Assembly (NCBI RefSeq): GCF_025452095.1
Contig: NZ_CP104877.1
Span: forward strand, 2,046,001 to 2,110,000
Direction of reading: 5' to 3'
Source of the DNA: Paenarthrobacter sp. JL.01a
Lineage (GTDB): Bacteria > Actinomycetota > Actinomycetes > Actinomycetales > Micrococcaceae
DNA length: 64,000 bases
Part shown: one piece after another, positions 1-64,000 of the stretch
Layout: each line of letters begins with the position of its first letter
Numbering within the stretch: the first letter of the stretch is position 1
Translations under genes and position numbers: made by a program
The notes under the pieces: generated by a model
Told to the model about the DNA's origin: nothing
Seen by the model: the letters and a program-made list of their open reading frames with translations, nothing else
Databases searched by the model: none

Positions 1-1
1 C

Positions 2-466
2 GACGTCGGACCGATGATCACCGCCGGGGCCGCCGCAACGCTCATGGAGAGGATTCGCTTGGCCGTCGACGCCGGTGCAGTCCTGCTGGCCGGCGGAAAG
101 TGCTTCGGAAACCTGGTTCAGCCGACCGTGGCCGAGGCGGTCCCCGAAGACAGCCGGCTGTGGCAGGAAGAAGCCTTCGGGCCGCTTGTGATGCTGCGGC
201 CAGTGGATTCCATGCAGGAAGCCGTGGACGTTGCCAACTCGATCGACTTCAGCCTACATGCCGGGATCTTCACATCTTCACTCGGTAATGCCATGGGCGC
301 AGCCAAGCAGATCCAGGCAGGTGGCGTGATGATCAACGATTCCTCCGACTACCGCTTCGACGGCATGCCGTTCGGCGGCTTCAAATACGGCAGCCTGGGC
401 CGCGAAGGAGTCCGCTTCGCCTACGAGGACATGACCCAGCCCAAGGTCATCTGCATCAAGAACTGA
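2..466 (+). CDS. Aldehyde dehydrogenase, C-terminal part (cut by window edge)
   Basis: The frame is already open at base 2 (D-V-G-P-M-I), so only the last ~154 residues of an NAD(P)-dependent aldehyde dehydrogenase are visible. Recognisable family segments are VGPMI near the edge, [13 protein letters not shown] and the C-terminal [15 protein letters not shown], the usual ALDH cofactor-side and oligomerisation region. The catalytic Cys/Glu part lies outside the window, so substrate and residue integrity cannot be judged. It ends 4 bases before the aspartase start and probably shares its transcript, which hints at an amino acid or C4 catabolic unit. An ALDH fold is certain; specificity is not inferable. 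Confidence 0.9.
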
Positions 467-470
467 CGGG

Positions 471-1897
<1,427 letters not shown>

Positions 1898-1901
<4 letters not shown>

Positions 1902-2356
1902 ACGGAACCCCTGCGGATCACATTGGAGAGCGTCATGGCCGTCACGGTGTCGGCCACGCCGGGAATGGCGGCGATCTCCTCCCAGATCTCCTGAACGCGG
2001 CCAAGGGAACGGGCTTCCACCCGGACAATCAAGTCAAAGTCGCCACTCAGGACATCACAAAGGACTACTTCGGGGATGGCACGGAGCGCAGCCAGGACAT
2101 CAGCTCCGCGCATGCGGTCCTTACGGTAAACCATGAGGAACGCCGAGACGGAGTCCTGGCCGTCGCCACCGGCCACCACCGTGTAGCCCTGGATGTAGCC
2201 GTGCCGCTCCATCCTTTCGATCCGCTGCCGAACCGCGTTCCTTGACAGCATCACCTTGCTGGCAAGGACCGCATGGGGGACCCGGGCGTTCCTGGTTAAT
2301 TCCGCGAGGATGCTTTGGTCAATACCGTCCAGGCCTGGTCGTTCCATGAGTCCCAT
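1898..2356 (-). CDS. Lrp/AsnC-family transcriptional regulator
   Basis: About 152 aa, full family length. The N-terminal winged HTH (LDGIDQSILAELTRNARVPHAVLASKVMLSRNAVRQRIERMERHGYIQGY) is followed by an AsnC/RAM ligand domain (VLCDVLSGDFDLIVRVEARSLG... TLSNVIRRG). Such proteins form dimers to octamers and respond to amino acids. The open frame extends further upstream, but homology begins at the ATG at 2356 or the one three codons later at 2347; neither has a strong ribosome site. It is convergent with aspA, the two stop codons sharing bases 1899-1900, so read-through from either gene would be antisense to the other. Control of the aspA/ALDH unit is plausible but unproven. Confidence 0.85.
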
Positions 2357-2419
2357 CCACAAATAAACACACAGACGCAAAGGTACAGCGCCTGCTTTGA
2401 CCGAAAGGCCCAAGAAGAA

Positions 2420-3103
2420 ATGATACGTCGACAGCTGCGCGAGCCAGCTGCGGGGGAATTCACGTGCATCCTTTTCGATATGGACGGCACGTTGGTCGAC
2501 TCCGCAGAAGGAGTGATTGGGAGCGCAGTTGCGGCCCTGACGGCGGTCGGGGCCGAACCACCCGGAAGGGAGGAATTGATGGCCTACGTAGGTCCGCCAA
2601 TGATCGAGTCGTTCCGTTCGCTTCCGGGCATGGACGAAGAGCGGGCCCGCTTGGCCCTCAAGCACTACAGGACCCACTACGCCGAATGGGGATCCGGGAA
2701 AGCGAGGCTTTATGACGGCATACAAGCGCTTCTCCAAGCAATCCCAGACGGCCTCCCGATGGCTGTCGCCACCTCCAAGATTGAGGACCAAGCCCTCAGG
2801 GTGGCCAATTTGTTGGGGATCGAAAAGCACTTCCTTGACATCTGCGGAGCCTCAGACGCCCTGGACCGGTCATGCAAGAAGGATGTCATCGACGAGTCCC
2901 TGCGGCGACTCCAGTCGCAGGGCGTGGACGTGGCCAGGCCTGTCATGGTGGGAGACAGGATCTACGACGTCGAGGGAGCCGCCTGCTTTGGGATCCCCAC
3001 AGTTTTCGCTCTGTGGGGCTACGGCACTCACGAAGAGCTGGCAGGTGCCGCCGCCGTCGCGGCCCATCCGAAGGATGTGGTTTCCATTGTGCTTGGCCGG
3101 TAG
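2420..3103 (+). CDS. HAD-superfamily phosphatase, phosphoglycolate phosphatase-like
   Basis: 227 aa from the ATG at 2420, chosen because homology starts just before the catalytic DxD motif. Motif I is CILFDMDGTLVDSA (nucleophile plus acid Asp), motif II is AVATSK, and motifs III/IV are in K-K-D-V and VMVGDRIYDVEGA. An alpha-helical cap lies between motifs I and II (GPPMIESFRSLPG region), as in the GPH/PGP subfamily. It probably hydrolyses a small phosphate ester such as phosphoglycolate, but the family is promiscuous. It is divergent from the Lrp regulator with about 60 bases between starts, so their promoters may overlap. Confidence 0.8.
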   Translation: MIRRQLREPAAGEFTCILFDMDGTLVDSAEGVIGSAVAALTAVGAEPPGREELMAYVGPPMIESFRSLPGMDEERARLALKHYRTHYAEWGSGKARLYDGIQALLQAIPDGLPMAVATSKIEDQALRVANLLGIEKHFLDICGASDALDRSCKKDVIDESLRRLQSQGVDVARPVMVGDRIYDVEGAACFGIPTVFALWGYGTHEELAGAAAVAAHPKDVVSIVLGR

Positions 3104-3563
3104 CTCGCTACCGCCATAGCCTGCGCCAGCCCTCAATATGGAGCCACTTTCGAGACGCCGCCCCGTGGCATAGCCAACAAAATTCCATTGCTACGACAAC
3201 TCAAGGGCAGTTATTCTTCGACTGTGGAACTGACCTTCCCGAAGGTCTTCCATCCGCCGCCGTAACCGGCCTGGCGTTTCGGACGGCATAGTTGCCGCCG
3301 TCAGGGTCTCACCCGTACCAATTACCGAACGCATGGCCTCCGCCGATGGGTGGTGCGTTTCTCTTCAGGATCGTGAGGAGATCTCCCGGTTAGCAAAAGT
3401 CCGTGATCAAGGCGTCTGAAAAGGTCAACGACGCCCGCGGCACCCCGTTCATATTTCGATGCCCAGTGATGAAGCCAGGACCGCTCCGTCGAATCTGACG
3501 CCTTTGCTTTGCCGGACCCGCGGATCCTGGCCAGCCACGGCCAGTCGAATCAAAGGAACAACC
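3104..3563. other. Non-coding stretch upstream of the copper-radical oxidase gene
   Basis: About 460 bases separate the HAD gene from the signal-peptide start at 3564. No ORF here has homology or a credible ribosome site; the frame open from 3459 lacks any leader-like property before the Met at 3564. No clear terminator hairpin or riboswitch fold was recognised by eye. It presumably holds the promoter and 5' leader of the large secreted protein gene. Confidence 0.5.
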
Positions 3564-6500
3564 ATGCAACGCATCTCTTCGTCACGGCCCCTCGCGATGC
3601 TTGCGGCCCTCGCTCTTGCAGTCGCCGGATCCGTCTTGAGCCTGCTCCCGGCAGCCGCACCCGTGGCAGCTGCAGTACCTTTGGCTACGGATCGGATTGT
3701 CAGCACGCACCAAAGCACCCCATCCACACGAATCGTCTCGCCCGCCTTTACGACGAGTCAGACGAATGAACTCCTTCTTGCCTTCCTCACATCCGACGGA
3801 CCTAAAGCCAGCGGTGGAGCATCGTTCTCGTCGGTGGCAGGTGGCGGCCTCTCCTGGCGGTTGCGCAAACGGACCAACGCCCAATACGGCACTGCGGAGA
3901 TATGGCAGGCCGTCGCGCCGGCCGTGCTGACGAACGTCACTGTCACGGCCACTAACTCGGGTTCTTACCAATCGTCGATGACGGTGGCGACCTTTGTCGG
4001 CGCGGACTTGGCCATTGACGGTGCTATTGGAACGGGAAACGCCGCCACAGGGGCTCCCAGCGCTTCCCTGACCACAACGCGCGCCGGCTCATGGGTGTGG
4101 GGAGTGGGAAATGACTGGGACAGGGCCACCGCGCGCAGCGTCGGCGCCGGACAGACAAAGGTGGACGAATACCTTTCAAGCCAGGGCGATACGTTCTGGG
4201 TCCAGCGCCAGAGCGCAATAACGACGGCGGCACCTCCTACCGTCGTGACGATCAACGACACAGGACCTACCACTGACCAATGGAACCTCTCCATCGTGGA
4301 AATTCTTCCGGCCCCACCGGCAACAGGCGATACCACTGCCCCCGTGATCTCCTCTGTGTCTGCCGGCACGCCCAGTTCCAGCGGAGCGACCATCACCTGG
4401 GCCACAGACGAAGCTTCCACTTCGCAGGTGGAATACGGCACCACCACGGCATACGGCCAGAGCACGGTTCAGAATTCGACGCTTCAGACCACCCATTCAG
4501 AGGCACTGTCCGGGCTCTCGGCCAGCACTTTGTACCACTACCGGGTGAAATCCGCCGACGCCGTAAGCAATGTTGCCGTCTCGGGCGATGCGACCTTCAC
4601 TACCGCGAGCGGCGGGTCCGGCACGGACCCGTCGGTAGTCGGCTCGTGGGGCCCTGTCGTCGCTTGGCCGGAGGTGTCCATCCACGCAGCGCTAACACCG
4701 ACCGGGAAAGTTCTCACATGGCAGGGCGACTTCTCCCAAGGCGGCCAGCAGTACCTGCTCGATCCCGCAACAGGGAACTACATTCAGGTACCGAGCGCAG
4801 CCGCAGACCTCTTCTGCGCAGGGCAAGCGGTCCTGCCCGACGGCCGTATCCTCGTCGTCGGCGGGACCTCAACAAGCGGCGGGCTGGGTATCCGCGACGT
4901 GACGGCCTTCGACCCCGTCACGGAAACCTGGCAGTCCCTGGCGCCTATGAACCATCCGCGGTGGTACCCGACGGCGACGACGTTGGCCGACGGGCGCGTG
5001 CTGGTGACCTCGGGTTCTAACACCAGCTTGACGGACCTGGTGACCATTCCGGAAGTCTATTCACCCACCACGAACACGTGGACGGACCTGACGGGCGCGA
5101 ACCGGAGTATCCCGTATTACCCCTTCATGTATCAGCTGCCTGATGGCCGGGTCCTCCAGTCAGGGGCGTCCGAACAAGCCACTTCGACCCTGGCGTTGAA
5201 TGTGTCCACGCAGCAATGGACCACCGTGGACTCCCGTGTCCTGGACGGCGCCTCGATTGCCAATTACGCGCCGGGCAAATTCATCAAGTCCGGATCCGCC
5301 TCGGACAGTGGATTCACGGGACAGTCCACCAACACCGCCTACATCCTGGATATGAACGCGCCAAGCCCGGCATGGCAAGCGACTGCCTCCATGGCGTTTC
5401 CCCGTAGCTTCGTGAACTTGACGAACCTGCCCGACGGCTCAGTCCTTGCCACGGGAGGTGGAACGGACAAATCGGGTCAGGATGTCACCAAAGCCGTAAT
5501 GCAGGCCGAGGTCTGGCAACCGGCCGCGGGAACGTGGAGCACCCTGTCGCCGATGTCGGTTCCCCGCCTCTACCACTCGGTGGCCGTCCTGCTCCCGGAC
5601 GGTCGGGTCTTCGTTTCCGGCAGTGGCGGGGACGACGGCGTCACGGACCAGAGAAGCTACCAGATCTACTCCCCGCCGTACCTTTTCAAGGGCCCGCGCC
5701 CAACCATCTCCAGCGTGCCGGGCAGCGTCCAGTATGGTTCGCCCGCGTTCATCGGAACACCGGACGCGGCCCGGATCCAATCGGTGTCCCTGATCAAGAC
5801 GGGATCTGTGACCCATGCCTTCGATGAGAACGCGAGGGCACTGAACCTGAACTTCTCGCAAACATCCGGCGGCCTGAACGTCCAAATGCCTGAGAACGGA
5901 AACTACGCTCCTCCGGGGTACTACCTGCTTTCGATCGTCGACGGCAATGGGGTTCCGTCCACAGCCGCCATGGTCCGGTTGCCGGCGCCAGGCCAGGACA
6001 CCACCCCTCCGTCGGCGCCAACGGGCCTCGTTGCCTCTGCCTCTGCCGGCCAGATTTCCTTGACGTGGACGGCCAGTACAGACAACGTGGGTGTCACTTC
6101 GTACCGGGTTTCCCGTGACGGAGCCGTGATCGGGACATCGCCATCGACCAGTTACGCCGACACCTCGGTGGTTGCGGGGACGACCTACACCTACACAGTC
6201 GCTGCCCTCGACGCGGCAGGCAACGTCAGTCCGCCGTCGAACAACGCCACGGCGCAAGCCGTCGCAGTGCCTCCCGGCGTCACGGTCGACAAGATCGTCT
6301 CGGTCCACCAAGGCACCAGCACGACGACGATCAGCGCCCCGGGTGTGACAACCACCGGCTCCAACGAACTCGTCCTTGCCTTCATCAGTTCGGACGGACC
6401 CAACTCCGCGAATTCGGCGCGGATAGCCAGCGTTGCCGGCGCAGGGCTGACCTGGACGCTTCGACAAAGAACCAACACGCAACCAGGCACTGCGGAGATC

Positions 6501-6914
6501 TGGCAAGCCGTCGCCCCCGGCCCGCTTTCGAATGCGACCGTCACCGCCACGCAGGCCTCGGGCAGTTGGCAAGCCGCCATGACGGTCGTTGCCTTCCGCG
6601 GTGCAGACACCACATCAGGAGTAACCTTAGGTGCCAATGCCTCCTCGGGCGCGCCGACGGCCACCCTTACGACCACCAGGGCCGGTTCCTGGGTTTGGGG
6701 CGTCGGCACGGACTGGTCCAACGCGATATCCCACACGCCAGGACTGAATCAAACCCTCGTTGACCAGTTCCTGGCGCCAGCGGGAGACACCTACTGGGTC
6801 CAACGACAGAACTCCGCCACACCAACGAACGGCACGCCCGTGACCATCAATGACACGTCCCCAACAACGGACCGGTGGAACCTGGCCATTATTGAAGTTC
6901 CGGCGGCACCCTGA
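3564..6914 (+). CDS. Secreted copper-radical oxidase (galactose oxidase-like) with duplicated flanking domain
   Basis: 1116 aa from ATG 3564 (AAAGGA ribosome site at 3552-3557), starting with a classical signal peptide of ~36 residues. Order: domain A (~41-245), fibronectin III-like (~256-348), galactose-oxidase kelch propeller (~355-700), DUF1929-type Ig domain (~711-812), a second FN3 (~812-900), and a second copy of domain A (~908-1116). The ligands of galactose oxidase appear to be present: C418 (LFCAGQAV) and Y468 (HPRWYPTA) for the thioether cofactor, Y670/H671 (PRLYHSVAVLLPDGRV) and H751 (VTHAFDENAR) for copper; their spacing is close to that of the fungal enzyme. It should oxidise an alcohol or sugar to an aldehyde with H2O2 release outside the cell. 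Substrate unknown; domain A (VxKIVSxHQ... WGVGxDW... TINDTxPTTDxWN) is probably carbohydrate-binding or adhesive (inference). Confidence 0.85.
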   Translation: MQRISSSRPLAMLAALALAVAGSVLSLLPAAAPVAAAVPLATDRIVSTHQSTPSTRIVSPAFTTSQTNELLLAFLTSDGPKASGGASFSSVAGGGLSWRLRKRTNAQYGTAEIWQAVAPAVLTNVTVTATNSGSYQSSMTVATFVGADLAIDGAIGTGNAATGAPSASLTTTRAGSWVWGVGNDWDRATARSVGAGQTKVDEYLSSQGDTFWVQRQSAITTAAPPTVVTINDTGPTTDQWNLSIVEILPAPPATGDTTAPVISSVSAGTPSSSGATITWATDEASTSQVEYGTTTAYGQSTVQNSTLQTTHSEALSGLSASTLYHYRVKSADAVSNVAVSGDATFTTASGGSGTDPSVVGSWGPVVAWPEVSIHAALTPTGKVLTWQGDFSQGGQQYLLDPATGNYIQVPSAAADLFCAGQAVLPDGRILVVGGTSTSGGLGIRDVTAFDPVTETWQSLAPMNHPRWYPTATTLADGRVLVTSGSNTSLTDLVTIPEVYSPTTNTWTDLTGANRSIPYYPFMYQLPDGRVLQSGASEQATSTLALNVSTQQWTTVDSRVLDGASIANYAPGKFIKSGSASDSGFTGQSTNTAYILDMNAPSPAWQATASMAFPRSFVNLTNLPDGSVLATGGGTDKSGQDVTKAVMQAEVWQPAAGTWSTLSPMSVPRLYHSVAVLLPDGRVFVSGSGGDDGVTDQRSYQIYSPPYLFKGPRPTISSVPGSVQYGSPAFIGTPDAARIQSVSLIKTGSVTHAFDENARALNLNFSQTSGGLNVQMPENGNYAPPGYYLLSIVDGNGVPSTAAMVRLPAPGQDTTPPSAPTGLVASASAGQISLTWTASTDNVGVTSYRVSRDGAVIGTSPSTSYADTSVVAGTTYTYTVAALDAAGNVSPPSNNATAQAVAVPPGVTVDKIVSVHQGTSTTTISAPGVTTTGSNELVLAFISSDGPNSANSARIASVAGAGLTWTLRQRTNTQPGTAEIWQAVAPGPLSNATVTATQASGSWQAAMTVVAFRGADTTSGVTLGANASSGAPTATLTTTRAGSWVWGVGTDWSNAISHTPGLNQTLVDQFLAPAGDTYWVQRQNSATPTNGTPVTINDTSPTTDRWNLAIIEVPAAP

Positions 6915-6947
6915 TCCTGGTTCAGCAGTCCCGGTGTGGCCGCAGGG

Positions 6948-7595
6948 TCAGCCGGCTGAATTGCCAAGCGCAGCGGCTCCATTGATCGTAACCAGTGTGC
7001 CCAGTGTGAGGACCAGCAGCGACGCGGCAATACCAATAGTCCGTGCCGTTCGGGGGCCGACGGCTTTGCCGAAGAATGAGCCGAGAGAGGCCAGGACTAG
7101 CTGCCAAGCGAATGACGTCAGGCCGGCCGCCAGGGTGAAGGCGGCCGGAGCTGCCCACGAGCCGCCGGGACCGACAACAGAACCTCCGAGGGCGACGAAG
7201 TACACCAGAGTCAAGGGGTTTACAGCGGTCAGGCCAACAAAACGGAGAAAGGCACGTGATGATGATTTGCTATCTTCGAAGTCCGGGCGTGACGGCTTCT
7301 TCAAGCCCTGCAGGAATTGCATGACCCCAATGGAGGTGATCAGCAATCCCGAAGCCAGCAGGAAAATCCCCCGGTGTTCTTCGATGTTCCGTACCAGAAG
7401 AGTGCCTGCCGCCGTCGCGCCCGCACAGTAGAAAAGATCTACAGTTGCAACCCCGGCTGCAGCTGCACTTGACACCCGGAATCCGTTGACGATTCCCTCC
7501 CGCACCAGCAGCGCGGCGATGGCCCCAAGGGGCATTGCAACCCCCAGGCCAACCAGCGCACCCGCCAAGGTCGAGGTCCAAATTTCGTTCACCAT
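6948..7595 (-). CDS. LysE/RhtB-family amino acid exporter
   Basis: 215 aa, hydrophobic throughout with about six predicted membrane segments, typical of LysE-type translocators. The N-terminus (LAGALVGLGVAMPLGAIAALLVREGI) carries the family's early P-x-G-x-x-x region, followed by TAVNPLTLVYFVALGG, matching the conserved NP motif in the middle helix. It probably exports an amino acid from the cytoplasm by proton antiport. It is divergent from an AsnC-type regulator, with 70 bases between starts; this exporter/regulator arrangement is common and suggests induction by the exported amino acid. Its 3' end is convergent with the copper-radical oxidase gene. Confidence 0.85.
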   Translation of the reverse strand: MVNEIWTSTLAGALVGLGVAMPLGAIAALLVREGIVNGFRVSSAAAAGVATVDLFYCAGATAAGTLLVRNIEEHRGIFLLASGLLITSIGVMQFLQGLKKPSRPDFEDSKSSSRAFLRFVGLTAVNPLTLVYFVALGGSVVGPGGSWAAPAAFTLAAGLTSFAWQLVLASLGSFFGKAVGPRTARTIGIAASLLVLTLGTLVTINGAAALGNSAG

Positions 7596-7665
7596 GCAGA
7601 TCAGTTTGCTTTCCCGGCGCCTCCGGCTCTGCCCAACTATTGTCTGGCGCAGATATTATTGAAGT

Positions 7666-8091
7666 GTGGATCACATTGACGAGAAAATTCTCGGTCTTCT
7701 GCAAGAAAACGCGCGGCGTTCGTTCAGTGATGTCGGCCGTCACGTTGGGCTGAGTACCAATGCCGCTGCCGCCCGCGTGCGGCGTCTGGAAGACGACGGA
7801 ATCATTCTCGGCTACACCGTTATCGCGGGGAAAGATACCCCCGGACCTCGTGGCGGCTTGGAAGTCTTCATTGACGTCCGCCTTGATTCCGAAACCGACT
7901 ACGACGCTTTCCTTGCCCGCATCGAACCCATCAAGCAAATTGTCGATGCCATCCACATGACTGGGCCCTACGACTACCTCCTGCGTGCTTATAGCCCTGA
8001 CACGGCAGCACTCGACGCACTGCTGCGCCGGCTCAAGAAGGAATGCGGGGCGGCACAAACGCAGACCCGGATAGCGCTGCGTTCGAGATGA
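7666..8091 (+). CDS. AsnC/Lrp-family regulator, probable controller of the LysE exporter
   Basis: 141 aa beginning at a GTG. The HTH spans residues ~3-50 (IDEKILGLLQENARRSFSDVGRHVGLSTNAAAARVRRLEDDGII), followed by a RAM ligand-binding domain (GLEVFIDVRL... HMTGPYDYLLRAY). It binds DNA as an oligomer and usually senses an amino acid. The divergent exporter and short shared intergenic region make that exporter the likely target. It is a different subtype from the regulator at 1.9 kb: low similarity and a slightly shorter protein. Confidence 0.85.
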   Translation: MDHIDEKILGLLQENARRSFSDVGRHVGLSTNAAAARVRRLEDDGIILGYTVIAGKDTPGPRGGLEVFIDVRLDSETDYDAFLARIEPIKQIVDAIHMTGPYDYLLRAYSPDTAALDALLRRLKKECGAAQTQTRIALRSR

Positions 8092-8116
8092 CCGCCCGAA
8101 CAGTGTTCAGGCTCTT

Positions 8117-9106
8117 TCACTGGAGCAGGGCGTCGACCACGAGCTGCGTCACTTTGTGGATGATGTCGGTGCGTTCTGTAGCGCTGCCTAAGTCTTCACC
8201 CTTGGTGTAGATAACCAGTGCGTAGCTGTGTCCGCCCTTCTCCAGTATCGCGGCATCGTGCAGCTCCCCGCCAAGCTCCCCGTACTTGTGGTAGACCGTG
8301 ACGTCTGCGGGGACGGCGGCCGGGATGAGTGTTTCGTCGTTGGTGTTCTGCATCGTGGACAATAACTGCGTTGTATCCTCGGCGTTGAGCAGGCTCCCTG
8401 AGTAGAGCTGACCGAGGATGCGGGCCATGTCCGCTGGGGTGAGGGTGTTGGTTTCCGGGTCGTACTGCACGCCCAAGGAGTCCGCGTAGTCGCTCAGTTC
8501 CTGGAAGCCGATGGCGTCCATGATCAGTGACCAAGAGTCGTTGTCGCTCTGCTGGATCATGGCCTGCAGTTGAAAGGATGCCGGATAGGCTCCCAGCGGC
8601 TCGTCGAGTGATGCCGCGCCGCTTTCAACAAGGTGGAAATACGCTGCTGCTGCCAGCACCTTGGCGGTGCTGGCAGCCTCGAATGGTTTCTTCACACCGT
8701 ACTGGTGGACTTCCTTGTCCTCGCCCCCGGCTGTCACATCCAGGAGCGCCACCCCGATCTGATATTCCGGGTAGGCGTCGATAACGTCGTTTATTTCGCG
8801 CTCCAGGGTCGGGTCATCGATCGAGTCGGCCGCTGTCACCCCTTGCGCCGAGGGCGCAGTCGTCGGAAGTGAAAGAGCTACCGCCGGGGGAGGCGGTTGT
8901 TGCTCCGAAGTCGTCTTCGGCGCGGCGTTGGACGTAGTGCGGGCCTGGGCCGCAGCGTGGACGCTGACCGGCACGGCCATGGCCAGGAGGATGGCGCAAA
9001 CCCATATGAAGAGCGCACGCCTTCGGTGAATGACGGGCGAACGGCGGCGGGCGCGGCCGTTCGTGCCGGTCTTTGGCTCAGGCTGCTCCGGGTTGCTTTC
9101 GTACAC
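8117..9106 (-). CDS. Membrane-anchored class A beta-lactamase-like serine hydrolase
   Basis: About 329 aa from a GTG at 9106; an upstream TTG at 9151 in the same frame is possible and neither has a clear ribosome site. A basic N-terminus (RRRSPVIHRRR) precedes a single hydrophobic segment (LFIWVCAILLAMAVPVSV), then a Pro/Thr-rich linker. The catalytic domain shows S-x-x-K (AASTAKVLAAAAYF), S-D-N (QQSDNDSW), and YHKYGEL where K-T-G would sit, so the third motif is altered. It belongs to the DUF/beta-lactamase2 group and probably acts on peptidoglycan or a peptide; drug hydrolysis cannot be assumed. Downstream of the APH-like gene on the same strand, 147 bases away. Confidence 0.75.
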   Translation of the reverse strand: MYESNPEQPEPKTGTNGRARRRSPVIHRRRALFIWVCAILLAMAVPVSVHAAAQARTTSNAAPKTTSEQQPPPPAVALSLPTTAPSAQGVTAADSIDDPTLEREINDVIDAYPEYQIGVALLDVTAGGEDKEVHQYGVKKPFEAASTAKVLAAAAYFHLVESGAASLDEPLGAYPASFQLQAMIQQSDNDSWSLIMDAIGFQELSDYADSLGVQYDPETNTLTPADMARILGQLYSGSLLNAEDTTQLLSTMQNTNDETLIPAAVPADVTVYHKYGELGGELHDAAILEKGGHSYALVIYTKGEDLGSATERTDIIHKVTQLVVDALLQ

Positions 9107-9253
9107 GTCCGTAACGCTACGAGTGGAACCTATGCCGCAGCTTTGAGTCAACTGTTTTTGTTATCAGCACCGAATTGGATATGAGGCGGGTGCCTCTTCC
9201 GTTAAGGTGAGCCCCGGCGTCGTATGCGGTCGCTGATCCAGCCATATCGTAGG

Positions 9254-10183
9254 TCAGTCCCGCAGGAGCAGCGCCTCGATCTCCGGAAGCCGCTCGAACA
9301 GCTCAGGAAGGCCATGCACCCCGTTCTTCACGGACTCATGCGACAAAGCGAGGTCCGGGCCAGTGGTCGTCTCGACGCCGGCTAGACACCTGAGGATGTT
9401 CCGCCTCGTGTGCGCCAGCCACGCGCCGACCATGTAGGCAAACCAGCTTGGACCTGGCGGCGGCAGAGTACCGCCGCCCGCGACGTAGCCGTCCAGAACC
9501 GAACGGAAAATTTCGGGCTTGATGTCGTCCAGGCCGGGTCCCTTGGCGAGGGACAGTGCGGTTGAGCCAAGCTCTCCGGAGAGGTCGAGCATCCCGGAGA
9601 GCTCCCAGTCGAGCACCACCGGCCGCCCGTCGTGAGCCAGCAAGTTCCATGGCTGGATGTCCCTGTGGGTCAGCACGAGCGGACCTGGCGGTCGGCAGGT
9701 GTCGACGAAGTTGGTGATCGCGAGGAAGGTCTCGACGTGAGAGGAGAGCTCTTCGGCCCAGGGCTGTCCGGTTGTTTTCGCCCGCTTGGCCAGCCGGGAC
9801 CAGTCACTGGGTGCGTGCTCCGGGATCGGCTGATGGTTCCAGGGGATGTGGAGCGAATGGAGGCGCGCGAGGATCTCCCCAATCTCAAAAGCATATGCCG
9901 CCGGGACCGGCGCTTCAGGCACCTTCTCGCCGTCGACCCAGCGGTGAACGATCGTTCCGTGGCTGGCAGAGATCGGCTCCGGCATTGGAATGCCGGCAGC
10001 GAAGGCTGCCCGCTCAAACCTGAACACATCCTCCGTGGGATAGGTCCCGCCCCGGTCGTCGAGGTTCAGCTCCTTGACAGCAAACGACCCCTGATCCGTG
10101 TCGAGCCGGTACATCCGGTTGGCGAACCCACCATGGACGCGGGTCATCGGCCCGATCGGCGCACCCAAATGCGAAAGGTCCAT
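9254..10183 (-). CDS. Aminoglycoside phosphotransferase (APH)-fold kinase
   Basis: 309 aa with the APH/choline kinase fold. Visible motifs: the ATP-binding Lys in SFAVKEL, the catalytic loop LVLTHRDIQPWNLL (H-x-D-x-x-x-x-N) and the metal-binding VLDWELSG. The N-lobe is short and the C-lobe has an extended helical end (ALLLRD). The family phosphorylates sugars, choline, homoserine or antibiotics, so the substrate cannot be named and resistance should not be presumed. It stands alone upstream of the serine hydrolase on the same strand. Confidence 0.75.
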   Translation of the reverse strand: MDLSHLGAPIGPMTRVHGGFANRMYRLDTDQGSFAVKELNLDDRGGTYPTEDVFRFERAAFAAGIPMPEPISASHGTIVHRWVDGEKVPEAPVPAAYAFEIGEILARLHSLHIPWNHQPIPEHAPSDWSRLAKRAKTTGQPWAEELSSHVETFLAITNFVDTCRPPGPLVLTHRDIQPWNLLAHDGRPVVLDWELSGMLDLSGELGSTALSLAKGPGLDDIKPEIFRSVLDGYVAGGGTLPPPGPSWFAYMVGAWLAHTRRNILRCLAGVETTTGPDLALSHESVKNGVHGLPELFERLPEIEALLLRD

Positions 10184-10568
10184 TTACCAACCCTAGGTGC
10201 TGGCGGCGTGAGCGGCTCTCAGGTTCTCAACGCCAACCTTTTGGTAGCGGCCCTCGGGGGCTCGCTATCTGGTAGGGCAGTGCCGGGCGCTGGCGTGACG
10301 CTGGGATGGACGTTGATTCACGAAGGTTTTTTCCGAAACCGGATAGACAACCGGACCTGCATCGCGTTCGACCAGGCGTTGCACCGCGACTGCTGGACTG
10401 CTTTACACTCTGCACTTTACAAATTGAGAATAAATTGACTGCATTTACAGCTTTCCGAATTGTTAATGCCTTAAGTCAATACTGGCCGATATAAAATAGA
10501 AAGCATCGCCACGCAGAAGGGTGGGTGTCCCCCCAAGGAAACACCCACCCCGCCCTCATGGCTCGGTG
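10184..10568. other. Gene-free stretch with an AT-rich core
   Basis: About 385 bases between the APH-fold kinase start and the stop of the surface-protein gene. The part at roughly 10390-10510 is much more AT-rich than its surroundings and carries no ORF with a ribosome site. It includes the terminator hairpin of the surface-protein gene at 10519-10550 and presumably the kinase promoter. No gene remnant could be recognised. Confidence 0.5.
10519..10550 (-). terminator. Rho-independent terminator-like hairpin after the surface-protein gene
   Basis: A perfect 10-bp inverted repeat GGGTGGGTGT / ACACCCACCC with a 12-base loop lies 19 bases beyond the stop of the minus-strand surface protein. The run of T after it on the minus strand is short, so it may act more as a 3' stability element than a strong intrinsic terminator. 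Confidence 0.65.
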
Positions 10569-11153
10569 CTACTTGGGGGTGCTCGTGCCTGCACGCCTTC
10601 GTGCGACTACCACGGATGCGGAGCCTGCGGCCAGGACGCTGACGCCCACCAGCCCCCATGCGACCAGCCCTGGTTCGGCTGCCGTATTTGCCGGTGCTGC
10701 CGCCGTGCCGGCGTCGGTGACGCTGGATACGGAAACGAGATTGGAACCGCCCTTTCCGTTGCCGTTGTTGCCGCGCCCGTGGTTGCCGTTGTTGACACCG
10801 ACCCGTGCGGAGCGAACGTTGCCCGAGGCGGCGCCGGTGGCAACGATCTGGTATTGGCCGGCGTTATCGAAGGTGATGCTGGTGGATATCGCACCCTTGC
10901 TGTCTGCCACAACGCTGAAGTTGGCTGGAGCGCTGCCCTTCGGGCGTCCCTTCTTCTCGAAGGTGATGTTGACGGTCTCGCCCGGGAAGTATCCGGTGCC
11001 GGAAAAGGTGATGGATTCACCCCGGTCAATGTTGCCGTCGGAAACGGTTCCTTGCTCGTTGCCCGGTGCGGGATAGGTGCTGGCCACGGCCGGCATAACG
11101 CCAGCGAAAACAACAACTCCCGAAAGCATTAGTGCTGCGATGGTCTTTTTCAT
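10569..11153 (-). CDS. Small secreted or cell-wall surface protein with C-terminal anchor
   Basis: 194 aa. MKKTIAALMLSGVVVFAGVMPAVAS is a signal peptide. The mature part has an Ig-like beta domain (RGESITFSGTGYFPGETVNITFEKKG... SFTFDNAGQYQIV-like), a Gly/Asn-rich linker (NNGNHGRGNNGNGKGG) and a C-terminal hydrophobic helix (GLVAWGLVGVSVLAAGSASVVVARRR) followed by a basic tail, i.e. a cell-wall/membrane anchor layout. No LPxTG is visible before the helix, so sortase attachment is not supported. Function unknown. A long AT-richer leader and promoter region lies upstream, and a hairpin follows the stop. Confidence 0.8.
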   Translation of the reverse strand: MKKTIAALMLSGVVVFAGVMPAVASTYPAPGNEQGTVSDGNIDRGESITFSGTGYFPGETVNITFEKKGRPKGSAPANFSVVADSKGAISTSITFDNAGQYQIVATGAASGNVRSARVGVNNGNHGRGNNGNGKGGSNLVSVSSVTDAGTAAAPANTAAEPGLVAWGLVGVSVLAAGSASVVVARRRAGTSTPK

Positions 11154-11756
11154 ATTCTTCCTCGGGATGAGTTAAGTAAATTGCCTGCCAGTTCTGCCAT
11201 AAATCAAAAGGTGCACCCCCATGCGTCCTGCCAGCGAAAGAGTATCAGTGGGGGAGGGGGGCGACAAGGCACGGTGCAAACGGTGATAAAAGGTTAACTT
11301 GTACTTCACGTGACAGGACTCTCTCAGTTATTCCGAGTAACAACTGATTTTTATGACAAACTAAACAGCTTCCGTGACAAGCTCGTCACCGGATCCATGC
11401 CACCTGGATCATCAGTCACTGGCGGCCCAGCGAAGCCCCAGCAGTTTCGAGCAGCTGCCAGCGTGCATTTTCTGGGTCGTCCGAACAGCCCTGTAGGAGT
11501 AACATCCGCCCCATGGACCCGGCACCCTTAGGTGCAGGTTTCTCGACCCACAGGGACGTGAGTGGAGCGCGGGATCCTACGAGCCGGGGATTGTTTGAAG
11601 CTCTGCGTAGCAAGAAGGCAAGGCTCCGTCGAAGCTTTCCGGGGCGCCATGGTGGAGTAGCCTTGATGGCGCTGCATCATCCCGTCACGCCCGGATGGGG
11701 CGTCCTTGGGGTGGGCGAGCACCACAGCCTTGAACCCGGTCCCGGAGAGGAAACCC
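11154..11756. other. Gene-free region between divergent surface-protein and MprF-like genes
   Basis: About 600 bases separate the two divergent starts. The half near the surface protein (11160-11360) is relatively AT-rich with poly-G and poly-A tracts, consistent with promoter and leader. The half near 11500-11750 is GC-rich with no recognisable product in any frame. No tRNA or riboswitch fold was recognised. Confidence 0.5.
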
Positions 11757-14339
11757 ATGAGTACGCGCTGGAACAGTGCGGAAAACGTACCGCAAAAGCG
11801 CTGGCGCGTGGGCCAAATTCCGGGAATCATCGCCACAGCTCCTGTGACGGTCATGTGCATTATTGTCGTCGGGGTTTTTGGTTCCGTCGTTGACGGCCTG
11901 AGTGGAGGTTCCCGGGTGCCGCTGGCTGCAACGGCGCGTTCGTTTCCGGAACACTGGTGGGTGCTGCTGAGCTCAGCTTTCGTGGCCCGCAATCCTACTA
12001 GTGCACTGATCGGCATTCTGCTGTTGTTGGGTGTCGGAGTCCAGGTTGAACGACGTATTGGAAGCCGTCGCTTCGCCTTGGCGGCGATCGCGGGCCAGGT
12101 AGTGGGAGTTGCCGCTGCCATGGGATTCGTGAGCGTGTCGGCCGGGGTAGTGGGGGAATGGGTCGGTCAAATAAGCGGGAACGTTTTTGCCGGGCCGACG
12201 GCCTTCGTTTGCGCCACGCTGATGGCGTCCACTGCGTCCATGACGACGCTTTGGCGACGCCGGATACGTTTGGGGGTTTTTGCCCTGCTCCTGTTGCTCG
12301 CGCTGTACAACGGTGGATTCGCCGATTTGGTCCGGCTCTTCGCCGCCACAGCGGGCGCCCTCATCGGGCCGCTTCTGTCGGGCCGTAGACCCAGGACACC
12401 GCATCCCGTGGGTTCCCGGCATGAGCGCCGGGTGCTGATCGCTCTGCTGGTCGCGGCAACAGCCATTGGACCAGTGGTCGCGGGTCTTGCCCCTCACGCA
12501 GTAGGTCCGTTATCGGTCCTACGCTACCTGCTCACCAACATCCAGCCCGTGGATCCGGAGACCTTGAAAACTCTCTGCTCTTATCCTGCCTTGGCCAGGG
12601 ACTGCGCCGCGGCAGGATTGCAGCTGCGGGCAGGGGCAGGAGGCACCTTCATGGCGGTGCTTCCGTCATTCCTGTTGCTTCTGCTTGCCGACGGATTGCG
12701 CCGCGGTCGCCGCGCAGCTTGGGCGGGGACGTTGGTCATCCAAGCAGCGCTGTCAGCGATCGCCGTCGCAACCATCATTGCTGTCCTGCAGCCCACGGCC
12801 GGTGAGACTGCGGCAGCAGAGGGCCTCGCCGCAGGAGAGGCAGCCGCTCACGGGCATCCGCTCTCCCTGGTGCTGCCGCTGCTGCTGCCCCTGCTGCTGG
12901 CGGTGCTTCTGTGGAGTCGACGGAAATTGTTCAGCGTGCGCGCCCCGCACGGCACATACCGACGTCTTGCAGCCCTCATCGCGGTCCTGGCGGCCGTCTT
13001 GGCATTGGTCTATGTTGGGGCAGCCTCGGCATTGGCCCAGGACTTCAATCCAGCGCCCGGGCTGGGCGAAATCCTTGCTGACGTCCCGGACCGGTTCCTG
13101 CCACTGGCTTACATGTTCGATCTGACGCCCGCCTTCGTTCCCCTGAGCCCTGTGACAGTGGCCCTGTACGAGGGAGTGGGCATCGTCTTTTGGGCGGTCA
13201 CGGGGGCCGCTCTGCTCAGAACCTTCCTCCAACCTGCGCACAACCGCCACAGCCTGGACGAAGACCGGGCCCGCGCCATTATCAAAACCCAGGATGGAGG
13301 TACCTTGTCCTGGATGACGACCTGGCCGGGCAACAGGTACTGGTTCGCGCCTGAAGGTCAGAGTTTCGTCGCCTACCGGGTTATCGGCGGCATCGCCCTC
13401 ACACTGGGGCCGGCGGTTGGTCCCCTCAGGGACCGGGAAAAGGCTTTTGACGAATTCACTGCCCACTGCACCGCCAACGGCTGGAGTCCGTGCTTCTACT
13501 CCGTGCCCCAGGAAGTGAAAGACCATGCAAGTGGCAGGGGCTGGGCCGGGGTTCAAGTCGCCCAGGAAACGATTCTCGATCTGGACAATGTCACGTTCAA
13601 AGGAAAGAAATTCCAAGACATCCGAACGGCGATGAACAACGCTGCAAAGGCCGGCGTCCGGGCTGAATGGACTACCTATTCGGCTGCACCCCGCACGGTC
13701 CAAGCACAAATCCAGGAGATCTCGGAAGAATGGGTGGAGGACAAAAGTATCCCGGAAATGGGCTTCACCCTGGGGAGCCTTGATGAACTCGACGATCCCG
13801 AAGTCCGCTGTCTGGTGGCCATCGACAAAGACAAGAAAGTGCACGCCGTGACCTCGTGGCTCCCCGTCTATAGGGGCGGGGCGATCATCGGCTGGACGCT
13901 GGACCTGATACGACGACGCAGCACCGCAATGCGAGCCAGTGCCGAATTCCTCATAGCCTCCGCTGCCGTCAGCCTAAGGGACGAGGGCTGTACATTCATC
14001 AGTCTCTCGGGCGCCCCGCTGGCGCCGCCGCCTGGCAGTGGCAGTGGCAGCGGCAGCGAACCGGATCCGTCCTCGTCCACCATGGATCGCTTCCTTGAAG
14101 GCCTCGGGTCCACCCTGGAACCCGTCTATGGATTCCGTTCACTGCTCGGCTTCAAGTCGAAGTTCCAGCCTCGTTTCGTGCCTCTCTATATGGTGTATCC
14201 CGATCCCGCAGCATTGCCGGCCATCGGCAGGGCCGTTACCCGTGCCTACCTGCCGGAAATTCGTTTCGAGCAAGGCCTCTCCCTTGCCCGGACTCTGCTG
14301 CAATCCATGGTGTCCCGAATGCGGCGGCGCCGAAGATGA
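11757..14339 (+). CDS. MprF-like aminoacyl-phosphatidylglycerol synthase fused to a rhomboid-like membrane domain
   Basis: 860 aa from ATG 11757, preceded by a GGAGAGG ribosome site. Residues ~1-220 form a multi-pass domain resembling a rhomboid scaffold (EHWWVLLSSAFV... LLLGVGVQVERRIGSRRF), but GPTA replaces the protease GxSG and no catalytic His is seen, so it is a pseudo-rhomboid. More helices follow to ~480, then a cytoplasmic DUF2156 acyl-transferase domain (YWFAPEGQSFVAYRV... KFQDIRTAMNNAAKAGVRAEW... GFRSLLGFKSKFQPRF). A Gly-Ser linker occurs near residue 760. By family, it transfers an amino acid from aminoacyl-tRNA to phosphatidylglycerol and lowers surface charge; the amino acid is unknown. 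The next gene overlaps its stop by 4 bases. Confidence 0.78.
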   Translation: MSTRWNSAENVPQKRWRVGQIPGIIATAPVTVMCIIVVGVFGSVVDGLSGGSRVPLAATARSFPEHWWVLLSSAFVARNPTSALIGILLLLGVGVQVERRIGSRRFALAAIAGQVVGVAAAMGFVSVSAGVVGEWVGQISGNVFAGPTAFVCATLMASTASMTTLWRRRIRLGVFALLLLLALYNGGFADLVRLFAATAGALIGPLLSGRRPRTPHPVGSRHERRVLIALLVAATAIGPVVAGLAPHAVGPLSVLRYLLTNIQPVDPETLKTLCSYPALARDCAAAGLQLRAGAGGTFMAVLPSFLLLLLADGLRRGRRAAWAGTLVIQAALSAIAVATIIAVLQPTAGETAAAEGLAAGEAAAHGHPLSLVLPLLLPLLLAVLLWSRRKLFSVRAPHGTYRRLAALIAVLAAVLALVYVGAASALAQDFNPAPGLGEILADVPDRFLPLAYMFDLTPAFVPLSPVTVALYEGVGIVFWAVTGAALLRTFLQPAHNRHSLDEDRARAIIKTQDGGTLSWMTTWPGNRYWFAPEGQSFVAYRVIGGIALTLGPAVGPLRDREKAFDEFTAHCTANGWSPCFYSVPQEVKDHASGRGWAGVQVAQETILDLDNVTFKGKKFQDIRTAMNNAAKAGVRAEWTTYSAAPRTVQAQIQEISEEWVEDKSIPEMGFTLGSLDELDDPEVRCLVAIDKDKKVHAVTSWLPVYRGGAIIGWTLDLIRRRSTAMRASAEFLIASAAVSLRDEGCTFISLSGAPLAPPPGSGSGSGSEPDPSSSTMDRFLEGLGSTLEPVYGFRSLLGFKSKFQPRFVPLYMVYPDPAALPAIGRAVTRAYLPEIRFEQGLSLARTLLQSMVSRMRRRRR

Positions 14340-15091
14340 CAATTGTGGATTTCGGGCCCACAATTGTGGGCGTTCTGCTGCTGGTGGCCACGACGTGGAT
14401 CGTGCTGAGCGCCTACGGTGTTCCCCGCCGGTGGTCTCCGGGTTTGGCGATACTGCGCGGGGCAGTTCAGTTGGCGGCCATCAGCATCATTCTCAGCGGT
14501 GTCATCAACAGTCCGGTCTTCGTTGCCCTTGCCCTGTTGGTGATGTTCGCAGTGGCGGCATCCACCGCTACCCGGCGGCTGGGCTGGAGTTGGCAAAACC
14601 TGAGACGTGTCGCCGGTTCCATGGCTTTGGGTGTTCTCCTCAGCATGGGCATTATTTTCGCCACGGGAGCTGTTGAATTGACCTCTCGTTATGCGTTGGC
14701 TATCGGCGGGATAATCGTAGGCAACTCCATGACTACCACGGTTCTTGCCGGTCGCCGTTTCACCGAGGCCGTCATTGATCATTGGGAAGAAGTGGAAGGG
14801 TGGTTGGCGCTGGGCGCCACGCCACGCCGGGCAACACTGGAGTTGGCCCGCGGTGCAGTGTTTTCCGCTTTGATCCCGTCGATAGGCCAGACCAAAACTA
14901 CGGGGCTGGTGACCCTGCCGGGTGCTTTTGTCGGCTCTATTTTTGGCGGAATCTCGCCTGTGGAGGCCGGGCGTTTCCAGATCGTCGTTTTGGCAGGCAT
15001 CATGGCGACCGTGCGCCATCACGGCCGTGTCCCTGATCTCCTCACGTGCGGGCGTGAGGGTACGTCCTGCACCATTGGGTCAGTGAACTGA
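14336..15091 (+). CDS. FetB-like (UPF0014) ABC transporter permease with frameshifted C-terminus
   Basis: 251 aa as read, six to seven hydrophobic segments, family marks GGIIVGNSMTTTVLAGRRF and LPSIGQTKTTGLVTLPGAFVGSIFGG as in FetB/YbbM permeases (iron efflux or metal homeostasis in E. coli). It overlaps the MprF-like gene by 4 bases. After AGIMAT the frame turns into an unrelated polar tail. Shifting by one base at about 15011-15014 restores a membrane-helix-like end (AITAVSLISSRAG...) that stops at 15086. One extra base there, real or an assembly error, is the simplest reading. No ATP-binding partner gene is adjacent. Confidence 0.75.
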   Translation: MTIVDFGPTIVGVLLLVATTWIVLSAYGVPRRWSPGLAILRGAVQLAAISIILSGVINSPVFVALALLVMFAVAASTATRRLGWSWQNLRRVAGSMALGVLLSMGIIFATGAVELTSRYALAIGGIIVGNSMTTTVLAGRRFTEAVIDHWEEVEGWLALGATPRRATLELARGAVFSALIPSIGQTKTTGLVTLPGAFVGSIFGGISPVEAGRFQIVVLAGIMATVRHHGRVPDLLTCGREGTSCTIGSVN

Positions 15092-15150
15092 CTCTTCCGA
15101 CCACAATGGATGCAGGTCGTTCAGAACGCCGGCCTCTTGCCCGCCGTCGT

Positions 15151-16821
15151 TCAGTTCCTGGCGGGTAGCAGGAGGAGCGCGTCCCCGACGGGGCGTTCGC
15201 CTGTAGCGTCGGACGGCGAATTCACCACCTGGCCGTCCTGGACCATCGTGGTCGATCCGCCACCGTCAAGGTTCATGGCGTTGACCATCCCGAGGGACCG
15301 TGCAACATCAGCTGCTTCCTTGATGCTCAGTCCCAACGAGGAGGTCTGGCGACCGTCCGCGGTGACGATCAGTGTGCGGCCCTGGGCATCCTCACCGACG
15401 ATGGTGCGGGGGTTGCGCTTGTGGACCCACCCGTAATAGAAGCTGTTGCTGTCGTTGCTGTGGACCATGCCGTCACGCTTGGGAGTAACGTTCAAGGTCC
15501 CGTTTTCAACGAGCATCGGACCGCCGTTGACGACGTCGGTGCCCCCACCGGTTTTCAACGCCTTTCCGTTGCTGCCGAGAAGTTCCGTGGTGACCTTGAG
15601 GTGGCGCCCGACCGTGGCGAGGCTGGCAAGTTTGTCCGCCTCCGCACCGATGGCCTGCAGGGTCTTTCCACCCGCAGGGACTGTGGTGCCGCGGCTGTCG
15701 TTTACGGCTGTGACTGTTCCCGCGGCGTTGAGGATCACTTCCGTCCCGGCCCCGGCAGGGGTGGAGGGCCCGAACTCGGGGGTGAACTCGACAATCTCGT
15801 CGGCGTGGGTGCAGGTGATGTCATGCAGTGGCAGCGACGTCGGGTTGTCGCCGACGCCGCCGCAGTTGCGGATGAGCCCGGGAACCCGGTCGATCCCGTC
15901 CAAGGTGAGTTCGCCGCCTTTGCCCGGCGCGCTGACGGAGCCCTGCCAGCGCAGCCGCTGGATGGAGGTCCCGTTCTTGGCGCCGATGACCAGAGAAGGG
16001 CGGTCGCCGACCGGTTCGCTGAGGAGCTTGCCGTCATGTACGGATGCTCCGGCGGGGTCGCCCGGGGCGCCTGCTTTCGGATCCATGGTGAAGAAGCCAC
16101 CGTTGACCGCTGCCAAAGCACCGGCGGCTGCGCTGAGCTGGCTGGTCGTTTCCCTGTCTTCGAGGTTCGGGCCGAAGGACGAAGTGAATTGGCCGCGGTA
16201 GTCCTTCGGGTCAATGGTGAGAACCTGGAAGTTCCAGGGGCCGCGGCTGTTTTCGCTTGAACCTTGGTCGCCGTCCCAGCCTGTGTAGATCACGGAGGAC
16301 GTGTAGCCTGCGGCTTTGATGCGTGAGACCGTGTCGGTGCCTTCAGCTTTGGTGGGGAACGCTCCGGCGCGGACCCGGTAGCCCAGATCTCCTCCGGCGT
16401 CGGCCAGCTGGGGTGACTGGACGTGCTCGACCCTGGCGGCGACACCTGCTTCTTTGAGCTTGTCGGCGACCTTTTGGGCCTGGGCCTGGGTGGACAGTGC
16501 GGAGGCTGGGGCGTCCGGATCGGGGGAAGCTGAGGGAAGGGCTACCTCGGCCGTCCAGGAGAAGTCAGCGTTCGGCGTGCCGCGGCTGATGGCCGTGCGG
16601 GTCAGGCCGGGCGCCAAAGTCGTGACAGTGCGGGTTTCAGGCTGATCCGGTGCGCCAAGGTCGAGATGGCCGGACTGTGATGGTGCGGCCGCTTGCTGGT
16701 CCCGGGGCGGGGTCGCGGATGCCGCGCTGGAGGGGCCGGCCGGGGCGAGGAAGGAGAAGGGGAGCGACACGGCCAAGGCGGCGATAACCGCGCGGCGGTG
16801 GCGAAGATTGGGGTTGATCAC
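15151..16821 (-). CDS. Secreted phosphodiester glycosidase (NAGPA family) with SPOR-like repeat
   Basis: 556 aa from a GTG at 16821. A signal peptide (RRAVIAALAVSLPFSFLAPAGPSSAAS) is followed by a SPOR-like region at ~110-180 (AQKVADKLKEAGVAARVEHVQ... YRVRAGAFPTKAEG), a peptidoglycan-binding fold. The C-terminal half is the NAGPA/phosphodiester glycosidase domain with LAAVNGGFFTMDP, RTLIVTADGRQ and MNLDGGGSTTMV, the conserved active-site segments. It is likely exported and acts on a sugar phosphodiester or other cell-wall material. Transcribed alone, convergent with the FetB-like gene. Confidence 0.82.
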   Translation of the reverse strand: MINPNLRHRRAVIAALAVSLPFSFLAPAGPSSAASATPPRDQQAAAPSQSGHLDLGAPDQPETRTVTTLAPGLTRTAISRGTPNADFSWTAEVALPSASPDPDAPASALSTQAQAQKVADKLKEAGVAARVEHVQSPQLADAGGDLGYRVRAGAFPTKAEGTDTVSRIKAAGYTSSVIYTGWDGDQGSSENSRGPWNFQVLTIDPKDYRGQFTSSFGPNLEDRETTSQLSAAAGALAAVNGGFFTMDPKAGAPGDPAGASVHDGKLLSEPVGDRPSLVIGAKNGTSIQRLRWQGSVSAPGKGGELTLDGIDRVPGLIRNCGGVGDNPTSLPLHDITCTHADEIVEFTPEFGPSTPAGAGTEVILNAAGTVTAVNDSRGTTVPAGGKTLQAIGAEADKLASLATVGRHLKVTTELLGSNGKALKTGGGTDVVNGGPMLVENGTLNVTPKRDGMVHSNDSNSFYYGWVHKRNPRTIVGEDAQGRTLIVTADGRQTSSLGLSIKEAADVARSLGMVNAMNLDGGGSTTMVQDGQVVNSPSDATGERPVGDALLLLPARN

Positions 16822-16930
16822 GGTTTCACGCTAGGACGTTCAGGAAGGGGAGTTGGCATGCACACGCCGTCGTTCAGAACGCTTTCGTGAACTGTTCACC
16901 GGGTGTTTGGGCGGAGGCTTCGAGGGCACG

Positions 16931-16964
16931 AAAAAGGCGCGCCCCGTTCGCTGTGCGCGCCTTT
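16931..16964 (-). terminator. Intrinsic terminator of the CsbD-like gene
   Basis: A 10-bp perfect stem AAAGGCGCGC / GCGCGCCTTT (16933-16942 and 16955-16964) with a 12-base loop lies 15 bases past the CsbD-like stop. On the minus strand the hairpin ends in five T residues, the standard intrinsic terminator layout. Confidence 0.85.
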
Positions 16965-16978
16965 CCCGTAAACCTTGG

Positions 16979-17152
16979 TCAGTGCTTGAAAGCGTCTTTG
17001 ACCTTCTCGCCGGCCTGCTTCACATCGCCCTTGGCTTGATCGGCCTGGCCTTCGGCCTTCAGGCTCTCATCATTAGTGGCGTTGCCGGCAGCTTCCTTGC
17101 CCTTGCCGCCAGCCTTTTCGGCAGCGTTCTCAATCTTGTCGCCCAGTCCCAT
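16979..17152 (-). CDS. CsbD-family general stress protein
   Basis: 57 aa from ATG 17152 with an excellent GAGGAGG ribosome site. The sequence (GLGDKIENAAEKAGGKGKEAAGN... KAEGQADQAKGDVKQAGEKVKDAF) is the complete Lys/Glu/Ala-rich CsbD helix-loop pattern: small, hydrophilic and intrinsically flexible. Family members are induced by general stress, but no molecular activity is established. The open frame extends 19 codons upstream without homology, so that part is excluded. Flanked by a strong terminator downstream. Confidence 0.88.
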   Translation of the reverse strand: MGLGDKIENAAEKAGGKGKEAAGNATNDESLKAEGQADQAKGDVKQAGEKVKDAFKH

Positions 17153-17272
17153 AGTGTTCCTCCTCTGGTTGGCAGCCGTGCGCATTCGGCTTGCATTCAT
17201 ACTAAGCATGCTTAGTATCCAGTTGGCAAGTCCGGGAGCCGGAAGTCAATGGCACTGAACGGCGCTGACGCA

Positions 17273-18397
17273 CTACTTGACAGCTGATTTGCCCGGTTCC
17301 AGGTTGTACTGTTTGGGCAGCTTCAGGCCCCTCTCTGCCACGACTTCCCGTAGCGTGTCCGGGTAGTCGGTGATGATGCCGTCGACGCCGTCGTCCATGA
17401 GCTTGCGCATGGTCGGTTTGTCATCGACGGTCCACGGGATGACCTGCATGCCCTTGGCATGTGCGCGGTTGACCATGTCCGTTGTCACGTACGGGACGTA
17501 GCCGGGATCGGTGACGGTTCCGTTCTGCGGTGCGCCGTGGACGGGGGAGATGGCGTCGAAGCCAAGGGAAGCGGCCGCGTCCACCAGGTCCCCGCCAAAG
17601 TCGTCAGCGTCGATGCCGCCCAGCCAAGGCGACTTGCCCGGCTGTCCGGCCTGGAGGAAGTCCTTGTTCGTCAGGGCCACAGTGCGGATGCCGGGCTGGC
17701 GTTCCTTCACCAGGCGCAGCGAACCCCAGTCGAAGCTCTCGATGGAGACCCGTTCAGCCATATGCGCGGCGTTGATTTCGCGAAGGGCCACATCGACGAA
17801 CTGTTCACGCGGAGCCGTCTCCTGCGGCGCGCCGGCCTCTACCTTCGTTTCGATATTGAACTTGACCTGGCTGGCCCTGTATCGGTTGGCCAGGTCGAAG
17901 ACCTCTGCGAGGGTTGGCATCTTGGCCCCGGGAGAAGCTTGCTGTCCGGGGAACTGAGGCAGCGTTTGGGACCCGCAGTCCAGGCTTCGGACCTGGGCGA
18001 AGGTGAGGTCCTTGATGTACTTGCCGACGTAGGGGTAGGAAGGGTCACCCGGGACAACAGGTGCGGTGTCCTTGCACTTCTGGCCGCTGATCTTCCGGTC
18101 ATGCGTAATGACCTCGCGGCCGTCCTTGGTGATCTGGAGGTCCATCTCCAGGGTGCTGACGCCTGTCTCGATGCCCTTGGCGAAGGAGGCCAGGGTGGAC
18201 TCGACGGTCAGTCCGATGCCGCCACGGTGTGCCTGCAAGTCGAAGTGATTGTCGGTGCCGTTGGGGTTTGTGTCCGCAGCCTGGGCCGGGAGGGGTGCTC
18301 CCAGGGCGAGGCCGGCGGTGATGGCAGCCGCGGTCAGCAGCCTTGCGTATGCATCGCCATTCCGGATGACTCTGTGTTTTGCCTGGAAATGAGGCAT
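17273..18397 (-). CDS. Secreted glycerophosphodiester phosphodiesterase
   Basis: 374 aa. A signal peptide (LLTAAAITAGLALGAPLPAQA) precedes a GDPD TIM barrel. Catalytic signatures are LQAHRGGIGLTVESTLASF (HR...E.T), the metal/second catalytic His region LEMDLQITKDGREVITHDRKISG, and the barrel end GIITDYPDTLREVV. It hydrolyses deacylated phospholipid head groups to glycerol-3-phosphate and an alcohol outside the membrane, supplying phosphate and carbon. Length and insertions (KCKDTAPVVPGDPSYPYVGKYIKDLTFAQV) match the Gram-positive secreted subtype. Expression may respond to phosphate, but no Pho box was identified. Confidence 0.9.
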   Translation of the reverse strand: MPHFQAKHRVIRNGDAYARLLTAAAITAGLALGAPLPAQAADTNPNGTDNHFDLQAHRGGIGLTVESTLASFAKGIETGVSTLEMDLQITKDGREVITHDRKISGQKCKDTAPVVPGDPSYPYVGKYIKDLTFAQVRSLDCGSQTLPQFPGQQASPGAKMPTLAEVFDLANRYRASQVKFNIETKVEAGAPQETAPREQFVDVALREINAAHMAERVSIESFDWGSLRLVKERQPGIRTVALTNKDFLQAGQPGKSPWLGGIDADDFGGDLVDAAASLGFDAISPVHGAPQNGTVTDPGYVPYVTTDMVNRAHAKGMQVIPWTVDDKPTMRKLMDDGVDGIITDYPDTLREVVAERGLKLPKQYNLEPGKSAVK

Positions 18398-18538
18398 GGG
18401 GGATCCAGTCTTTCGTCTGTGAAGGGGGTCGCTGTGAAGCGCCCTCCAAGTGTTACTGACTGGTAATTAACGCCGGGGGGTTGCTTTGTGAACACGAAGT
18501 GACGAGCAGGCGGGCTCCGCCGAACCGGCCCTTCGGAG

Positions 18539-18952
18539 CTAGTCGGATTCGGTGCGCTTCAGTGCCGCCCAGGCCTGGAATCCGCCCACGAGGTCCGTCG
18601 CATGGGGCAGCCCCAGCCGTTGCAGGGTGTGCGCGGCAAGGCTGGAACTGTAGCCCTCGTTGCAGACGATCACGATCCGCCGGGATGCGTCGCCGGCGGC
18701 TGGGATGCGGTGGGCGCTGGAGGGGTCAAGCCGCCATTCGAGAACGTTCCGGTCGATGATGACGGCTCCGGGAAGCTCACCGTCGCGGTCCCGTTGCTCC
18801 ACTGGCCGTGTGTCGACAACCAGGGCACCGCCTTCCATCTCCCGTTCCAGGTCTGCCGGTTGAACACGCTGCAGCCCGCTGCGGCTCTCAGCCAGCAGTT
18901 GGTCGATCGTCAGGAACCCAGGGTCACCATCGGTGCTGTCCCGCTGCGTCAT
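18539..18952 (-). CDS. Single-domain rhodanese, divergent from formate dehydrogenase
   Basis: 137 aa from ATG 18952 (ribosome site AGGGAGGA). One rhodanese domain: VVDTRPVEQRDRDGELPGAVIIDRNVLEW... RIVIVCNEGYSSSLAAHTLQRLGL...DLVGGFQAWAAL. The catalytic Cys begins the loop CNEGYSS, a six-residue active-site loop expected to carry a persulfide. Its position, divergent from fdhABC and near selDAB, makes it a candidate sulfur or selenium carrier for the molybdenum cofactor or for selenophosphate synthesis; this is inference from context. A simple detoxifying role is the alternative. Confidence 0.85.
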   Translation of the reverse strand: MTQRDSTDGDPGFLTIDQLLAESRSGLQRVQPADLEREMEGGALVVDTRPVEQRDRDGELPGAVIIDRNVLEWRLDPSSAHRIPAAGDASRRIVIVCNEGYSSSLAAHTLQRLGLPHATDLVGGFQAWAALKRTESD

Positions 18953-19176
18953 GATGTTCCTCCCTATGGCTGCCGGAGCGTCGCTCCTTCCACCATTAAA
19001 CGAAAAAACTGCGTGTAGCTGTGGGTACTGCCGGAGGAGCGGCGACTTGGCGCCTGTCACCCTAATGGAAGCCGACGACGGCGGCCGCGCACCCGCCGTC
19101 GTCCGTCCGCGACCGCTATGGCGACACGAACCAGTGGTCCTGTTGCTGCCGCAGTGGTTTGGGTTATGCTCCACAA

Positions 19177-22100
19177 ATGGCGCCGCGAAGTTTTCTTCAA
19201 TGGCCGGTCGTCCGTCAGTTGAGTACGGGCGACCTCTTTGGCCGTGGACCGGCGGTGACGTCGGCCAAGACCAAGGCGATAACCCCCCGGACAGCTACTG
19301 CCGACCGCGTGGTGCAAAGCATCTGTCCGTATTGCGCCGTCGGGTGTGGACAGCGCGTGTACGTCAAAGACGAGAAAGTCATCCAGATTGAAGGCGATCC
19401 GGATTCGCCGATTTCCCGCGGCCGACTGTGTCCCAAAGGCTCAGCCAGTGAACAACTGGTCAACTCTCCCGGTCGCCAGACCAGGGTGCTCTACCGTGCA
19501 CCGAAGTCCAGCGAGTGGGAGCACCTGGACCTCGATACCGCCGTCGAAATGATCGCAGACAGGTTCATCGAGACACGCCGCCGGACGTGGCAACAACACG
19601 ATGACCAAGGCCGGCTGCTGCGCCGAACCATGGGCATAGCTTCGCTGGGCGGCGCGACCTTGGACAACGAGGAAAACTACCTCATCAAGAAGCTGTTCAC
19701 GGCTGCGGGGGCGGTGCAGGTCGAGAACCAGGCCCGCATATGACACTCCGCCACGGTTCCCAGTTTGGGAGCCTCATTTGGACGCGGCGGTGCTACGCAA
19801 TCGCTGCAGGACATGGCCAACGCTGACTGCATCGTTATCCAGGGTTCCAATATGGCCGAGTGCCATCCTGTCGGCTACCAGTGGGTGGCGGAGGCCAAGG
19901 CCCGTGGCGCCAAGGTCATCCACGTTGATCCAAGGTTTACGCGGACTTCCGCGGTCTCGGACAAGCACATTCCCATCCGGGCAGGCTCCGATGTTGTGCT
20001 CCTGGGCGCCCTGATCAACTACGTAATCTCCAACGACCTCTGGTTCAAGGAGTACGTCAGCGCCTACACCAATGCCGCCACGTTGGTGCACCACGATTAC
20101 CGCGACGCCGAGGATCTCGGCGGGTTGTTCTCGGGCTTCGATCCCGAGAGGGGCGCGTACGACACGTCCTCGTGGTCCTATTCCGAACGGGGCGAGGGCA
20201 CCATCGACGAACCGGGTCCCGGTTCCGAGCACGGCGCCGATGCTACCGCCCGGGCCGCCGGTCACGCCTACGGCAGTGGCGGCCCGCCCTTGGAGCACGC
20301 AGAGGTTGAGCGTGATGACACCCTGCAGGATCCGCGGACGGTCTTCCAGATCGTGAAGCGGCACTATACCCGGTACACGGCCGACATGGTGCAGGACATG
20401 TGCGGCATCAGCGTTGCGGACTTCGAGTACTTGGCCCGCGCCATCACGGAAAACTCGGGACGCGACCGGACCACGTGCTTCGCCTATGCCGTCGGTTGGA
20501 CACAGCATTCCCTGGGAGCCCAGTTCATCCGTGCCGCCGCCATCCTGCAACTGCTGCTGGGCAATATGGGGCGCCCCGGCGGTGGGATCATGGCCCTGCG
20601 TGGACATGCCAGCATCCAGGGCTCCACGGACATCCCCACCCTGTTCAACCTGCTTCCCGGTTATCTGCCAATGCCCAGTGCAGGCCGTCACGACACCCTC
20701 GATGAATATCTGGCAACCATCGGCTCGAAACAACAGAAGGGCTACTGGGCCAACGCGGACGCCTACACCATCAGCCTGCTCAAAGCGTGGTGGGGAGAGG
20801 CCGCGAACGCTGATAACGACTGGGCCTACGATTACCTGCCCCGGCTGACCGGAGCACACGGAACCTACGAGACCGTGATGGGCATGCTCGAGGACGAAGT
20901 GGAAGGCTACTTCGTGCTTGGACAGAATCCCGCAGTTGGCTCTGCCCATGGCCGGATGCAACGCCTGGCCATGGCGCATCTGAAGTGGATGGTGGTTCGA
21001 GACCTGAACCTCATTGAGTCGGCGACCTGGTGGAAGGACAGCCCCGAGATCGAATCCGGGGAGCTGCGGACCGAGGACATCGAAACAGAGGTGTTCTTCC
21101 TCCCGGCAGCAACACATGTGGAGAAGGCCGGGTCCTTCACGCAGACCCAGCGGCTGCTTCAGTGGCGGCACCAGGCCGTGGCGCCGCCAGGGGAGTGCCA
21201 AAGTGAGCTTCAGTTCTTCTTCGAGCTTGGCCAGCGGATCCGGGAAAAGCTTGCAGGATCCGACGACGAACGCGACCGGCCGCTGCTTGACCTCACCTGG
21301 GACTATTCCACGGACGAACACGGCGAACCGGACGCGGAGGCAGTACTGGCCGAGATCAACGGCCGCCACCTTGAGGGGCCCGAGGCCGGGAAGCCACTCT
21401 CCGCCTACACCGAACTTCGTGCCGACGGTTCTACGGCGGCAGGCTGCTGGATCTACACCGGCGTATACGCTGACGGCGTCAACCATGCCGCCAACCGCAA
21501 ACCGGGCCAAGAGCAGGGTCCCGCTGCCCCGGAATGGGGTTGGGCCTGGCCGGCGAACCGCAGGATCCTCTACAACCGGGCTTCGGCCGACCCTGCCGGT
21601 AAACCATGGAGCGAACGGAAGAAATACGTCTGGTGGGATCAGGAGCAGGGCAAATGGATCGGCGAGGACGTGCCCGACTTCCCGGTGGACCGTGCGCCGG
21701 GCAGCCATCCTGATCCTTCCGTCGGTGGCGCTGCAGCATTGAGCGGGGACGATCCCTTCATCATGCAGGCCGACGGCAAGGGCTGGCTGTTCGCGCCCAA
21801 GGGCCTCTTGGACGGCCCTCTGCCCACCCACTACGAGGCCCAGGAATCGCCCGTGGCCAATGCGCTCTACCCGCAGCAGCAAAACCCGGCCCGGCTGGTC
21901 TTCCCCCGCGCGGACAACCCGACTGCGCCGAGCGCCGGAACCAGTGGCGCGGACGTCTACCCTTACGTGTTCACGACGTACCGGCTTACCGAGCACCACA
22001 CGGCGGGCGGAATGAGCCGGTGGCTGCCGTACCTGTCCGAACTGCAGCCGGAAATGTTCTGCGAGGTCTCACCCGAATTGGCAGCTGAACGGGGACTTGA

Positions 22101-22497
22101 GCCTTACGGCTGGGCCACGATCATTTCGCCACGCTCCGCGATCGAGGCGAAGGTGCTGGTCACCGACCGGATGGCACCGTTGAAAGTCGGCGGCCATACC
22201 GTGCACCAGATCGGGCTGCCCTATCACTGGGGTGTCGGCAACAACGCCGTCGTCAGCGGTGACGCGGCCAATGACCTCCTTGGTGTGACCCTGGATCCCA
22301 ACGTCCAGATCCAGGAATCGAAGGTCGCTTCCTGCGACATCCGCCCGGGCCGCCGGCCACGTGGAGAGGAATTACTTGCCCTTGTTGCCGAGTATCGGGA
22401 GCGGGCCGGGGTGACCGTTGAGACCGGCAACGCAGCCGTCACAGCCCCGGCTGCCGAAGGCGTTGACCCTGCTACCGACCCGAAGTTGGAGGACTGA
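19177..22497 (+). CDS. fdhA: Formate dehydrogenase alpha subunit, selenocysteine-containing (UGA read-through)
   Basis: 1106 aa when the in-frame TGA at 19741-19743 is read as selenocysteine (residue 189). It oxidises formate to CO2 at a Mo/W-bis-MGD centre. N-terminal [4Fe-4S] site: SICPYCAVGCG... GRLCPKG. The Sec context is NQARI-U-HSATVPSLGASFGRGG, matching the family's ENQAR-x-U-H motif; frames on both sides align without a gap, and a SECIS-like hairpin follows. The C-terminus has the MGD-binding domain (TYRLTEHHTAGGMSRWLP... GLPYHWGVGNN). No twin-arginine signal is present, unlike E. coli FdnG, so it should face the cytoplasm. Start ATG 19177 is favoured over 19159 because MAPRSFLQWPVVRQL is the conserved-looking beginning. 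fdhB starts immediately after the stop. Confidence 0.93.
19755..19773 (+). promoter_or_regulatory. Bacterial SECIS-like hairpin after the fdhA UGA
   Basis: Starting 11 bases after the UGA, GGTTCCC (19755-19761) pairs with GGGAGCC (19767-19773) around the 5-base loop AGTTT. Seven base pairs, one G-U. The loop contains a GU pair near its start and lies ~19 bases from the UGA, within the distance known for E. coli fdhF SECIS elements, which bind the SelB C-terminal domain. Identified by eye only. Confidence 0.75.
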
Positions 22498-23508
22498 ATG
22501 GGCCAGTTGTCCGGACCGACCGACCCCACCACCGATGCCCACTGGGAGCACAACCATCCGCGCAAGGGGTTCTTCACCGATACCTCGATTTGCATCGGCT
22601 GCAAGGCCTGTGAAGTCGCTTGCAAGGAGTGGAACCACAATCCGCAGGACGGAAACCTAGAGCTGCTCGGTTCGTCCTATGACAACACTGGATCTCTCGG
22701 TGCCAGCACCTGGCGGCACGTCGCCTTCATCGAGCAGGGCCAGGAGCGAATCGTCGAAGCGCGGAATTCAGGCCGCGCGCTGGTCAACCTGGGGATGCCG
22801 CGCATCGGGCCTCCGACGCCAGTGGCGCCTGAAGACAGCGACCTCGCCGAGGCCGACACCACCCCGCCGGACACAGCAGATTTCCGATGGCTGATGTCCT
22901 CCGATGTGTGCAAGCACTGCACGCACGCCGGTTGCCTCGACGTCTGCCCCACCGGAGCTCTTTTCCGTACCGAATTCGGAACCGTGGTGGTACAGGACGA
23001 CGTCTGCAACGGCTGCGGAACCTGCGTGGCGGGGTGCCCTTTCGGAGTCATCGAGCGCCGAAGCGACGGCACGGTCAAAGTGGCCACAAGCAGGAATGAC
23101 CGGCACGACGAACATCCCGCGATACCGAATGTTGGAATCGCCCAGAAGTGCACCCTCTGTTACGACCGGCTGGTCGACGACGAGACGCCCGCGTGCGCAA
23201 AGGCCTGCCCGACGACGTCGATCAAGTTCGGCGACCACGACGACATGGTGGAGACGGGAAAGGTTCGCGTTGCCGAGCTGCACGCCAAAGGCCTGACGGA
23301 AGCCAGGCTGTATGGTGCGAACGAAAACGACGGGGTCGGCGGAACAGGATCGGTCTTCCTGCTGCTGGACGAACCTGAAGTCTATGGACTTCCGCCGGAC
23401 CCCCGGGTGCCGACAGCCGACCTGCCGAAAATGTACCGCAGGGCCGGAATGGCTGTAGCGGGTATGGCCGCGGCGGCTGCGCTGGCTTTCCTGGGAGGAC
23501 GCGCGTGA
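22498..23508 (+). CDS. fdhB: Formate dehydrogenase iron-sulfur (beta) subunit
   Basis: 336 aa; starts at the base after the fdhA stop. Four ferredoxin-type Cys clusters are visible: CIGCKACEVACKEW, CKHCTHAGCLDVCP, CNGCGTCVAGCP and CTLCYDRLVDDETPACAKACP, enough for four [4Fe-4S] centres that pass electrons from FdhA to the membrane subunit. A hydrophobic C-terminal segment (AGMAVAGMAAAAALAFLGG) could anchor it to the membrane as in FdnH. It overlaps the fdhC start by 4 bases. No signal peptide, matching a cytoplasm-facing enzyme. Confidence 0.93.
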   Translation: MGQLSGPTDPTTDAHWEHNHPRKGFFTDTSICIGCKACEVACKEWNHNPQDGNLELLGSSYDNTGSLGASTWRHVAFIEQGQERIVEARNSGRALVNLGMPRIGPPTPVAPEDSDLAEADTTPPDTADFRWLMSSDVCKHCTHAGCLDVCPTGALFRTEFGTVVVQDDVCNGCGTCVAGCPFGVIERRSDGTVKVATSRNDRHDEHPAIPNVGIAQKCTLCYDRLVDDETPACAKACPTTSIKFGDHDDMVETGKVRVAELHAKGLTEARLYGANENDGVGGTGSVFLLLDEPEVYGLPPDPRVPTADLPKMYRRAGMAVAGMAAAAALAFLGGRA

Positions 23509-24596
23509 CGCTCTCGGAGTTCGATAATGTGCGGCCGGCTGAGCCAGTCCGCCTTCGGCGACCGGACGGCATAGCAGGCACTCGCCGCCGCCGGGACGCA
23601 GGGGACGGCTCACGGGAAATGCCCATGGTTCCCGAAGCAGAGTTCGGCTCCTACTATGGCCGCCCCGTGGTCAAGCCGGCGCCTTGGGGTGAGGATGTTG
23701 CGCTCTATCTGTTCCTTGGCGGCGTCGCAGCTGGTTCGGCACTGCTTGGCCTCGGTGGGCAATTGACGGGACGCCCGACGCTGCGACGGAATGCGCGGTT
23801 GGGTTCCTTGGCAGCAGTGAGCGTGGGCGCAGTGGCGCTGGTGAGGGACCTGGGCAGGCCCGAGCGCTTCCTGAACATGCTGCGGACCTTCAAAGTGACC
23901 TCGCCGATGAGCGTTGGTTCCTGGATCCTCAGCGCGTTCAGCGCCGGAACGGCAGTCACGGCAGTGGCGGAGCTTGACCGGATGACGGGGTCAAAGCTGC
24001 CATTGGGTCCGTTGCGGAAGGTGCTGCAGGCAGTCGAGGGACCTGCCGGAATTGAGGCAGCAGTGTTTGCAGGTCCGTTGGCGGCGTACACGGCCGTCCT
24101 GCTGGGGGACACCGCCACACCTACGTGGAACGCCGCGCACGAGGAATTGCCGTTTGTCTTCGTGAGTTCGGCCTGCCTTGCCTCGGCTGGACTTGCCATG
24201 GTCACCACACCAGTACACGAGGCAGGTCCTGCCCGGAAACTCGCCGTACTGGGTGTACTGGGTGATGTGGCGGCAATGAAGGTGATGGAACGCCGGATGG
24301 ACCCGGTGGCTGCGGAGCCACTGCACCAGGGCAAAGCCGGGACCATGCTCAGATGGAGCGAGCGGCTGGCGGTTGCCGGGGGCCTTGGCGCATTGCTGGC
24401 AGGTCGCAACCGCGCGGTCGCGGCGGCTTCGGGGCTCGCGTTGCTGGCTGCCTCGGCCCTCACACGGTTCGGGGTATTCGAGGCCGGCATGGCCTCGGCA
24501 CGGGATCCGCGCTACACGATCGAACCTCAGAAGAAGCGGCTGGCTGCCCGCCGTGCTGCCGGCGTCACCAACGACGCCATCACTACCGGCAGCTGA
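23505..24596 (+). CDS. fdhC: NrfD/PsrC-type membrane subunit of formate dehydrogenase
   Basis: 363 aa starting at a GTG overlapping the fdhB stop. After a ~60-residue polar N-terminus (with SYYGRPVVKPAPWG) there are about eight hydrophobic helices, including LYLFLGGVAAGSALLGLGGQL and LVRDLGRPERFLNMLRTFKVTSPMSVGSWIL, the NrfD signature area. NrfD proteins bind quinone without heme, so electrons from formate would enter the menaquinone pool here. This differs from the cytochrome b gamma subunit of E. coli Fdn/Fdo. It converges on selD with 14 bases between stops. Confidence 0.85.
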   Translation: MTLSEFDNVRPAEPVRLRRPDGIAGTRRRRDAGDGSREMPMVPEAEFGSYYGRPVVKPAPWGEDVALYLFLGGVAAGSALLGLGGQLTGRPTLRRNARLGSLAAVSVGAVALVRDLGRPERFLNMLRTFKVTSPMSVGSWILSAFSAGTAVTAVAELDRMTGSKLPLGPLRKVLQAVEGPAGIEAAVFAGPLAAYTAVLLGDTATPTWNAAHEELPFVFVSSACLASAGLAMVTTPVHEAGPARKLAVLGVLGDVAAMKVMERRMDPVAAEPLHQGKAGTMLRWSERLAVAGGLGALLAGRNRAVAAASGLALLAASALTRFGVFEAGMASARDPRYTIEPQKKRLAARRAAGVTNDAITTGS

Positions 24597-24610
24597 AACA
24601 GCCGTCCGCC

Positions 24611-25636
24611 CTAACGGACCTCGATTCCCTGACCGGCCGTGGTGTGGCCAATGACCGGATATCCCGGGAGTTCACCGACCACCAACAGGCCGCCTGAGGT
24701 CTGGGCATCGGCCAGCAACAGCAGATCGTCCTCGGTGATGCCGGCCGCCGTCGCCACATGCGGCCGCACCCAATCGAGGTTCCGGCGGGTTCCTCCGGAG
24801 ACAAAGCCGTCACGCAGTGCTTCCAAGGCGCCATCGAGCAGTGGTACGGCCTTGAGGTCGATCACCGCGCCAACTTCTGAGGCGCGGACCATTTTGTGCA
24901 GGTGGCCCAGGAGGCCGAAACCGGTCACGTCCGTGGCGGCCCGAACGCCTGCGGCCACTGCCGCTTCCGAAGCCTCGCGGTTCAGGCCCGCCATCGTCTC
25001 GACCGCCTCGGCGAAAACCTCACCGGTCTTTTTGTGCCGGTTGTTCAGGAGTCCGACGCCGAGCGGCTTGGTCAGCGTAATGGGCAGCCCCGGCTGCGCC
25101 GCGTCGTTACGGAGCAGCCTGTCGGGATGAGCGACGCCGGTCACGGCCATGCCGTACTTCGGCTCAGGATCGTCAATGGAATGCCCGCCCAGCACTGGAC
25201 ACCCCGCCTGGGAAGCGACACTCAGGCCCCCGCGGAGTACCTCGGTCATCAGTTCCATCGGCAGCACGCCCCGGGGCCAGCCGACCAGGTTGATCGCCGT
25301 GACGGGTCGGCCTCCCATGGCATAGATATCGGAGAGGGCATTGGCGCCTGCAATCCGGCCCCAGTCGAAAGCATCGTTGACCACCGGGGTGAAGAAGTCC
25401 GCAGTGGAGAGAACTGCCAGGTCCTCGCGCACCAGGACCGCTGCCGCGTCGTCGCCACTGTCCAGCCCGACCAGGACCTCTGCGCCCGGTTGGCCGATCA
25501 GGCCGCGAACCACATCTTCAAGTTCTCCTGGAGGGATCTTGCAGGCGCAGCCCCCACCGTGCGCGTACTCGGTCAGACGGATTGCAGTCTCCGTGCCACC
25601 AGCGGGTTCGGTGATTGTTGCCTGGGTCTCATTCAC
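24611..25636 (-). CDS. selD: Selenide, water dikinase (selenophosphate synthetase)
   Basis: 341 aa from a GTG at 25636. The glycine-rich N-terminus with active-site Cys is EYAHGGGCACKIPPGELEDV: C30 corresponds to catalytic C17 of E. coli SelD and K33 to its K20, so this is the Cys form, not a selenoprotein. The ATP/Mg-binding region DDAAAVLVREDLAVLSTADFFTPVV and AIR-synthase-like LGGHSIDDPEPKYGMAVTGV follow. It makes selenophosphate from selenide and ATP for SelA. It is divergent from tRNA-Sec/selA with 44 bases between the starts, so the sel genes probably share a promoter region. Confidence 0.94.
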   Translation of the reverse strand: MNETQATITEPAGGTETAIRLTEYAHGGGCACKIPPGELEDVVRGLIGQPGAEVLVGLDSGDDAAAVLVREDLAVLSTADFFTPVVNDAFDWGRIAGANALSDIYAMGGRPVTAINLVGWPRGVLPMELMTEVLRGGLSVASQAGCPVLGGHSIDDPEPKYGMAVTGVAHPDRLLRNDAAQPGLPITLTKPLGVGLLNNRHKKTGEVFAEAVETMAGLNREASEAAVAAGVRAATDVTGFGLLGHLHKMVRASEVGAVIDLKAVPLLDGALEALRDGFVSGGTRRNLDWVRPHVATAAGITEDDLLLLADAQTSGGLLVVGELPGYPVIGHTTAGQGIEVR

Positions 25637-25680
25637 CCGTTCAGCCTAACCCCCGAAAACAACCTGCTATATTGAGGCGC

Positions 25681-25775
25681 GGTGGCGTCCGGGTCCTGGT
25701 GGGCCCCCCGGTCTTCAAAACCGGTGAGGCCGAGCATCTCGGCCTGGCGGGTTCGATTCCCGTCCGCCACCGCCA
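25681..25775 (+). tRNA. selC: tRNA-Sec (anticodon TCA)
   Basis: A 95-base tRNA with a long variable arm. The acceptor stem GGTGGCG pairs with CGCCACC (25765-25771); discriminator G and an encoded CCA (25773-25775) follow. The anticodon arm CCGGT-CTTCAAA-ACCGG holds TCA at 25715-25717, which decodes UGA. The T arm contains the GTTCGATTCC core. The extended variable arm (GAGGCCGAGCATCTCGGCCT region) and the T-rich anticodon loop match bacterial selenocysteine tRNA. It lies just before selA on the same strand and is probably processed from a shared transcript. Confidence 0.93.
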
Positions 25776-25813
25776 GGCACCGGCGTGCAGATGCCGCGAG
25801 ACGAGGAGGCGCT

Positions 25814-27145
25814 GTGGACAACGTAGATCCCCGCCGGCTGATTCCCCGCACCAATGACCTCCTGGCCCTGCCGGCCGTCCTCGAAGCCCGTACACGAATG
25901 GGCGGACACGTCATCCGCGGACTCGTCCGGGACCTCCAGGACCAGGCCCGGCGCGGCGACCTCCACCCCGCCCAAATTGAACCGGCTCTCCTGGCAGCCG
26001 TCGCTGACCACAGGGCGACAAGCCTTCGCCCTGTCCTGAATGCCACGGGCGTTATCGTCCATACGAACCTTGGCCGCGCACCCTTGTCCGCTGATGCGGT
26101 CGACGCCGTTGTTGGCGCCAGCGGCTACGTCGACGTGGAGATCGATCTTGCCAGTGGCGGCCGTTCCCGCCGCGGGGCGGGCGCAAGGGCCGCGTTGCTG
26201 CATGCCTGCCCTGCAGCCGAGGACGCCTTGGTGGTCAACAACGGAGCGGCCGCGCTGGTCCTGGCCACCACAGCCCTCGCCTCGGGTCGGGAGGTGGTGG
26301 TGAGCCGTGGGGAATTTGTGGAGATCGGCGCAGGCTTCCGTCTGTCCGACCTGATCGAGTCCACCGGCTCAAGGCTTCGCGAGGTGGGCACTACGAACAG
26401 GACCCACCTGCTCGACTACCAGAAGGCCCTTGGCCCCGACACCGGTTGTGTCCTCAAAGTCCACCCGAGCAACTTCCGGGTAGAGGGCTTCACCTTGTCG
26501 GTGGCGCTCGAGGAGCTCAGTCCTGTGACCAAGGCAAGCGGCGTACCGCTCGTGGCCGACCTCGGCAGCGGGCTGCTCGCTCCCGACCCCTACCTGCCCG
26601 ACGAACCCGATGTTTCCTCGGCTCTGGCGGGAGGGGCCGACGTCGTCATCGCCAGCGGTGACAAACTGCTGGGCGGCCCCCAGGCCGGTTTGCTCTTGGG
26701 GCGCAAGGAGATCATCGAACGCTTGGCCCGCCACCCCCTGGCCCGTGCCGTGCGCGCGGATAAACTCGCCCTGGCTGCCCTTGAGGCGACTCTTGCGGGC
26801 GGACCGCCACCGGTCGTCCAGGCACTGCATGCCGACGTCGGCCAGTTGCGTAGACGCACGGACGAACTGGCAGAAGCACTCGGTCTACCAGTCGTAGCCC
26901 ACGACGGCCGGGTTGGCGGTGGGGGTGCTCCCGGTGTTCCCTTGCCCGGGTGGGCGCTGCAACTTCCCGAGGATCTCGCGGTTCTTTTACGCACCGGAGA
27001 TCCGGCTGTCCTGCCGCGTGTCCACGATGGCTCGTGCCTCATTGACCTTCGCTGCGTTCCTGCTGCGGATGACCACCGGATCCTCGCTGTGGTGCAGCAC
27101 GCGCTGGCGCTCCGGGCGGGACGCTTTGCCGCCGGGGCGGGCTAA
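25814..27145 (+). CDS. selA: L-seryl-tRNA(Sec) selenium transferase
   Basis: 443 aa from GTG 25814, chosen for the GAGGAGG at 25803-25809; the open frame reaches into the tRNA gene and is not used there. PLP enzyme that converts Ser-tRNA(Sec) to Sec-tRNA(Sec) using selenophosphate, as a decamer in E. coli. Marks: RPVLNATGVIVHTNLGRAPL (N-terminal substrate site), DALVVNNGAAALVLATTAL, and the PLP Lys in SGDKLLGGPQAGLLLG (K284, equivalent to K295 of E. coli). It ends 3 bases before the selB GTG, so the two are translationally coupled. Confidence 0.95.
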   Translation: MDNVDPRRLIPRTNDLLALPAVLEARTRMGGHVIRGLVRDLQDQARRGDLHPAQIEPALLAAVADHRATSLRPVLNATGVIVHTNLGRAPLSADAVDAVVGASGYVDVEIDLASGGRSRRGAGARAALLHACPAAEDALVVNNGAAALVLATTALASGREVVVSRGEFVEIGAGFRLSDLIESTGSRLREVGTTNRTHLLDYQKALGPDTGCVLKVHPSNFRVEGFTLSVALEELSPVTKASGVPLVADLGSGLLAPDPYLPDEPDVSSALAGGADVVIASGDKLLGGPQAGLLLGRKEIIERLARHPLARAVRADKLALAALEATLAGGPPPVVQALHADVGQLRRRTDELAEALGLPVVAHDGRVGGGGAPGVPLPGWALQLPEDLAVLLRTGDPAVLPRVHDGSCLIDLRCVPAADDHRILAVVQHALALRAGRFAAGAG

Positions 27146-27148
27146 GCA

Positions 27149-28945
27149 GTGCACGTCGTTGCCACCGCCGGGCACGTCGATTCGGGCAAAAGCACCTTAG
27201 TCCGCGCCCTCACCGGCATGGAGCCGGACCGCTGGGAAGAGGAACGCCGCCGTGGCCTGACCATTGACCTGGGCTATGCGTGGACCACTTTGCCGTCCGG
27301 ACAGGATGTGGCGTTTGTGGACGTGCCGGGTCACGAACGATTCCTGGGGAACATGCTTGCCGGCATCGGGCCGGCGCCTGTGGTCTGTTTCGTCGTTGCT
27401 GCCGACGAAGGCTGGCAGGCGCAGTCAAGCGACCACCGGGACGCAGTGGCCGCCCTGGGAATCGGGTACGGGGTGGTGGTCCTCAGCCGGGCGGACAGGG
27501 CATCGGGCCCGCGGATCGCAGCCGTGCTCGCACGGACCCGGACCGAGCTGGCGGGGACCGGTTTGCAGGACGCGCCTGCAGTAGCTTTGTCCGCCGTCGA
27601 CGGGGCAGGGCTGGAGGAGCTTCGTGCCACCTTGGACGATGTCCTCGCGCAGGTTCCTGCCCCGGCCATGACCGGGCGCGTTCGGTTGTGGGTGGACCGC
27701 TCGTTCACCATTACCGGCTCGGGAACGGTGGTGACTGGAACCCTGGCGGCAGGAACACTGAGCCAGGGGGAGCGGCTTGAGCTGCTCGGCCATGATGGTT
27801 CCCGGCCTGTCAAGGTACGTGGCCTGCAGAGCCGTGACGCGGCCTGCGCCTCGGTGGAGCCTGTCAGCCGGGTGGCGTTGAACCTTCGCGACGTCGCCGC
27901 TGCGGATGTCCGGCGTGGAGACGCCCTGGTTACTCCCGGCGCGTGGCCCACCACCGCAGTTCTCGGCATCAGGCGGACCACGGGAGTGGCCTATACGGAA
28001 GTGCCGGAGCAGCTCACGGTGCATGTCGGCACTGCGTCGGTGCCCGCACGCTTGCGTCCGTTCGGTGTTGAGCATGCCCGCCTCGTCCTCGACAGGAGCC
28101 TGCCCCTGGTTCCCGGAGACCGGTTGGTACTGCGGGACCCGGGAAGCCGCTCGGTGCTGGGCGGTGCGCTCGTCCTCGACGCCGATCCGCCTGCCCTGCG
28201 GCGACGCGGCGATGTCGCCCGCTGGGCGAAACGGCTTACGGGCATGGATCCCGGCGGCGACGTACTCGGCGAGGTTTCAGCCCGCGGCGCGGTCCACGTA
28301 GATCAGTTGCTCAAGCTTGGACTCCTGGCAGGGCCCGGCCCGGACGCTCCGGCCGGCGTTAGTGTCATCGAGGATTGGTGGGTACACGTGCCGGTCCTCG
28401 AGGCATGGCAGCATCGCTTGCACACTGCAGTCCATGATCTGCAGGAACGCGATCCCTTGGCCCCCGGTCTTTCCATGGGCGCTGCACAGGACCTGCTCAA
28501 GCTGCCCGACAGAAAGCTCCTTCCGCACGTCATCCGGGGGGCCGCCTTGGAACAGGATGGCGGCCATGTTCAGCTGCCGGGCAGCCACGGCAATCTTGGC
28601 CCCATCGAGCCGTCCATTGCCACGTTGGAGGGAAGGCTGAAAACTGAGGCATTCCGGGCCCCCGAAGCCGATGAGCTGGCAGTACTGGGACTCGGTGCCC
28701 GGGAACTCGCTGCTGCCGAACGCGCGGGTCGCGTACTGCGGCTGCGCGACGGGGTGGTGCTGCTGCCAACCGCGCCGGCCCTTGCAATGCGAACCCTCGC
28801 CAGCCTTGACCAGCCATTCACCACGAGCCAAGCACGACAGGCACTTAACACAACACGCCGGGTTGCGGTTCCGTTGCTGGAATATCTCGATTCCCGTGGC
28901 TGGACCAACCGCTTGGATGCCGGCCACCGGACAGTCGTGCGTTGA
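27149..28945 (+). CDS. selB: Selenocysteine-specific elongation factor SelB
   Basis: 598 aa from GTG 27149. It carries Sec-tRNA(Sec) to the ribosome at UGA codons marked by a SECIS. GTPase motifs: AGHVDSGKST (G1), LTIDLGYAW (switch), DVPGHERFLGNM (G3), and VVLSRADRA at the N-K-x-D position, where S-R-A-D is a tolerated variant. Translation-factor beta barrels follow (RSFTITGSGTVVTGTLAAGTL) and then four winged-helix repeats to the C-terminus (TTSQARQALNTTRRVAVPLLEYLDSRGWT), the SECIS-binding part. Slightly shorter than E. coli SelB (614 aa). Last gene of the tRNA-Sec-selA-selB unit. Confidence 0.95.
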   Translation: MHVVATAGHVDSGKSTLVRALTGMEPDRWEEERRRGLTIDLGYAWTTLPSGQDVAFVDVPGHERFLGNMLAGIGPAPVVCFVVAADEGWQAQSSDHRDAVAALGIGYGVVVLSRADRASGPRIAAVLARTRTELAGTGLQDAPAVALSAVDGAGLEELRATLDDVLAQVPAPAMTGRVRLWVDRSFTITGSGTVVTGTLAAGTLSQGERLELLGHDGSRPVKVRGLQSRDAACASVEPVSRVALNLRDVAAADVRRGDALVTPGAWPTTAVLGIRRTTGVAYTEVPEQLTVHVGTASVPARLRPFGVEHARLVLDRSLPLVPGDRLVLRDPGSRSVLGGALVLDADPPALRRRGDVARWAKRLTGMDPGGDVLGEVSARGAVHVDQLLKLGLLAGPGPDAPAGVSVIEDWWVHVPVLEAWQHRLHTAVHDLQERDPLAPGLSMGAAQDLLKLPDRKLLPHVIRGAALEQDGGHVQLPGSHGNLGPIEPSIATLEGRLKTEAFRAPEADELAVLGLGARELAAAERAGRVLRLRDGVVLLPTAPALAMRTLASLDQPFTTSQARQALNTTRRVAVPLLEYLDSRGWTNRLDAGHRTVVR

Positions 28946-29080
28946 CTTCCGGACTTCGGAAAGGGTAGGACTCCGCGTCCTAGGAAGAACAGGGGCAGGA
29001 AAACCTGCTGACCATGCCCCAAGATGTGCGTATCGTCAACTCCAACAGGACCAACCTCGATGGGAGAACTGAGGAGAGCT

Positions 29081-30112
29081 ATGCAATACCGCACACTGGG
29101 CAACAGCGGCGCCGTCGTATCGAACTATGCGCTCGGAACCATGACGTTCGGGGCTGAAGCCACCGAGGAGACGTCCCGCGCGATCCTTGATGACTATGTA
29201 GCCGCGGGCGGCAACTTCATCGACACTGCGGATGTTTACAGCGCCGGCGTATCGGAGGAAATCATCGGACGCTGGCTCTCGGACCGGCCGGGTCAAAGGG
29301 ACCAGCTTGTACTGGCCACCAAGGGTCGGTTCCCCATGGGCCAGGCCCCGAACGATGTGGGCACCTCACGCCGCCACCTGACCAAGGCCCTGGACGATTC
29401 CCTGCGCCGGCTCGGAGTGGAGCAGATTGATCTCTACCAAATGCACGCCTGGGACCCCATTACGCCACTGGAGGAGACGCTCCGTTTCCTCCACGACTCC
29501 GTCAGCAGCGGCAAGATCGCCTACTACGGATTCTCGAACTTCCTGGGTTGGCAGGTGACCAAGGCAGTTTACTTGGCCAAAGCCCATGGTTGGAGTGCGC
29601 CCGTCACCCTGCAGCCGCAGTACAGCCTGCTGGTGCGTGAGATCGAGTGGGAAGTCGTCCCGGCGTCCCTGGATGCGGGCGTGGGTCTGCTGCCGTGGTC
29701 GCCCCTGGGCGGCGGCTGGCTCTCCGGCAAGTACAAGCGGGACGAACCGCCCGTTGGCGCAACCCGGCTCGGTGAGAATCCAACCCGGGGCATGGAAGCA
29801 TGGCAAGCCCGTAATGACGACCCCCGTACGTGGGACATCATTGAAACCGTGGAAAAGATTGCGGCTGACCATGGCGCGAGTGCCTCGCAGGTAGCGCTGG
29901 CATGGCTGGCGGACAGGCCGGCGGTAACATCCGTGATCCTTGGTGCCCGCAGTGTGGAGCAACTGGCGGATAACCTTGCCGCTGCGGACCTTGAACTCAG
30001 CCCTGGGGAAACTGAGCTCCTCACCCAGGTCAGCCAGCCTCGTGCAGGGGTATATCCCTACGGGCCCATGGCAATTCAACAACGCAGCCGCAAGATCGAA
30101 GGCGGCAGGTAG
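29081..30112 (+). CDS. Aldo/keto reductase (voltage-gated K channel beta/YajO-like group)
   Basis: 343 aa from ATG 29081 (ribosome site GAGGAG). TIM-barrel NADPH oxidoreductase: YRTLGNSGAVVSNYALGTMTFG at the N-terminus, the catalytic Asp/Tyr in DTADVYSAGVSEEIIG, LVLATKGRF (Lys), a QMHAWDP segment at the His position and the cofactor-binding C-terminus SVILGARSVEQLADNL. Substrate unknown; these enzymes reduce aldehydes or ketones. It stands alone after selB, ~135 bases away, and ends before a bidirectional terminator. Confidence 0.87.
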   Translation: MQYRTLGNSGAVVSNYALGTMTFGAEATEETSRAILDDYVAAGGNFIDTADVYSAGVSEEIIGRWLSDRPGQRDQLVLATKGRFPMGQAPNDVGTSRRHLTKALDDSLRRLGVEQIDLYQMHAWDPITPLEETLRFLHDSVSSGKIAYYGFSNFLGWQVTKAVYLAKAHGWSAPVTLQPQYSLLVREIEWEVVPASLDAGVGLLPWSPLGGGWLSGKYKRDEPPVGATRLGENPTRGMEAWQARNDDPRTWDIIETVEKIAADHGASASQVALAWLADRPAVTSVILGARSVEQLADNLAAADLELSPGETELLTQVSQPRAGVYPYGPMAIQQRSRKIEGGR

Positions 30113-30129
30113 TCTCACAAGCCGAATGC

Positions 30130-30160
30130 AGACGGCGCCGGCTTAAGGCCGGCGCCGTCT
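30130..30160. terminator. Bidirectional hairpin terminator between convergent genes
   Basis: A 13-bp perfect inverted repeat (30130-30142 and 30148-30160) with a 5-base loop lies between the stops of the aldo/keto reductase and the AhpD-like gene. Both strands could use it; T runs on either side are short. Confidence 0.75.
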
Positions 30161-30198
30161 GTCGTGAGGCGGTTGTTAATGCCAGCAGTATTACTGCT

Positions 30199-30801
30199 TC
30201 AGCTGGCCGCCTCCGGCTCGCCGAGGGACAGCATCAGCCGGTTCGCCCAGTTGAAGAAGGCTGCGCCATGAATCACATCCGAGATTTCCAAAGCATCCAG
30301 TCCGGCATCCTCCAGGGCCTGGAGGTGGCCGGCGTTGAGCCGCGATGGAGTGTGGGCGAGAGCGGCGGCGGCAGCAGTGATGGCGTTCCATCGCGGGCCG
30401 AGGTCCGCCGAGGTGCCGTCGTCGAGAAGGCGCTGGACGTCGTCGTGCCGTTCTGAATAGTGGGACGCGAACCGCGAGTGGACCGATGCGCAGAAAACGC
30501 AGCCGTTCTCCCGTGACGTGGCCGTCGCGGCGAGCTCGCGTTCGGCCCGGGGGAGACCTTCCTTGGTGTTGTAGAAGATGTCCTTGTCTGTCCTGGTCCT
30601 GGCGCCGAGGATGTCAGGGTCACGGGCCAGCAGTCGGAAGTAGTCGCTCGAGGCGCGCGATCGGTCAACCAAGCCCTCGTACTGCCGTTCAGTCAGTTCC
30701 TCAACGGTCGGGGCCTCAAGCCAGGGCACCCAGCCCAGCTGGTCCTGCGTGAAGGCCTCGGGGCGGTTCAGCCCAGGGTAGGTAGTAACCGAATCGCTCA
30801 T
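30199..30801 (-). CDS. AhpD-like alkylhydroperoxidase-domain protein (Avi_7169-type)
   Basis: 200 aa, all-helical carboxymuconolactone decarboxylase/AhpD fold. The redox motif C-x-x-C with downstream His is ENGCVFCASVHSRFAS, so it can form a reactive disulfide like AhpD. It contains an early TYPGLNRPEAFTQDQLGWVPWLEAP segment typical of the uncharacterised group that annotation pipelines call Avi_7169 family (from memory). It overlaps the upstream CMD-domain gene by 4 bases and is the last gene of the long minus-strand cluster. Likely role: protect against or consume peroxide or reactive sulfur made by the flavin monooxygenases (inference). Confidence 0.8.
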   Translation of the reverse strand: MSDSVTTYPGLNRPEAFTQDQLGWVPWLEAPTVEELTERQYEGLVDRSRASSDYFRLLARDPDILGARTRTDKDIFYNTKEGLPRAERELAATATSRENGCVFCASVHSRFASHYSERHDDVQRLLDDGTSADLGPRWNAITAAAAALAHTPSRLNAGHLQALEDAGLDALEISDVIHGAAFFNWANRLMLSLGEPEAAS

Positions 30802-31451
30802 GAGTAGATCCTTTCGTTCTGTGCTTCGGTGCGCTCGGCTTCTTCATCAGTCGGCTGGGCATTGAGCAGCCCCAGCCCTGTAATAATCCGGAGCTGGTAC
30901 GAAAGGAACGCGACAAGTTGGGACAGGGTCACGATTCCCGTAGTTGTCCAGCCGGCGGACAACAGGGCCTGAAGTGCTGCCGGAGAGGCCTCCCGGGGAC
31001 GGAAGACCAGCAGGTGGGCGTGCTCCAGCGCTGCCGTGAGTCGAATACCCAGTGCATCCCGCAGGTCCTGCCCGGCAACCCACTGGAGTCCGGGCTTGCT
31101 TTCGCCCTGCAGGCCCGGTTCGCGGTACGTGCCGTAAGGACCTTCGGTGTCGCCGGACTGCGCTGCGTCCCGAACAGCTGCCGTCAGGGCGGGTCCGGCA
31201 CCGGACTGTGTGAGTCCTGAGGCGTAGAAGGCAGCGGCGGCGTGGTTGTCGTGAAGAAGCGCCACGAACAGGGCGACGGCGTATCTCTCGCTTGCGCCGG
31301 CGTCGTCCAGTTGCCCGGTGTGGAACAGCGCGAGGTAGCTCGCTTGCGTGTTGTCGCGGGTGACCGGACGGCGGCGGCGCAGCTGGTCCAGCGGCGAGCC
31401 CGGGATGACTCCCAGTATGTCGTCGACGGCGTCAGTAAAGGTGGTGCTCAT
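30798..31451 (-). CDS. CMD-domain protein (Avi_7170-type), helical AhpD relative
   Basis: 217 aa. Helical CMD-like fold: RDNTQASYLALFHTGQLDDAGASERYAVALFVALLHDNHAAAAFYASGL and TTTGIVTLSQLVAFLSYQLRIITGLGLL. Unlike its partner it has no C-x-x-C, so a peroxidase role is unlikely without the downstream protein; a heteromeric complex is possible. It matches the group named CMD domain protein, Avi_7170 family by annotation pipelines (from memory), generally found with an AhpD-like protein and a luciferase-like monooxygenase as here. It overlaps genes on both sides by 4 bases. Confidence 0.75.
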   Translation of the reverse strand: MSTTFTDAVDDILGVIPGSPLDQLRRRRPVTRDNTQASYLALFHTGQLDDAGASERYAVALFVALLHDNHAAAAFYASGLTQSGAGPALTAAVRDAAQSGDTEGPYGTYREPGLQGESKPGLQWVAGQDLRDALGIRLTAALEHAHLLVFRPREASPAALQALLSAGWTTTGIVTLSQLVAFLSYQLRIITGLGLLNAQPTDEEAERTEAQNERIYS

Positions 31452-32497
31452 TTCTCTCCTTGCAGGGCGGGTACGGGAGTTGGAACAGGCTTCCAGCCGA
31501 GTCGCGGAACGACCTCTGTCGCCGCGAGCTTGATGGAACGCAGGATGTGCTCGTGCGGTGGGTCGATGGAGTGGACCTGGAAAGTCACATCGGTGGCCCG
31601 CTCCAGGACACTGTCGCGGCTAAGCGACTCGATGACGTCCTCAACCGAGCCCACATGCGAGTCCGTGGCCGCAATAAGGTCCTCCACTGTGTCACTGGCG
31701 AACACGTGACCCTGGCGCTCGAAGTGCGGGACGATCCTTCTCAGACCCGTTTCGGCGAAGCGGAGGGCAGTTGCCCGGTCATCAGCGACGAAGAGGGTCC
31801 GGGAAGCCAGGATCCGTGGTGTTGCTCCGGTAGGAAGTGCCTGGAGGTAGGCGTCGATGATGGGGTTCTGCAGGGCCTCAAGTGGAGCATCCGGTTGCGA
31901 TGAGTCGCGCGGCTGGGTACGGGAGAGCATGAGCCCATCGCCTGCACGGCCGGCGCGCTCGCCGCCGCTGGCGGAGAACGTTGCCTGCCAGAGCCGTTCC
32001 AGCAACTCCGGAGCTGCAGGATAGAGGGAATTGGCTGAAGAGCGTACCTCCTTTCCTCCCCAGGCTTCGGTCAGGATCTGGAGCTTGTCAGCGTGGAGGG
32101 AGCGGCGCTGTTCGCTGTCCAGGCCGAATGCTGCGAAGGAGGAAGCGGTACCGCCGGTCCCAACACCGACTTCGAGGCGGCCCCCGGACAGCAGGTCAAG
32201 AACCGACGTGTCTTCGGCAACGCGTACGGGATCTTCCAGTGGCAGCGTGATGATTCCGGTGCCGAGGTGGATCCGGGAAGTGCGGGCAGCGGCATAGGCG
32301 AGGAAGACCAACGGTGCAGGCAGGCCGCCCTCGGCTTCGTTGAAGTGGTGTTGCGCCACCCAGGCGGTATCGAAGCCTTCTGCCTCGGCAGTCTGTATCT
32401 GCTCAAAGGCGAGCCTGTAACGCTCGGCCGGTCCGGCGTCGTCGAGCAGTCGCGTAAAGAAGCCGATCCGCTTGGATCCTTGCAGGTGCTGGGTCAT
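31448..32497 (-). CDS. FMN-dependent luciferase-like monooxygenase (KPN_01858-type)
   Basis: 349 aa TIM-barrel luciferase-family (LLM) protein. Marks: EGFDTAWVAQHHFNEAEGGLPAPLVFLAYAAARTSRIHLGTGIITLPLEDPVRVAEDTSVLDLLSGGRLEVGVGTGG. It should use reduced FMN supplied by a separate reductase and O2 to oxidise a small substrate. It differs strongly from the larger LLM enzyme at the cluster start, so two distinct oxygenation steps are likely. Placed between the ABC ATPase and the CMD/AhpD pair, 4-base overlaps both sides. Substrate unknown. Confidence 0.83.
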   Translation of the reverse strand: MTQHLQGSKRIGFFTRLLDDAGPAERYRLAFEQIQTAEAEGFDTAWVAQHHFNEAEGGLPAPLVFLAYAAARTSRIHLGTGIITLPLEDPVRVAEDTSVLDLLSGGRLEVGVGTGGTASSFAAFGLDSEQRRSLHADKLQILTEAWGGKEVRSSANSLYPAAPELLERLWQATFSASGGERAGRAGDGLMLSRTQPRDSSQPDAPLEALQNPIIDAYLQALPTGATPRILASRTLFVADDRATALRFAETGLRRIVPHFERQGHVFASDTVEDLIAATDSHVGSVEDVIESLSRDSVLERATDVTFQVHSIDPPHEHILRSIKLAATEVVPRLGWKPVPTPVPALQGEK

Positions 32498-34152
32498 GGC
32501 CGTGCCTTTCGGTTGCCTGGGATCGCTTCTATCAATTCGCGGGTGTATGCATGCTGTGGATGGTCGAACACGTCGGTGACGGTTCCGGCCTCGACCTGCC
32601 GTCCGGCGCTCATCACTGACACGGTGTCGGCAATCTGGCGGACTACTGCCAGGTCATGGGTGATGAAGATGTACGTCAGATCCAGCTGCGCCTGGAGTTC
32701 TTCCAGGAGGGTGAGGATTTGGGACTGGACGGTGACATCGAGCGCCGAGACGGCCTCGTCCAGGATCAGGACCTCCGGGTTGAGCACAAGCGCCCTGGCA
32801 ATCGCGACGCGCTGGCGCTGGCCTCCAGAGAGTTCACGCGGGTGCTTGGGCAACAGATTGGCGGGCAAGTGCACGCGATCAAGCAGGGCGCGGACGATCC
32901 TTTCCCGCTCCGGACGCGGAACGGGATCAAAGTTCAGGAGGGGCTCCTCGATGATCCGTTCGATGCTCTGGCGCGGATCCAAAGAAGTGAAGGGGTTTTG
33001 GTAGACCAACTGGACGTGTTTGCGGAACTGCCGCAGGCCTTTGGCATCCAGGCCTGCCAACTCGATCCCGCTGATGGTGATGCTGCCTGAAGTGGGGCGC
33101 TGGAATCCTGCGAGGGCACGGGCCGTGGTGGTCTTGCCTGATCCGGACTCACCCACAATGGCGTGCGTGCTGCCGCGGGGCACCTGGAAGCTCACGTCAT
33201 CCACGGCCCGGAAGGACGGCTGGTTGCGCCCGGTTTCGAACTCCTGCACGAGGTTTGACACCGCAACAGTGACCTCGCGGCCAGGGGTAGGTACCGGGCG
33301 GGCCGCGGCCGGCGAAATGGACGGAGCATCAGCCAGCAATTGCCTCGTGTAGCTGCTGGCGGGATTGGCTAAAACCTGTGTGGTCGGGCCTTGTTCCTGG
33401 ACCCTTCCGTCTTTGAGCACCACCAGTTGCTCTGCCCGGTCAGCGGCAACTCCGAGGTCGTGGGTGACGAAAAGGACCGCCGTTCCTGTCTCGGCACGGA
33501 GTTCGTCGATCAGGTCCAGGATACGGCGCTGCACGGTGACATCGAGTGCGCTGGTGGCCTCATCGGCGATAATCAGTTGCGGTTCCAAGGCAATGGCGGC
33601 GGCAATGAGTACTCGTTGTTTCATGCCACCCGAGAGTTCGTGGGCGTACTGACCTGCCCGGCGTTCCGGCTCCGGTATGCCTACCCGCTCCAGGAGTTCC
33701 AGGACGCGCCGCCTTCGTTCGGTCTTGGGCAGCTTGGTATGAAGCCGGAGCACCTCCTCGACCTGGGCTCCCACAGTGAGCACGGGGTTCAGCGAACTCG
33801 TCGGATCCTGTGGAATCAAGGCGATCTTGGCGCCGCGGATCGATTCGAGGCGCTTTTGCGACCAACCGGCAATGTCCGTGCCGTTGAGCAGGATGCTGCC
33901 ACCGTCCACGCGTCCGTTGCCGGCCAGGAGGCCGATGACCGCCTGTGCTGTGGTGGACTTTCCGGAGCCTGATTCACCCACGAGCGCCAGGACCTCGCCG
34001 GGGGAGATCTGCAGGGAAACGTCGTGGACCACCCTGCGGTGCGTTCGGTGCTTGTCGGAGTAGGACACCGACAGGTTCCGCAGTTCCAAGACAGGCAACG
34101 GTGTGTTCTGCCCCGCTGCCGCGGCAGCCGTCTCTGTAAGGACGTCGCTCAC
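32494..34152 (-). CDS. Fused dual ATP-binding subunit of dipeptide/nickel-type ABC transporter
   Basis: 552 aa from GTG 34152, which overlaps the permease stop by 4 bases (AAAGG upstream). Two complete ABC domains in tandem: Walker A GESGSGKSTTAQ / signature LSGGMKQRV / Walker B LIIADEATSALD in the first, GESGSGKTTTAR / LSGGQRQRV / VLILDEAVSALD in the second. This corresponds to DppD and DppF joined in one chain, common for actinobacterial Opp/Dpp systems. It powers the two permeases upstream. The open frame extends further 5' but overlaps the permease and is not needed. Confidence 0.9.
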   Translation of the reverse strand: MSDVLTETAAAAAGQNTPLPVLELRNLSVSYSDKHRTHRRVVHDVSLQISPGEVLALVGESGSGKSTTAQAVIGLLAGNGRVDGGSILLNGTDIAGWSQKRLESIRGAKIALIPQDPTSSLNPVLTVGAQVEEVLRLHTKLPKTERRRRVLELLERVGIPEPERRAGQYAHELSGGMKQRVLIAAAIALEPQLIIADEATSALDVTVQRRILDLIDELRAETGTAVLFVTHDLGVAADRAEQLVVLKDGRVQEQGPTTQVLANPASSYTRQLLADAPSISPAAARPVPTPGREVTVAVSNLVQEFETGRNQPSFRAVDDVSFQVPRGSTHAIVGESGSGKTTTARALAGFQRPTSGSITISGIELAGLDAKGLRQFRKHVQLVYQNPFTSLDPRQSIERIIEEPLLNFDPVPRPERERIVRALLDRVHLPANLLPKHPRELSGGQRQRVAIARALVLNPEVLILDEAVSALDVTVQSQILTLLEELQAQLDLTYIFITHDLAVVRQIADTVSVMSAGRQVEAGTVTDVFDHPQHAYTRELIEAIPGNRKARP

Positions 34153-35018
34153 GGTTGTACCTTTCGGATCGAGTGGCTGATGCGGTTGGCTGACAGGACC
34201 ACGGCCACCACAACCAGGCCCGGGTAGGTGGTCAGCCACCAGGATGTGGCGACGTAGTTGCGGCCCTCGGCGATCAACAGCCCCCATTCAGGAGTGGGCG
34301 GCGGAGCGCCGTAGCCAAGGAAGCCAAGCGTGGAGATCGCCAGGATCGCACTGCCGAATTGCAGGGCAATGAGTGCAAGAACCGGGCCGGCCGAATTCGG
34401 CAGGATGTGGCGCCGCAATACTGAAGCGAAAGTGCCGCCGCTTCCGAAGGCCGCTTCCACGAAGTCGCTCCGGCGGACCCTCAGGACTTCGGATCGAGAC
34501 AGCCGGGCGAAGCTGGCAATGGAACCCACGCCCACGGCTATCGCGGCATTCACCGTGCCGAAACCAAGAATGATGATGATGCTCAGCGAGAGCAGGAGGC
34601 TTGGGATGGACAGCAGCACATCCACCACCCGCATCACCACGTTGTCGGTTGCTCCACCCAGGGAACCTGCGAGCAGTCCCAGGAGGGTTCCCACCACGAG
34701 CCCCACCCCGACGGCCACAAGGGCACCTGTTACTGAGTTGATGGAACCGTGGATCATCCTCGACAAGAGGTCGCGGCCCAGTTCGTCCGTGCCGAGGAGG
34801 TACTCGCTGCTTGGTGGAAGGAGTTTGTCCCGTGCTTTGCCTGACGTGGGGTTGTGGCCGGTGAAGAGTCCCGGCGCGATGGTCCACAGAGCAACGATTC
34901 CCAGGACCAGCCAAGCCAGCAAGAGCCCTGGCTGGATCCGGGGAATTGCGAAGCGGCGATCCGGGCCCTTGGGCGGGACGTCCGGTTGCGTGGCTTGGAC
35001 CACGGTTGCCTGGCTCAT
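34149..35018 (-). CDS. ABC transporter permease, DppC-type
   Basis: 289 aa. A short cytoplasmic start with one helix (LLLAWLVLGIVALWTIAPGLFTGHNP) and a DppC-type periplasmic loop (LGTDELGRDLLSRMIHGS) precede the BPD_transp_1 core with five helices. The EAA-like coupling motif is in SEVLRVRRSDFVEAAFGSGGTF. It pairs with the DppB-type gene just upstream (4-base overlap) and with the fused ATPase downstream. Family members import oligopeptides, nickel chelates, glycosides and sulfur compounds such as glutathione. Confidence 0.9.
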   Translation of the reverse strand: MSQATVVQATQPDVPPKGPDRRFAIPRIQPGLLLAWLVLGIVALWTIAPGLFTGHNPTSGKARDKLLPPSSEYLLGTDELGRDLLSRMIHGSINSVTGALVAVGVGLVVGTLLGLLAGSLGGATDNVVMRVVDVLLSIPSLLLSLSIIIILGFGTVNAAIAVGVGSIASFARLSRSEVLRVRRSDFVEAAFGSGGTFASVLRRHILPNSAGPVLALIALQFGSAILAISTLGFLGYGAPPPTPEWGLLIAEGRNYVATSWWLTTYPGLVVVAVVLSANRISHSIRKVQP

Positions 35019-35959
35019 GTGAGCGCTCCTGTCTTTTGCTTGAGCCGGGGATCCAGGACGGGGTAGAGCAGATCCACGGCAAGGTTGACCAGCACAAAGG
35101 CAGCCGCGGCAAGAACCACAACGGCCTGCAATACTGCGGCGTCCTGGTTGTTGACGGCCTGCTGGGTCAACTGTCCGACGCCGTTGCGCCCGAATACCGT
35201 CTCCGTCACTACGGCGCCGCCGATGAGTTCGCCGAGGAGAACGCCGGCGATGGTCAAGGCCGGCAACACCGCGTTTCGGGCCACGTGATGGCTGAGGACC
35301 CAGGCGTTGCTGCCGCCGCGGGAACGGGCGACGGCGACAAATGGTTGGGTGCGCACGTCATCGATGCTGCGGATCAGCACTTGGGCCAGGGGAGCGGAGA
35401 TCGGGACGGCGAGCGTCGCCACCGGAAGGATCAGCCCCAGGGCCTCGGGCGGGTTGATCACGGGAATGAGCTTGAGCCGGAAGGAGAAGACCTGGATCAG
35501 TACGATGCCAAGCCAAAACACCGGAACGGAGACCAGCAGTGACGGCAGGGACTCGATGGCGTTGCGCAGCCATGCGAAGGGAGCGAGGCTGGCGAGGAAC
35601 GCGATGGCTGTCGCCAGGATGACAGCGGCCAGGAATCCCAGCCCGGCAAGTGCCAGGGTCGACGGTACGTTGGCTGCGAGTTGGTCCACAACGGGCACCC
35701 CGGCCTGCACTGAATAGCCGAGGTTCCCCGTGAGGAAGCCGGCGAGGGAATTCAGGTATTGCAGGAACAGTGGAGTGTCTGCCCCGTACGAATTCCGGAT
35801 GTCGGCGATCTCTGCAGGGCTCAGGCCCATGTCGGGATTCTGGTACTTGATCAGGAGGGCGTCCCCGGGCAGCGCCTGCAACAGCACGAAGGCGATCGTA
35901 AACGCTGCCCAGAGGACCAGTACTGCCTGGCCGATACGGTTCAGGAGATAACGCTGCAT
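35015..35959 (-). CDS. ABC transporter permease, DppB-type
   Basis: 314 aa from ATG 35959, with AAGGG upstream. Characteristic DppB N-terminus (MQRYLLNRIGQAVLVLWAAFTIAFVLLQALPGD) and DLGYSVQAGVPVVDQL-like loop, six helices, and the EAA region RTQPFVAVARSRGGSNAWVLSHHVARNAVLP. Starts two bases beyond the stop of the substrate-binding protein and overlaps the DppC-type gene by 4 bases. Function: transmembrane path for the imported compound. Confidence 0.9.
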   Translation of the reverse strand: MQRYLLNRIGQAVLVLWAAFTIAFVLLQALPGDALLIKYQNPDMGLSPAEIADIRNSYGADTPLFLQYLNSLAGFLTGNLGYSVQAGVPVVDQLAANVPSTLALAGLGFLAAVILATAIAFLASLAPFAWLRNAIESLPSLLVSVPVFWLGIVLIQVFSFRLKLIPVINPPEALGLILPVATLAVPISAPLAQVLIRSIDDVRTQPFVAVARSRGGSNAWVLSHHVARNAVLPALTIAGVLLGELIGGAVVTETVFGRNGVGQLTQQAVNNQDAAVLQAVVVLAAAAFVLVNLAVDLLYPVLDPRLKQKTGALT

Positions 35960-35960
35960 G

Positions 35961-37622
35961 TCAGCCCTTGTTGAGCCAGACGCCGTACAGGCTCGGCCGG
36001 CCAACAGCTTCGAAGGACAGGCCGTGCAGGTAGGGAGCCGAAGCGAAGACCTGCGGTTCTTCGAAGATCGGGATCACCAGGGCCTGGTCGATGAGGTGGT
36101 TCTGGATGTCGGCTACGTCCTTGAGGCGCTGCTGCGGGTCAGTGCGGGCCGTTTCTGCTTCCAGGAGGGCATTGAGCCTTTCATCGACGAATCTCTTCAC
36201 CTTCTGGCTGCTGCCACCCAACTGGAGCAGGGCGTCGCGGTTCTTCGGGTAGAACTGGCTCTTGATCACATCTGGATCAGCGCGACCCACCATGGCAACG
36301 GAAACAGGGGTCTCTTCAGGATCCAGGCTGTCAACGGTCTTGCTTCCGGAGTCACCGGCGAGGACATTGAGTTTCACGCCTACTTTTTGCCATTGCTGGG
36401 CCACGAGCTGCAACACGGCCTTGTTCTGCGGCTGTGGCAGGGACTCATAAATGGTCAAGGACAGTTGCGCTCCGTCCTTGGTCCGGATGCCATCGGCTCC
36501 GACCTTCCAGCCGGCCTCGTCCAGGAGTTGCTTGGCTTTGTCCTGGTCGTGGCGGAGCTTGTCCGAAAGGTCAACGTAGCCCTGGGCGTCCTTGGCCAGG
36601 ACGGAGGTGGCCACGGGGTAGTTCTCCGAGAAGATCGTGTCTACCACTTCATGGGTGTCCGTAGCTTTCAGGAGTGCCTGCCGGACCCGCACATCTGAGA
36701 CGAGCGCATTATCCGGACGGAAAACGATGCTGTCATTGACTCCGCGGGTGCCCGGAGCATGGATCGTAAAGTTCTGGCCTTCTACTTGCTTCTCGTCATA
36801 GGCCTGGACCTGGCGGATCAGGTCGCCCTGCCCGGCAAGAAGCGAGCCTGTGCGCACGCTGTCCTCAGGGGTCACGACGATCTTTACGGTGTCCAGGTAG
36901 GCCCGTCCCTGGTGCTTTGCTGTGGCTGGTCCCCAGTTGTAGTCCTTGCGGGCTTCCAGGACGAGCTCCTTGCCGAGCACTTCGCTGGCGACAGTGAACG
37001 GACCGCTGCCGATGATGTTGCGGGCATCGCCAAGTTCGTCGAACTTCCGGTCCAGTGTGCTGATGGAGACGATGCCGGAACCTATGGTGGCCGTGCCCTG
37101 CAGGAAGCCGGGCGAGGACTTCTTGAAGTGGAATCTGACGGTGAGCGGATCAACAACCTCACTGTGGTCATAGTTGTTGATGACTTCGGAGACGGGCTGG
37201 TTCAGGGCTTTGTTTCCCAGGCCGTAGGTGTCGAAGTTGCGTGCTACTGCTGCTGCGTCCACGGGCGTGCCGTCGGAGAAGGTGACGCCGCTGCGCAGCT
37301 TGAACGTGTACTGGGTCAATTCGGGGTTGCTGGTCCAGGACTCGGCGAGCCATGGCTCAATCTTGAGCGTCTCGGGATCCTGGAATGTCAGCTTGTCCGT
37401 AATCTGGTTCAGGATGCCGCCGTTGGGATAGAAGCCGCCCGATGGTGGATACAGGTTGGTGTGAGCCTGTTGCTCCAGGTAAACCAGCGTTCCACCGGTA
37501 ACCGGCACGCCGCCGTCGGCTTGCTTCGCCGTTTCTGCGCCGCCGCACGCAGCCAGGATCGTGGCGAGCGCAAGCGCTGCCACGCCTGCCGAGACGGCGC
37601 GGACGGGTCTGGGGAAGATCAT
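35961..37622 (-). CDS. Substrate-binding lipoprotein of the ABC transporter (SBP family 5)
   Basis: 553 aa from ATG 37622. Signal peptide with lipobox ATILAACGG, so it is predicted to be lipid-anchored outside the membrane. SBP_bac_5 signatures: LAESWTSNPELTQYTFKLRSGVTFSDGTPVDAAAVARNFD near residues 95-140 and the later FTIHAPGTRGVNDSIVFRPDNALVSDVRVRQALLKATD. The ORF reaches 40 codons upstream to a TTG, but the signal peptide fixes the start. A ~190-base gap separates it from the rhodanese gene and could hold an internal promoter. Binds a peptide-like or other small solute, identity unknown. Confidence 0.9.
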   Translation of the reverse strand: MIFPRPVRAVSAGVAALALATILAACGGAETAKQADGGVPVTGGTLVYLEQQAHTNLYPPSGGFYPNGGILNQITDKLTFQDPETLKIEPWLAESWTSNPELTQYTFKLRSGVTFSDGTPVDAAAVARNFDTYGLGNKALNQPVSEVINNYDHSEVVDPLTVRFHFKKSSPGFLQGTATIGSGIVSISTLDRKFDELGDARNIIGSGPFTVASEVLGKELVLEARKDYNWGPATAKHQGRAYLDTVKIVVTPEDSVRTGSLLAGQGDLIRQVQAYDEKQVEGQNFTIHAPGTRGVNDSIVFRPDNALVSDVRVRQALLKATDTHEVVDTIFSENYPVATSVLAKDAQGYVDLSDKLRHDQDKAKQLLDEAGWKVGADGIRTKDGAQLSLTIYESLPQPQNKAVLQLVAQQWQKVGVKLNVLAGDSGSKTVDSLDPEETPVSVAMVGRADPDVIKSQFYPKNRDALLQLGGSSQKVKRFVDERLNALLEAETARTDPQQRLKDVADIQNHLIDQALVIPIFEEPQVFASAPYLHGLSFEAVGRPSLYGVWLNKG

Positions 37623-37812
37623 GGGGATGCCTCTTTCGGATGGAGTGGAGCCCGCGGCGCTGCGCGGAAAATGGTGATTGAAGGACGTCTGGACATCACT
37701 GTAGGAGGGTGCGAAAGCCTGTCCGAACCGGGCCGACATCAACGGTCACTCCAGTTCGCATGGCGAAAAAGCGCTTCACGCGCCGCAACAATCCGGCAGC
37801 TTTTGCCCTCGA

Positions 37813-38700
37813 TTAGTTCCTTTCTGCCGCGGTGGCCGACCATGCTGACCAGGACCCGACGTACAGTGCCGCTTCGATCCCCAGCGTGGCGAGGGTAAGG
37901 ACTTTGTGGGCGGCCAGGACGCCGGCGCCGCAATAAGTTCCGACGGCGGCTCCCGGAGTCAGTCCGGCCGCCTCGGCCTGCGCACGCAGCACCTCAGGGG
38001 GAAGCAGCAGCCCGTCCTCGTCCAAGGTGCTGCTGCTGGGAAGGCTGAGCGCTCCGGGAATGTGGGCTGGCGGGTCCCCGGGAGTCCCGACGAAATGTTC
38101 TCTTTCCCGGGCGTCAAGCAGGATGCCGCCGTGTGGAAAGGCCGCCGCTTCGTCGGTCGCGATGGTTGCAAGGTTGCCGCTCGCCGGGGACAGTCCGGCC
38201 TTCAGCGTTATTGATCCGGCCCCGGTGTCCGGTCGTTGTGTCGTGGTCGGCAAGCCCAGGCTCCGCCAATAGCCATAGCCACCGTCGAGGACCCTTACAT
38301 TCACCAGTCCAGCCCACTTCAGGACCCACCAGGCCCTGGCCGCCGACAGTCCGTGCCGGTTGTCGTAGACCACCACCGCCGAGTCATTGTTGATCCCGTA
38401 GCTGCGCAGGGCGCACTGCAGAGCACCTGCTGACGGAAGGGGGAGTGCCCCATCCACTGCGGACCTGTGCGGTCCAGCGTCCGCGAGCACCGTGGGCAGG
38501 TGGACGTAGTGTGCCCCCGGCAAGTGGCCGGCGTCGTATTCTGCTTCCGGTTGGGCGAAGCCGGGTCTGAACCGGATGTCCAGCAGGACCGGCGCCGCTC
38601 CTTCGGCGAGCTGACGGGCCAGTTCGGCCGCTTCGATGAAATGAGCATTGCGTAGTTCATCCAGCTCCGTGTCGGGTATGGATGTGGCCTCTGAGCTCAT
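37813..38700 (-). CDS. Two-domain rhodanese (thiosulfate/3-mercaptopyruvate sulfurtransferase)
   Basis: 295 aa, tandem rhodanese domains. The N-terminal inactive domain (VLLDIRFRPGFAQPEAEYDAGHLPGAHYVHLP... VVVYDNRHGLSAARAWWVLKWAG) has D in place of the Cys. The C-terminal domain carries the catalytic Cys in VGTYCGAGVLAAHKVL; loop CGAGVLA resembles mercaptopyruvate transferases (CGxGVTA) more than rhodanese (CRKGVT). It transfers sulfane sulfur to cyanide, thiols or other acceptors. Its start overlaps the stop of the DszA-like monooxygenase by 4 bases, tying sulfur handling to that oxygenase. Confidence 0.88.
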   Translation of the reverse strand: MSSEATSIPDTELDELRNAHFIEAAELARQLAEGAAPVLLDIRFRPGFAQPEAEYDAGHLPGAHYVHLPTVLADAGPHRSAVDGALPLPSAGALQCALRSYGINNDSAVVVYDNRHGLSAARAWWVLKWAGLVNVRVLDGGYGYWRSLGLPTTTQRPDTGAGSITLKAGLSPASGNLATIATDEAAAFPHGGILLDAREREHFVGTPGDPPAHIPGALSLPSSSTLDEDGLLLPPEVLRAQAEAAGLTPGAAVGTYCGAGVLAAHKVLTLATLGIEAALYVGSWSAWSATAAERN

Positions 38701-40172
38701 GCCCGGGCTCCGGCTCCGACCGGACCTGTCACCGTCGTGCTTTCAACCGGTGTGGCGTCGTGGAGGTTCACAGGAACGGTGAGTCCCAGATGATCGCGCA
38801 GCGTGCTTCCCTGGTATGCCTCCCGGAACAAACCACGCGAGCGCAATTCAGGGATCACTCCTCGGGTGAAGTGTTCAAATTGCTCCCCGAGGAAAGGCGT
38901 GAGGATGTTGAAGCCGTCCACACCGCCTTCCTCATGCCAGGCCTGGAGGTAATCGGCTATATGTGCGGCAGTGCCGACCACCACGCTGTAAGGCACCAGG
39001 TGGTTGACAAGTATGTCCCGCCATCGCACGGGCCGGGCCGTGCCCGGTATCCTCCCTGAGCGCTGCCGTGTCAGGTCAAGCAGGTGCTCGCCGTGTTGGT
39101 TGAAGCGGGCAGCATCGTCAACGGTGACTTCCGCCTCGAGCTCGGCTTGGGCCAGCTCGAGCCCAATCGCTTCGCCCAGGACAGCCAAGCTTCGGGTGGC
39201 AGGGAATCCTTCCCTGTCGTCGTGCGGTCCCGGTGATACAGGCACCCGGGAGGCCAGGAAATCGTGAATCTCCCAGGCCTCTTCGAAGGTTGACCCAATG
39301 ATGGGCAGTACGGGAGTGAGACTCTTGACGTGGTCTGGATTCCTGCCGTTCGCCGCGGCCTCCGTGCGGAGGGTCTTCGTCACGGCGGCTGCCTCTGCGA
39401 TGCCCGGCAGCGCCAGCAAGGCCAAGTCAGCGCGTGTGTGGACAAGGTGCCGTGAGCGCTGGGACGTGCCGGCGTGGACCAGCGGAACATGCCCTTGGAT
39501 GGGTCGGAGCACGTTCAAGGGACCGGCCACGGGATGGTGCGCGCCCCTGAAGTCAGCCCGGTGCAGTTTGGAGGGGTCCAGATAGTGCCCCGATTCCTGA
39601 TTGGCGACCAAGGCGCCGTCGCCCCAGCTGTCCCATAGCAGCCTCAAAGCATCGATGAGTTCTTCGGCGGAGTCGTAGCGCTGTTCGTTGCCCCAGTGCG
39701 CATCCCGGCCGTGATTGGCAGCTGCCCGTGGTTCGGCCCCTGTCACAATGTTCAGGCCGAGGCGTCCACCGCTGAGTCTGTCGATGGAGGCACTGATGCG
39801 TGCCAGGGTGTAGGCATCGGAGTAGGTGGCGTTGACCGTGGCAATCAGGCCGATCCTGGAGGTGATCCCGGCCAGGAAACCGACCGCGCTCAGTGGTTCG
39901 ATGCGGGCGGCCAGATAGGGATCCCTGAACTCCAGATCGGGTCCTGTAGCCAGCCAGTCGCCGAAGAAGATGTAGTCGAGGCCGGCTGCCTCGGCTTCCA
40001 ATGCAGTGGCGCGGATTACCTCCGGATCGTCATGGGGATCGTGGTGGGCTCCCGGGTAGCGCCAGCCGCTGGGGTAGGCGCCGACGGCCCGAAACATGGC
40101 CCCGATGATGATGTGCTTGCGTTTGGTGGTTCCTGTGTCGTTGGCTTCGGAATGCGTGGAGTTGTTTGTCAT
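38697..40172 (-). CDS. NtaA/SnaA/DszA-type flavin-dependent monooxygenase
   Basis: 491 aa, longer than most of the family. Luciferase-like TIM barrel of the NtaA/SnaA/DszA (xenobiotic monooxygenase) group: GAYPSGWRYPGAHHDPHDDPEVIRATALEAEAAGLDYIFFGDWLATGPD, LSGGRLGLNIVTGAEPRAAANHG, GPLNVLRPIQGHVPLVHAGTSQRSRHLV, GFNILTPFLGEQFEHFTRGVIPELRSRGLF. Enzymes of this group use FMNH2 to cleave C-S or C-N bonds in sulfones, nitrilotriacetate or pristinamycin precursors. First gene of the cluster; its promoter region has phased TCAC repeats. A DIM6/NTAB-type flavin reductase at 42.3 kb could supply FMNH2. Substrate unknown. Confidence 0.85.
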   Translation of the reverse strand: MTNNSTHSEANDTGTTKRKHIIIGAMFRAVGAYPSGWRYPGAHHDPHDDPEVIRATALEAEAAGLDYIFFGDWLATGPDLEFRDPYLAARIEPLSAVGFLAGITSRIGLIATVNATYSDAYTLARISASIDRLSGGRLGLNIVTGAEPRAAANHGRDAHWGNEQRYDSAEELIDALRLLWDSWGDGALVANQESGHYLDPSKLHRADFRGAHHPVAGPLNVLRPIQGHVPLVHAGTSQRSRHLVHTRADLALLALPGIAEAAAVTKTLRTEAAANGRNPDHVKSLTPVLPIIGSTFEEAWEIHDFLASRVPVSPGPHDDREGFPATRSLAVLGEAIGLELAQAELEAEVTVDDAARFNQHGEHLLDLTRQRSGRIPGTARPVRWRDILVNHLVPYSVVVGTAAHIADYLQAWHEEGGVDGFNILTPFLGEQFEHFTRGVIPELRSRGLFREAYQGSTLRDHLGLTVPVNLHDATPVESTTVTGPVGAGARA

Positions 40173-40210
40173 GCGCCGAACTTAGGAGCTGTCCGGGCAG
40201 GGCTCCCAAT

Positions 40211-40270
40211 GAGACTTCACATGCGTTAGTGCGGTGTCACGTCAGGTCACTGTGGTTCACTGCGGTTCAC
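40211..40270. promoter_or_regulatory. 10-bp-phased TCAC direct repeats before the monooxygenase/ABC cluster
   Basis: TCAC occurs at 40217-40220, then at 40237-40240, 40247-40250, 40257-40260 and 40267-40270, i.e. exactly every 10 bases with one missing step. The best units are TGTGGTTCAC and TGCGGTTCAC. They lie 45-98 bases upstream of the first gene of the cluster and on one face of the helix, as expected for cooperative regulator binding. The binding protein is unknown; the MerR-type regulator just upstream usually recognises dyads, not such repeats. Confidence 0.6.
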
Positions 40271-40338
40271 GAATTCGATGCAAAGTTCTGGCGCCGGCAT
40301 TGTCCCGAGTGACGATCGACGCGCAGGATCTCCCAAAC

Positions 40339-40719
40339 TCAAACAGGCTGTGCGTCGGGGTAGGCATGTGCGGCGCAGGAAGGACAGGAATTCACCGCCG
40401 AATGCGTGCATTCAAGGACGTGGTCCAGGAACGCCTTCGTGGCTTCGAGGCTTGAGATCTGTGTTTCGAGCCGCTCGCGATGGTCGGCCACGAGCACTGC
40501 ACGGGCCGTGCCCGTGGTGCGCGAGAGGATTGTGATCTCAGCGAGGGACATACCCGCCGACTGGCAAAGCCGGAGCAGCCGCGCCTCTGCGACAGACTGG
40601 GCGTCGTATTCGCGGTGCCCGTTCGGCAACCGTTTCGGAATGACTGCTCCGACTTCTTCCCAATGTCGCAGGACATGGGTTGGAACGCCTATGATCCGGG
40701 CCGCATCGCCTATCCGCAT
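40339..40719 (-). CDS. MerR-family transcriptional regulator
   Basis: 126 aa. HTH at the N-terminus (MRIGDAARIIGVPTHVLRHWEEVGAVIPKRLPNGHREYDAQSVAEARLLRLCQSAGMSLAEI), a dimerisation helix (RERLETQISSLEATKAFLDHVLEC) and a short Cys-containing tail (CTHSAVNSCPSCAAHAYP) that could bind a metal or sense redox; it is not the SoxR cluster motif. It is divergent from the metallo-beta-lactamase gene; a 14-bp palindrome sits between them. It also precedes the monooxygenase/ABC cluster on the same strand, so it could act on both. Confidence 0.87.
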   Translation of the reverse strand: MRIGDAARIIGVPTHVLRHWEEVGAVIPKRLPNGHREYDAQSVAEARLLRLCQSAGMSLAEITILSRTTGTARAVLVADHRERLETQISSLEATKAFLDHVLECTHSAVNSCPSCAAHAYPDAQPV

Positions 40720-40738
40720 ATGGGCTCCCGTCTTGACT

Positions 40739-40752
40739 TCAGGTTGACCTGA
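40739..40752. promoter_or_regulatory. Candidate MerR operator, 14-bp palindrome
   Basis: TCAGGTTGACCTGA is a perfect 6+2+6 dyad located 20 bases before the MerR start and 18 bases before the divergent metallo-beta-lactamase start. A TTGACT lies just upstream and a TAGCGT 19 bases after it, the long-spacer promoter shape that MerR proteins activate by twisting DNA. Identified by eye. Confidence 0.55.
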
Positions 40753-40770
40753 GCCTCTAGCGTCTCACGC

Positions 40771-41759
40771 ATGTATAACTTTCAGTCCAATAAAGGGATG
40801 GCCTTGTGGACGACGGAACGATCGATTGGCGGGATGGAGATCCGGCCAGTGAGGCAAACGATGATGGGCATGGCTGGACTTCTTGCAATGCCATTTCGGC
40901 AGGTATGGCCGCGCAGGCGCGACGACGGCGAGCTCAGCGGACTGGTCGACGCCGGCCTCCCTTCAGGAACGGTTACAGTGAGCGTGCAGCCATTGATCCA
41001 GCAGAGGCGAGAAGTTCCAGCGTTCGCCATCGCCGAAGGGGTATACCGCCCGCGGACACTTGAGAGTGTGTTGACGAGCTACGTGATCCGACATCGCGAC
41101 GCGACAGTGCTTGTCGACCCAGCCCTTTGTGTCGACGCTGACCATCGAATCATGCCGGAGCTGCCTTGGATGCTCCGAGGAGCTGTGAGACCCATGGCCT
41201 CTGCGCTGTCCACGACATCGGCCCTGCACTGGGCGGGAATCACGCCGCGCGACATTGACTTCGCACTGGCCACTCATTTGCACTGGGACCACGTGAGCGG
41301 TCTGCTTGACCTGCCGGACCTCCCGCTGGCTGTGCATTCCGTCGAGCATGATTGGATCACTCACGGGAGGCAGGCACCGGCCGGTGGAGTGCGATCGGTG
41401 ATGAGGGGGCGTCGCATAGACAGGTTCGACTTGGGGGTCCGCCAGTGTTGACGTTTGAGCATAGTCATGACCTCTTCGGCGACGGATCTGTGCTTCTGGT
41501 TGGCCTGCCGGGGCACACTCCGGGCAGCGTGGGCGTACTGCTGCGAACCCGGACTGGTCTCGTCCTCCTGGCGGGGGACGCGGCGTGGCACGGAACCCAG
41601 ATTGAGCGGCTTCGCCAGAAGGCCCCCTTTCCAGGACTTCTTGTCGACGCGAATCGGACGGAGGCATTTCACACCTTGCATCGGCTGCACTCGATCAAGG
41701 ACCGCGTGCTCATCATCCCCGCCCATGACCCGGGACATCATGCGAAGCTGGCACGCTAA
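40771..41759 (+). pseudogene. Metallo-beta-lactamase-fold hydrolase, frameshifted
   Basis: The N-terminal part reads to 41451 with the metal motif ATHLHWDHVSGLLDLPD (H-x-H-x-D-H) and ends in a short foreign tail. The C-terminal part is open in another frame from about 41435 to 41759 and continues the fold: VLLVGLPGHTPGSVGVLL (third His), LLAGDAAWHG (bridging Asp) and IIPAHDPGHH (last His). Loss of one base in the G5 run at 41433-41437 explains the break. Joined, the product is ~330 aa, full family length with all zinc ligands, so the event is recent or an assembly error. Likely a hydrolase such as a lactonase or thioesterase. Start is uncertain (40771, 40798 or 40834). Confidence 0.8.
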
Positions 41760-41985
41760 ACCGCGCCTAGTCTGTTTTGCAAGCGAGTGACCGTGAGCCT
41801 TGCCACCTTATTTTGAGTAGCTCAGAATAAGAAGTTAGACTTGAGTACAGGCCAGAGCAGCCCTTGACTACCGCACCGGTGAACACTCCCGGGCCGGCAG
41901 GGCGAGCGCCACAATCCGCATCCCTTCCGCTTGAGCGGTACTGGAGTCCCTAACTGGCCATGATCCTGAATCCCAAGGAGTATCA

Positions 41986-42261
41986 ATGACTTTGCTTGTC
42001 GAACGCCCCGTAACCATCGAAACCACCCCTGAGAGCGTTACCGAGGTCGGTGCCGTCAACACCGAATCGCACGGTGGCAGCTACGTGACTCTGCCCGCGG
42101 GTAGCCCGCAGCCAGGTGCAGAGGGGTCCTATGTCACCATCCCGGGCAGCCGAAACCTGCCGGCTGTCGCCCGTGGCAGCTACGTGACGGTGGCCAATGC
42201 CGCCGTCGTTGCCAACCGGGCCGTTGAAGGACGCTACGTCACGCTTTCGACGGCAGCCTAG
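41986..42261 (+). CDS. Small protein with four G-S/R-Y-V-T repeats, unknown function
   Basis: 91 aa with a good ribosome site (AAGGAG six bases before the ATG). Not recognised. A charged leader of ~30 residues (MTLLVERPVTIETTPESV...) is followed by four copies of the motif G-(S/R)-Y-V-T-(L/I/V): Y33, Y49, Y66 and Y84, spaced 16, 17 and 18 residues. Linkers are Pro/Gly/Ala-rich and the protein ends just after the last repeat. No signal peptide, Cys or membrane helix. Leader plus repeated core resembles a multi-core modified-peptide precursor, but no modification enzyme gene is adjacent; a small structural or adhesive protein is the alternative. Coding is supported by start quality and repeat conservation. 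Confidence 0.7.
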   Translation: MTLLVERPVTIETTPESVTEVGAVNTESHGGSYVTLPAGSPQPGAEGSYVTIPGSRNLPAVARGSYVTVANAAVVANRAVEGRYVTLSTAA

Positions 42262-42315
42262 GGCCCTTGCTGCTGCTCAACTGACCCACTCTTGTTTGAT
42301 CGCTAGGCTGGCAGT

Positions 42316-42936
42316 ATGCGAAACGATTTCAGCCCTTCGGCCACGTCCGCCCGTGACTTCTACCGGCTTTTGACCGCAGTGGTGGTTCCCCGGCCGATCG
42401 CCTGGGTTTCGACCGTCTCTCCGGCAGGAACCGACAATGTTGCACCCCATTCCTTCTTCACCGTTGCGTCAACCAAACCGCCGATTGTGCAGTTCACGTC
42501 AGTGGGTGAGAAGGATTCGCTGCGCAACATCACCGGGTCGGGAGAATTCGTCATCAACCTCGCTCCGGCGACACTGTTGGAAGAGGTCAATGCCACTGGA
42601 ACCAATTTCCCGCCGCAGGTCAGTGAGTTCGATGCCGTAGGGCTGACTCGTGAGCCGAGCCTGACCGTGGCAGTGCCGCGCGTCAAGGAATCGCCGGCGG
42701 TGCTTGAATGCCGGCTCCATTCCGTGCTGCCGATCGGGGACTCGACTGTGGTTTTTGGCGAGGTAACACATGCTGCCGTGAGTAGTGCTGTGCTCGATGG
42801 CAGTCACCCGCGGATCGACCTGCTTGAGCCACTGGCCAGGTTGGGGCTGGACGAGTGGGGAACACTCGGAGCCGTCCGGAGCCGTAGCCGTATCCGGCTA
42901 GGGGACTGGCCGGGAGATTTCGCTCCCAAGGGTTAG
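42316..42936 (+). CDS. DIM6/NTAB-type flavin reductase family protein
   Basis: 206 aa split-barrel FMN-binding protein. Typical features: FYRLLTAVVVPRPIAWVSTVSPAGTDNVAPHSFFTVASTKPPIVQFTSVGEKDSLRNITGSGEFVINL, the flavin-binding region, then CRLHSVLPIGDSTVVFGEVTHA and a LGRLG-like LEPLARLG end. Such enzymes reduce FMN with NAD(P)H for partner monooxygenases, but many members are merely flavin-binding. It is about 2.1 kb from the luciferase-like monooxygenase cluster, so it is a possible FMNH2 source for those enzymes. It ends in a very strong terminator. Confidence 0.85.
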   Translation: MRNDFSPSATSARDFYRLLTAVVVPRPIAWVSTVSPAGTDNVAPHSFFTVASTKPPIVQFTSVGEKDSLRNITGSGEFVINLAPATLLEEVNATGTNFPPQVSEFDAVGLTREPSLTVAVPRVKESPAVLECRLHSVLPIGDSTVVFGEVTHAAVSSAVLDGSHPRIDLLEPLARLGLDEWGTLGAVRSRSRIRLGDWPGDFAPKG

Positions 42937-42960
42937 GGCCGGCTGGCCGTCAATCCGAGG

Positions 42961-43002
42961 AAAACAAAAGGGACGTCCCAAGCGGGACGTCCCTTTTGTT
43001 TT
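42961..43002. terminator. Strong bidirectional terminator with a 19-bp perfect stem
   Basis: Bases 42961-42979 pair perfectly with 42984-43002 around the 4-base loop AAGC. The stem contains the GGGACGTCCC core and A-rich/T-rich ends, so each strand has a T tract after the hairpin. It separates the flavin reductase from the convergent MatC-type transporter. Confidence 0.92.
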
Positions 43003-43014
43003 AGCCTGTAACTC

Positions 43015-44391
43015 CTAGCCAATGCCGAGCTGGACAAACAAGAACCAGGCCAGAAGCGGGACAACGCCGATCATTGCGATGGCCCACAGCAACAGCGCAC
43101 GGAAGAACATCCGCTCGTCTTTCGGCTGGGCGCTGGCCATCAGCAGGGCTCCGCTGGTGGACATCGGGCTGACGTCAACCACGGAGGAACTGATGGCGAT
43201 GGCCGTCACCACGCCCACAGGAGTGAGCAGAGGGTCCATGGCGATGGGGGCAACCACGGGGCTGATGACGCCCAGGGTTCCCGTGGTGGAGGCGAAGGCT
43301 GAAACGATTGCCACCACGTAGCTGGCGATCAGCGCCGCGAGGGAACTGTTGCCCAGACCGGCGATGCCTTCCTGAAGTTCTTTCAGCGCGCCCATTTTCT
43401 CCAGCATGCCCACGTAGGTGACGATGCCGGTGACGAGGATGATGGCTGACCATGGCATGCTTTCCAGCGCCGGCTTCTGCACGTTGGAGTCGAGGATGAT
43501 CAGGACCCCGGCGATGACCAGCGAGGCTACTCCCACATCCATGCCCAGGACAGTGGTGAGAACCAGCAGGGACGCAATGCCCGCAAGTGTGAGAATCCGC
43601 ATGGGGGTGGCGGCTACCTTGACCGGGGCGGATCCGCTGGCATGTTGCCCAGCAACCGAAGTCCGCGCCGGGGCCGTAAGCACGGCTGTGCCCGATCCTC
43701 CCACGCCATCGGTCGCCGGGGAGGCGGGTCCGCCGTCGTAATGTATGGCAGTGTCCCCGCCGAGCCGCGCCGCCGTCTTCGTGGCCCGGCGCTTCATGAT
43801 GGCCTGGACCAGAACATAGGCGATGACGGCCAGGATGGCGTTGAAGATGAAGCAGTACGCATACAGCTTCAATGAATCGTCACCGGCCCCGGCTGCGTCC
43901 AACATCTTGTTGCCAAGGACGCCGAAGGGGTTGACGGGGGAGAAGGCGCCGGCATTGGCGCCTTGGACGATCACCAGGCCCATGGCCAAGGTGCTGATGC
44001 CGAACCGCATGCCCAGAGCCAGGCCAACCGGAGCGACGATGGCGATGGCGGCGGGCGTGAAGGCGCCGGCGGAGGCCAAGGCTGCCGTCAGCAGGAACAT
44101 GAGGATGGGAACCAGGACCTTGCGGTTGCCGGCGAGCCGTTCAGCCCAGTAGGCGAGCAGGTCGATAGTGCCGTTGATCCGTACGATGGCGAAGAGCAAG
44201 GTGGCGCCCACCAGGATGAAGAAAAGTCCGGCCGGGAACTGCCCGATGACATCCTTGACCGACATCCCAGCCAGGAGGGTACCCACGCCGAACGCAGCTA
44301 TGGTGGCCAGAAGTCCGGCGTTGATCTTGGTGAACGAGCCGACGGCGAAAGCCGCTACGAGCACCAGGAAGGCGATGAGTGAGAGCGACAT
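43015..44391 (-). CDS. MatC/SLC13-type dicarboxylate transporter
   Basis: 458 aa, ~11-12 hydrophobic helices. The N-terminus has the MatC domain (FAVGSFTKINAGLLATIAAFGVGTLLAGMSVKDVIGQFPAGLFFILVGATLLFAIVRINGTIDLL), first known from a malonate carrier; the C-terminal half contains VDVSPMSTSGALLMASAQP, like the SLC13 SNT-type motif. It has a long cytoplasmic loop (~205-260). It probably imports a C3-C4 dicarboxylate with Na+ or H+. It lies 11 bases after the maleate isomerase-like gene on the same strand, so maleate or a similar acid is the likely cargo. Confidence 0.85.
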   Translation of the reverse strand: MSLSLIAFLVLVAAFAVGSFTKINAGLLATIAAFGVGTLLAGMSVKDVIGQFPAGLFFILVGATLLFAIVRINGTIDLLAYWAERLAGNRKVLVPILMFLLTAALASAGAFTPAAIAIVAPVGLALGMRFGISTLAMGLVIVQGANAGAFSPVNPFGVLGNKMLDAAGAGDDSLKLYAYCFIFNAILAVIAYVLVQAIMKRRATKTAARLGGDTAIHYDGGPASPATDGVGGSGTAVLTAPARTSVAGQHASGSAPVKVAATPMRILTLAGIASLLVLTTVLGMDVGVASLVIAGVLIILDSNVQKPALESMPWSAIILVTGIVTYVGMLEKMGALKELQEGIAGLGNSSLAALIASYVVAIVSAFASTTGTLGVISPVVAPIAMDPLLTPVGVVTAIAISSSVVDVSPMSTSGALLMASAQPKDERMFFRALLLWAIAMIGVVPLLAWFLFVQLGIG

Positions 44392-44402
44392 TTGCCCGCC
44401 GC

Positions 44403-45224
44403 CTACGCCTTCGCCGCGGTGAGCACCCCGGCGCCGGACAGCAGACTTCCCGCTCCGCTGATGGCCGGTTTGTGGCCCAGTGCCTTGAGAATCTCGTACG
44501 TAGTGGCCGTAGCTGCCGTGATGACAGGGAGTCCCAGCTCGTCCTCGACTGCCTGGACGGCGGCGAGGGAGGGCATCTGGACGCAGGCGGACAGGACGAC
44601 GGCGTCGGCGCCTTCGCGCTGCAGGCTGCGGGCCAGTGCGGGCAGGTTTTGCGGGTCAAGGCAACCGACTTCAAGATTGTCCGCTACTTCGAGGCTGATG
44701 GCGTCCAGCACCGTGATGCCCGATCCTTCGATGTAGTCCACCACCATCTTGGTCAGTGGCTTCATGTACGGGGTAATCATGGCGACCCTGTTGGCGCCGA
44801 TTTCATGCAGGGTTCGGACCAGGGCGCCTGCGCTGCTCGTAACCGGGGCCGGGTGCCCGTTGCCGGAGGCAGCGTCAGCAATGACCCTTTCGGAACCCTC
44901 ATGCGCTCCGGGGCCTTGAGCCATGACGGCGACGAGGCAGGCGTAGGCGATGACATCCACATCGGCGTCGGAAACCGCTTCGGCGCTCTGGGCTGCCTTG
45001 CCCACCATGGCAAGCAGTTCTTCCCTGGTGACCTTTTTCATGCCGGCGCGGGCGGAGTGGAAGGTGTACTTGTGCCCGGTCGCATCGGCTTGGCGCCGGA
45101 ACAACTCCGGCAATTCCGTCTCCATGGTCGTGTTGGAGCTGGGGACGATCAGTCCCACGCGGCTGCTACCAGGGCGCTTGGGCTCGGGGGCGGTTTCGCA
45201 GGTGCTGGCGGTGATGGTGCTCAT
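44403..45224 (-). CDS. Maleate isomerase-like (Asp/Glu racemase superfamily) enzyme
   Basis: 273 aa from ATG 45224 (GGAG upstream); the frame extends 20 codons further without homology. Marks: VGLIVPSSNTTMETELPELF (N-terminal substrate loop), first Cys in IAYACLVAVMAQG, second Cys in VVLSACVQMPSLAAVQAVEDELGLPVITAATATTYEIL. Two Cys flanking the active site are needed for maleate to fumarate isomerisation via a thio-succinyl intermediate. Amide/arylmalonate decarboxylase-like activity is an alternative. Forms a unit with the MatC-type transporter, divergent from an IclR regulator. Confidence 0.85.
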   Translation of the reverse strand: MSTITASTCETAPEPKRPGSSRVGLIVPSSNTTMETELPELFRRQADATGHKYTFHSARAGMKKVTREELLAMVGKAAQSAEAVSDADVDVIAYACLVAVMAQGPGAHEGSERVIADAASGNGHPAPVTSSAGALVRTLHEIGANRVAMITPYMKPLTKMVVDYIEGSGITVLDAISLEVADNLEVGCLDPQNLPALARSLQREGADAVVLSACVQMPSLAAVQAVEDELGLPVITAATATTYEILKALGHKPAISGAGSLLSGAGVLTAAKA

Positions 45225-45259
45225 GGAATCTCCACGTCTTTGTGTTAGGGGCGAGTAAA

Positions 45260-45292
45260 CCCATAAAGTGGGTTCGCATCCCATAATGTGGG
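45260..45292. promoter_or_regulatory. Paired palindromes, likely IclR operator
   Basis: CCCATAAAGTGGG (45260-45272) and CCCATAATGTGGG (45280-45292) are two near-identical 13-base dyads with CCCA/TGGG arms. Their centres are 20 bases apart, two helical turns, in the gap between the divergent maleate isomerase and IclR genes. Twin sites on one DNA face are typical of tetrameric IclR binding. They lie about 36 bases from the isomerase start. Confidence 0.75.
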
Positions 45293-45389
45293 TCAGACTG
45301 TGGTGGTGTCAAATGGATCACATCCTGTGTCGCCGGAGGCTTCACTAAGCTGGTGCATGCTGGCGGTAAAGAGTTAGGGGTATTGGACT

Positions 45390-46184
45390 GTGGTGAAAGA
45401 ACCGGGAGCAGGGGCTTCGCCCCTATTGGTCCTGCATAAGGTGGCGGAGATCCTGGACTGTTTTTCCGTAGATGAGCCGGAGCCGACACTGCAGCAGATC
45501 ATCCGCAAGACTGGGCTGCCGTCGAGCACCTGCCAGCGATTGGTCCAGAACATGCTCCGTGAGGGGTTCCTGGACCGCGACGGCGATCGGTACCGGATCG
45601 GCATAGGCCTGGTCCGCTGGGCTACTCCCGGAACTTTTGGGCTCGACGTCGTTCGGCTGGTTAAGCCGGTTTTGCAGCGGTTGCGTGACGAAACCGGTGA
45701 AAGCGCCTGTTTGTACGTCCGCGACGGTGCGTTCCGGACCGTCGTCGCGGTGGCCGAGACACGCCACGTTGTGATGCGTCCCTTCATGGTAGGGATGGTC
45801 ATGCCTCTGCACGCCGGTGCCCCCGGCAAGATCTTCCTGGCGTTCGACCCCGGGGCCTGGGATGCGTTGGACGAGCAGGCGCTTGAGGGCTTCACTCCGG
45901 ATACCCCGGTGTCCGTTCAGCAGCTGAAAGAGCAGGCGGAGGTGGCGCGCCGGCAGGGATTCTACGCAGCCTTTGGGGAACGCAACCAGGATGTCGGCTC
46001 CATCAGTGCGCCGGTCTTCGACCATGCCGGCCGTCTCGCATGTGCCGTGGGACTGGGGTTCCCCACTCAGCGGATTGGGCCGGCTGATGTTGAGCGGTTG
46101 GGGCCGGTGGTGGCCCAAGCGGGGCGGGAAGCCAGTTATGCCCTTGGCTACCAAGGCCTGGGGGATCTGCAGGAGACGTCTTAG
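45390..46184 (+). CDS. IclR-family transcriptional regulator
   Basis: 264 aa from GTG 45390 (a second GTG follows at 45393). Winged HTH ~10-70 (LLVLHKVAEILDCFSVDEPEPTLQQIIRKTGLPSSTCQRLVQNMLREGFLDRDGDRYRIGIGLVRWA) and a GAF-like IclR effector domain (VLQRLRDETGESACLYVRDGAFRTVVAVAETRHVV... PLHAGAPGKIFLAF... GSISAPVFDHAGRLACAVGLGFP). It is divergent from the maleate isomerase-transporter pair with an operator-like dyad pair between them, so it probably represses or activates both and itself in response to the dicarboxylate. Confidence 0.9.
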   Translation: MVKEPGAGASPLLVLHKVAEILDCFSVDEPEPTLQQIIRKTGLPSSTCQRLVQNMLREGFLDRDGDRYRIGIGLVRWATPGTFGLDVVRLVKPVLQRLRDETGESACLYVRDGAFRTVVAVAETRHVVMRPFMVGMVMPLHAGAPGKIFLAFDPGAWDALDEQALEGFTPDTPVSVQQLKEQAEVARRQGFYAAFGERNQDVGSISAPVFDHAGRLACAVGLGFPTQRIGPADVERLGPVVAQAGREASYALGYQGLGDLQETS

Positions 46185-46228
46185 ACCCTCAGGCTGTAGC
46201 CATTGGTCACTGCCGGCATTCAGTAGCT

Positions 46229-47389
46229 TTAGAGGGCCAGCTGCCGCGTTCGACGCCGCTTGAGAGTATCGGAAACTGCGACGCCAATAAGCGGAAGGAC
46301 AGCGCCCGCAGCGGCAACGAAGGCGGGAACCAGAAGACCCAGACTTGCCAGCACCGTCAAGGCTGCAATCCCGGCAAGATCAGGTGGTAGGCGCAGGCCC
46401 AGCACTTTTCGAATAAAAAAGCCCCGGCCGGCAAGGAAGAGGGCGGGTCCACCGAACAGGAGCAGGACCGTGGGCAGATCGGGGCGGGCGACAGGATCGC
46501 TGATTACCAGCTGGTCACCAACCGCCACCAGGATCAGGCCCGCCAGTAAGATGAGCAAGCTGTTGCCTGCCAGGATACCGGGCCGGAACTGGTCATTTAC
46601 CGAAGCAAGCTTTTCCTGGATGTCCTGTTCGAGGCCATGGAAGTAGCACCACCATATCGCGACGCTTCCAATCAGACTTATGGTCCCGGTCAGAAAAATC
46701 ATTGGATCCGTCAAGTTGCCCGCGATGGCCAGCCCGGTCGAGAGGATTGTTTCCCCGAGCGCGATCAGGTAGAACAACCCGAACCGTTCAAATATTCGCT
46801 CTCCCGGGAGCGGTACCTGGCTCCCTTCGGTCTTTCGGCCTGGCAACCGGTGCGCCAGCATATGCCCAGCCAGATCAGTCGCGGCAGCAACACCCCAGAT
46901 CATCAGGCGCGGTTCCGCGTCGAAGAAGACCCCGGTAATCCAAAACGGCGCACTCATACACCCCCAAATGAGCGTTCGCACGAAATGGTCGTGCGTAGTC
47001 TTCTCGAGTCCTGCAGTCAGCATCCAGGCGCCCCGGCCCAGCTGGACCACCAGATAGCAGGCAACAAAAAGGCAACCAAAAGCGCCAAAGGATGAGTCGA
47101 TTGAGGCGTTCATGAACAGGGTGACCAGCATGACGATCAGCAGCATCCACTGCACCTCACGCCGCGAAGTGTCCAGCAGTGTTGCCGACCAAGTGGTGTA
47201 TACCCATACCTTGTAGACCGCTAAAAGCAGCACAAATGTCTCCCCGGCACCCAGCCAGGAAAGATGTTCCAGCAAATGATGGGACAGCTGTGACAGGGCG
47301 AAGACGAAGACCAGATCGAAGAACAGCTCCACGCGGGTAACCTGGTCTTCGGAGGTCGCTGAGCGCATCAGCGACGTGGCACGGACCAT
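46229..47389 (-). CDS. Low temperature requirement protein A (LtrA) family membrane protein
   Basis: 386 aa from ATG 47389 with GGAGG at the correct spacing; an upstream in-frame extension is unneeded. About nine to ten hydrophobic helices. Family marks: TRVELFFDLVFVFALSQLSHHL near the N-terminus, then ERFGLFYLIALGETILSTG and IWWCYFHGLEQDI. LtrA was named from a Listeria cold-growth mutant; its molecular function is still unclear. It stands alone, divergent from the aldo/keto reductase at 47.6 kb. Confidence 0.85.
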   Translation of the reverse strand: MVRATSLMRSATSEDQVTRVELFFDLVFVFALSQLSHHLLEHLSWLGAGETFVLLLAVYKVWVYTTWSATLLDTSRREVQWMLLIVMLVTLFMNASIDSSFGAFGCLFVACYLVVQLGRGAWMLTAGLEKTTHDHFVRTLIWGCMSAPFWITGVFFDAEPRLMIWGVAAATDLAGHMLAHRLPGRKTEGSQVPLPGERIFERFGLFYLIALGETILSTGLAIAGNLTDPMIFLTGTISLIGSVAIWWCYFHGLEQDIQEKLASVNDQFRPGILAGNSLLILLAGLILVAVGDQLVISDPVARPDLPTVLLLFGGPALFLAGRGFFIRKVLGLRLPPDLAGIAALTVLASLGLLVPAFVAAAGAVLPLIGVAVSDTLKRRRTRQLAL

Positions 47390-47652
47390 CAGTATCCTCC
47401 ACTGGGCCAGGAACCAACGGATGCTGCCTCCTGTTGACGACAACAGTGGCGACGGTCCGTCACAAAGTCAAGGGAAGCCTGTCGAGGATGTCGAAGCACC
47501 TGGTTCGTTGGCGTGGCAGCCCGCGCCCTATCGTGTTCTTCCCACAGGGGCGTAGGTTGGAGTAACACGGCGTGTTGGCCATGATTTGGCATGGAAAACG
47601 CCGGACGCGGTGCATCCCACCACTGGAGCTGGACCTTTTGACGGGAGCTACT

Positions 47653-48486
47653 ATGCGCGAGATATTTCTTCCATCCGGTGAGACTGTTCCGGCGCTCGGA
47701 ATCGGAACGTGGGGCATGGGTGAGCAACCCGGCAACGCCGCTCGCGAAACAGCGGCGATCCATACGGCCTTGGACCTGGGGATGTCCGTAGTTGATACGG
47801 CCGAGATGTACGGCAACGGCGCCGCCGAGGAACTCGTCGGAAAAGCGCTGGCCTCACGGCGCAACGAAGCGTTCCTGGTCACCAAAGTCCTGCCGCATCA
47901 CGCCACTTTGCGCGGAACCATCGCTGCTTGCGAAGGTAGCCTGCGCCGCCTCGGAACAGACAACATCAATCTCTACTTATTGCATTGGCGGGGCAGCGTG
48001 CCCTTGGCCGAAACACTCGAAGCCTTCAAACACCTGCAGCAGGCCGGAAAGATACGGCATTGGGGCGTCAGCAACTTCGATGTGGCGGACCTGCAAGAAC
48101 TTCAGCCCCTACCGGGCGCTGAGGGAGTCGCGGCCGACCAAGTGCTCTACAACCTGACCCGCCGGGGCATCGAATTCGACCTGTTGCCCCAATGTGTCAG
48201 CAGCGGCATCCCGGTGATGGCGTATTCGCCGCTTGAACAAGGTCGGATGCTTAAAGATCCTTTGCTGCTCCGCATCGCGGCCGAACACGGCACCAGCCCC
48301 GCGCAGATCGCCCTGGCATGGGTGCTCAGGCAGCCGCTGGTTATCGCCATTCCCAAGGCTTCAAGTCCGCAACACGTCCACGAAGTCCACCGCTCCCTCA
48401 GCATCGAGCTCACACCACACGATCTGGCTGACCTGGATAGTGCTTATCCTCCGCCTACCCGCAAAGCCATGCTCGAGATGATCTAG
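47653..48486 (+). CDS. Aldo/keto reductase (prostaglandin F synthase/YeaE-like group)
   Basis: 277 aa from ATG 47653 (GGGAG ribosome site). AKR barrel: FLPSGETVPALGIGTWGMGEQPG, catalytic Asp and Tyr in VVDTAEMYGNGAAEELVGKAL, Lys in FLVTKVLPHHA, His at INLYLLHWRGSVPL, cofactor tail IPKASSPQHVHEVHRSL. Distinct group from the one at 29.1 kb: shorter and YeaE-like. Probably reduces methylglyoxal or similar carbonyls with NADPH. Monocistronic; divergent from LtrA with ~260 bases between them. Confidence 0.87.
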   Translation: MREIFLPSGETVPALGIGTWGMGEQPGNAARETAAIHTALDLGMSVVDTAEMYGNGAAEELVGKALASRRNEAFLVTKVLPHHATLRGTIAACEGSLRRLGTDNINLYLLHWRGSVPLAETLEAFKHLQQAGKIRHWGVSNFDVADLQELQPLPGAEGVAADQVLYNLTRRGIEFDLLPQCVSSGIPVMAYSPLEQGRMLKDPLLLRIAAEHGTSPAQIALAWVLRQPLVIAIPKASSPQHVHEVHRSLSIELTPHDLADLDSAYPPPTRKAMLEMI

Positions 48487-48546
48487 GCGACTATCTCGTG
48501 CGGCCTGCCGCTTCAGGTCCCGGCGTCCATTCACCAATTGCCGCTG

Positions 48547-49149
48547 TCAGCGCCGCGCAGCCTTTCTTGCAGCATTTTTCAGGGCTTTGCGGGATACCGG
48601 CTTGAGGGCTTTGCGGGCGGCCTCTTCGGCGATGGCACGGTGGCGGCGGGCGTCAATGACGTCATTCCAGAGGGCCGTGGCAAATGCTCCGCCATCCTCG
48701 GCGTAGACGGGATAGGGATAGCCGGAGAAAGCTGCCGGCGGCGTCCCTGCGGGGAGGTCCGCACCGGATGACCGGACCGCGGCCTCGGCGATGGCCCAGG
48801 TCTCCGTCAGATGGGGAGTCAGGTTATCCTGTACAAAAACATTGGCATCGTGGGACTGGGCAGCCCGCTCCAGCAGGGAGCCGAGCCGTTCCTTCAGCAA
48901 GTCTGCGACCGCACCCTGGACAGGTTTACCCTCAGCCGTGGCGTTGAGCCGAGCCTCCTGCTCCGCGACGGCGTCCTCCCAATCGCTGGTCCGCCGGAAC
49001 GCCTGCCACGTGGGAAACCACACGATCGCTCCTGTTGCGTGATTGTGGATATGCCGGAGGCCGCTGTTCTTCTCGGTGGATGCGTGGTCATGTCCTGCGG
49101 TGTCAGCGTTGGCCAGAAGTTCGGACAGGGTTACTGGTGACGGGTTCAT
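48547..49149 (-). CDS. Conserved-looking hypothetical protein
   Basis: 200 aa, function not recognised. Soluble and acidic in the middle. Visible features: SGLRHIHNHATGAIVWFPTWQAFRRTSDWEDAVAEQEARLNATAEGK, a helical region (DLLKERLGSLLERAAQSHDANVFVQDN), ETWAIAEAAVR, YPYPVYAEDGGAFATALWNDVI and a basic, Lys/Ala/Arg-rich C-terminus (KALKPVSRKALKNAARKAARR) that could contact nucleic acid or be disordered. No signal peptide or Cys pair. It is convergent with the aldo/keto reductase. Function is open. Confidence 0.6.
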   Translation of the reverse strand: MNPSPVTLSELLANADTAGHDHASTEKNSGLRHIHNHATGAIVWFPTWQAFRRTSDWEDAVAEQEARLNATAEGKPVQGAVADLLKERLGSLLERAAQSHDANVFVQDNLTPHLTETWAIAEAAVRSSGADLPAGTPPAAFSGYPYPVYAEDGGAFATALWNDVIDARRHRAIAEEAARKALKPVSRKALKNAARKAARR

Positions 49150-49244
49150 GGTGATGGCGGGCGCTTTCCTGTAGGACGTGCTTTTATTCGTTCATCAGCA
49201 CAACCCGTGGCGGGCGGTGCCTATTCCGTTGGCTGAGACGGTCT

Positions 49245-49637
49245 TCAGTCGTCGGAAGCGTCGCGGTCACGGAGTCCTCCTTTGTCGTCGCTGAGGTCGT
49301 GTGTGGCGCCGTCGTCGGAGACGCCCGGTGCGCGGAGTCCGCCTTTGTCGTCGACCTGGACGGGAGGCAGTGTCACTGGTTCGGCTGGGACGATTCGGGT
49401 CCCCGGTGTGTGCTCAGGGACCGCAGTGATCATGGGCGTAGGAGCGGGGCCCGCGGACGGCGAATCGTCGGGTCTGGGGAAATCCTCAACAGTGGCGGGC
49501 GTGGTGCTGGTATCGACGTTGGAGACTACGACTCCGGGGGAGACAACGGGCGACGGCGCGGCATTCACTTGAGACCAGACGGACAGGCCCGCAGCGCCGA
49601 GGACGGCGGCGAGTGGGAGGTACCACATCTTTGACAT
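49245..49637 (-). CDS. Small exported Pro/Asp-rich protein with DDKGGLR repeats
   Basis: 130 aa from ATG 49637 (GAAAGGAAG ribosome site). Signal peptide or membrane anchor MSKMWYLPLAAVLGAAGLSVWSQVNAAPSP. The mature part is low complexity, rich in Pro, Thr, Val and Asp, with two copies of DDKGGLR (in VDDKGGLRAPGVSDDG and SDDKGGLRDRDASDD). The acidic repeat tail could bind calcium or cell-wall polymer. It lies about 130 bases downstream of the two-component pair on the same strand and may belong to its regulon. Function unknown. Confidence 0.7.
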   Translation of the reverse strand: MSKMWYLPLAAVLGAAGLSVWSQVNAAPSPVVSPGVVVSNVDTSTTPATVEDFPRPDDSPSAGPAPTPMITAVPEHTPGTRIVPAEPVTLPPVQVDDKGGLRAPGVSDDGATHDLSDDKGGLRDRDASDD

Positions 49638-49765
49638 CGGTCTTCCTTTCGTTTGCTGGTTCAATCACTCTTCCTTGCTGCTGTGAAAAGGGAATGAATC
49701 TTCCATGAGAGACCTCTCATCCATGGCACAGTCATCCATGCGGGGTCCAGCCTCCCGGTGCTGCG

Positions 49766-50452
49766 TCAGTTCGTGCCGTCCCGGACAAGGACGGGAATGA
49801 ACCGGTAACCGGCCCCCCGGACGGACTGGAAATGCTCCGGACCAAGTTTGGCGCGGAGATATCCGACGTAGACGTCCACTACGTTCGAGGACCCGTCAAA
49901 GTCGTAGCCCCAGACCCGGCTAAGCAGCTGTTCGCGGCTCAGCAGTTTTCCCGCGTTGTCCACAAACACCCGTGCCATGGCGAACTCGCGGGCGGATAAT
50001 GGGATCGAGCGGCCACGGACGCTGGCGCAGCGGAGGTCCACGTCAAGGCTGACGTCCCCGCTTGCAGGAGCCGCGGCCTCCCGCACGGCGGGGGTTTCCC
50101 GCAACCTTAGCCGGATACGCGACAGCAGCTCCTCGAAACGGAACGGCTTGCTCATGTAGTCATCCGCTCCGCCGTCTAGCGCAGCCAGCGTGTCCGGAAG
50201 TGAATCCCGCGCCGTCAGGACAATCACAGGCACAGCGCAGTCCATGGCGCGCAAGGCCGAGAGCACTGTGAATCCGTCCATGCGGGGCATCGCGATATCC
50301 AGGATCAGCAAGTCGAATTCACCGGAACTGCCGTAGTCAAGTGCCCGGATGCCGTCCCCGACCGAGGTGGTGGTGTGGCCCGCCGCTCTCAGGCCTTTGG
50401 CGATGAAGGCGGCGATCCGTGGTTCGTCGTCGGCGATCAGGATGCGAGCCAC
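49766..50452 (-). CDS. OmpR-family response regulator
   Basis: 228 aa from GTG 50452. Receiver domain with acidic pocket (ILIADDEP) and phospho-acceptor Asp in LLILDIAMPRMDG (D52), switch Thr in IVLTARD and the Lys in MSKPF. The C-terminal winged HTH (SLDVDLRCASVRGRSIPLSAREFAMARVFVDNAGKLLSREQLLSRVWGYDFDGSSNVVDVYVGYLRAKLG... IRFIPVL-type end) is Trans_reg_C. It overlaps the kinase gene by 16 bases, a coupled pair. Target genes unknown; the adjacent exported protein is a candidate. Confidence 0.92.
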   Translation of the reverse strand: MARILIADDEPRIAAFIAKGLRAAGHTTTSVGDGIRALDYGSSGEFDLLILDIAMPRMDGFTVLSALRAMDCAVPVIVLTARDSLPDTLAALDGGADDYMSKPFRFEELLSRIRLRLRETPAVREAAAPASGDVSLDVDLRCASVRGRSIPLSAREFAMARVFVDNAGKLLSREQLLSRVWGYDFDGSSNVVDVYVGYLRAKLGPEHFQSVRGAGYRFIPVLVRDGTN

Positions 50453-52026
50453 GACGTCCCCGACGGCAAGGTCAGGACAAATCTGCTTCCCACGTTGACA
50501 CGTGATGAAAGGCGGACCGAACCGCCATGCGCTTCAGCGATTGCTTTGACGATGGGCAGTCCCAGGCCGGAGCCGTCAGGGCCCCGGGACACCCCGGCGC
50601 GGGCAAACCGGTCGAAAATCCGTTCCTGGTCCTCGGCGCTGATACCGCAACCGGTGTCGGCTACCCAGATTTCGATAGTCGGCTCATGGTGCTTGCTGCC
50701 GGAAGGGTCGCCCCCTTTTGCGACCCATGCCGCGCCGATGGAGATGATGTCCCCGGGTTCGGTGGATTGCACGGCATTGGCCGCTAGTTGTTCAATGGCC
50801 TGGGTAAGGCGGTTCAGGTCTGCCTGGAACCAGCCGCCCGGCAGTTGTTCAATCTGCCAGTGCCGGTCGCCCAGGACGCGGACACGTTCCATAACCGCCT
50901 CGAGGAAAGAATCGACGTCAACCCAGTCCGGGCGGATGAAGCCGGGCCGGCCGCTTCGGGCCAGGACAAGGAGCTCGTTGACGAGGGACTGCATCCGGTC
51001 CACCTCCTCCAAAAGCAGGACCCTGGTGTCAGCGACGTCGAGGGCGTCGGAGGGCTGGAGAAGCTGAAGGTGGCCGCCGATGATGGTCAGAGGCGTGCGA
51101 AGTTCGTGGCTGGCGTCATCGACGAACCGGCGCTGGTCCTCAATGCCGGCCTCCAGGCGGTCCAGCATGCGGTTGAAGTCGGCTGCCAGCCGGGACACGT
51201 CGTCGTCGCCGGGCGGTACCGAAACACGACTGCTCACGTCCTCAAACGTGGTGTTTTCAGTTGCCTGGCGCAGGCGCCGAATGGGAACGAACAGGTGCCC
51301 CGTTACCGTGTACCCCACGCCACCTGCCAGCAGCAAGATGGCCACCGATACCGCCGCGAAGGTTCCGAAGGAGCCCACCATCTGCTCCCGTTGTTGCCCG
51401 ATCTCATTTCCCGCCACCAAAACGCCCTTGGGGGTATTTGCGTCCAATGCGGCATTTCCTTCCAACGACACGGGGGTGACGGCAAGGCGCACCGTGCGGC
51501 CGTCCAGGTTCACGTCCCGGAGGGCAGTGCCGTCCAAGGGCATGGAGAGGACGGTCTCGAGGATCTGGGGGTGGCCGAGGTTCCGTGCCTGTACTCCGGC
51601 GGGCACGAACGTGTTGCCTCCGGCAACGGTGGCCATCACGGACTCGTAGCGTCCAAGGGTGCCACCGCGGAGGAACACGGTGAAGAGATCATCAAGGGAA
51701 CTGTAGGGCCGGCCGTCGGGAAGGCCTTGGTCCACGATGTTCCGGAGACGTTCGGACTGGTGGAGCAGGTCCTCACTGACCCGGCTGTTGAGTTCACGAA
51801 GGTCCAGCGCAAGCGTGGTGGTACCGGCTACGAACAGCCCCACCGCCAGGAAGGCCAGTACGGTGGCCAGAACCCGGACTCGGACGGTCCGCAACGCTGC
51901 GCGGAGTTTCTGCGATCTGGCCCTTGCTTCCCGCATGCCTGTCTGGACCTTGCTCAGAACGCGGATGCGGAAAGCGTGCCCTGACGGATCGGTGCGGGTA
52001 GGGGCGGTGATTCTGCGCGGGTCCAT
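50437..52026 (-). CDS. Sensor histidine kinase (EnvZ/MprB-like)
   Basis: 529 aa; start ATG 52026 has a GGAGG ribosome site. Topology: cytosolic basic start, helix (~50-72), extracytoplasmic sensor (~75-218), second helix (~222-243), HAMP (LFVPIRRLRQATENTTFEDVSSRVSVP), DHp with H307 in FVDDASHELRTPLTIIGGH, and HATPase_c (N box LAANAVQST, G box WVADTGCGISAEDQERIFDRF, SGLGLPIVKAIAEAHGG). The sensor region contains no recognised ligand motif. It phosphorylates the overlapping OmpR-type regulator. Confidence 0.92.
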   Translation of the reverse strand: MDPRRITAPTRTDPSGHAFRIRVLSKVQTGMREARARSQKLRAALRTVRVRVLATVLAFLAVGLFVAGTTTLALDLRELNSRVSEDLLHQSERLRNIVDQGLPDGRPYSSLDDLFTVFLRGGTLGRYESVMATVAGGNTFVPAGVQARNLGHPQILETVLSMPLDGTALRDVNLDGRTVRLAVTPVSLEGNAALDANTPKGVLVAGNEIGQQREQMVGSFGTFAAVSVAILLLAGGVGYTVTGHLFVPIRRLRQATENTTFEDVSSRVSVPPGDDDVSRLAADFNRMLDRLEAGIEDQRRFVDDASHELRTPLTIIGGHLQLLQPSDALDVADTRVLLLEEVDRMQSLVNELLVLARSGRPGFIRPDWVDVDSFLEAVMERVRVLGDRHWQIEQLPGGWFQADLNRLTQAIEQLAANAVQSTEPGDIISIGAAWVAKGGDPSGSKHHEPTIEIWVADTGCGISAEDQERIFDRFARAGVSRGPDGSGLGLPIVKAIAEAHGGSVRLSSRVNVGSRFVLTLPSGTSWLAS

Positions 52027-52244
52027 GAGCTCCGATCCTCCTCCGGCTGGGTTCGGTGGACGGGAGATGAAACAGCCGTGCCACTTTGCCTTCTACCAGC
52101 CAAAGTAGTGGTAGGCACTTGGAGATTCCTTTGGCGCTGGCATTGAGAAGTGCCAGGACGCCCTTCAGGGTTTTTCCAATATTCCCCCAAGATTTGTCAC
52201 CACCGGACGGGACGGTTCCAGCAGCACGGCATGCCCCAAAATGA

Positions 52245-52285
52245 AACGCCGGTGCCACCTGCTCATTGCAGGTGGCACCGGCGTT
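52245..52285. terminator. Terminator hairpin, 18-bp perfect stem
   Basis: Bases 52245-52262 pair with 52268-52285 around the 5-base loop TCATT. It lies 17 bases past the stop of the minus-strand MHS transporter, and about 220 bases upstream of the kinase start, so it isolates the two units. Confidence 0.8.
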
Positions 52286-52302
52286 GTCGTCCGAACGGGT
52301 AA

Positions 52303-53670
52303 CTAGTGCACGTTGGTCTTGTCTGTAGCCTGGGCAGCGGAGACAGAGGCCGCATCAAGGCGGTCACGGACGCGCTTCACAGTTTCGGGCGCAAGGAACG
52401 CCGAAACCACGGTGATTACCCCGATGACGCTGAAGTACAGGATGACCCAACCGGGTTCGCCGTCACCTGCGTTGAGCAGGGCCACGGCGACCAGCGGTGC
52501 GATGCCGCCTGCCAGGACAGATCCAAACTGGTATCCCATGGAGGCACCGCTGTAGCGGAGCTTCGTCGAGAAGAGCTCGCTGAAGAAGGCTGCCTGCGGG
52601 CCGTACATCGAGTTGTGGAAGACCGCGAGGCCGATGATGATGGCCAGCGTGGCCATCAGCGCGCTTCCGGTGTCCGTCATGACGAAGTAGAGCGGGAAGA
52701 ACAGCAGGCCGCCGATTGAGCCGAAGAGGTAGAGCGGCTTGCGGCCAATGCGGTCCGACAACGCGGCCCACAACGGCACCGCGATGACGCCAATGGCGGA
52801 GGCGATCAGCACGGACATGGAGCCCTGGTTGGCGCGCTCGGGTCCAAAGGTCCGCATGATGTAGACAACCGAGAACGTGGTGTAGAGGTAGAAGGCTGAG
52901 TTTTCCGCCAGGCGCATGCCGACCACCAGCCAAACACCCTTGCTTTCCTTCTTCAGGGCATCACCGAGCGGGTTGTGTGCGGTCTGCTTTTTCGCGATGA
53001 GTTCTTTGAAGTCCTCGGAGTCTTCGAGCTTCGCCCGGACCACCAGGCCAACGATGATCAGGAGGACGCTCAGCAGGAAGGGGACACGCCAGGCCCAGGC
53101 GTCGAACACCTCGGCCGGAACGCTGCCCTTGACGGCCAGGACGGAGGAGTTGGCCAGGAGCATGCCGGCAGGGACACCCATCTGGGTGAAGCTGCCGAAG
53201 AATCCACGACGGCCTTCCGGAGCATGTTCGGTGGAGATGATGGCCGCGCCTGCCCATTCCGCGCCGGCGCCAAAGCCCTGGACCAAGCGGAGCACGGTCA
53301 GCAGGATTGGGGCCCAGACGCCGATCTGTGCGTAGGTTGGAAGCAACCCCATGGCGAGGGTGGCGAAGCCCATCAGGAGCAGGGAGAGAACCAGCATCGG
53401 CTTGCGGCCGATCTTGTCGCCGTAGTGTCCGGCGAACATGCCGCCGAAGGGACGGGCGACAAACCCTACGGCGTAGGTGAGGAAGGCGAGGAGGAGCCCG
53501 GTGGCGGGGTCCTGCTCGGGAAAGTAGAGCCGGCTGAACACACCGGTCGCGGCCAGGAGGCCGAAGATGTAGTAGTCGTACCACTCAATGGTGGTGCCGG
53601 CGAAGCTGGCCAGGGACACGCGCCAAGGTACTCGACTTGTCTTGGCGGCAGTGGTTGAAGGGAGCGTCAT
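52303..53670 (-). CDS. MHS-family (metabolite:H+ symporter) MFS transporter
   Basis: 455 aa from ATG 53670, 12 helices. MHS marks: FAGTTIEWYDYYIFGLLAA at helix 1, the loop 2-3 motif GHYGDKIGRKPMLVLSLLLMG, RLVQGFGAGAEWAGA in helix 4 and ALSDRIGRKPLYLFGS in the second half. Family members (ShiA, KgtP, ProP) import organic acids, shikimate or betaines with protons. An in-frame TTG eight codons upstream is an alternative start. Downstream of the aldehyde and iron alcohol dehydrogenase genes on the same strand, 69 bases after the former, so it is likely the importer for their substrate. Confidence 0.88.
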   Translation of the reverse strand: MTLPSTTAAKTSRVPWRVSLASFAGTTIEWYDYYIFGLLAATGVFSRLYFPEQDPATGLLLAFLTYAVGFVARPFGGMFAGHYGDKIGRKPMLVLSLLLMGFATLAMGLLPTYAQIGVWAPILLTVLRLVQGFGAGAEWAGAAIISTEHAPEGRRGFFGSFTQMGVPAGMLLANSSVLAVKGSVPAEVFDAWAWRVPFLLSVLLIIVGLVVRAKLEDSEDFKELIAKKQTAHNPLGDALKKESKGVWLVVGMRLAENSAFYLYTTFSVVYIMRTFGPERANQGSMSVLIASAIGVIAVPLWAALSDRIGRKPLYLFGSIGGLLFFPLYFVMTDTGSALMATLAIIIGLAVFHNSMYGPQAAFFSELFSTKLRYSGASMGYQFGSVLAGGIAPLVAVALLNAGDGEPGWVILYFSVIGVITVVSAFLAPETVKRVRDRLDAASVSAAQATDKTNVH

Positions 53671-53739
53671 TGATCTTTTCTTTTCGATGGTCAAACAGGT
53701 TTGTTGATGGGGCGGCGGTAACTGGCAGGGGGGCCAGTT

Positions 53740-55215
53740 TCACCAATCCACTGCGATGTACTTTGTCTCGGTGAAGTCCAGCAGGCCCTGGTGGGCGCCT
53801 TCGCGTCCCAGTCCGCTTTGTTTCACGCCACCGAACGGGGCTGCCGGGTCCGAAACCAGGCCGCGGTTCACAGCAACCATGCCGCTCTCAATGCGTTCGG
53901 CGATCCGCAGCCCGCGGCGGAAGTCCTCGGTGAACACATATGCGGCGAGGCCGTACTCGGAGTCGTTGGCGGCTGCGACCGCTTCCTCTTCCGTGTCGAA
54001 CCCGATGATTGAAGCAACGGGGCCGAAAATCTCTTCGCTGACCATCCGTGCGTGCAGCGGTACGTTGGTCAGCACCGTCGGGGGGTAGTAGTAGCCGTCC
54101 CCTGCGGGCAACTGTCCGCCGGTTAGCAGGCGGGCACCCTGTTGCAGTGCGTCGCGCACCAGGGCGTCGACCTTCAAGACGCTCGCTTCGTCAACGAGGG
54201 GTCCCACTTCGGTTGCGGGGTCAGTGCCCGGGCCGACGGCGAGACCGGACATGCGGGCCGCCAAGCGGCTGGCAAATTCGGCCTGGATACCGCGTTGGAC
54301 GTAGATCCGGTTGGCTGCCGTGCAGGCTTGGCCCCCGTTGCGCATCTTGGCGACCATTACGCCGTCGATGGCCTTGTCCAGGTCGGCGTCCTCGAACACC
54401 AGGAAGGGCGCGTTGCCGCCCAGTTCCATCGAGCACTTGAGGACGTTGTCCGCGGCTTGGCGCAGCAGGTGCCGCCCCACACCGGTAGAACCCGTGAAGG
54501 ACAGCTTGCGCACCCTGGGGTCGGCGAGGATCGGCGTCATGACGTCGCTGGTCTTGCTTGTGGTGACAACATTGACGACGCCGGCCGGGGCACCGGCGTC
54601 GACCATCAGCTGGGCGATCGCCAGCGAGGTCAGGGGTGTCAGGGTCGCTGGCTTGAGCACGGCCGTGCAGCCTGCGGCGAGCGCCGGTGCCAGTTTGCGT
54701 GTGGCCATGGCAGCCGGAAAGTTCCACGGTGTGATCAGGACGCAAACACCGATCGGCTGGTGCTGGACCAGTATGCGGTTGGCTCCGGAGGGTGAGACGG
54801 AGACGTCCCCGATGATCCGGACGGCTTCCTCGGCATACCAGCGGAAGAACTCCGCGGCGTAGGCCACCTCTCCGCGGGCGTCCGGAAGGGCTTTGCCGTT
54901 TTCCAGGGAGATGAGCCGGGCGAGTTCCTCGCTCCGTTCGGTCATCAGGTCAAAGCAGCGGCTGAGGATTTCGGCGCGTTTGCGTGGGGCAGTAGCGGCC
55001 CAGCCGGCCAGTGCGTCCGCTGCAGCGTCGACGGCGGCAATGCCATCAGCGACGTCGGCGTCGGCGATCGCAGTAATGGCGGTGGCGTCGGAGGGGTTGA
55101 CGACGTCGACTGTTCCGCCGCTCGCGGCGTCCCGCCAGAGCCCTGCGATGAGCAGTTGGCGGGGAACCGTCAGTCCTTCGAGATCAAGCGGTTCCAGGGT
55201 GGAAAGGAGGGTCAT
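53740..55215 (-). CDS. NAD(P)-dependent aldehyde dehydrogenase, succinate-semialdehyde type
   Basis: 491 aa from ATG 55215 (AAAGG upstream); much of the longer open frame is an unused overlap with the next gene. ALDH signatures: ITPWNFPAAMATRKLAPALAAGCTAVLKPA, SFTGSTGVGRHLLRQAADNVLKCSMELGGNAPFLVF (general base Glu), catalytic Cys in RNGGQACTAANRIYVQ, EEIFGPVASI, and GGVKQSGLGREGAHQGLLDFTETKYIAVDW. The GQACTAANRI and C-terminal EYLxxKYI-like ends fit GabD-type succinate-semialdehyde dehydrogenase. It lies 35 bases after the iron alcohol dehydrogenase. Confidence 0.9.
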   Translation of the reverse strand: MTLLSTLEPLDLEGLTVPRQLLIAGLWRDAASGGTVDVVNPSDATAITAIADADVADGIAAVDAAADALAGWAATAPRKRAEILSRCFDLMTERSEELARLISLENGKALPDARGEVAYAAEFFRWYAEEAVRIIGDVSVSPSGANRILVQHQPIGVCVLITPWNFPAAMATRKLAPALAAGCTAVLKPATLTPLTSLAIAQLMVDAGAPAGVVNVVTTSKTSDVMTPILADPRVRKLSFTGSTGVGRHLLRQAADNVLKCSMELGGNAPFLVFEDADLDKAIDGVMVAKMRNGGQACTAANRIYVQRGIQAEFASRLAARMSGLAVGPGTDPATEVGPLVDEASVLKVDALVRDALQQGARLLTGGQLPAGDGYYYPPTVLTNVPLHARMVSEEIFGPVASIIGFDTEEEAVAAANDSEYGLAAYVFTEDFRRGLRIAERIESGMVAVNRGLVSDPAAPFGGVKQSGLGREGAHQGLLDFTETKYIAVDW

Positions 55216-55250
55216 GGTAGAACCTTTGCTTCTTGGATGGGGGTGTGGGC

Positions 55251-56501
55251 TCAACTGATGGTGCGGTCGCCTGCAAAGGCGGCCTGCACAATGGACCCGA
55301 CTGCTGCGAGGTCGAGCGGAAGGGGGTTGTTGTCGATGAGCCGTTTCGAGTTCAGTGACAGTTCGGCGATCCTGGCAAGGTCGTTTTCCGTGGCGCCGAG
55401 GTCCGCCAGCGTGGGAGGCAGTTCGATGGCGGCGATTACCTCGTCGATGGCTTCGACGCCGGCGATCGCTGCGTCCCGTGCGCCCATGCCCTTGGTGTCG
55501 CGTCCCAGGGCTTCGGCGATCTGACCCAGTTGGGGGATGATCGCACTGAAGTTGTGGCGGACGACGTAGGGGAGCAGCAGCCCGACGCCGACGCCGTGCG
55601 GGGTGTGCGTCAGCGCGCCGACCGGGTACTGGATGGCGTGGGCGGCAGCAGTTCCGGCGTTGCTGAGGACGATGCCGCCGTAGAGCGCAGCCAACATCAT
55701 GTCTCCGCGCGCGTCGACGTTGCCCGGATCCTTGTAGGCGGTGGCCAGGCTGCGGCCTACAAGGCGGATTCCGTCCAGGGCAAGGGAGTCCGTCAAGACG
55801 TTCCTGCCCACGAAAACACGCTCCTTGGCGAGGGTCGGGGTGGGGTCCCGGGTGATTGCGGTGAACGACTCGATGAGGTGCACGAACGTATCCGCACCCG
55901 TGGCCGCCGTCAGCGACGGCGGGCAGGAATAGGTGAGTTCGGGATCGCATACCGAAGCGAAGGGAATAATGTGCGGGCTCGAAATGCCCATTTTCATGCC
56001 GAGTTCAGGGTCGGACACGACGGCGATGGCCGTGGCCTCCGAGCCTGTGCCCGCCGTCGTCGGAAGTGCGATCACTGGTTTGACCGGTCCCGGGACCTTG
56101 AATTCGCCGTAGTAGTCGCTGGGCACGCCACCGTAGGTCAGCAGCACCGACACGACCTTGGCCATGTCCATACAGCTTCCCCCGCCAAAACCAATGATGA
56201 CATCGATGTCCTGGCCCTTGAGTTCTTCTACGCAGGCGATGATGCCGGGGACAGGCAGTTCCGCCTCCGTGCCACCGAACACGCGGACAGTGAGGTTTTG
56301 GTCTTCAAGGGACCGGACCAGTTGCTGCAGTTCTTCCGATGCCGCAACCCGGGGGTCGGTGCAAACCAGGACATTGCGGCCAAGGTCGGCAGCAATTCCG
56401 GCGATGGCGAACCGCTGTCCGGCGCCGACGACAACGGTCCTCGGCAACCTCAGGACGCCGAAAGTAGTGGGACGGATGCCCGCTTCATGCGCACACGACA
56501 T
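55251..56501 (-). CDS. Iron-containing alcohol dehydrogenase (candidate 4-hydroxybutyrate dehydrogenase)
   Basis: 416 aa, group III ADH. Marks: VIIGFGGGSCMDMAKVVSVLL (NAD-binding GGGS), VIALPTTAGTGSEATAIAVV, metal-binding D/H residues in ADTFVHLIESFTA and NAGTAAAHAIQYPVGALTHTPHGVGVGLLLPYVVRHN (two His). Together with the succinate-semialdehyde-type ALDH it would convert 4-hydroxybutyrate to succinate; that is inferred from gene order, since the family also handles propanediol, methanol or maleylacetate. The first gene of a three-gene unit. A GAF-PucR regulator gene lies just upstream. Confidence 0.85.
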   Translation of the reverse strand: MSCAHEAGIRPTTFGVLRLPRTVVVGAGQRFAIAGIAADLGRNVLVCTDPRVAASEELQQLVRSLEDQNLTVRVFGGTEAELPVPGIIACVEELKGQDIDVIIGFGGGSCMDMAKVVSVLLTYGGVPSDYYGEFKVPGPVKPVIALPTTAGTGSEATAIAVVSDPELGMKMGISSPHIIPFASVCDPELTYSCPPSLTAATGADTFVHLIESFTAITRDPTPTLAKERVFVGRNVLTDSLALDGIRLVGRSLATAYKDPGNVDARGDMMLAALYGGIVLSNAGTAAAHAIQYPVGALTHTPHGVGVGLLLPYVVRHNFSAIIPQLGQIAEALGRDTKGMGARDAAIAGVEAIDEVIAAIELPPTLADLGATENDLARIAELSLNSKRLIDNNPLPLDLAAVGSIVQAAFAGDRTIS

Positions 56502-56655
56502 TGTGACTAACTCCTAGATGTGGGGTCTTCGGCTACCTGACAGGTGCCGTGGATCTCATCGTTCCAGAGTCGTGTGAGGCAGCATATGGATGTTCCAGCC
56601 ATAATGATGCCGTCAACGTGTGGCTATGTGACACCGTGGGGTGTCACGGCCGGCT

Positions 56656-58629
56656 TCAGGGCGAGCGACCGCCCACTCCCGCTGATTGCAGCCGCCACAG
56701 ACGCAATGCCACGTGCACGTCCAGGGACCGTCCGCCGCGGCGCCAGTCCTCACCCAGGACGTTGTCGATCCTGGCCAGCCGCTGCCGCAACGTGTTGGCA
56801 TGGATATGCAGGGCATTGGCCGCAGCTGCCAGGGAGCTGTCGTGTTCCAGGAAAGTCCACGCCGTCTGAACCAGCTGGGTGCCGCGCCTTGTGTCGTAGT
56901 CCAGGAGCGGGCCAAGCTGGGCGGCCAGCAGTTGGGCGGCAAACGGGCTCTCCATTGCTCCGAGGAGCATGCCGGCCGTGCCGAGCGCGGCTTTGTCCGC
57001 GGCCTCCCCGTTCCGTCCCAACGCCTGCAGTGCACCCAACACCGCGTGGGCCTCGGCATGGGCCGCCGACAAACGCGGGAATCCCGTCACAGCTTCAGAC
57101 GAGCCCACGCTGGCTTCGATGCGCTGCCGCTTGAGTGCGTCGACAATTGCTGGGCCACCTGCTGTCCGGCCGGATATCGCCCGGGCAGCACGTCCTTCCC
57201 CTCCGTGGGCAGGGGGCTCAATGATGCACAGATGCGATTCGTGCAGTGCGGTAATGCCGGGGCGGCCCTCGGTATGCCGCCTAAGTACCGCAAGCGCCCG
57301 CTGGCGTTGATCGTCGCTGACTCCCACGACCCGGACAACGAGTTGGAGGTTCTCGGCAAGCCCGAACCGGCTTGCCCTCCTTTTCACGGCCTCCACGTTC
57401 CCGGAGCGGGGGTTCAGGAGCTCGTCGATCAGCTCGAGCTGGAGACGGTATTGCGCTTCCTGGTAGGTGCGCTCAAAAAGCAGCGCCGCGCTGAGCACCA
57501 GGGCGCTGCGTTCAAGTACCGCGGTCCTCTCTTGCGTCAGATGCCCCGCAACCACCAGTGACGCGAGATGCTGATCACCGGCAACAGCGGACATCACGGT
57601 GTAGTCCAGTCCATTGGCAATGAAGGGCACGGGAAGCGTCTGCGCCGCGGACATTTCTGCGGCGCTCAATGCGGCCGGGCTGCCGAAGTCTGAACCCGGG
57701 ACGGGCCCTGCCATTGCCTGGCCCGTTGGCGAGACCACGAAAACCTCGCTGTCCATCGATTCGCCCAGCAGCCGCAGCAGCTCGGGCAGGCTGTCCGTGG
57801 CGGCCAGCGTTTCCATCAGCCGCCGGTCAAGCGATGCCAGCTCCTCCAGTGCCCTGACATGCGCGACGTTCTGTCGTTGGGCCTCGTCCAGCCGGGCAAG
57901 GGCATCTGCCATTTCGGTGAAGTGGCGGGCGTTTTCGAGGGCGACAGCGGCGTGGGTCCCGATGGATTCCATCAGTGCGACATCGTCACTGCTGAAGGTG
58001 TGGGCACGACGGTCGGCGACGAGGAGCGCACCGATAACCTTGCCTTCGACCCGCAACGGGACACCCATGATGGCTTTGACGCCTTCGGCCGCGACGGCAG
58101 CATCGCTTGACTCAAGGTGTGACTTGGTGTCGTCGCGGAGGTAGTCAGCGCTTTGCGCAGGTGCCTCACCGGTAGCCACAGCACCCAGGACACCCTCCCC
58201 GAGGGGCATGCGGATGTTGCGGAACTGTACCGTCGCGGCTCCGTCAGTCACCCGGATGTAGGATTCCCCGGTCGTGTAGTCATTCAAACTCAGGTAGGCG
58301 ATGTCACTGCCGATAAGGGAACGGGTCCTGCGCACGATGGCTTTAAGGACGGCCTCCACATCGCGGATACCCGTAAGGTCCGTGGCTGTGTCATACAGGA
58401 CGCGAAGCAGGCCCTCTCGCCTGCCTGCTTCCCAAAGCCTGGCGTTGAGGCTCCGCACGGCAGCGGATGTCGTCGGGTCGATCAGACTGGTCGCTTGCAT
58501 GCTTTCCAGCTGTGGTTCGAGCTCCTCAGCGGAGACGCCATCAACGAGGTGGGAGAGAAGCCGCCCCAAGGCCAGCCCGTCAACGCGGGCGGCACGTGCA
58601 CCGGAGGCCGGACCCTCTTGTGCATCCAT
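56656..58629 (-). CDS. GAF-domain PucR/CdaR-type transcriptional regulator
   Basis: 657 aa. After a helical N-terminus, a GAF sensor (~75-230: LLRVLYDTATDLTGIRDVEAVLKAIVRRTRSLIGSDIAYLSLND... IMGVPLRVEGKVIGALLVADRRAHTFSSDDVALMESIGTHAAVALENARHF), a coiled coil, a PucR-like central region, and a C-terminal PucR HTH_30 (AANALHIHANTLRQRLARIDNVLGEDWRRGGRSLDVHVALRLWRL). GAF domains bind small molecules. It is upstream of and on the same strand as the ADH-ALDH-MHS unit with ~150 bases between, so it is the likely regulator. Confidence 0.87.
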   Translation of the reverse strand: MDAQEGPASGARAARVDGLALGRLLSHLVDGVSAEELEPQLESMQATSLIDPTTSAAVRSLNARLWEAGRREGLLRVLYDTATDLTGIRDVEAVLKAIVRRTRSLIGSDIAYLSLNDYTTGESYIRVTDGAATVQFRNIRMPLGEGVLGAVATGEAPAQSADYLRDDTKSHLESSDAAVAAEGVKAIMGVPLRVEGKVIGALLVADRRAHTFSSDDVALMESIGTHAAVALENARHFTEMADALARLDEAQRQNVAHVRALEELASLDRRLMETLAATDSLPELLRLLGESMDSEVFVVSPTGQAMAGPVPGSDFGSPAALSAAEMSAAQTLPVPFIANGLDYTVMSAVAGDQHLASLVVAGHLTQERTAVLERSALVLSAALLFERTYQEAQYRLQLELIDELLNPRSGNVEAVKRRASRFGLAENLQLVVRVVGVSDDQRQRALAVLRRHTEGRPGITALHESHLCIIEPPAHGGEGRAARAISGRTAGGPAIVDALKRQRIEASVGSSEAVTGFPRLSAAHAEAHAVLGALQALGRNGEAADKAALGTAGMLLGAMESPFAAQLLAAQLGPLLDYDTRRGTQLVQTAWTFLEHDSSLAAAANALHIHANTLRQRLARIDNVLGEDWRRGGRSLDVHVALRLWRLQSAGVGGRSP

Positions 58630-58722
58630 AGCGCCAATGGTAGCCGTGCCCGTTACAGGAAAGAACCCGCGGACAGAGGATACGGCAGAGGGATCATTGC
58701 GAACCGCGTGGTTTGATCCGGA

Positions 58723-59832
58723 TTATTCGTCTGCCTCCACCGACTGTCGACGGTGACGTTCCCGTTGGCCGTAAGCCGCACGCAGGATGTCGTCTTTTGA
58801 CTCGAAACCCGAGCCAAGGGCTCCACCGATGAGCGCCGCCGAGGTGGTCATCCATGCCACTTCCATAAAGTCCAAGACTGAAACGGGGTGCTGCAGGGTT
58901 AAAGCCAGCAGACCGTCGTCGATGGCGAACACGGCAGCCAGCAGCACGGCCAGGAAAAGCATGACGTAGCTGATCACTACGCCGATCGTCAGCGACCACA
59001 CTGTGGAAGTGTTGTAGAGGGACGCCTTGTATCGTTCCAGCAGGTCGTCGCGCCGGGGGCTTTCCCAGAGGTCGTGTTGGGTGATGATCCAGAACACCAT
59101 CAAACTGATGGCAAGGACTGTCAGGAATGTCAGCCTCAGGGCCCCCAGCAGGTCTGCGAGCTGCCAGATCGTGTTTGTAACGAGCGCGAAGGCGCCTGTA
59201 GCAATCGCTGCGGCCATGGCACTCCTTAATCCGAAGACCAGCCGCCAAGGACGGTTCGCCCGCAGCATGCCTGCCAGCAGCCGTCCCCGGCCGAGTCGGG
59301 TGGCCGAGAGGTAGCGGAATTCAATTGGCCCGCCATCGGGAACAGCCTTTTCGACGCGGCGCGATCCGTGCAGGGAGGGCGGACCAAATTCCCCGGCGTC
59401 ATCCTCGGGGTCAAAGTGACGGTGCATGGCCCAGCCGAGGTCCGCGACGGCGGAACGCACCCGACGGTCGATGTTGAAGGCGCCGAGCGCAGGCAGGGAA
59501 ACCAAGGAGATCGGCTCTCCAAGTGCGACTTCCACTACTACCGTCCGTCCCCCGGAACGAACCGGAAGGTCCGTCAGGCAGACCATGACGTCCCATGACC
59601 GTCGGGCACGGTGCTTCCTCATGGGTTCCAGCATCGCTGCCAAGCCATCGCTGGCCGTGAAATCCTGGTACTCGATCTCCACGGACCATTCGTGGCGGTC
59701 ATCGGCGAGATTGAGCAAACGTCCCACCTCACGGCCGTTGCGCCCGGCAAACTCGGCAGTTACCTCCGGTTCGGCGAGTACGCCTAACGTACGGGCAGTT
59801 GTTGGGGCCGCATCGCCCGGACTTTCCGACAC
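58723..59832 (-). CDS. Predicted membrane protein of unknown function
   Basis: 369 aa from GTG 59832 with AGGAGG. Residues ~1-175 are soluble with no transit signal (VMVCLTDLPVRSGGRTVVVEVALGEPISLVSLPALGAFNIDRRVRSAVADLG). The second half holds about five hydrophobic segments (LVFGLRSAMAAAIATGAFALV, LTFLTVLAISLMVFWIIT, TIGVVISYVMLFLAVLLAAVFAI, VAWMTTSAALIGGALGSGFE) and a charged tail. Not recognised; no enzyme motif. Its ribosome site overlaps the stop region of the flavoprotein gene, so the two are co-translated and probably act together. Confidence 0.7.
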   Translation of the reverse strand: MSESPGDAAPTTARTLGVLAEPEVTAEFAGRNGREVGRLLNLADDRHEWSVEIEYQDFTASDGLAAMLEPMRKHRARRSWDVMVCLTDLPVRSGGRTVVVEVALGEPISLVSLPALGAFNIDRRVRSAVADLGWAMHRHFDPEDDAGEFGPPSLHGSRRVEKAVPDGGPIEFRYLSATRLGRGRLLAGMLRANRPWRLVFGLRSAMAAAIATGAFALVTNTIWQLADLLGALRLTFLTVLAISLMVFWIITQHDLWESPRRDDLLERYKASLYNTSTVWSLTIGVVISYVMLFLAVLLAAVFAIDDGLLALTLQHPVSVLDFMEVAWMTTSAALIGGALGSGFESKDDILRAAYGQRERHRRQSVEADE

Positions 59833-59841
59833 GCCGGCCTC

Positions 59842-61584
59842 CTAATGTTTGGCGGCAGCACCTGGGCTGGTCGTTCCAGCCCGAAGCAGACGCAGGTGTT
59901 CGTGGATCATTGCCACAGCTGTTGAGCCTTCGCCGGCGGCAGCCGTTACACGTTTCACCGACCCGTGCCGTACATCTCCGGCCGCGAACAAGCCCGGGAT
60001 GCTGGTTTCCAATGGCAGCCGTCTTCTCCCCGGATGGCTGAACCCCGGAGGAAAATCTCCGAGGTCGGCCCCGGTGAGAACAAAGCCGTGGTCATCCAGG
60101 GCCACCGTGCCCTGCAGCCATTCGGTGTGCGGCCTGGCGCCGATGAAAATGAAGAGGTAACGGGAGTCGAAGGTACGTTGTTCGCCTGTGGCCCCCATAT
60201 CGACGGTGATCCGTTCAAGGACACCTGAACCAGCGAAGCCAACGATCCTGGCGCCGAGCAGGACCTCTACGCCGCGGTGCTCTTCGATCCGATCCGCGAG
60301 GTAGGCGGACATGTCTGCGCGGAGGTCATAGCCGCGCACCACCAGGCGCACGGTTGCACCTGTGCCGGCCAGGAACAGCGCTGCCTGGCCGGCGGAATTT
60401 CCACCACCGACGACAGCCACGGGCTGCGATCCGCAGAGCCTGGCCTCATGAACAGTGGCTGCGTAGAAGACGCTTATTCCTTCGTATTCCTCCAGCCCGG
60501 GCACTGGCAGGCGGCGGTAATGGACCCCGGTTGCCAGAAGCGCCGCGCGGGAGGACGCGGGACCGCTGTCGCTGAATTCTGCGTGGAACTCACCGTCCCG
60601 GAACGCGATGGAGTCAGCCCGGCAGGCGATGTTGATCCGGACCTTGAACTTTCGGGCCTGGATGACCGCTCTTTCAGTGAGTTCACCACCGGAGATTCCT
60701 GAGGGAAAGCCAAGAAAGTTTTCGATCCTCGATGAAGTGCCGGCCTGCCCACCGATCGCAAGGCCTTCCTTGAGGACAACGGACAGGCCGTCGGACGCTG
60801 CGTACACGGCGGCCGCCAGCCCCGCCGGACCGGCTCCGATGACCATCAGATCGTATGCGGCCGGATGCTCTTTGGCAGCCCGCAGGCCCAACGCTATTGC
60901 CAAGTCCGCGGTGGACGGGTTCTTGAGGATCTGCGATGCGTTGAGCACCACTGCGGGAAGGGCACCGGCACGGATCTCCGTGTGGCCCAGAATTGCCTGG
61001 GCCTGCGCGTCGTTCTCCACATCGAGCAGCCGGTGAGGCAGGCGGTTGGCGGCGGCAAATTCCAGGAGGCGCAGGGTGTCGCGGCTGAATCGGGAACCAA
61101 CTATGCGGATGCCCGCGCCCGTGCTGATCAGGAGGATCCGGCGCTGAAGGTATGCCTGCAGGATGGTTTCGCCCACTGCGGCTTCCGTCAGGACCACTCG
61201 GCGTAAATCGTTGCCACTGATTTGGAGCACTTCACCCGCCTCGGCGACTACAGTGCTGACAAAGGCCGGCTGCCCCTCGACCAGGCCCAGTTCCCCCAGA
61301 AAACGCCCGGGGCCATGAACTTCGAGGATCCTCGAGCCCCTGCGGGATTCAACATGCTGTTTATCAGCGACAGCCCTCAACCCCTCAACGACGAGTACGT
61401 TGCCCTGCAGGATGACGAAGAAGTCGGAGTCGAAACTGCCCTCCTGAATGAGGACTTCTCCGGCAGCGGTGGCGCGCCTGGTGCCGACCCTGGCCAAAAA
61501 GTCGATCTGGGCCTGACCAAGCCGTGGATAAGCGCCGAAAGCGTCGGGCGTTTCGAGCAGTGGCGGGCTCGCTTCAGGCTCCAT
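59842..61584 (-). CDS. cNMP-binding / thioredoxin-reductase-like FAD oxidoreductase without CxxC
   Basis: 580 aa from ATG 61584. Three parts: a cyclic-nucleotide-binding fold (~25-150: AGEVLIQEGSFDSDFFVILQGNVLVVEG... GPGRFLGELGLVEGQPAFVSTVVAEAGEVLQI), a glutaredoxin-like linker (~160-240), and a thioredoxin-reductase-type flavoprotein (~250-560: YDLMVIGAGPAGLAAAVYAASDGLSVVL, GGGNSAGQAALFLAGTGATVRLVVRG, GLFAAGDVRHGSVKRVTAAAGEGSTAV). The usual C-A-T-C is replaced (VFYAATVHEARLC), so it cannot reduce thioredoxin by disulfide exchange. It probably passes electrons from NAD(P)H to another acceptor, under nucleotide control. Co-transcribed with a UBP zinc finger and a membrane protein. Confidence 0.85.
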   Translation of the reverse strand: MEPEASPPLLETPDAFGAYPRLGQAQIDFLARVGTRRATAAGEVLIQEGSFDSDFFVILQGNVLVVEGLRAVADKQHVESRRGSRILEVHGPGRFLGELGLVEGQPAFVSTVVAEAGEVLQISGNDLRRVVLTEAAVGETILQAYLQRRILLISTGAGIRIVGSRFSRDTLRLLEFAAANRLPHRLLDVENDAQAQAILGHTEIRAGALPAVVLNASQILKNPSTADLAIALGLRAAKEHPAAYDLMVIGAGPAGLAAAVYAASDGLSVVLKEGLAIGGQAGTSSRIENFLGFPSGISGGELTERAVIQARKFKVRINIACRADSIAFRDGEFHAEFSDSGPASSRAALLATGVHYRRLPVPGLEEYEGISVFYAATVHEARLCGSQPVAVVGGGNSAGQAALFLAGTGATVRLVVRGYDLRADMSAYLADRIEEHRGVEVLLGARIVGFAGSGVLERITVDMGATGEQRTFDSRYLFIFIGARPHTEWLQGTVALDDHGFVLTGADLGDFPPGFSHPGRRRLPLETSIPGLFAAGDVRHGSVKRVTAAAGEGSTAVAMIHEHLRLLRAGTTSPGAAAKH

Positions 61585-61607
61585 CAACTGCTTGCACCCC
61601 CGGGGCC

Positions 61608-61871
61608 TTAGACGAACGTCTCATGGGGATAGCACCAGCGCCAGTTTTCGCCGGGCTCGAAGGAACGGACAATGGGATGCAGTTCGGTGGCGTGGGCCCG
61701 GGCGTGCCTCATGGGTGAGGCATCGCAGCAACCCACATGGCCACAGGTGAGGCACAAGCGCAAATGGACCCAGGCTGTGCCCAAGTACAGGCATTCCTCA
61801 CAGCCCTGGGGTGTGCGCACGCGCACCGGACGTATCAGTGAGAGATGCGGATCATGACTTTCGGAAATCAT
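61608..61871 (-). CDS. UBP-type zinc finger protein
   Basis: 87 aa with ribosome site AAGGAGG. Zinc ligands are arranged as in the ubiquitin-hydrolase ZnF-UBP: GCEECLYLGTAWVHLRLCLTCGHVGCCDASPMRHARAHATELHPIVRSFEPGENWRWCY. Cys/His pairs C-x2-C, C-x2-C, C-C and H-x-H type bind Zn. In eukaryotes this domain binds free ubiquitin C-termini; bacteria lack ubiquitin, although actinobacteria have Pup. It lies 23 bases upstream of the cNMP/TrxR-like flavoprotein gene. Role unknown; a protein-protein or redox-partner module is likely. Confidence 0.85.
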   Translation of the reverse strand: MISESHDPHLSLIRPVRVRTPQGCEECLYLGTAWVHLRLCLTCGHVGCCDASPMRHARAHATELHPIVRSFEPGENWRWCYPHETFV

Positions 61872-61888
61872 TGTGCCTCCTTGGCTGG

Positions 61889-62373
61889 CTATCGTTGCGC
61901 CGTGCTTCCCAGAGTGGCTGTCGTTGACTTCGTCTCCTTCCCGCGCTGAAACCCTATGACGGACTGCTTGCCGGGTTCCTTCTTGCGGATGGCGGCAAGG
62001 AGGTCGGTCGCGTTGGCGATGTTCTGCCCGTCGAACCGGGTAATGATGTCTCCTGGCTGAATCGCCGCCGAGGCCCTACGGCAAGCTGCCCAACCTGGGG
62101 GAGGGTCGCCGGGAACTTGGCGGACGGAAGGTCGCCCCGATCAGCCTTGACCACTGCCACATCGGTGGCGTCGTCTACTCCGACTACCGTGGCCGACGCT
62201 GCAGACCCGTCCGCGAAGCGGATCTGGACGGACTTCAATGGCTTCTTTTCCTGGTCCTCCACCTCGTGGGCGTCCGTGACTATGACGAGGATGAGCAACA
62301 CGGCGCCGAAAATGGCGGTCCACGTCCTCCCTGACGCCGTACCCGTGGCGGCCACTGGCTGGCTCGTACTCAT
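61889..62373 (-). pseudogene. HtrA/DegP-type protease remnant with internal deletions
   Basis: From ATG 62373 the frame gives a membrane helix (TWTAIFGAVLLILVIV) that jumps directly into the catalytic-His region TDAHEVEDQ and the Asp region TDVAVVKADRGDLPSAKFPATLPQVGQLAVG. The chain then changes frame; further on a PDZ tail (IQPGDIITRFDGQNIANATDLLAAIRKKEPG... ATLGSTAQR) reads to the stop at 61889. The stretch with the catalytic Ser (GNSGGPL-type), much of the protease core and the first part of the PDZ are missing, as is ~100 aa between helix and His. Two deletions explain it. Not a functional protease. Confidence 0.8.
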
Positions 62374-62544
62374 TGGACTCCCGCTGCCTGTTCTGGCTGA
62401 GTGGATGAGAGATGTACCTTTTTGAGTTTCCTCCAACTCCGACGTGCCCGCATGGTCCCCGGGCGTCCAAAAACCGCCTGGAATTGAACCCCCCAGGTCA
62501 GCCACGGACCGGCCGGCGCAGGCTGCACAGTCTGCCGGCGCCCC

Positions 62545-64000
62545 CTAGTGTCCCGGCCGCGACCGGGCGGACCGCAGGCGCCAGGCACGCGTGGCGACGT
62601 GCAAATTGAGGCGTGTCTCAGGGTCGCCCAGTTCAAAACCCGTGATCTGGCTGATGGACCTCAGCCGGTAACGCAGTGTGCTCCGGTGAATGGCCAGGCT
62701 GTCCGCCGTGTCGTCATAGTTGCCGCCATGATCCAGATATTGCGCAAGGGTGTGCACCAGGTCAGATCCACGGCGGTCATCGTTGCTCAGCAGTGCGCCC
62801 AGCCACTCCTCAACGTAACCTGCAAGGTCGGTTTCGCTGCCGGGCATGTCCAGGATGCGGTAGATCCCCAGTTGGTCATACCGGGTGAGCCCGTACGGCT
62901 CGGTGGAATGTACACGGACGTGAAGGGCCCGCAGAGCTTCTCCATACGAGCGGGGTAGCTCCGTGAGATCGCGGCTCGGGCCCCCGATGCCCACAGCTCC
63001 GGTGGCGCTGCGCAGCGTCCTTGCCGCAACAACGAAGAGTTCTGTATCAAGCGGTTCGCCTGTCACCACGGCAACGGTAATATCCGCATGAACTGAAACG
63101 AGTGCGGGTATTTGCAGTTCGCGCAGCGTCCTCCGCAGGGCGATCGTCACAGTATCGTCCGTCCTGGGCGGTTGCCACTGAGCGACGAACACGTGCTGCG
63201 GACCCCGGATGTCGTATCCCAAGGCCTCTGCACGCACCATGGCCGTTTCTTGATCCATTCCAGAGACCAGTTCATGCACCAGGTCGCGGCCCAGCTTCAG
63301 TTCCAGTTGCGCCATGCTGCGGCGGTGGGACATCTCCACCTGCAAGAGCCGTGTTGCATACTGCAGGGCAAAGACGTCATCCGCAGTGTAGGGCAGGCCG
63401 TTTTCCAAGAGGCACATTGCCCCGAGCAGGTCCCTGTCCGGCAGGACCAGGGACACGAGCCTTTGTGGTTCCCGCACTGGCAAACCGGACGCGCGCCATA
63501 GTTGCTCTGTCCGGGACCTGTCCGCCGCGCTGGACCGGGGGTATGGGCGCACGGATTTGGTCCCGGCCACAGCGTGGATATTTCCGAACGCGTCCTCGAC
63601 GGTGACAGGGCGCCCCGTCACCACGGACAGCACTTCCGCCAACAGCGAGTTCCGCGACGTCATCCTTCCCAAGGGAGCGGTGAGGGCGCCATCCAACGCG
63701 TTTTGTATCGACGTCCGGGCTTCGAGGTGCATCACCGTCGCCGAGAGGGCACGCAATCTCTCGGCAAGCGCAGTTGCAGCGGGCTGCAGTGTGGCGTCCC
63801 GCTGCAGGTAGGTTCCCGGCTCCTCCTCGGCTGGCCGTCGTACCGTTGCACGGAGCGCGGTCATCTGGGACGGAGTTGGAACACGGCCGGCATGCAGGAC
63901 GAGGCATCCGTTCAGTTCTCCGCTGTCACCAAGCACACAGAGCGCGTATCGCCAGGCAGGTCCTGTTGCCGACGGCGCAGCATCCGTCCCTTCGGGTTGG
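62545..64000 (-). CDS. PucR/CdaR-family regulator, 5' end beyond the window
   Basis: At least 485 residues; the frame from the GTG at 63936 stays open through the right edge (reading ...GPAWRYALCVLGDSGELNG), so the start is outside. The C-terminus is a PucR HTH_30 (LAIHRSTLRYRLRSISQITGFELGDPETRLNLHVATRAWRL), and the middle resembles a PucR-like sensor (DAFGNIHAVAGTKSV). It is transcribed toward the HtrA pseudogene but there is no gene nearby whose control is obvious. Distinct from the GAF-PucR protein at 57 kb. Confidence 0.85.
   Translation of the reverse strand, partial: QPEGTDAAPSATGPAWRYALCVLGDSGELNGCLVLHAGRVPTPSQMTALRATVRRPAEEEPGTYLQRDATLQPAATALAERLRALSATVMHLEARTSIQNALDGALTAPLGRMTSRNSLLAEVLSVVTGRPVTVEDAFGNIHAVAGTKSVRPYPRSSAADRSRTEQLWRASGLPVREPQRLVSLVLPDRDLLGAMCLLENGLPYTADDVFALQYATRLLQVEMSHRRSMAQLELKLGRDLVHELVSGMDQETAMVRAEALGYDIRGPQHVFVAQWQPPRTDDTVTIALRRTLRELQIPALVSVHADITVAVVTGEPLDTELFVVAARTLRSATGAVGIGGPSRDLTELPRSYGEALRALHVRVHSTEPYGLTRYDQLGIYRILDMPGSETDLAGYVEEWLGALLSNDDRRGSDLVHTLAQYLDHGGNYDDTADSLAIHRSTLRYRLRSISQITGFELGDPETRLNLHVATRAWRLRSARSRPGH

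Follow-up and report, generated by a model that had tools for sequence, protein, structure and literature searches.

The DNA of Paenarthrobacter sp. JL.01a analysed here, a stretch of 64,000 nucleotides referred to as the window, very probably carries a mobile selenocysteine (Sec)-formate dehydrogenase (FDH) island, which would work as a Sec-decoding set together with one UGA-containing FDH. Clusters of this type are already known, ordinary and well described. The new part of the analysis is a rhodanese that tracks selenium use from species to species. Its co-occurrence with the trait and its gene order in other genera make a functional tie to Sec likely. More tentatively, the protein could be an unrecognised actinobacterial perselenide carrier for the selenophosphate synthetase SelD, following the Sec trait while unlinked and co-transcribed with tRNA-Sec in some Nocardioides.

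Parts of the island

A preliminary description had placed fdhA-fdhB-fdhC, selD, tRNA-Sec, selA and selB together, which the coordinates and profile scores bear out. The block runs fdhA, fdhB, fdhC/NrfD, selD (minus strand), tRNA-Sec, selA and selB, with the following features:

18539..18952, minus strand: single-domain rhodanese of 137 aa, divergent from fdhA (PF00581, 50.6 bits against a gathering score of 22.2; catalytic Cys loop CNEGYSS)
19143..19170, plus strand: fdhA promoter-like sequence, -35 TTGCTG, 16 nt, -10 TATGCT (from the sequence)
19177..22497, plus strand: fdhA, Sec-FDH catalytic subunit (read through the TGA, NF041513 at 1970.4 bits, cut-off 1400, full length, model positions 3-1067 of 1067)
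19741..19743, plus strand: in-frame UGA read as selenocysteine, ARI-U-HSATV (aligns with the Sec of Fdh-N)
19755..19773, plus strand: bacterial SECIS hairpin of 7 bp, loop AGUUU (comparative alignment, covariation)
22498..23508, plus strand: fdhB, 4Fe-4S subunit (profile and Pfam searches) with a hydrophobic C-terminal segment (by eye)
23505..24596, plus strand: fdhC, NrfD-type membrane subunit (PF03916, 69.5 bits)
24611..25636, minus strand: selD, selenophosphate synthetase of the Cys type, without UGA (TIGR00476, 382.7 bits)
25668..25673, plus strand: selC -10 box TATATT, situated 7 nt upstream of tRNA base 1 (sequence comparison)
25681..25775, plus strand: selC, tRNA-Sec with anticodon UCA (80.2 bits; gathering score 47)
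25814..27145, plus strand: selA, selenocysteine synthase (TIGR00474, 403.3 bits)
27149..28945, plus strand: selB, Sec-specific elongation factor (TIGR00475, 261.6 bits; SelB-wing_3 domain)

SelD, SelA and SelB all exceed their NCBIfam cut-offs in the profile search, and with selC they make up a complete bacterial Sec decoding set. The island had also been called self-contained; this holds for decoding but not for the enzyme, as the FDH accessory protein FdhD is encoded approximately 1 Mb away (G000:C1:1042080, with the island at 2065177). FdhA, the 4Fe-4S subunit and the NrfD membrane subunit together represent an NrfD-type membrane FDH set. Against TIGR01582, FdhB stays below the cut-off (160 vs 334.7 bits), as does FdhC against TIGR03148 (25.8 vs 347.6 bits); the Pfam domains of both pass. 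No twin-arginine motif was seen at the N-terminus, which makes a cytoplasmic orientation of the enzyme probable.

As these families are established, the steps can be proposed from family membership. SelD would produce selenophosphate and SelA would convert Ser-tRNA-Sec into Sec-tRNA-Sec, with SelB, bound to the SECIS hairpin, decoding the UGA of fdhA. FdhA, FdhB and the NrfD-type FdhC would then form a membrane-attached FDH whose electrons pass to quinone.

Sec-FDH clusters have been described, in excerpts of the respective reports, for Corynebacterium aurimucosum (PMC2830990) and for FDH1 of Actinomycetospora chiangmaiensis (PMC7176365), where formate removal needed selenite. The island resembles the clusters of the NF041513 family, as far as the excerpts describe them, in uniting a Sec-containing FdhA, partner subunits and sel genes. 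It differs from that of A. chiangmaiensis, for which the excerpted text lists SelD outside FDH1. The same excerpts (PMC2830990, PMC7176365) make no mention of a rhodanese for either cluster.

The rhodanese and its possible role

The rhodanese, which did not feature in the preliminary description, lies between a GDPD gene and fdhA. Across 206 genomes of the genus, it is present in 33 of the 43 that are SelA-positive and in none of the 163 that are SelA-negative; two of the ten SelA-positive genomes without it are less than 85% complete. The search matched 34 genomes, and each of the 33 kept scores at least 181.9 bits, for which reason the match in G167 (SelA-negative; 54 bits at 35% identity) and an additional one in G034 (55 bits) were set aside as another rhodanese. 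On a 117-genome tree, the gene and the Sec trait change together in 10-11 of the 15 independent pairs, and in none do they go opposite ways (p 0.001-0.002). This tree leaves out the SelA-positive G185 and G210 (63% and 83% complete); the 38 Sec-negative genomes added to it were chosen by handle number, not kinship.

Outside the genus, a homologue stands by the sel genes, in differing arrangements, in two Nocardioides, one Cellulomonas and one Marmoricola MAG. In the Nocardioides loci L289 and L308, rhodanese, selC, selA and selB are consecutive; 10 nt separate the rhodanese stop from tRNA-Sec, and fdhABC lies on the strand opposite this series. Taking co-occurrence and gene order together, the most likely role of the rhodanese, put forward here with some reserve, would be to bind reduced selenium in the form of a protein perselenide and hand it to SelD.

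A less likely role is service to the enzyme itself, through delivery of sulfur to the molybdenum cofactor or to FdhD for FDH maturation. FDH is a molybdenum cofactor enzyme, and the NCBIfam model nearest to the rhodanese is the rhodanese part of a MoeB type; with 55.8 bits against a cut-off of 449, the match is far below threshold, and a molybdenum-cofactor role is therefore retained as a candidate. In the 61-genome sample of the genus, the selenium and FDH-maturation roles are inseparable, because all 19 Sec-positive genomes carry this FDH. FdhD, however, occurs in 60 of the 61 genomes, including 41 of the 42 without Sec, and so, unlike the rhodanese, is found regardless of the trait. The Nocardioides arrangement, with the rhodanese in line with selC-selA-selB and fdhABC on the other strand, also favours selenium over the enzyme.

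It is improbable that the gene merely hitchhikes with the island through physical linkage. Islands have moved inside the genus, and the rhodanese lies within 35 kb of selA in 19 of its 33 genomes, but in the other 14 it is more than 300 kb away on the same contig (eight genomes) or on another contig (six). Leaving out the 19 linked genomes preserves agreement in 7-8 of 12 independent pairs, with no pair opposed (p 0.008-0.016); with only the eight distant same-contig genomes, 3-5 of 9 agree and none opposes, which is not significant. Physical linkage also sits poorly with the retention of the rhodanese in none of the SelA-negative genomes and with the varied sel-adjacent arrangements in other genera. 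The neighbouring GDPD, likewise next to the rhodanese in the window, is unassociated with Sec: its 102 matches, which include paralogues at 43-50% identity, fall in 22 of 43 SelA-positive and 80 of 163 SelA-negative genomes, and as a control on pairs it gives approximately three each way. GDPD was accordingly rejected as a further Sec partner.

Homologues beyond the genus are more mixed. A cysteine dioxygenase-like gene adjoins the homologue in 9 of 80 loci; tblastn with one cysteine dioxygenase-like query found no such gene in the spans examined for the 50 best named loci (L261-L310), and the window rhodanese is not of this linked type, its neighbours being GDPD and fdhA. SelA was not above its cut-off in 8 of the 24 named carriers searched, which represent 25 of the same 80 loci less L297. 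At the level of the order, the rhodanese occurs in 7 of 13 Sec-positive and 1 of 25 Sec-negative genomes. These counts were rejected as support, since identity among those homologues is 47-56% and some of them are cysteine dioxygenase-linked or CRQGY-type relatives.

YbbB/SelU consists of a rhodanese plus a further C-terminal domain. As far as cited titles go, this tRNA 2-selenouridine synthase is like the window protein in having a rhodanese domain and a SelD-dependent pathway. The 137-aa protein differs in that only a rhodanese domain was matched, and on that ground it was rejected as a selenouridine synthase of this kind.

The route by which toxic selenide reaches selenophosphate synthetase is unsettled. 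Excerpts of one paper (PMC8538045) state that rhodanese and 3-mercaptopyruvate sulfurtransferase bind selenium (Ogasawara et al. 2001, 2005) and that both are debated as deliverers for selenophosphate synthesis, with unclear physiological relevance. Compared with the carriers of that type, as excerpted there, the link found here is genomic and concerns one specific actinobacterial rhodanese. A rhodanese that tracks the trait over 206 genomes of one genus offers a precise handle on the question of selenide delivery.

Distribution and mobility

The island is present all-or-none: tRNA-Sec above 60 bits, SelA and NF041513 mark one identical set of 19 among the 61 genus genomes. A tRNA-Sec match of some strength occurs in each of the 99 genomes and 14 controls; those below 60 bits were taken to be other tRNAs and dropped. 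The comparison of synteny that had been proposed found an identical gene order in all 19 Sec-positive genomes. The idea that such tight clustering is unusual fares poorly against this constancy and against the literature, in which the order is highly conserved (excerpts of PMC2830990) and selD and fdhA are near each other or in one operon in most donors and recipients (PMC5029168). An observation from 2005 that selD seldom adjoins selA-selB (PMC1273633) speaks in favour of that idea.

The history of the island departs from that of rpoB and rpoC, which alone served as the species reference (rpoBC), leaving out G013 and G027, where rpoB had no match, and the fragmented G030 and G053. Island data reject the rpoBC clade G000+G034+G041 (AU test, p 6e-51), as do the fdh half (p 3e-11) and the sel half (p 3e-7). 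Conversely, the island clade G002+G041 fails on rpoBC data (AU test, p 3e-63). The two halves differ in placement, with G002+G041 joining in the fdh half only and G024+G044 shifting position between them. In addition, the whole block, including tRNA-Sec, resides on the Arthrobacter plasmid pYA7-1a, typed as conjugative. This plasmid also has a Tn3 element, whose 36-bp terminal repeats (92% complementary) enclose L259 21989-40024; a location of the island inside the element was rejected, as selB ends 191 bp before the repeats. The rhodanese is absent beside the pYA7-1a island in the 41.8 kb read.

The all-or-none presence, the conflict with the rpoBC tree and the plasmid location support mobility and show, as judged from genome comparison, that the island comes and goes as a single unit in the genus and is carried on plasmids. 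The suggestion of a transferable unit has thereby been upheld. Vertical inheritance with many losses and no transfer could also produce a patchy distribution: losses may be among the 16 changes on the 117-genome tree, the early-branching G024, G044 and G018 are Sec-positive in the rooted rpoBC tree, and ten loci with the common downstream families F7 and F8 all fall within one rpoBC clade. Such a history is improbable, given the strong tree conflict in both island halves and the occurrence on a plasmid of conjugative type.

Arthrobacter crystallopoietes and Arthrobacter sp. 162MFSha1.1 have been listed as recipients of the Sec trait (PMC5029168 Table 2), whose horizontal transfer is also treated in PMC1794560. 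Whereas these claims rest on trees and distribution, here an Arthrobacter plasmid, typed as conjugative, carries the entire island, and the trees conflict inside the genus. The plasmid offers one route for the spread of the trait.

UGA decoding and promoter-like signals

The fdhA frame contains a single in-frame TGA. FdhA, by its profile match, belongs to NF041513, the dedicated NCBI model for actinobacterial Sec-FDH. Its best solved relative is E. coli Fdh-N (1kqf, E 4e-204), whose ARVU-HGPTV aligns with ARIU-HSATV, a His directly following the catalytic Sec position. FdhA of this family was found in 30 of 99 related genomes (E 1e-100), and all 30 have the TGA in the identical context ARI-TGA-HS, in agreement with the conserved Sec context first described.

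The bacterial SECIS is a hairpin shortly 3′ of the UGA whose apical loop has a G near its start. Here, 19755-19761 pairs with 19767-19773, the distance from UGA to loop is 18 nt, and the loop AGUUU has its G early; most loci from other families have AGUCU or GGUCU. Over 15 distinct sequences (27 aligned), 98.1% of cells are paired, both sides are changed in four cells and two cells are unpaired. The paired fraction, cell count and covariation score were reached by none of 500 shuffles, and the 7-bp hairpin initially noted after the UGA is confirmed by this pairing and its compensatory changes. Folded alone, the stretch is only mildly more stable than its shuffles, 12 of 200 of which do equally well (z -1.76).

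That fdhA is a pseudogene with the UGA as a genuine stop, as its division into two ORFs (194 and 910 aa) in a naive ORF list might suggest, is rejected as having a negligible probability: across the 30 genomes that carry FdhA, the UGA holds one position and context and is followed by a SECIS that covaries, and the complete Sec machinery is present here and missing wherever FdhA is missing in the genus sample. The expectation that automated calls would split fdhA applies to that naive list but not to NCBI, which has the model NF041513, or to the pYA7-1a record, where fdh is a single 3333-bp CDS across the UGA.

Upstream of fdhA, the promoter-like -10 ends 6 nt before the ATG, and a similar sequence is seen by eye upstream of fdhA across the 19 genus loci; the mRNA is possibly leaderless, going by this sequence. 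Comparison by eye of the fdhA and rhodanese promoters revealed no common motif. A literature search on leaderless bacterial tRNA-Sec, at the level of listings, gave nothing on point. The -10 box would make leaderless transcription of tRNA-Sec possible: TAnnnT stands 6-8 nt 5′ of the gene in all 19 genus loci and in 5 of 14 others, compared with none of 30 other tRNA loci of this genome.

The selenocysteine cluster and its UGA codon

The complete selenocysteine (Sec) block placed at 19177-28945 by the preliminary description is borne out, with the gene order fdhA, fdhB, fdhC, selD, tRNA-Sec (selC), selA and selB. A single-domain rhodanese gene flanks it.

Genes of the Sec block and the adjoining rhodanese gene (window coordinates)
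18539-18952, minus strand: rhodanese, 137 aa, divergent from fdhA
19177-22497: fdhA, with a single in-frame TGA at 19741
Downstream of fdhA: fdhB and fdhC, the latter an NrfD-type membrane protein (Pfam)
Between fdhC and tRNA-Sec, minus strand: selD, score above cut-off
Next in order: tRNA-Sec, 80.2-bit Rfam match
Downstream of tRNA-Sec: selA and selB, both above cut-offs

When read through the TGA, FdhA matches the NCBIfam family NF041513 (“formate_DH_Act”) over its whole length with 1970 bits (cut-off 1400). Among solved structures, E. coli formate dehydrogenase-N (1kqf) comes closest (E 4e-204); ARIU-HSATV...FGRGG of the FdhA in the window lines up with its Sec-His pair and FGRG motif. Because no twin-arginine motif was seen by eye at the N-terminus of FdhA, the formate dehydrogenase (FDH) probably faces the cytoplasm.

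FdhA of this family occurs in 30 of 99 related genomes (E 1e-100), and the context ARI-TGA-HS is found in all 30, as well as in a second copy in genome G082. The SECIS hairpin GGUUCCC-AGUUU-GGGAGCC (19755-19773) starts 11 nt past the UGA, with 18 nt from the UGA to the loop; beyond the genus, most loops read AGUCU or GGUCU. Pairing holds in 98.1% of cells across 27 sequences (15 distinct), with four cells altered in both arms. Not one of 500 shuffles matched the paired fraction, the number of cells changed on both sides or the covariation score, while two coarser counts were equalled by 11 and 13 of the 500. When the single sequence is folded, its advantage over shuffles is only slight (z -1.76).

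The island is an already known, ordinary kind of Sec-FDH cluster. Its gene order is identical in all 19 Sec-positive genomes of a 61-genome genus sample. Excerpts of earlier studies report the cluster in Corynebacterium aurimucosum, with an order called highly conserved (PMC2830990), selenium-dependent formate removal by an actinobacterium with such clusters (PMC7176365), and Sec trait transfers into two Arthrobacter strains, with selD and fdhA near each other or sharing an operon in most donors and recipients (PMC5029168). By contrast, the view excerpted from 2005 was that selD rarely adjoins selA-selB (PMC1273633). The term “self-contained” proved too strong, as FdhD lies at G000:C1:1042080 of the same genome, approximately 1 Mb away; it occurs in 80 of the 99 genomes, including 41 of the 42 Sec-less genus members. 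Nor does automated annotation necessarily break fdhA as had been expected: in a plasmid record described below, fdh is one 3333-bp CDS.

Upstream of tRNA-Sec (window 25668-25681 up to its first base), the selC promoter box TATATT ends 7 nt ahead of that base. A TAnnnT box ends 7 nt (in one case 6) upstream in all 19 genus loci, which are related and hence not independent, and, outside the genus, is likewise placed in 5 of 14 loci from 13 genomes. It was absent at 6-8 nt from 30 further tRNA loci in this genome (the best 30 of 54, some inside tRNA clusters), and 0.7% of window positions have a TAnnnT at that distance. This spacing predicts a tRNA-Sec transcript with no 5′ leader. The fdhA mRNA may lack a leader too, since in window 19143-19179 a -10 box, TATGCT, ends 6 nt ahead of the ATG; by eye, the 19 genus loci are similar.

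Departures from the pattern were observed in three genomes. In G018 (locus L078), fdhA has a frameshift around 5020 and the tRNA-Sec (10982-11077) an extra base in its anticodon loop, with selA and selB open; this may be a decaying island or a sequencing error. G064 (L090) and G069 (L086) carry tRNA-Sec and SelA with no NF041513-family FdhA at E 1e-100.

Inheritance of the island

The tRNA-Sec (>60 bits), SelA and FdhA have identical distributions, occurring together in 19 of the 61 genus genomes; across the whole genus set, SelA is present in 43 of 206. Explaining the Sec trait on a 117-genome rpoB-rpoC tree takes 16 changes, and well-supported branches force 15 of these. The island tree and the rpoB-rpoC tree conflict: island data reject the grouping of the window genome with G034 and G041 (G000+G034+G041; p 6e-51), and rpoB-rpoC data reject G002+G041 (p 3e-63). 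The former grouping is also rejected separately by the fdh half (p 3e-11) and the sel half (p 3e-7). The halves differ in some placements, with G002 and G041 united in the fdh half only and G024 and G044 shifting, and bootstraps of the fdh-half tree had not settled; recombination within the island is therefore possible. Two downstream gene families are common to 10 of the 19 genus loci, all ten from one rpoB-rpoC clade, and the remaining loci have other neighbours.

When 72,556 plasmid records were searched with SelB, 144 matched at E 1e-20, six with at least 80% covered at one place. The search yielded pYA7-1a, a 129,773-bp plasmid from Arthrobacter sp. YA7-1 typed as conjugative (MOBP, MPF_T), which bears the whole block, including tRNA-Sec and the TGA in fdh (L259, 11924-21797). 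A Tn3-family element lies 191 bp away; its 36-bp terminal repeats do not enclose the island. The same search yielded a Tsukamurella plasmid that bears this block and is typed as non-mobilizable.

A rhodanese gene that accompanies the Sec trait

The link between the rhodanese and Sec within the genus is statistically firm. In the 99-genome sample, 15 of the 19 Sec-positive genus members carry the gene and none of the 42 Sec-negative ones do. At a subfamily threshold of 181.9 bits or more, it occurs in 33 of the 206 genus genomes, all among the 43 that bear SelA, and in none of the 163 SelA-less genomes (Fisher p 1e-29, kinship ignored). Two weak matches (54-55 bits, 35% identity), one in the SelA-negative G167, were excluded as another rhodanese. 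With kinship corrected for (117 genomes), gene and trait change together in 10-11 of 15 independent pairs, and no pair shows the opposite (p 0.001-0.002).

The rhodanese lies within 35 kb of selA in 19 of the 33 genomes, on the same contig but at a distance of more than 300 kb in eight, and on other contigs in six. When the 19 linked genomes are removed, 7-8 of 12 pairs agree and none oppose (p 0.008-0.016); the eight distant genomes taken by themselves give 3-5 of 9 pairs agreeing and none opposed, which is not significant. The GDPD gene on the other side of the rhodanese is found in 22 of 43 SelA-positive versus 80 of 163 SelA-negative genomes, and its pairs split about evenly. Counting against the link, the rhodanese is absent from 10 of the 43 Sec-positive genomes and was not found in the pYA7-1a stretch. 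A second rhodanese gene of the window (37813-38700), matched over two rhodanese stretches, is located 19 kb further downstream and adjoins a luciferase-like monooxygenase gene.

Possible role of the rhodanese and its occurrence in other genera

In rhodaneses, sulfane sulfur is carried by a cysteine of the active site. The protein encoded here may hold selenium as a perselenide and would then pass it to SelD. Excerpts of PMC8538045 describe rhodanese as able to bind selenium and debated as a selenium delivery protein, of unclear physiological relevance. The main rival is that it transfers sulfur for the molybdenum cofactor of FDH. The two roles are inseparable within the genus because FDH is present in every one of the 19 Sec genomes in the first sample; gene order in Nocardioides favours the selenium role. 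In Nocardioides sp. zg-1230 (L289) and N. pinisoli (L308), 10 nt separate the rhodanese stop codon from tRNA-Sec, followed by selA-selB on the same strand, with selD and fdhABC on the opposite one. This spacing points to a putative rhodanese-selC-selA-selB operon.

A scan of genome contigs kept 80 of 153 related rhodanese loci, and sel or fdh genes lie within the span examined (up to 10 kb each side) in 11. Seven are from Arthrobacter, Paenarthrobacter or Pseudarthrobacter, some of them genomes already in the 206-genome count; two are from Nocardioides, one from Cellulomonas and one from a Marmoricola MAG. SelA scored above cut-off in 16 of 24 named genomes searched from the 80 loci: 14 of 18 without an adjoining cysteine dioxygenase-like gene and 2 of 6 with one. 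Also against the link, the rhodanese occurs without SelA in Nocardioides islandensis, N. pocheonensis, N. guangzhouensis and Pengzhenrongella frigida. Outside the genus, it is gene order in a few genera that supports the link.

There is weak evidence that the link is new to the literature. No report of this gene as Sec-linked was found among listings of openly licensed papers or in excerpts of PMC5322559, PMC9312934, PMC13188914, PMC2432076, PMC4561486, PMC1794560 and PMC1273633, which treat YedE, YedF, DUF3343, NifS-like fusions, Sec-containing rhodaneses and YbbB.

Other rhodaneses were noted in passing. Related genes at L192 and L197 adjoin an apparent cysteine dioxygenase, a pairing seen in 9 of the 80 named loci (tblastn). 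In G076 (L082, 9310-10661), selD is followed after approximately 70 bp, on its own strand, by a different type with the loop CRQGYSS. The L293 contig, filed as a Bifidobacterium breve MAG, is possibly mis-binned; Acidimicrobiaceae and Ferrithrix MAGs (L295, L299) carry a nearly identical rhodanese.
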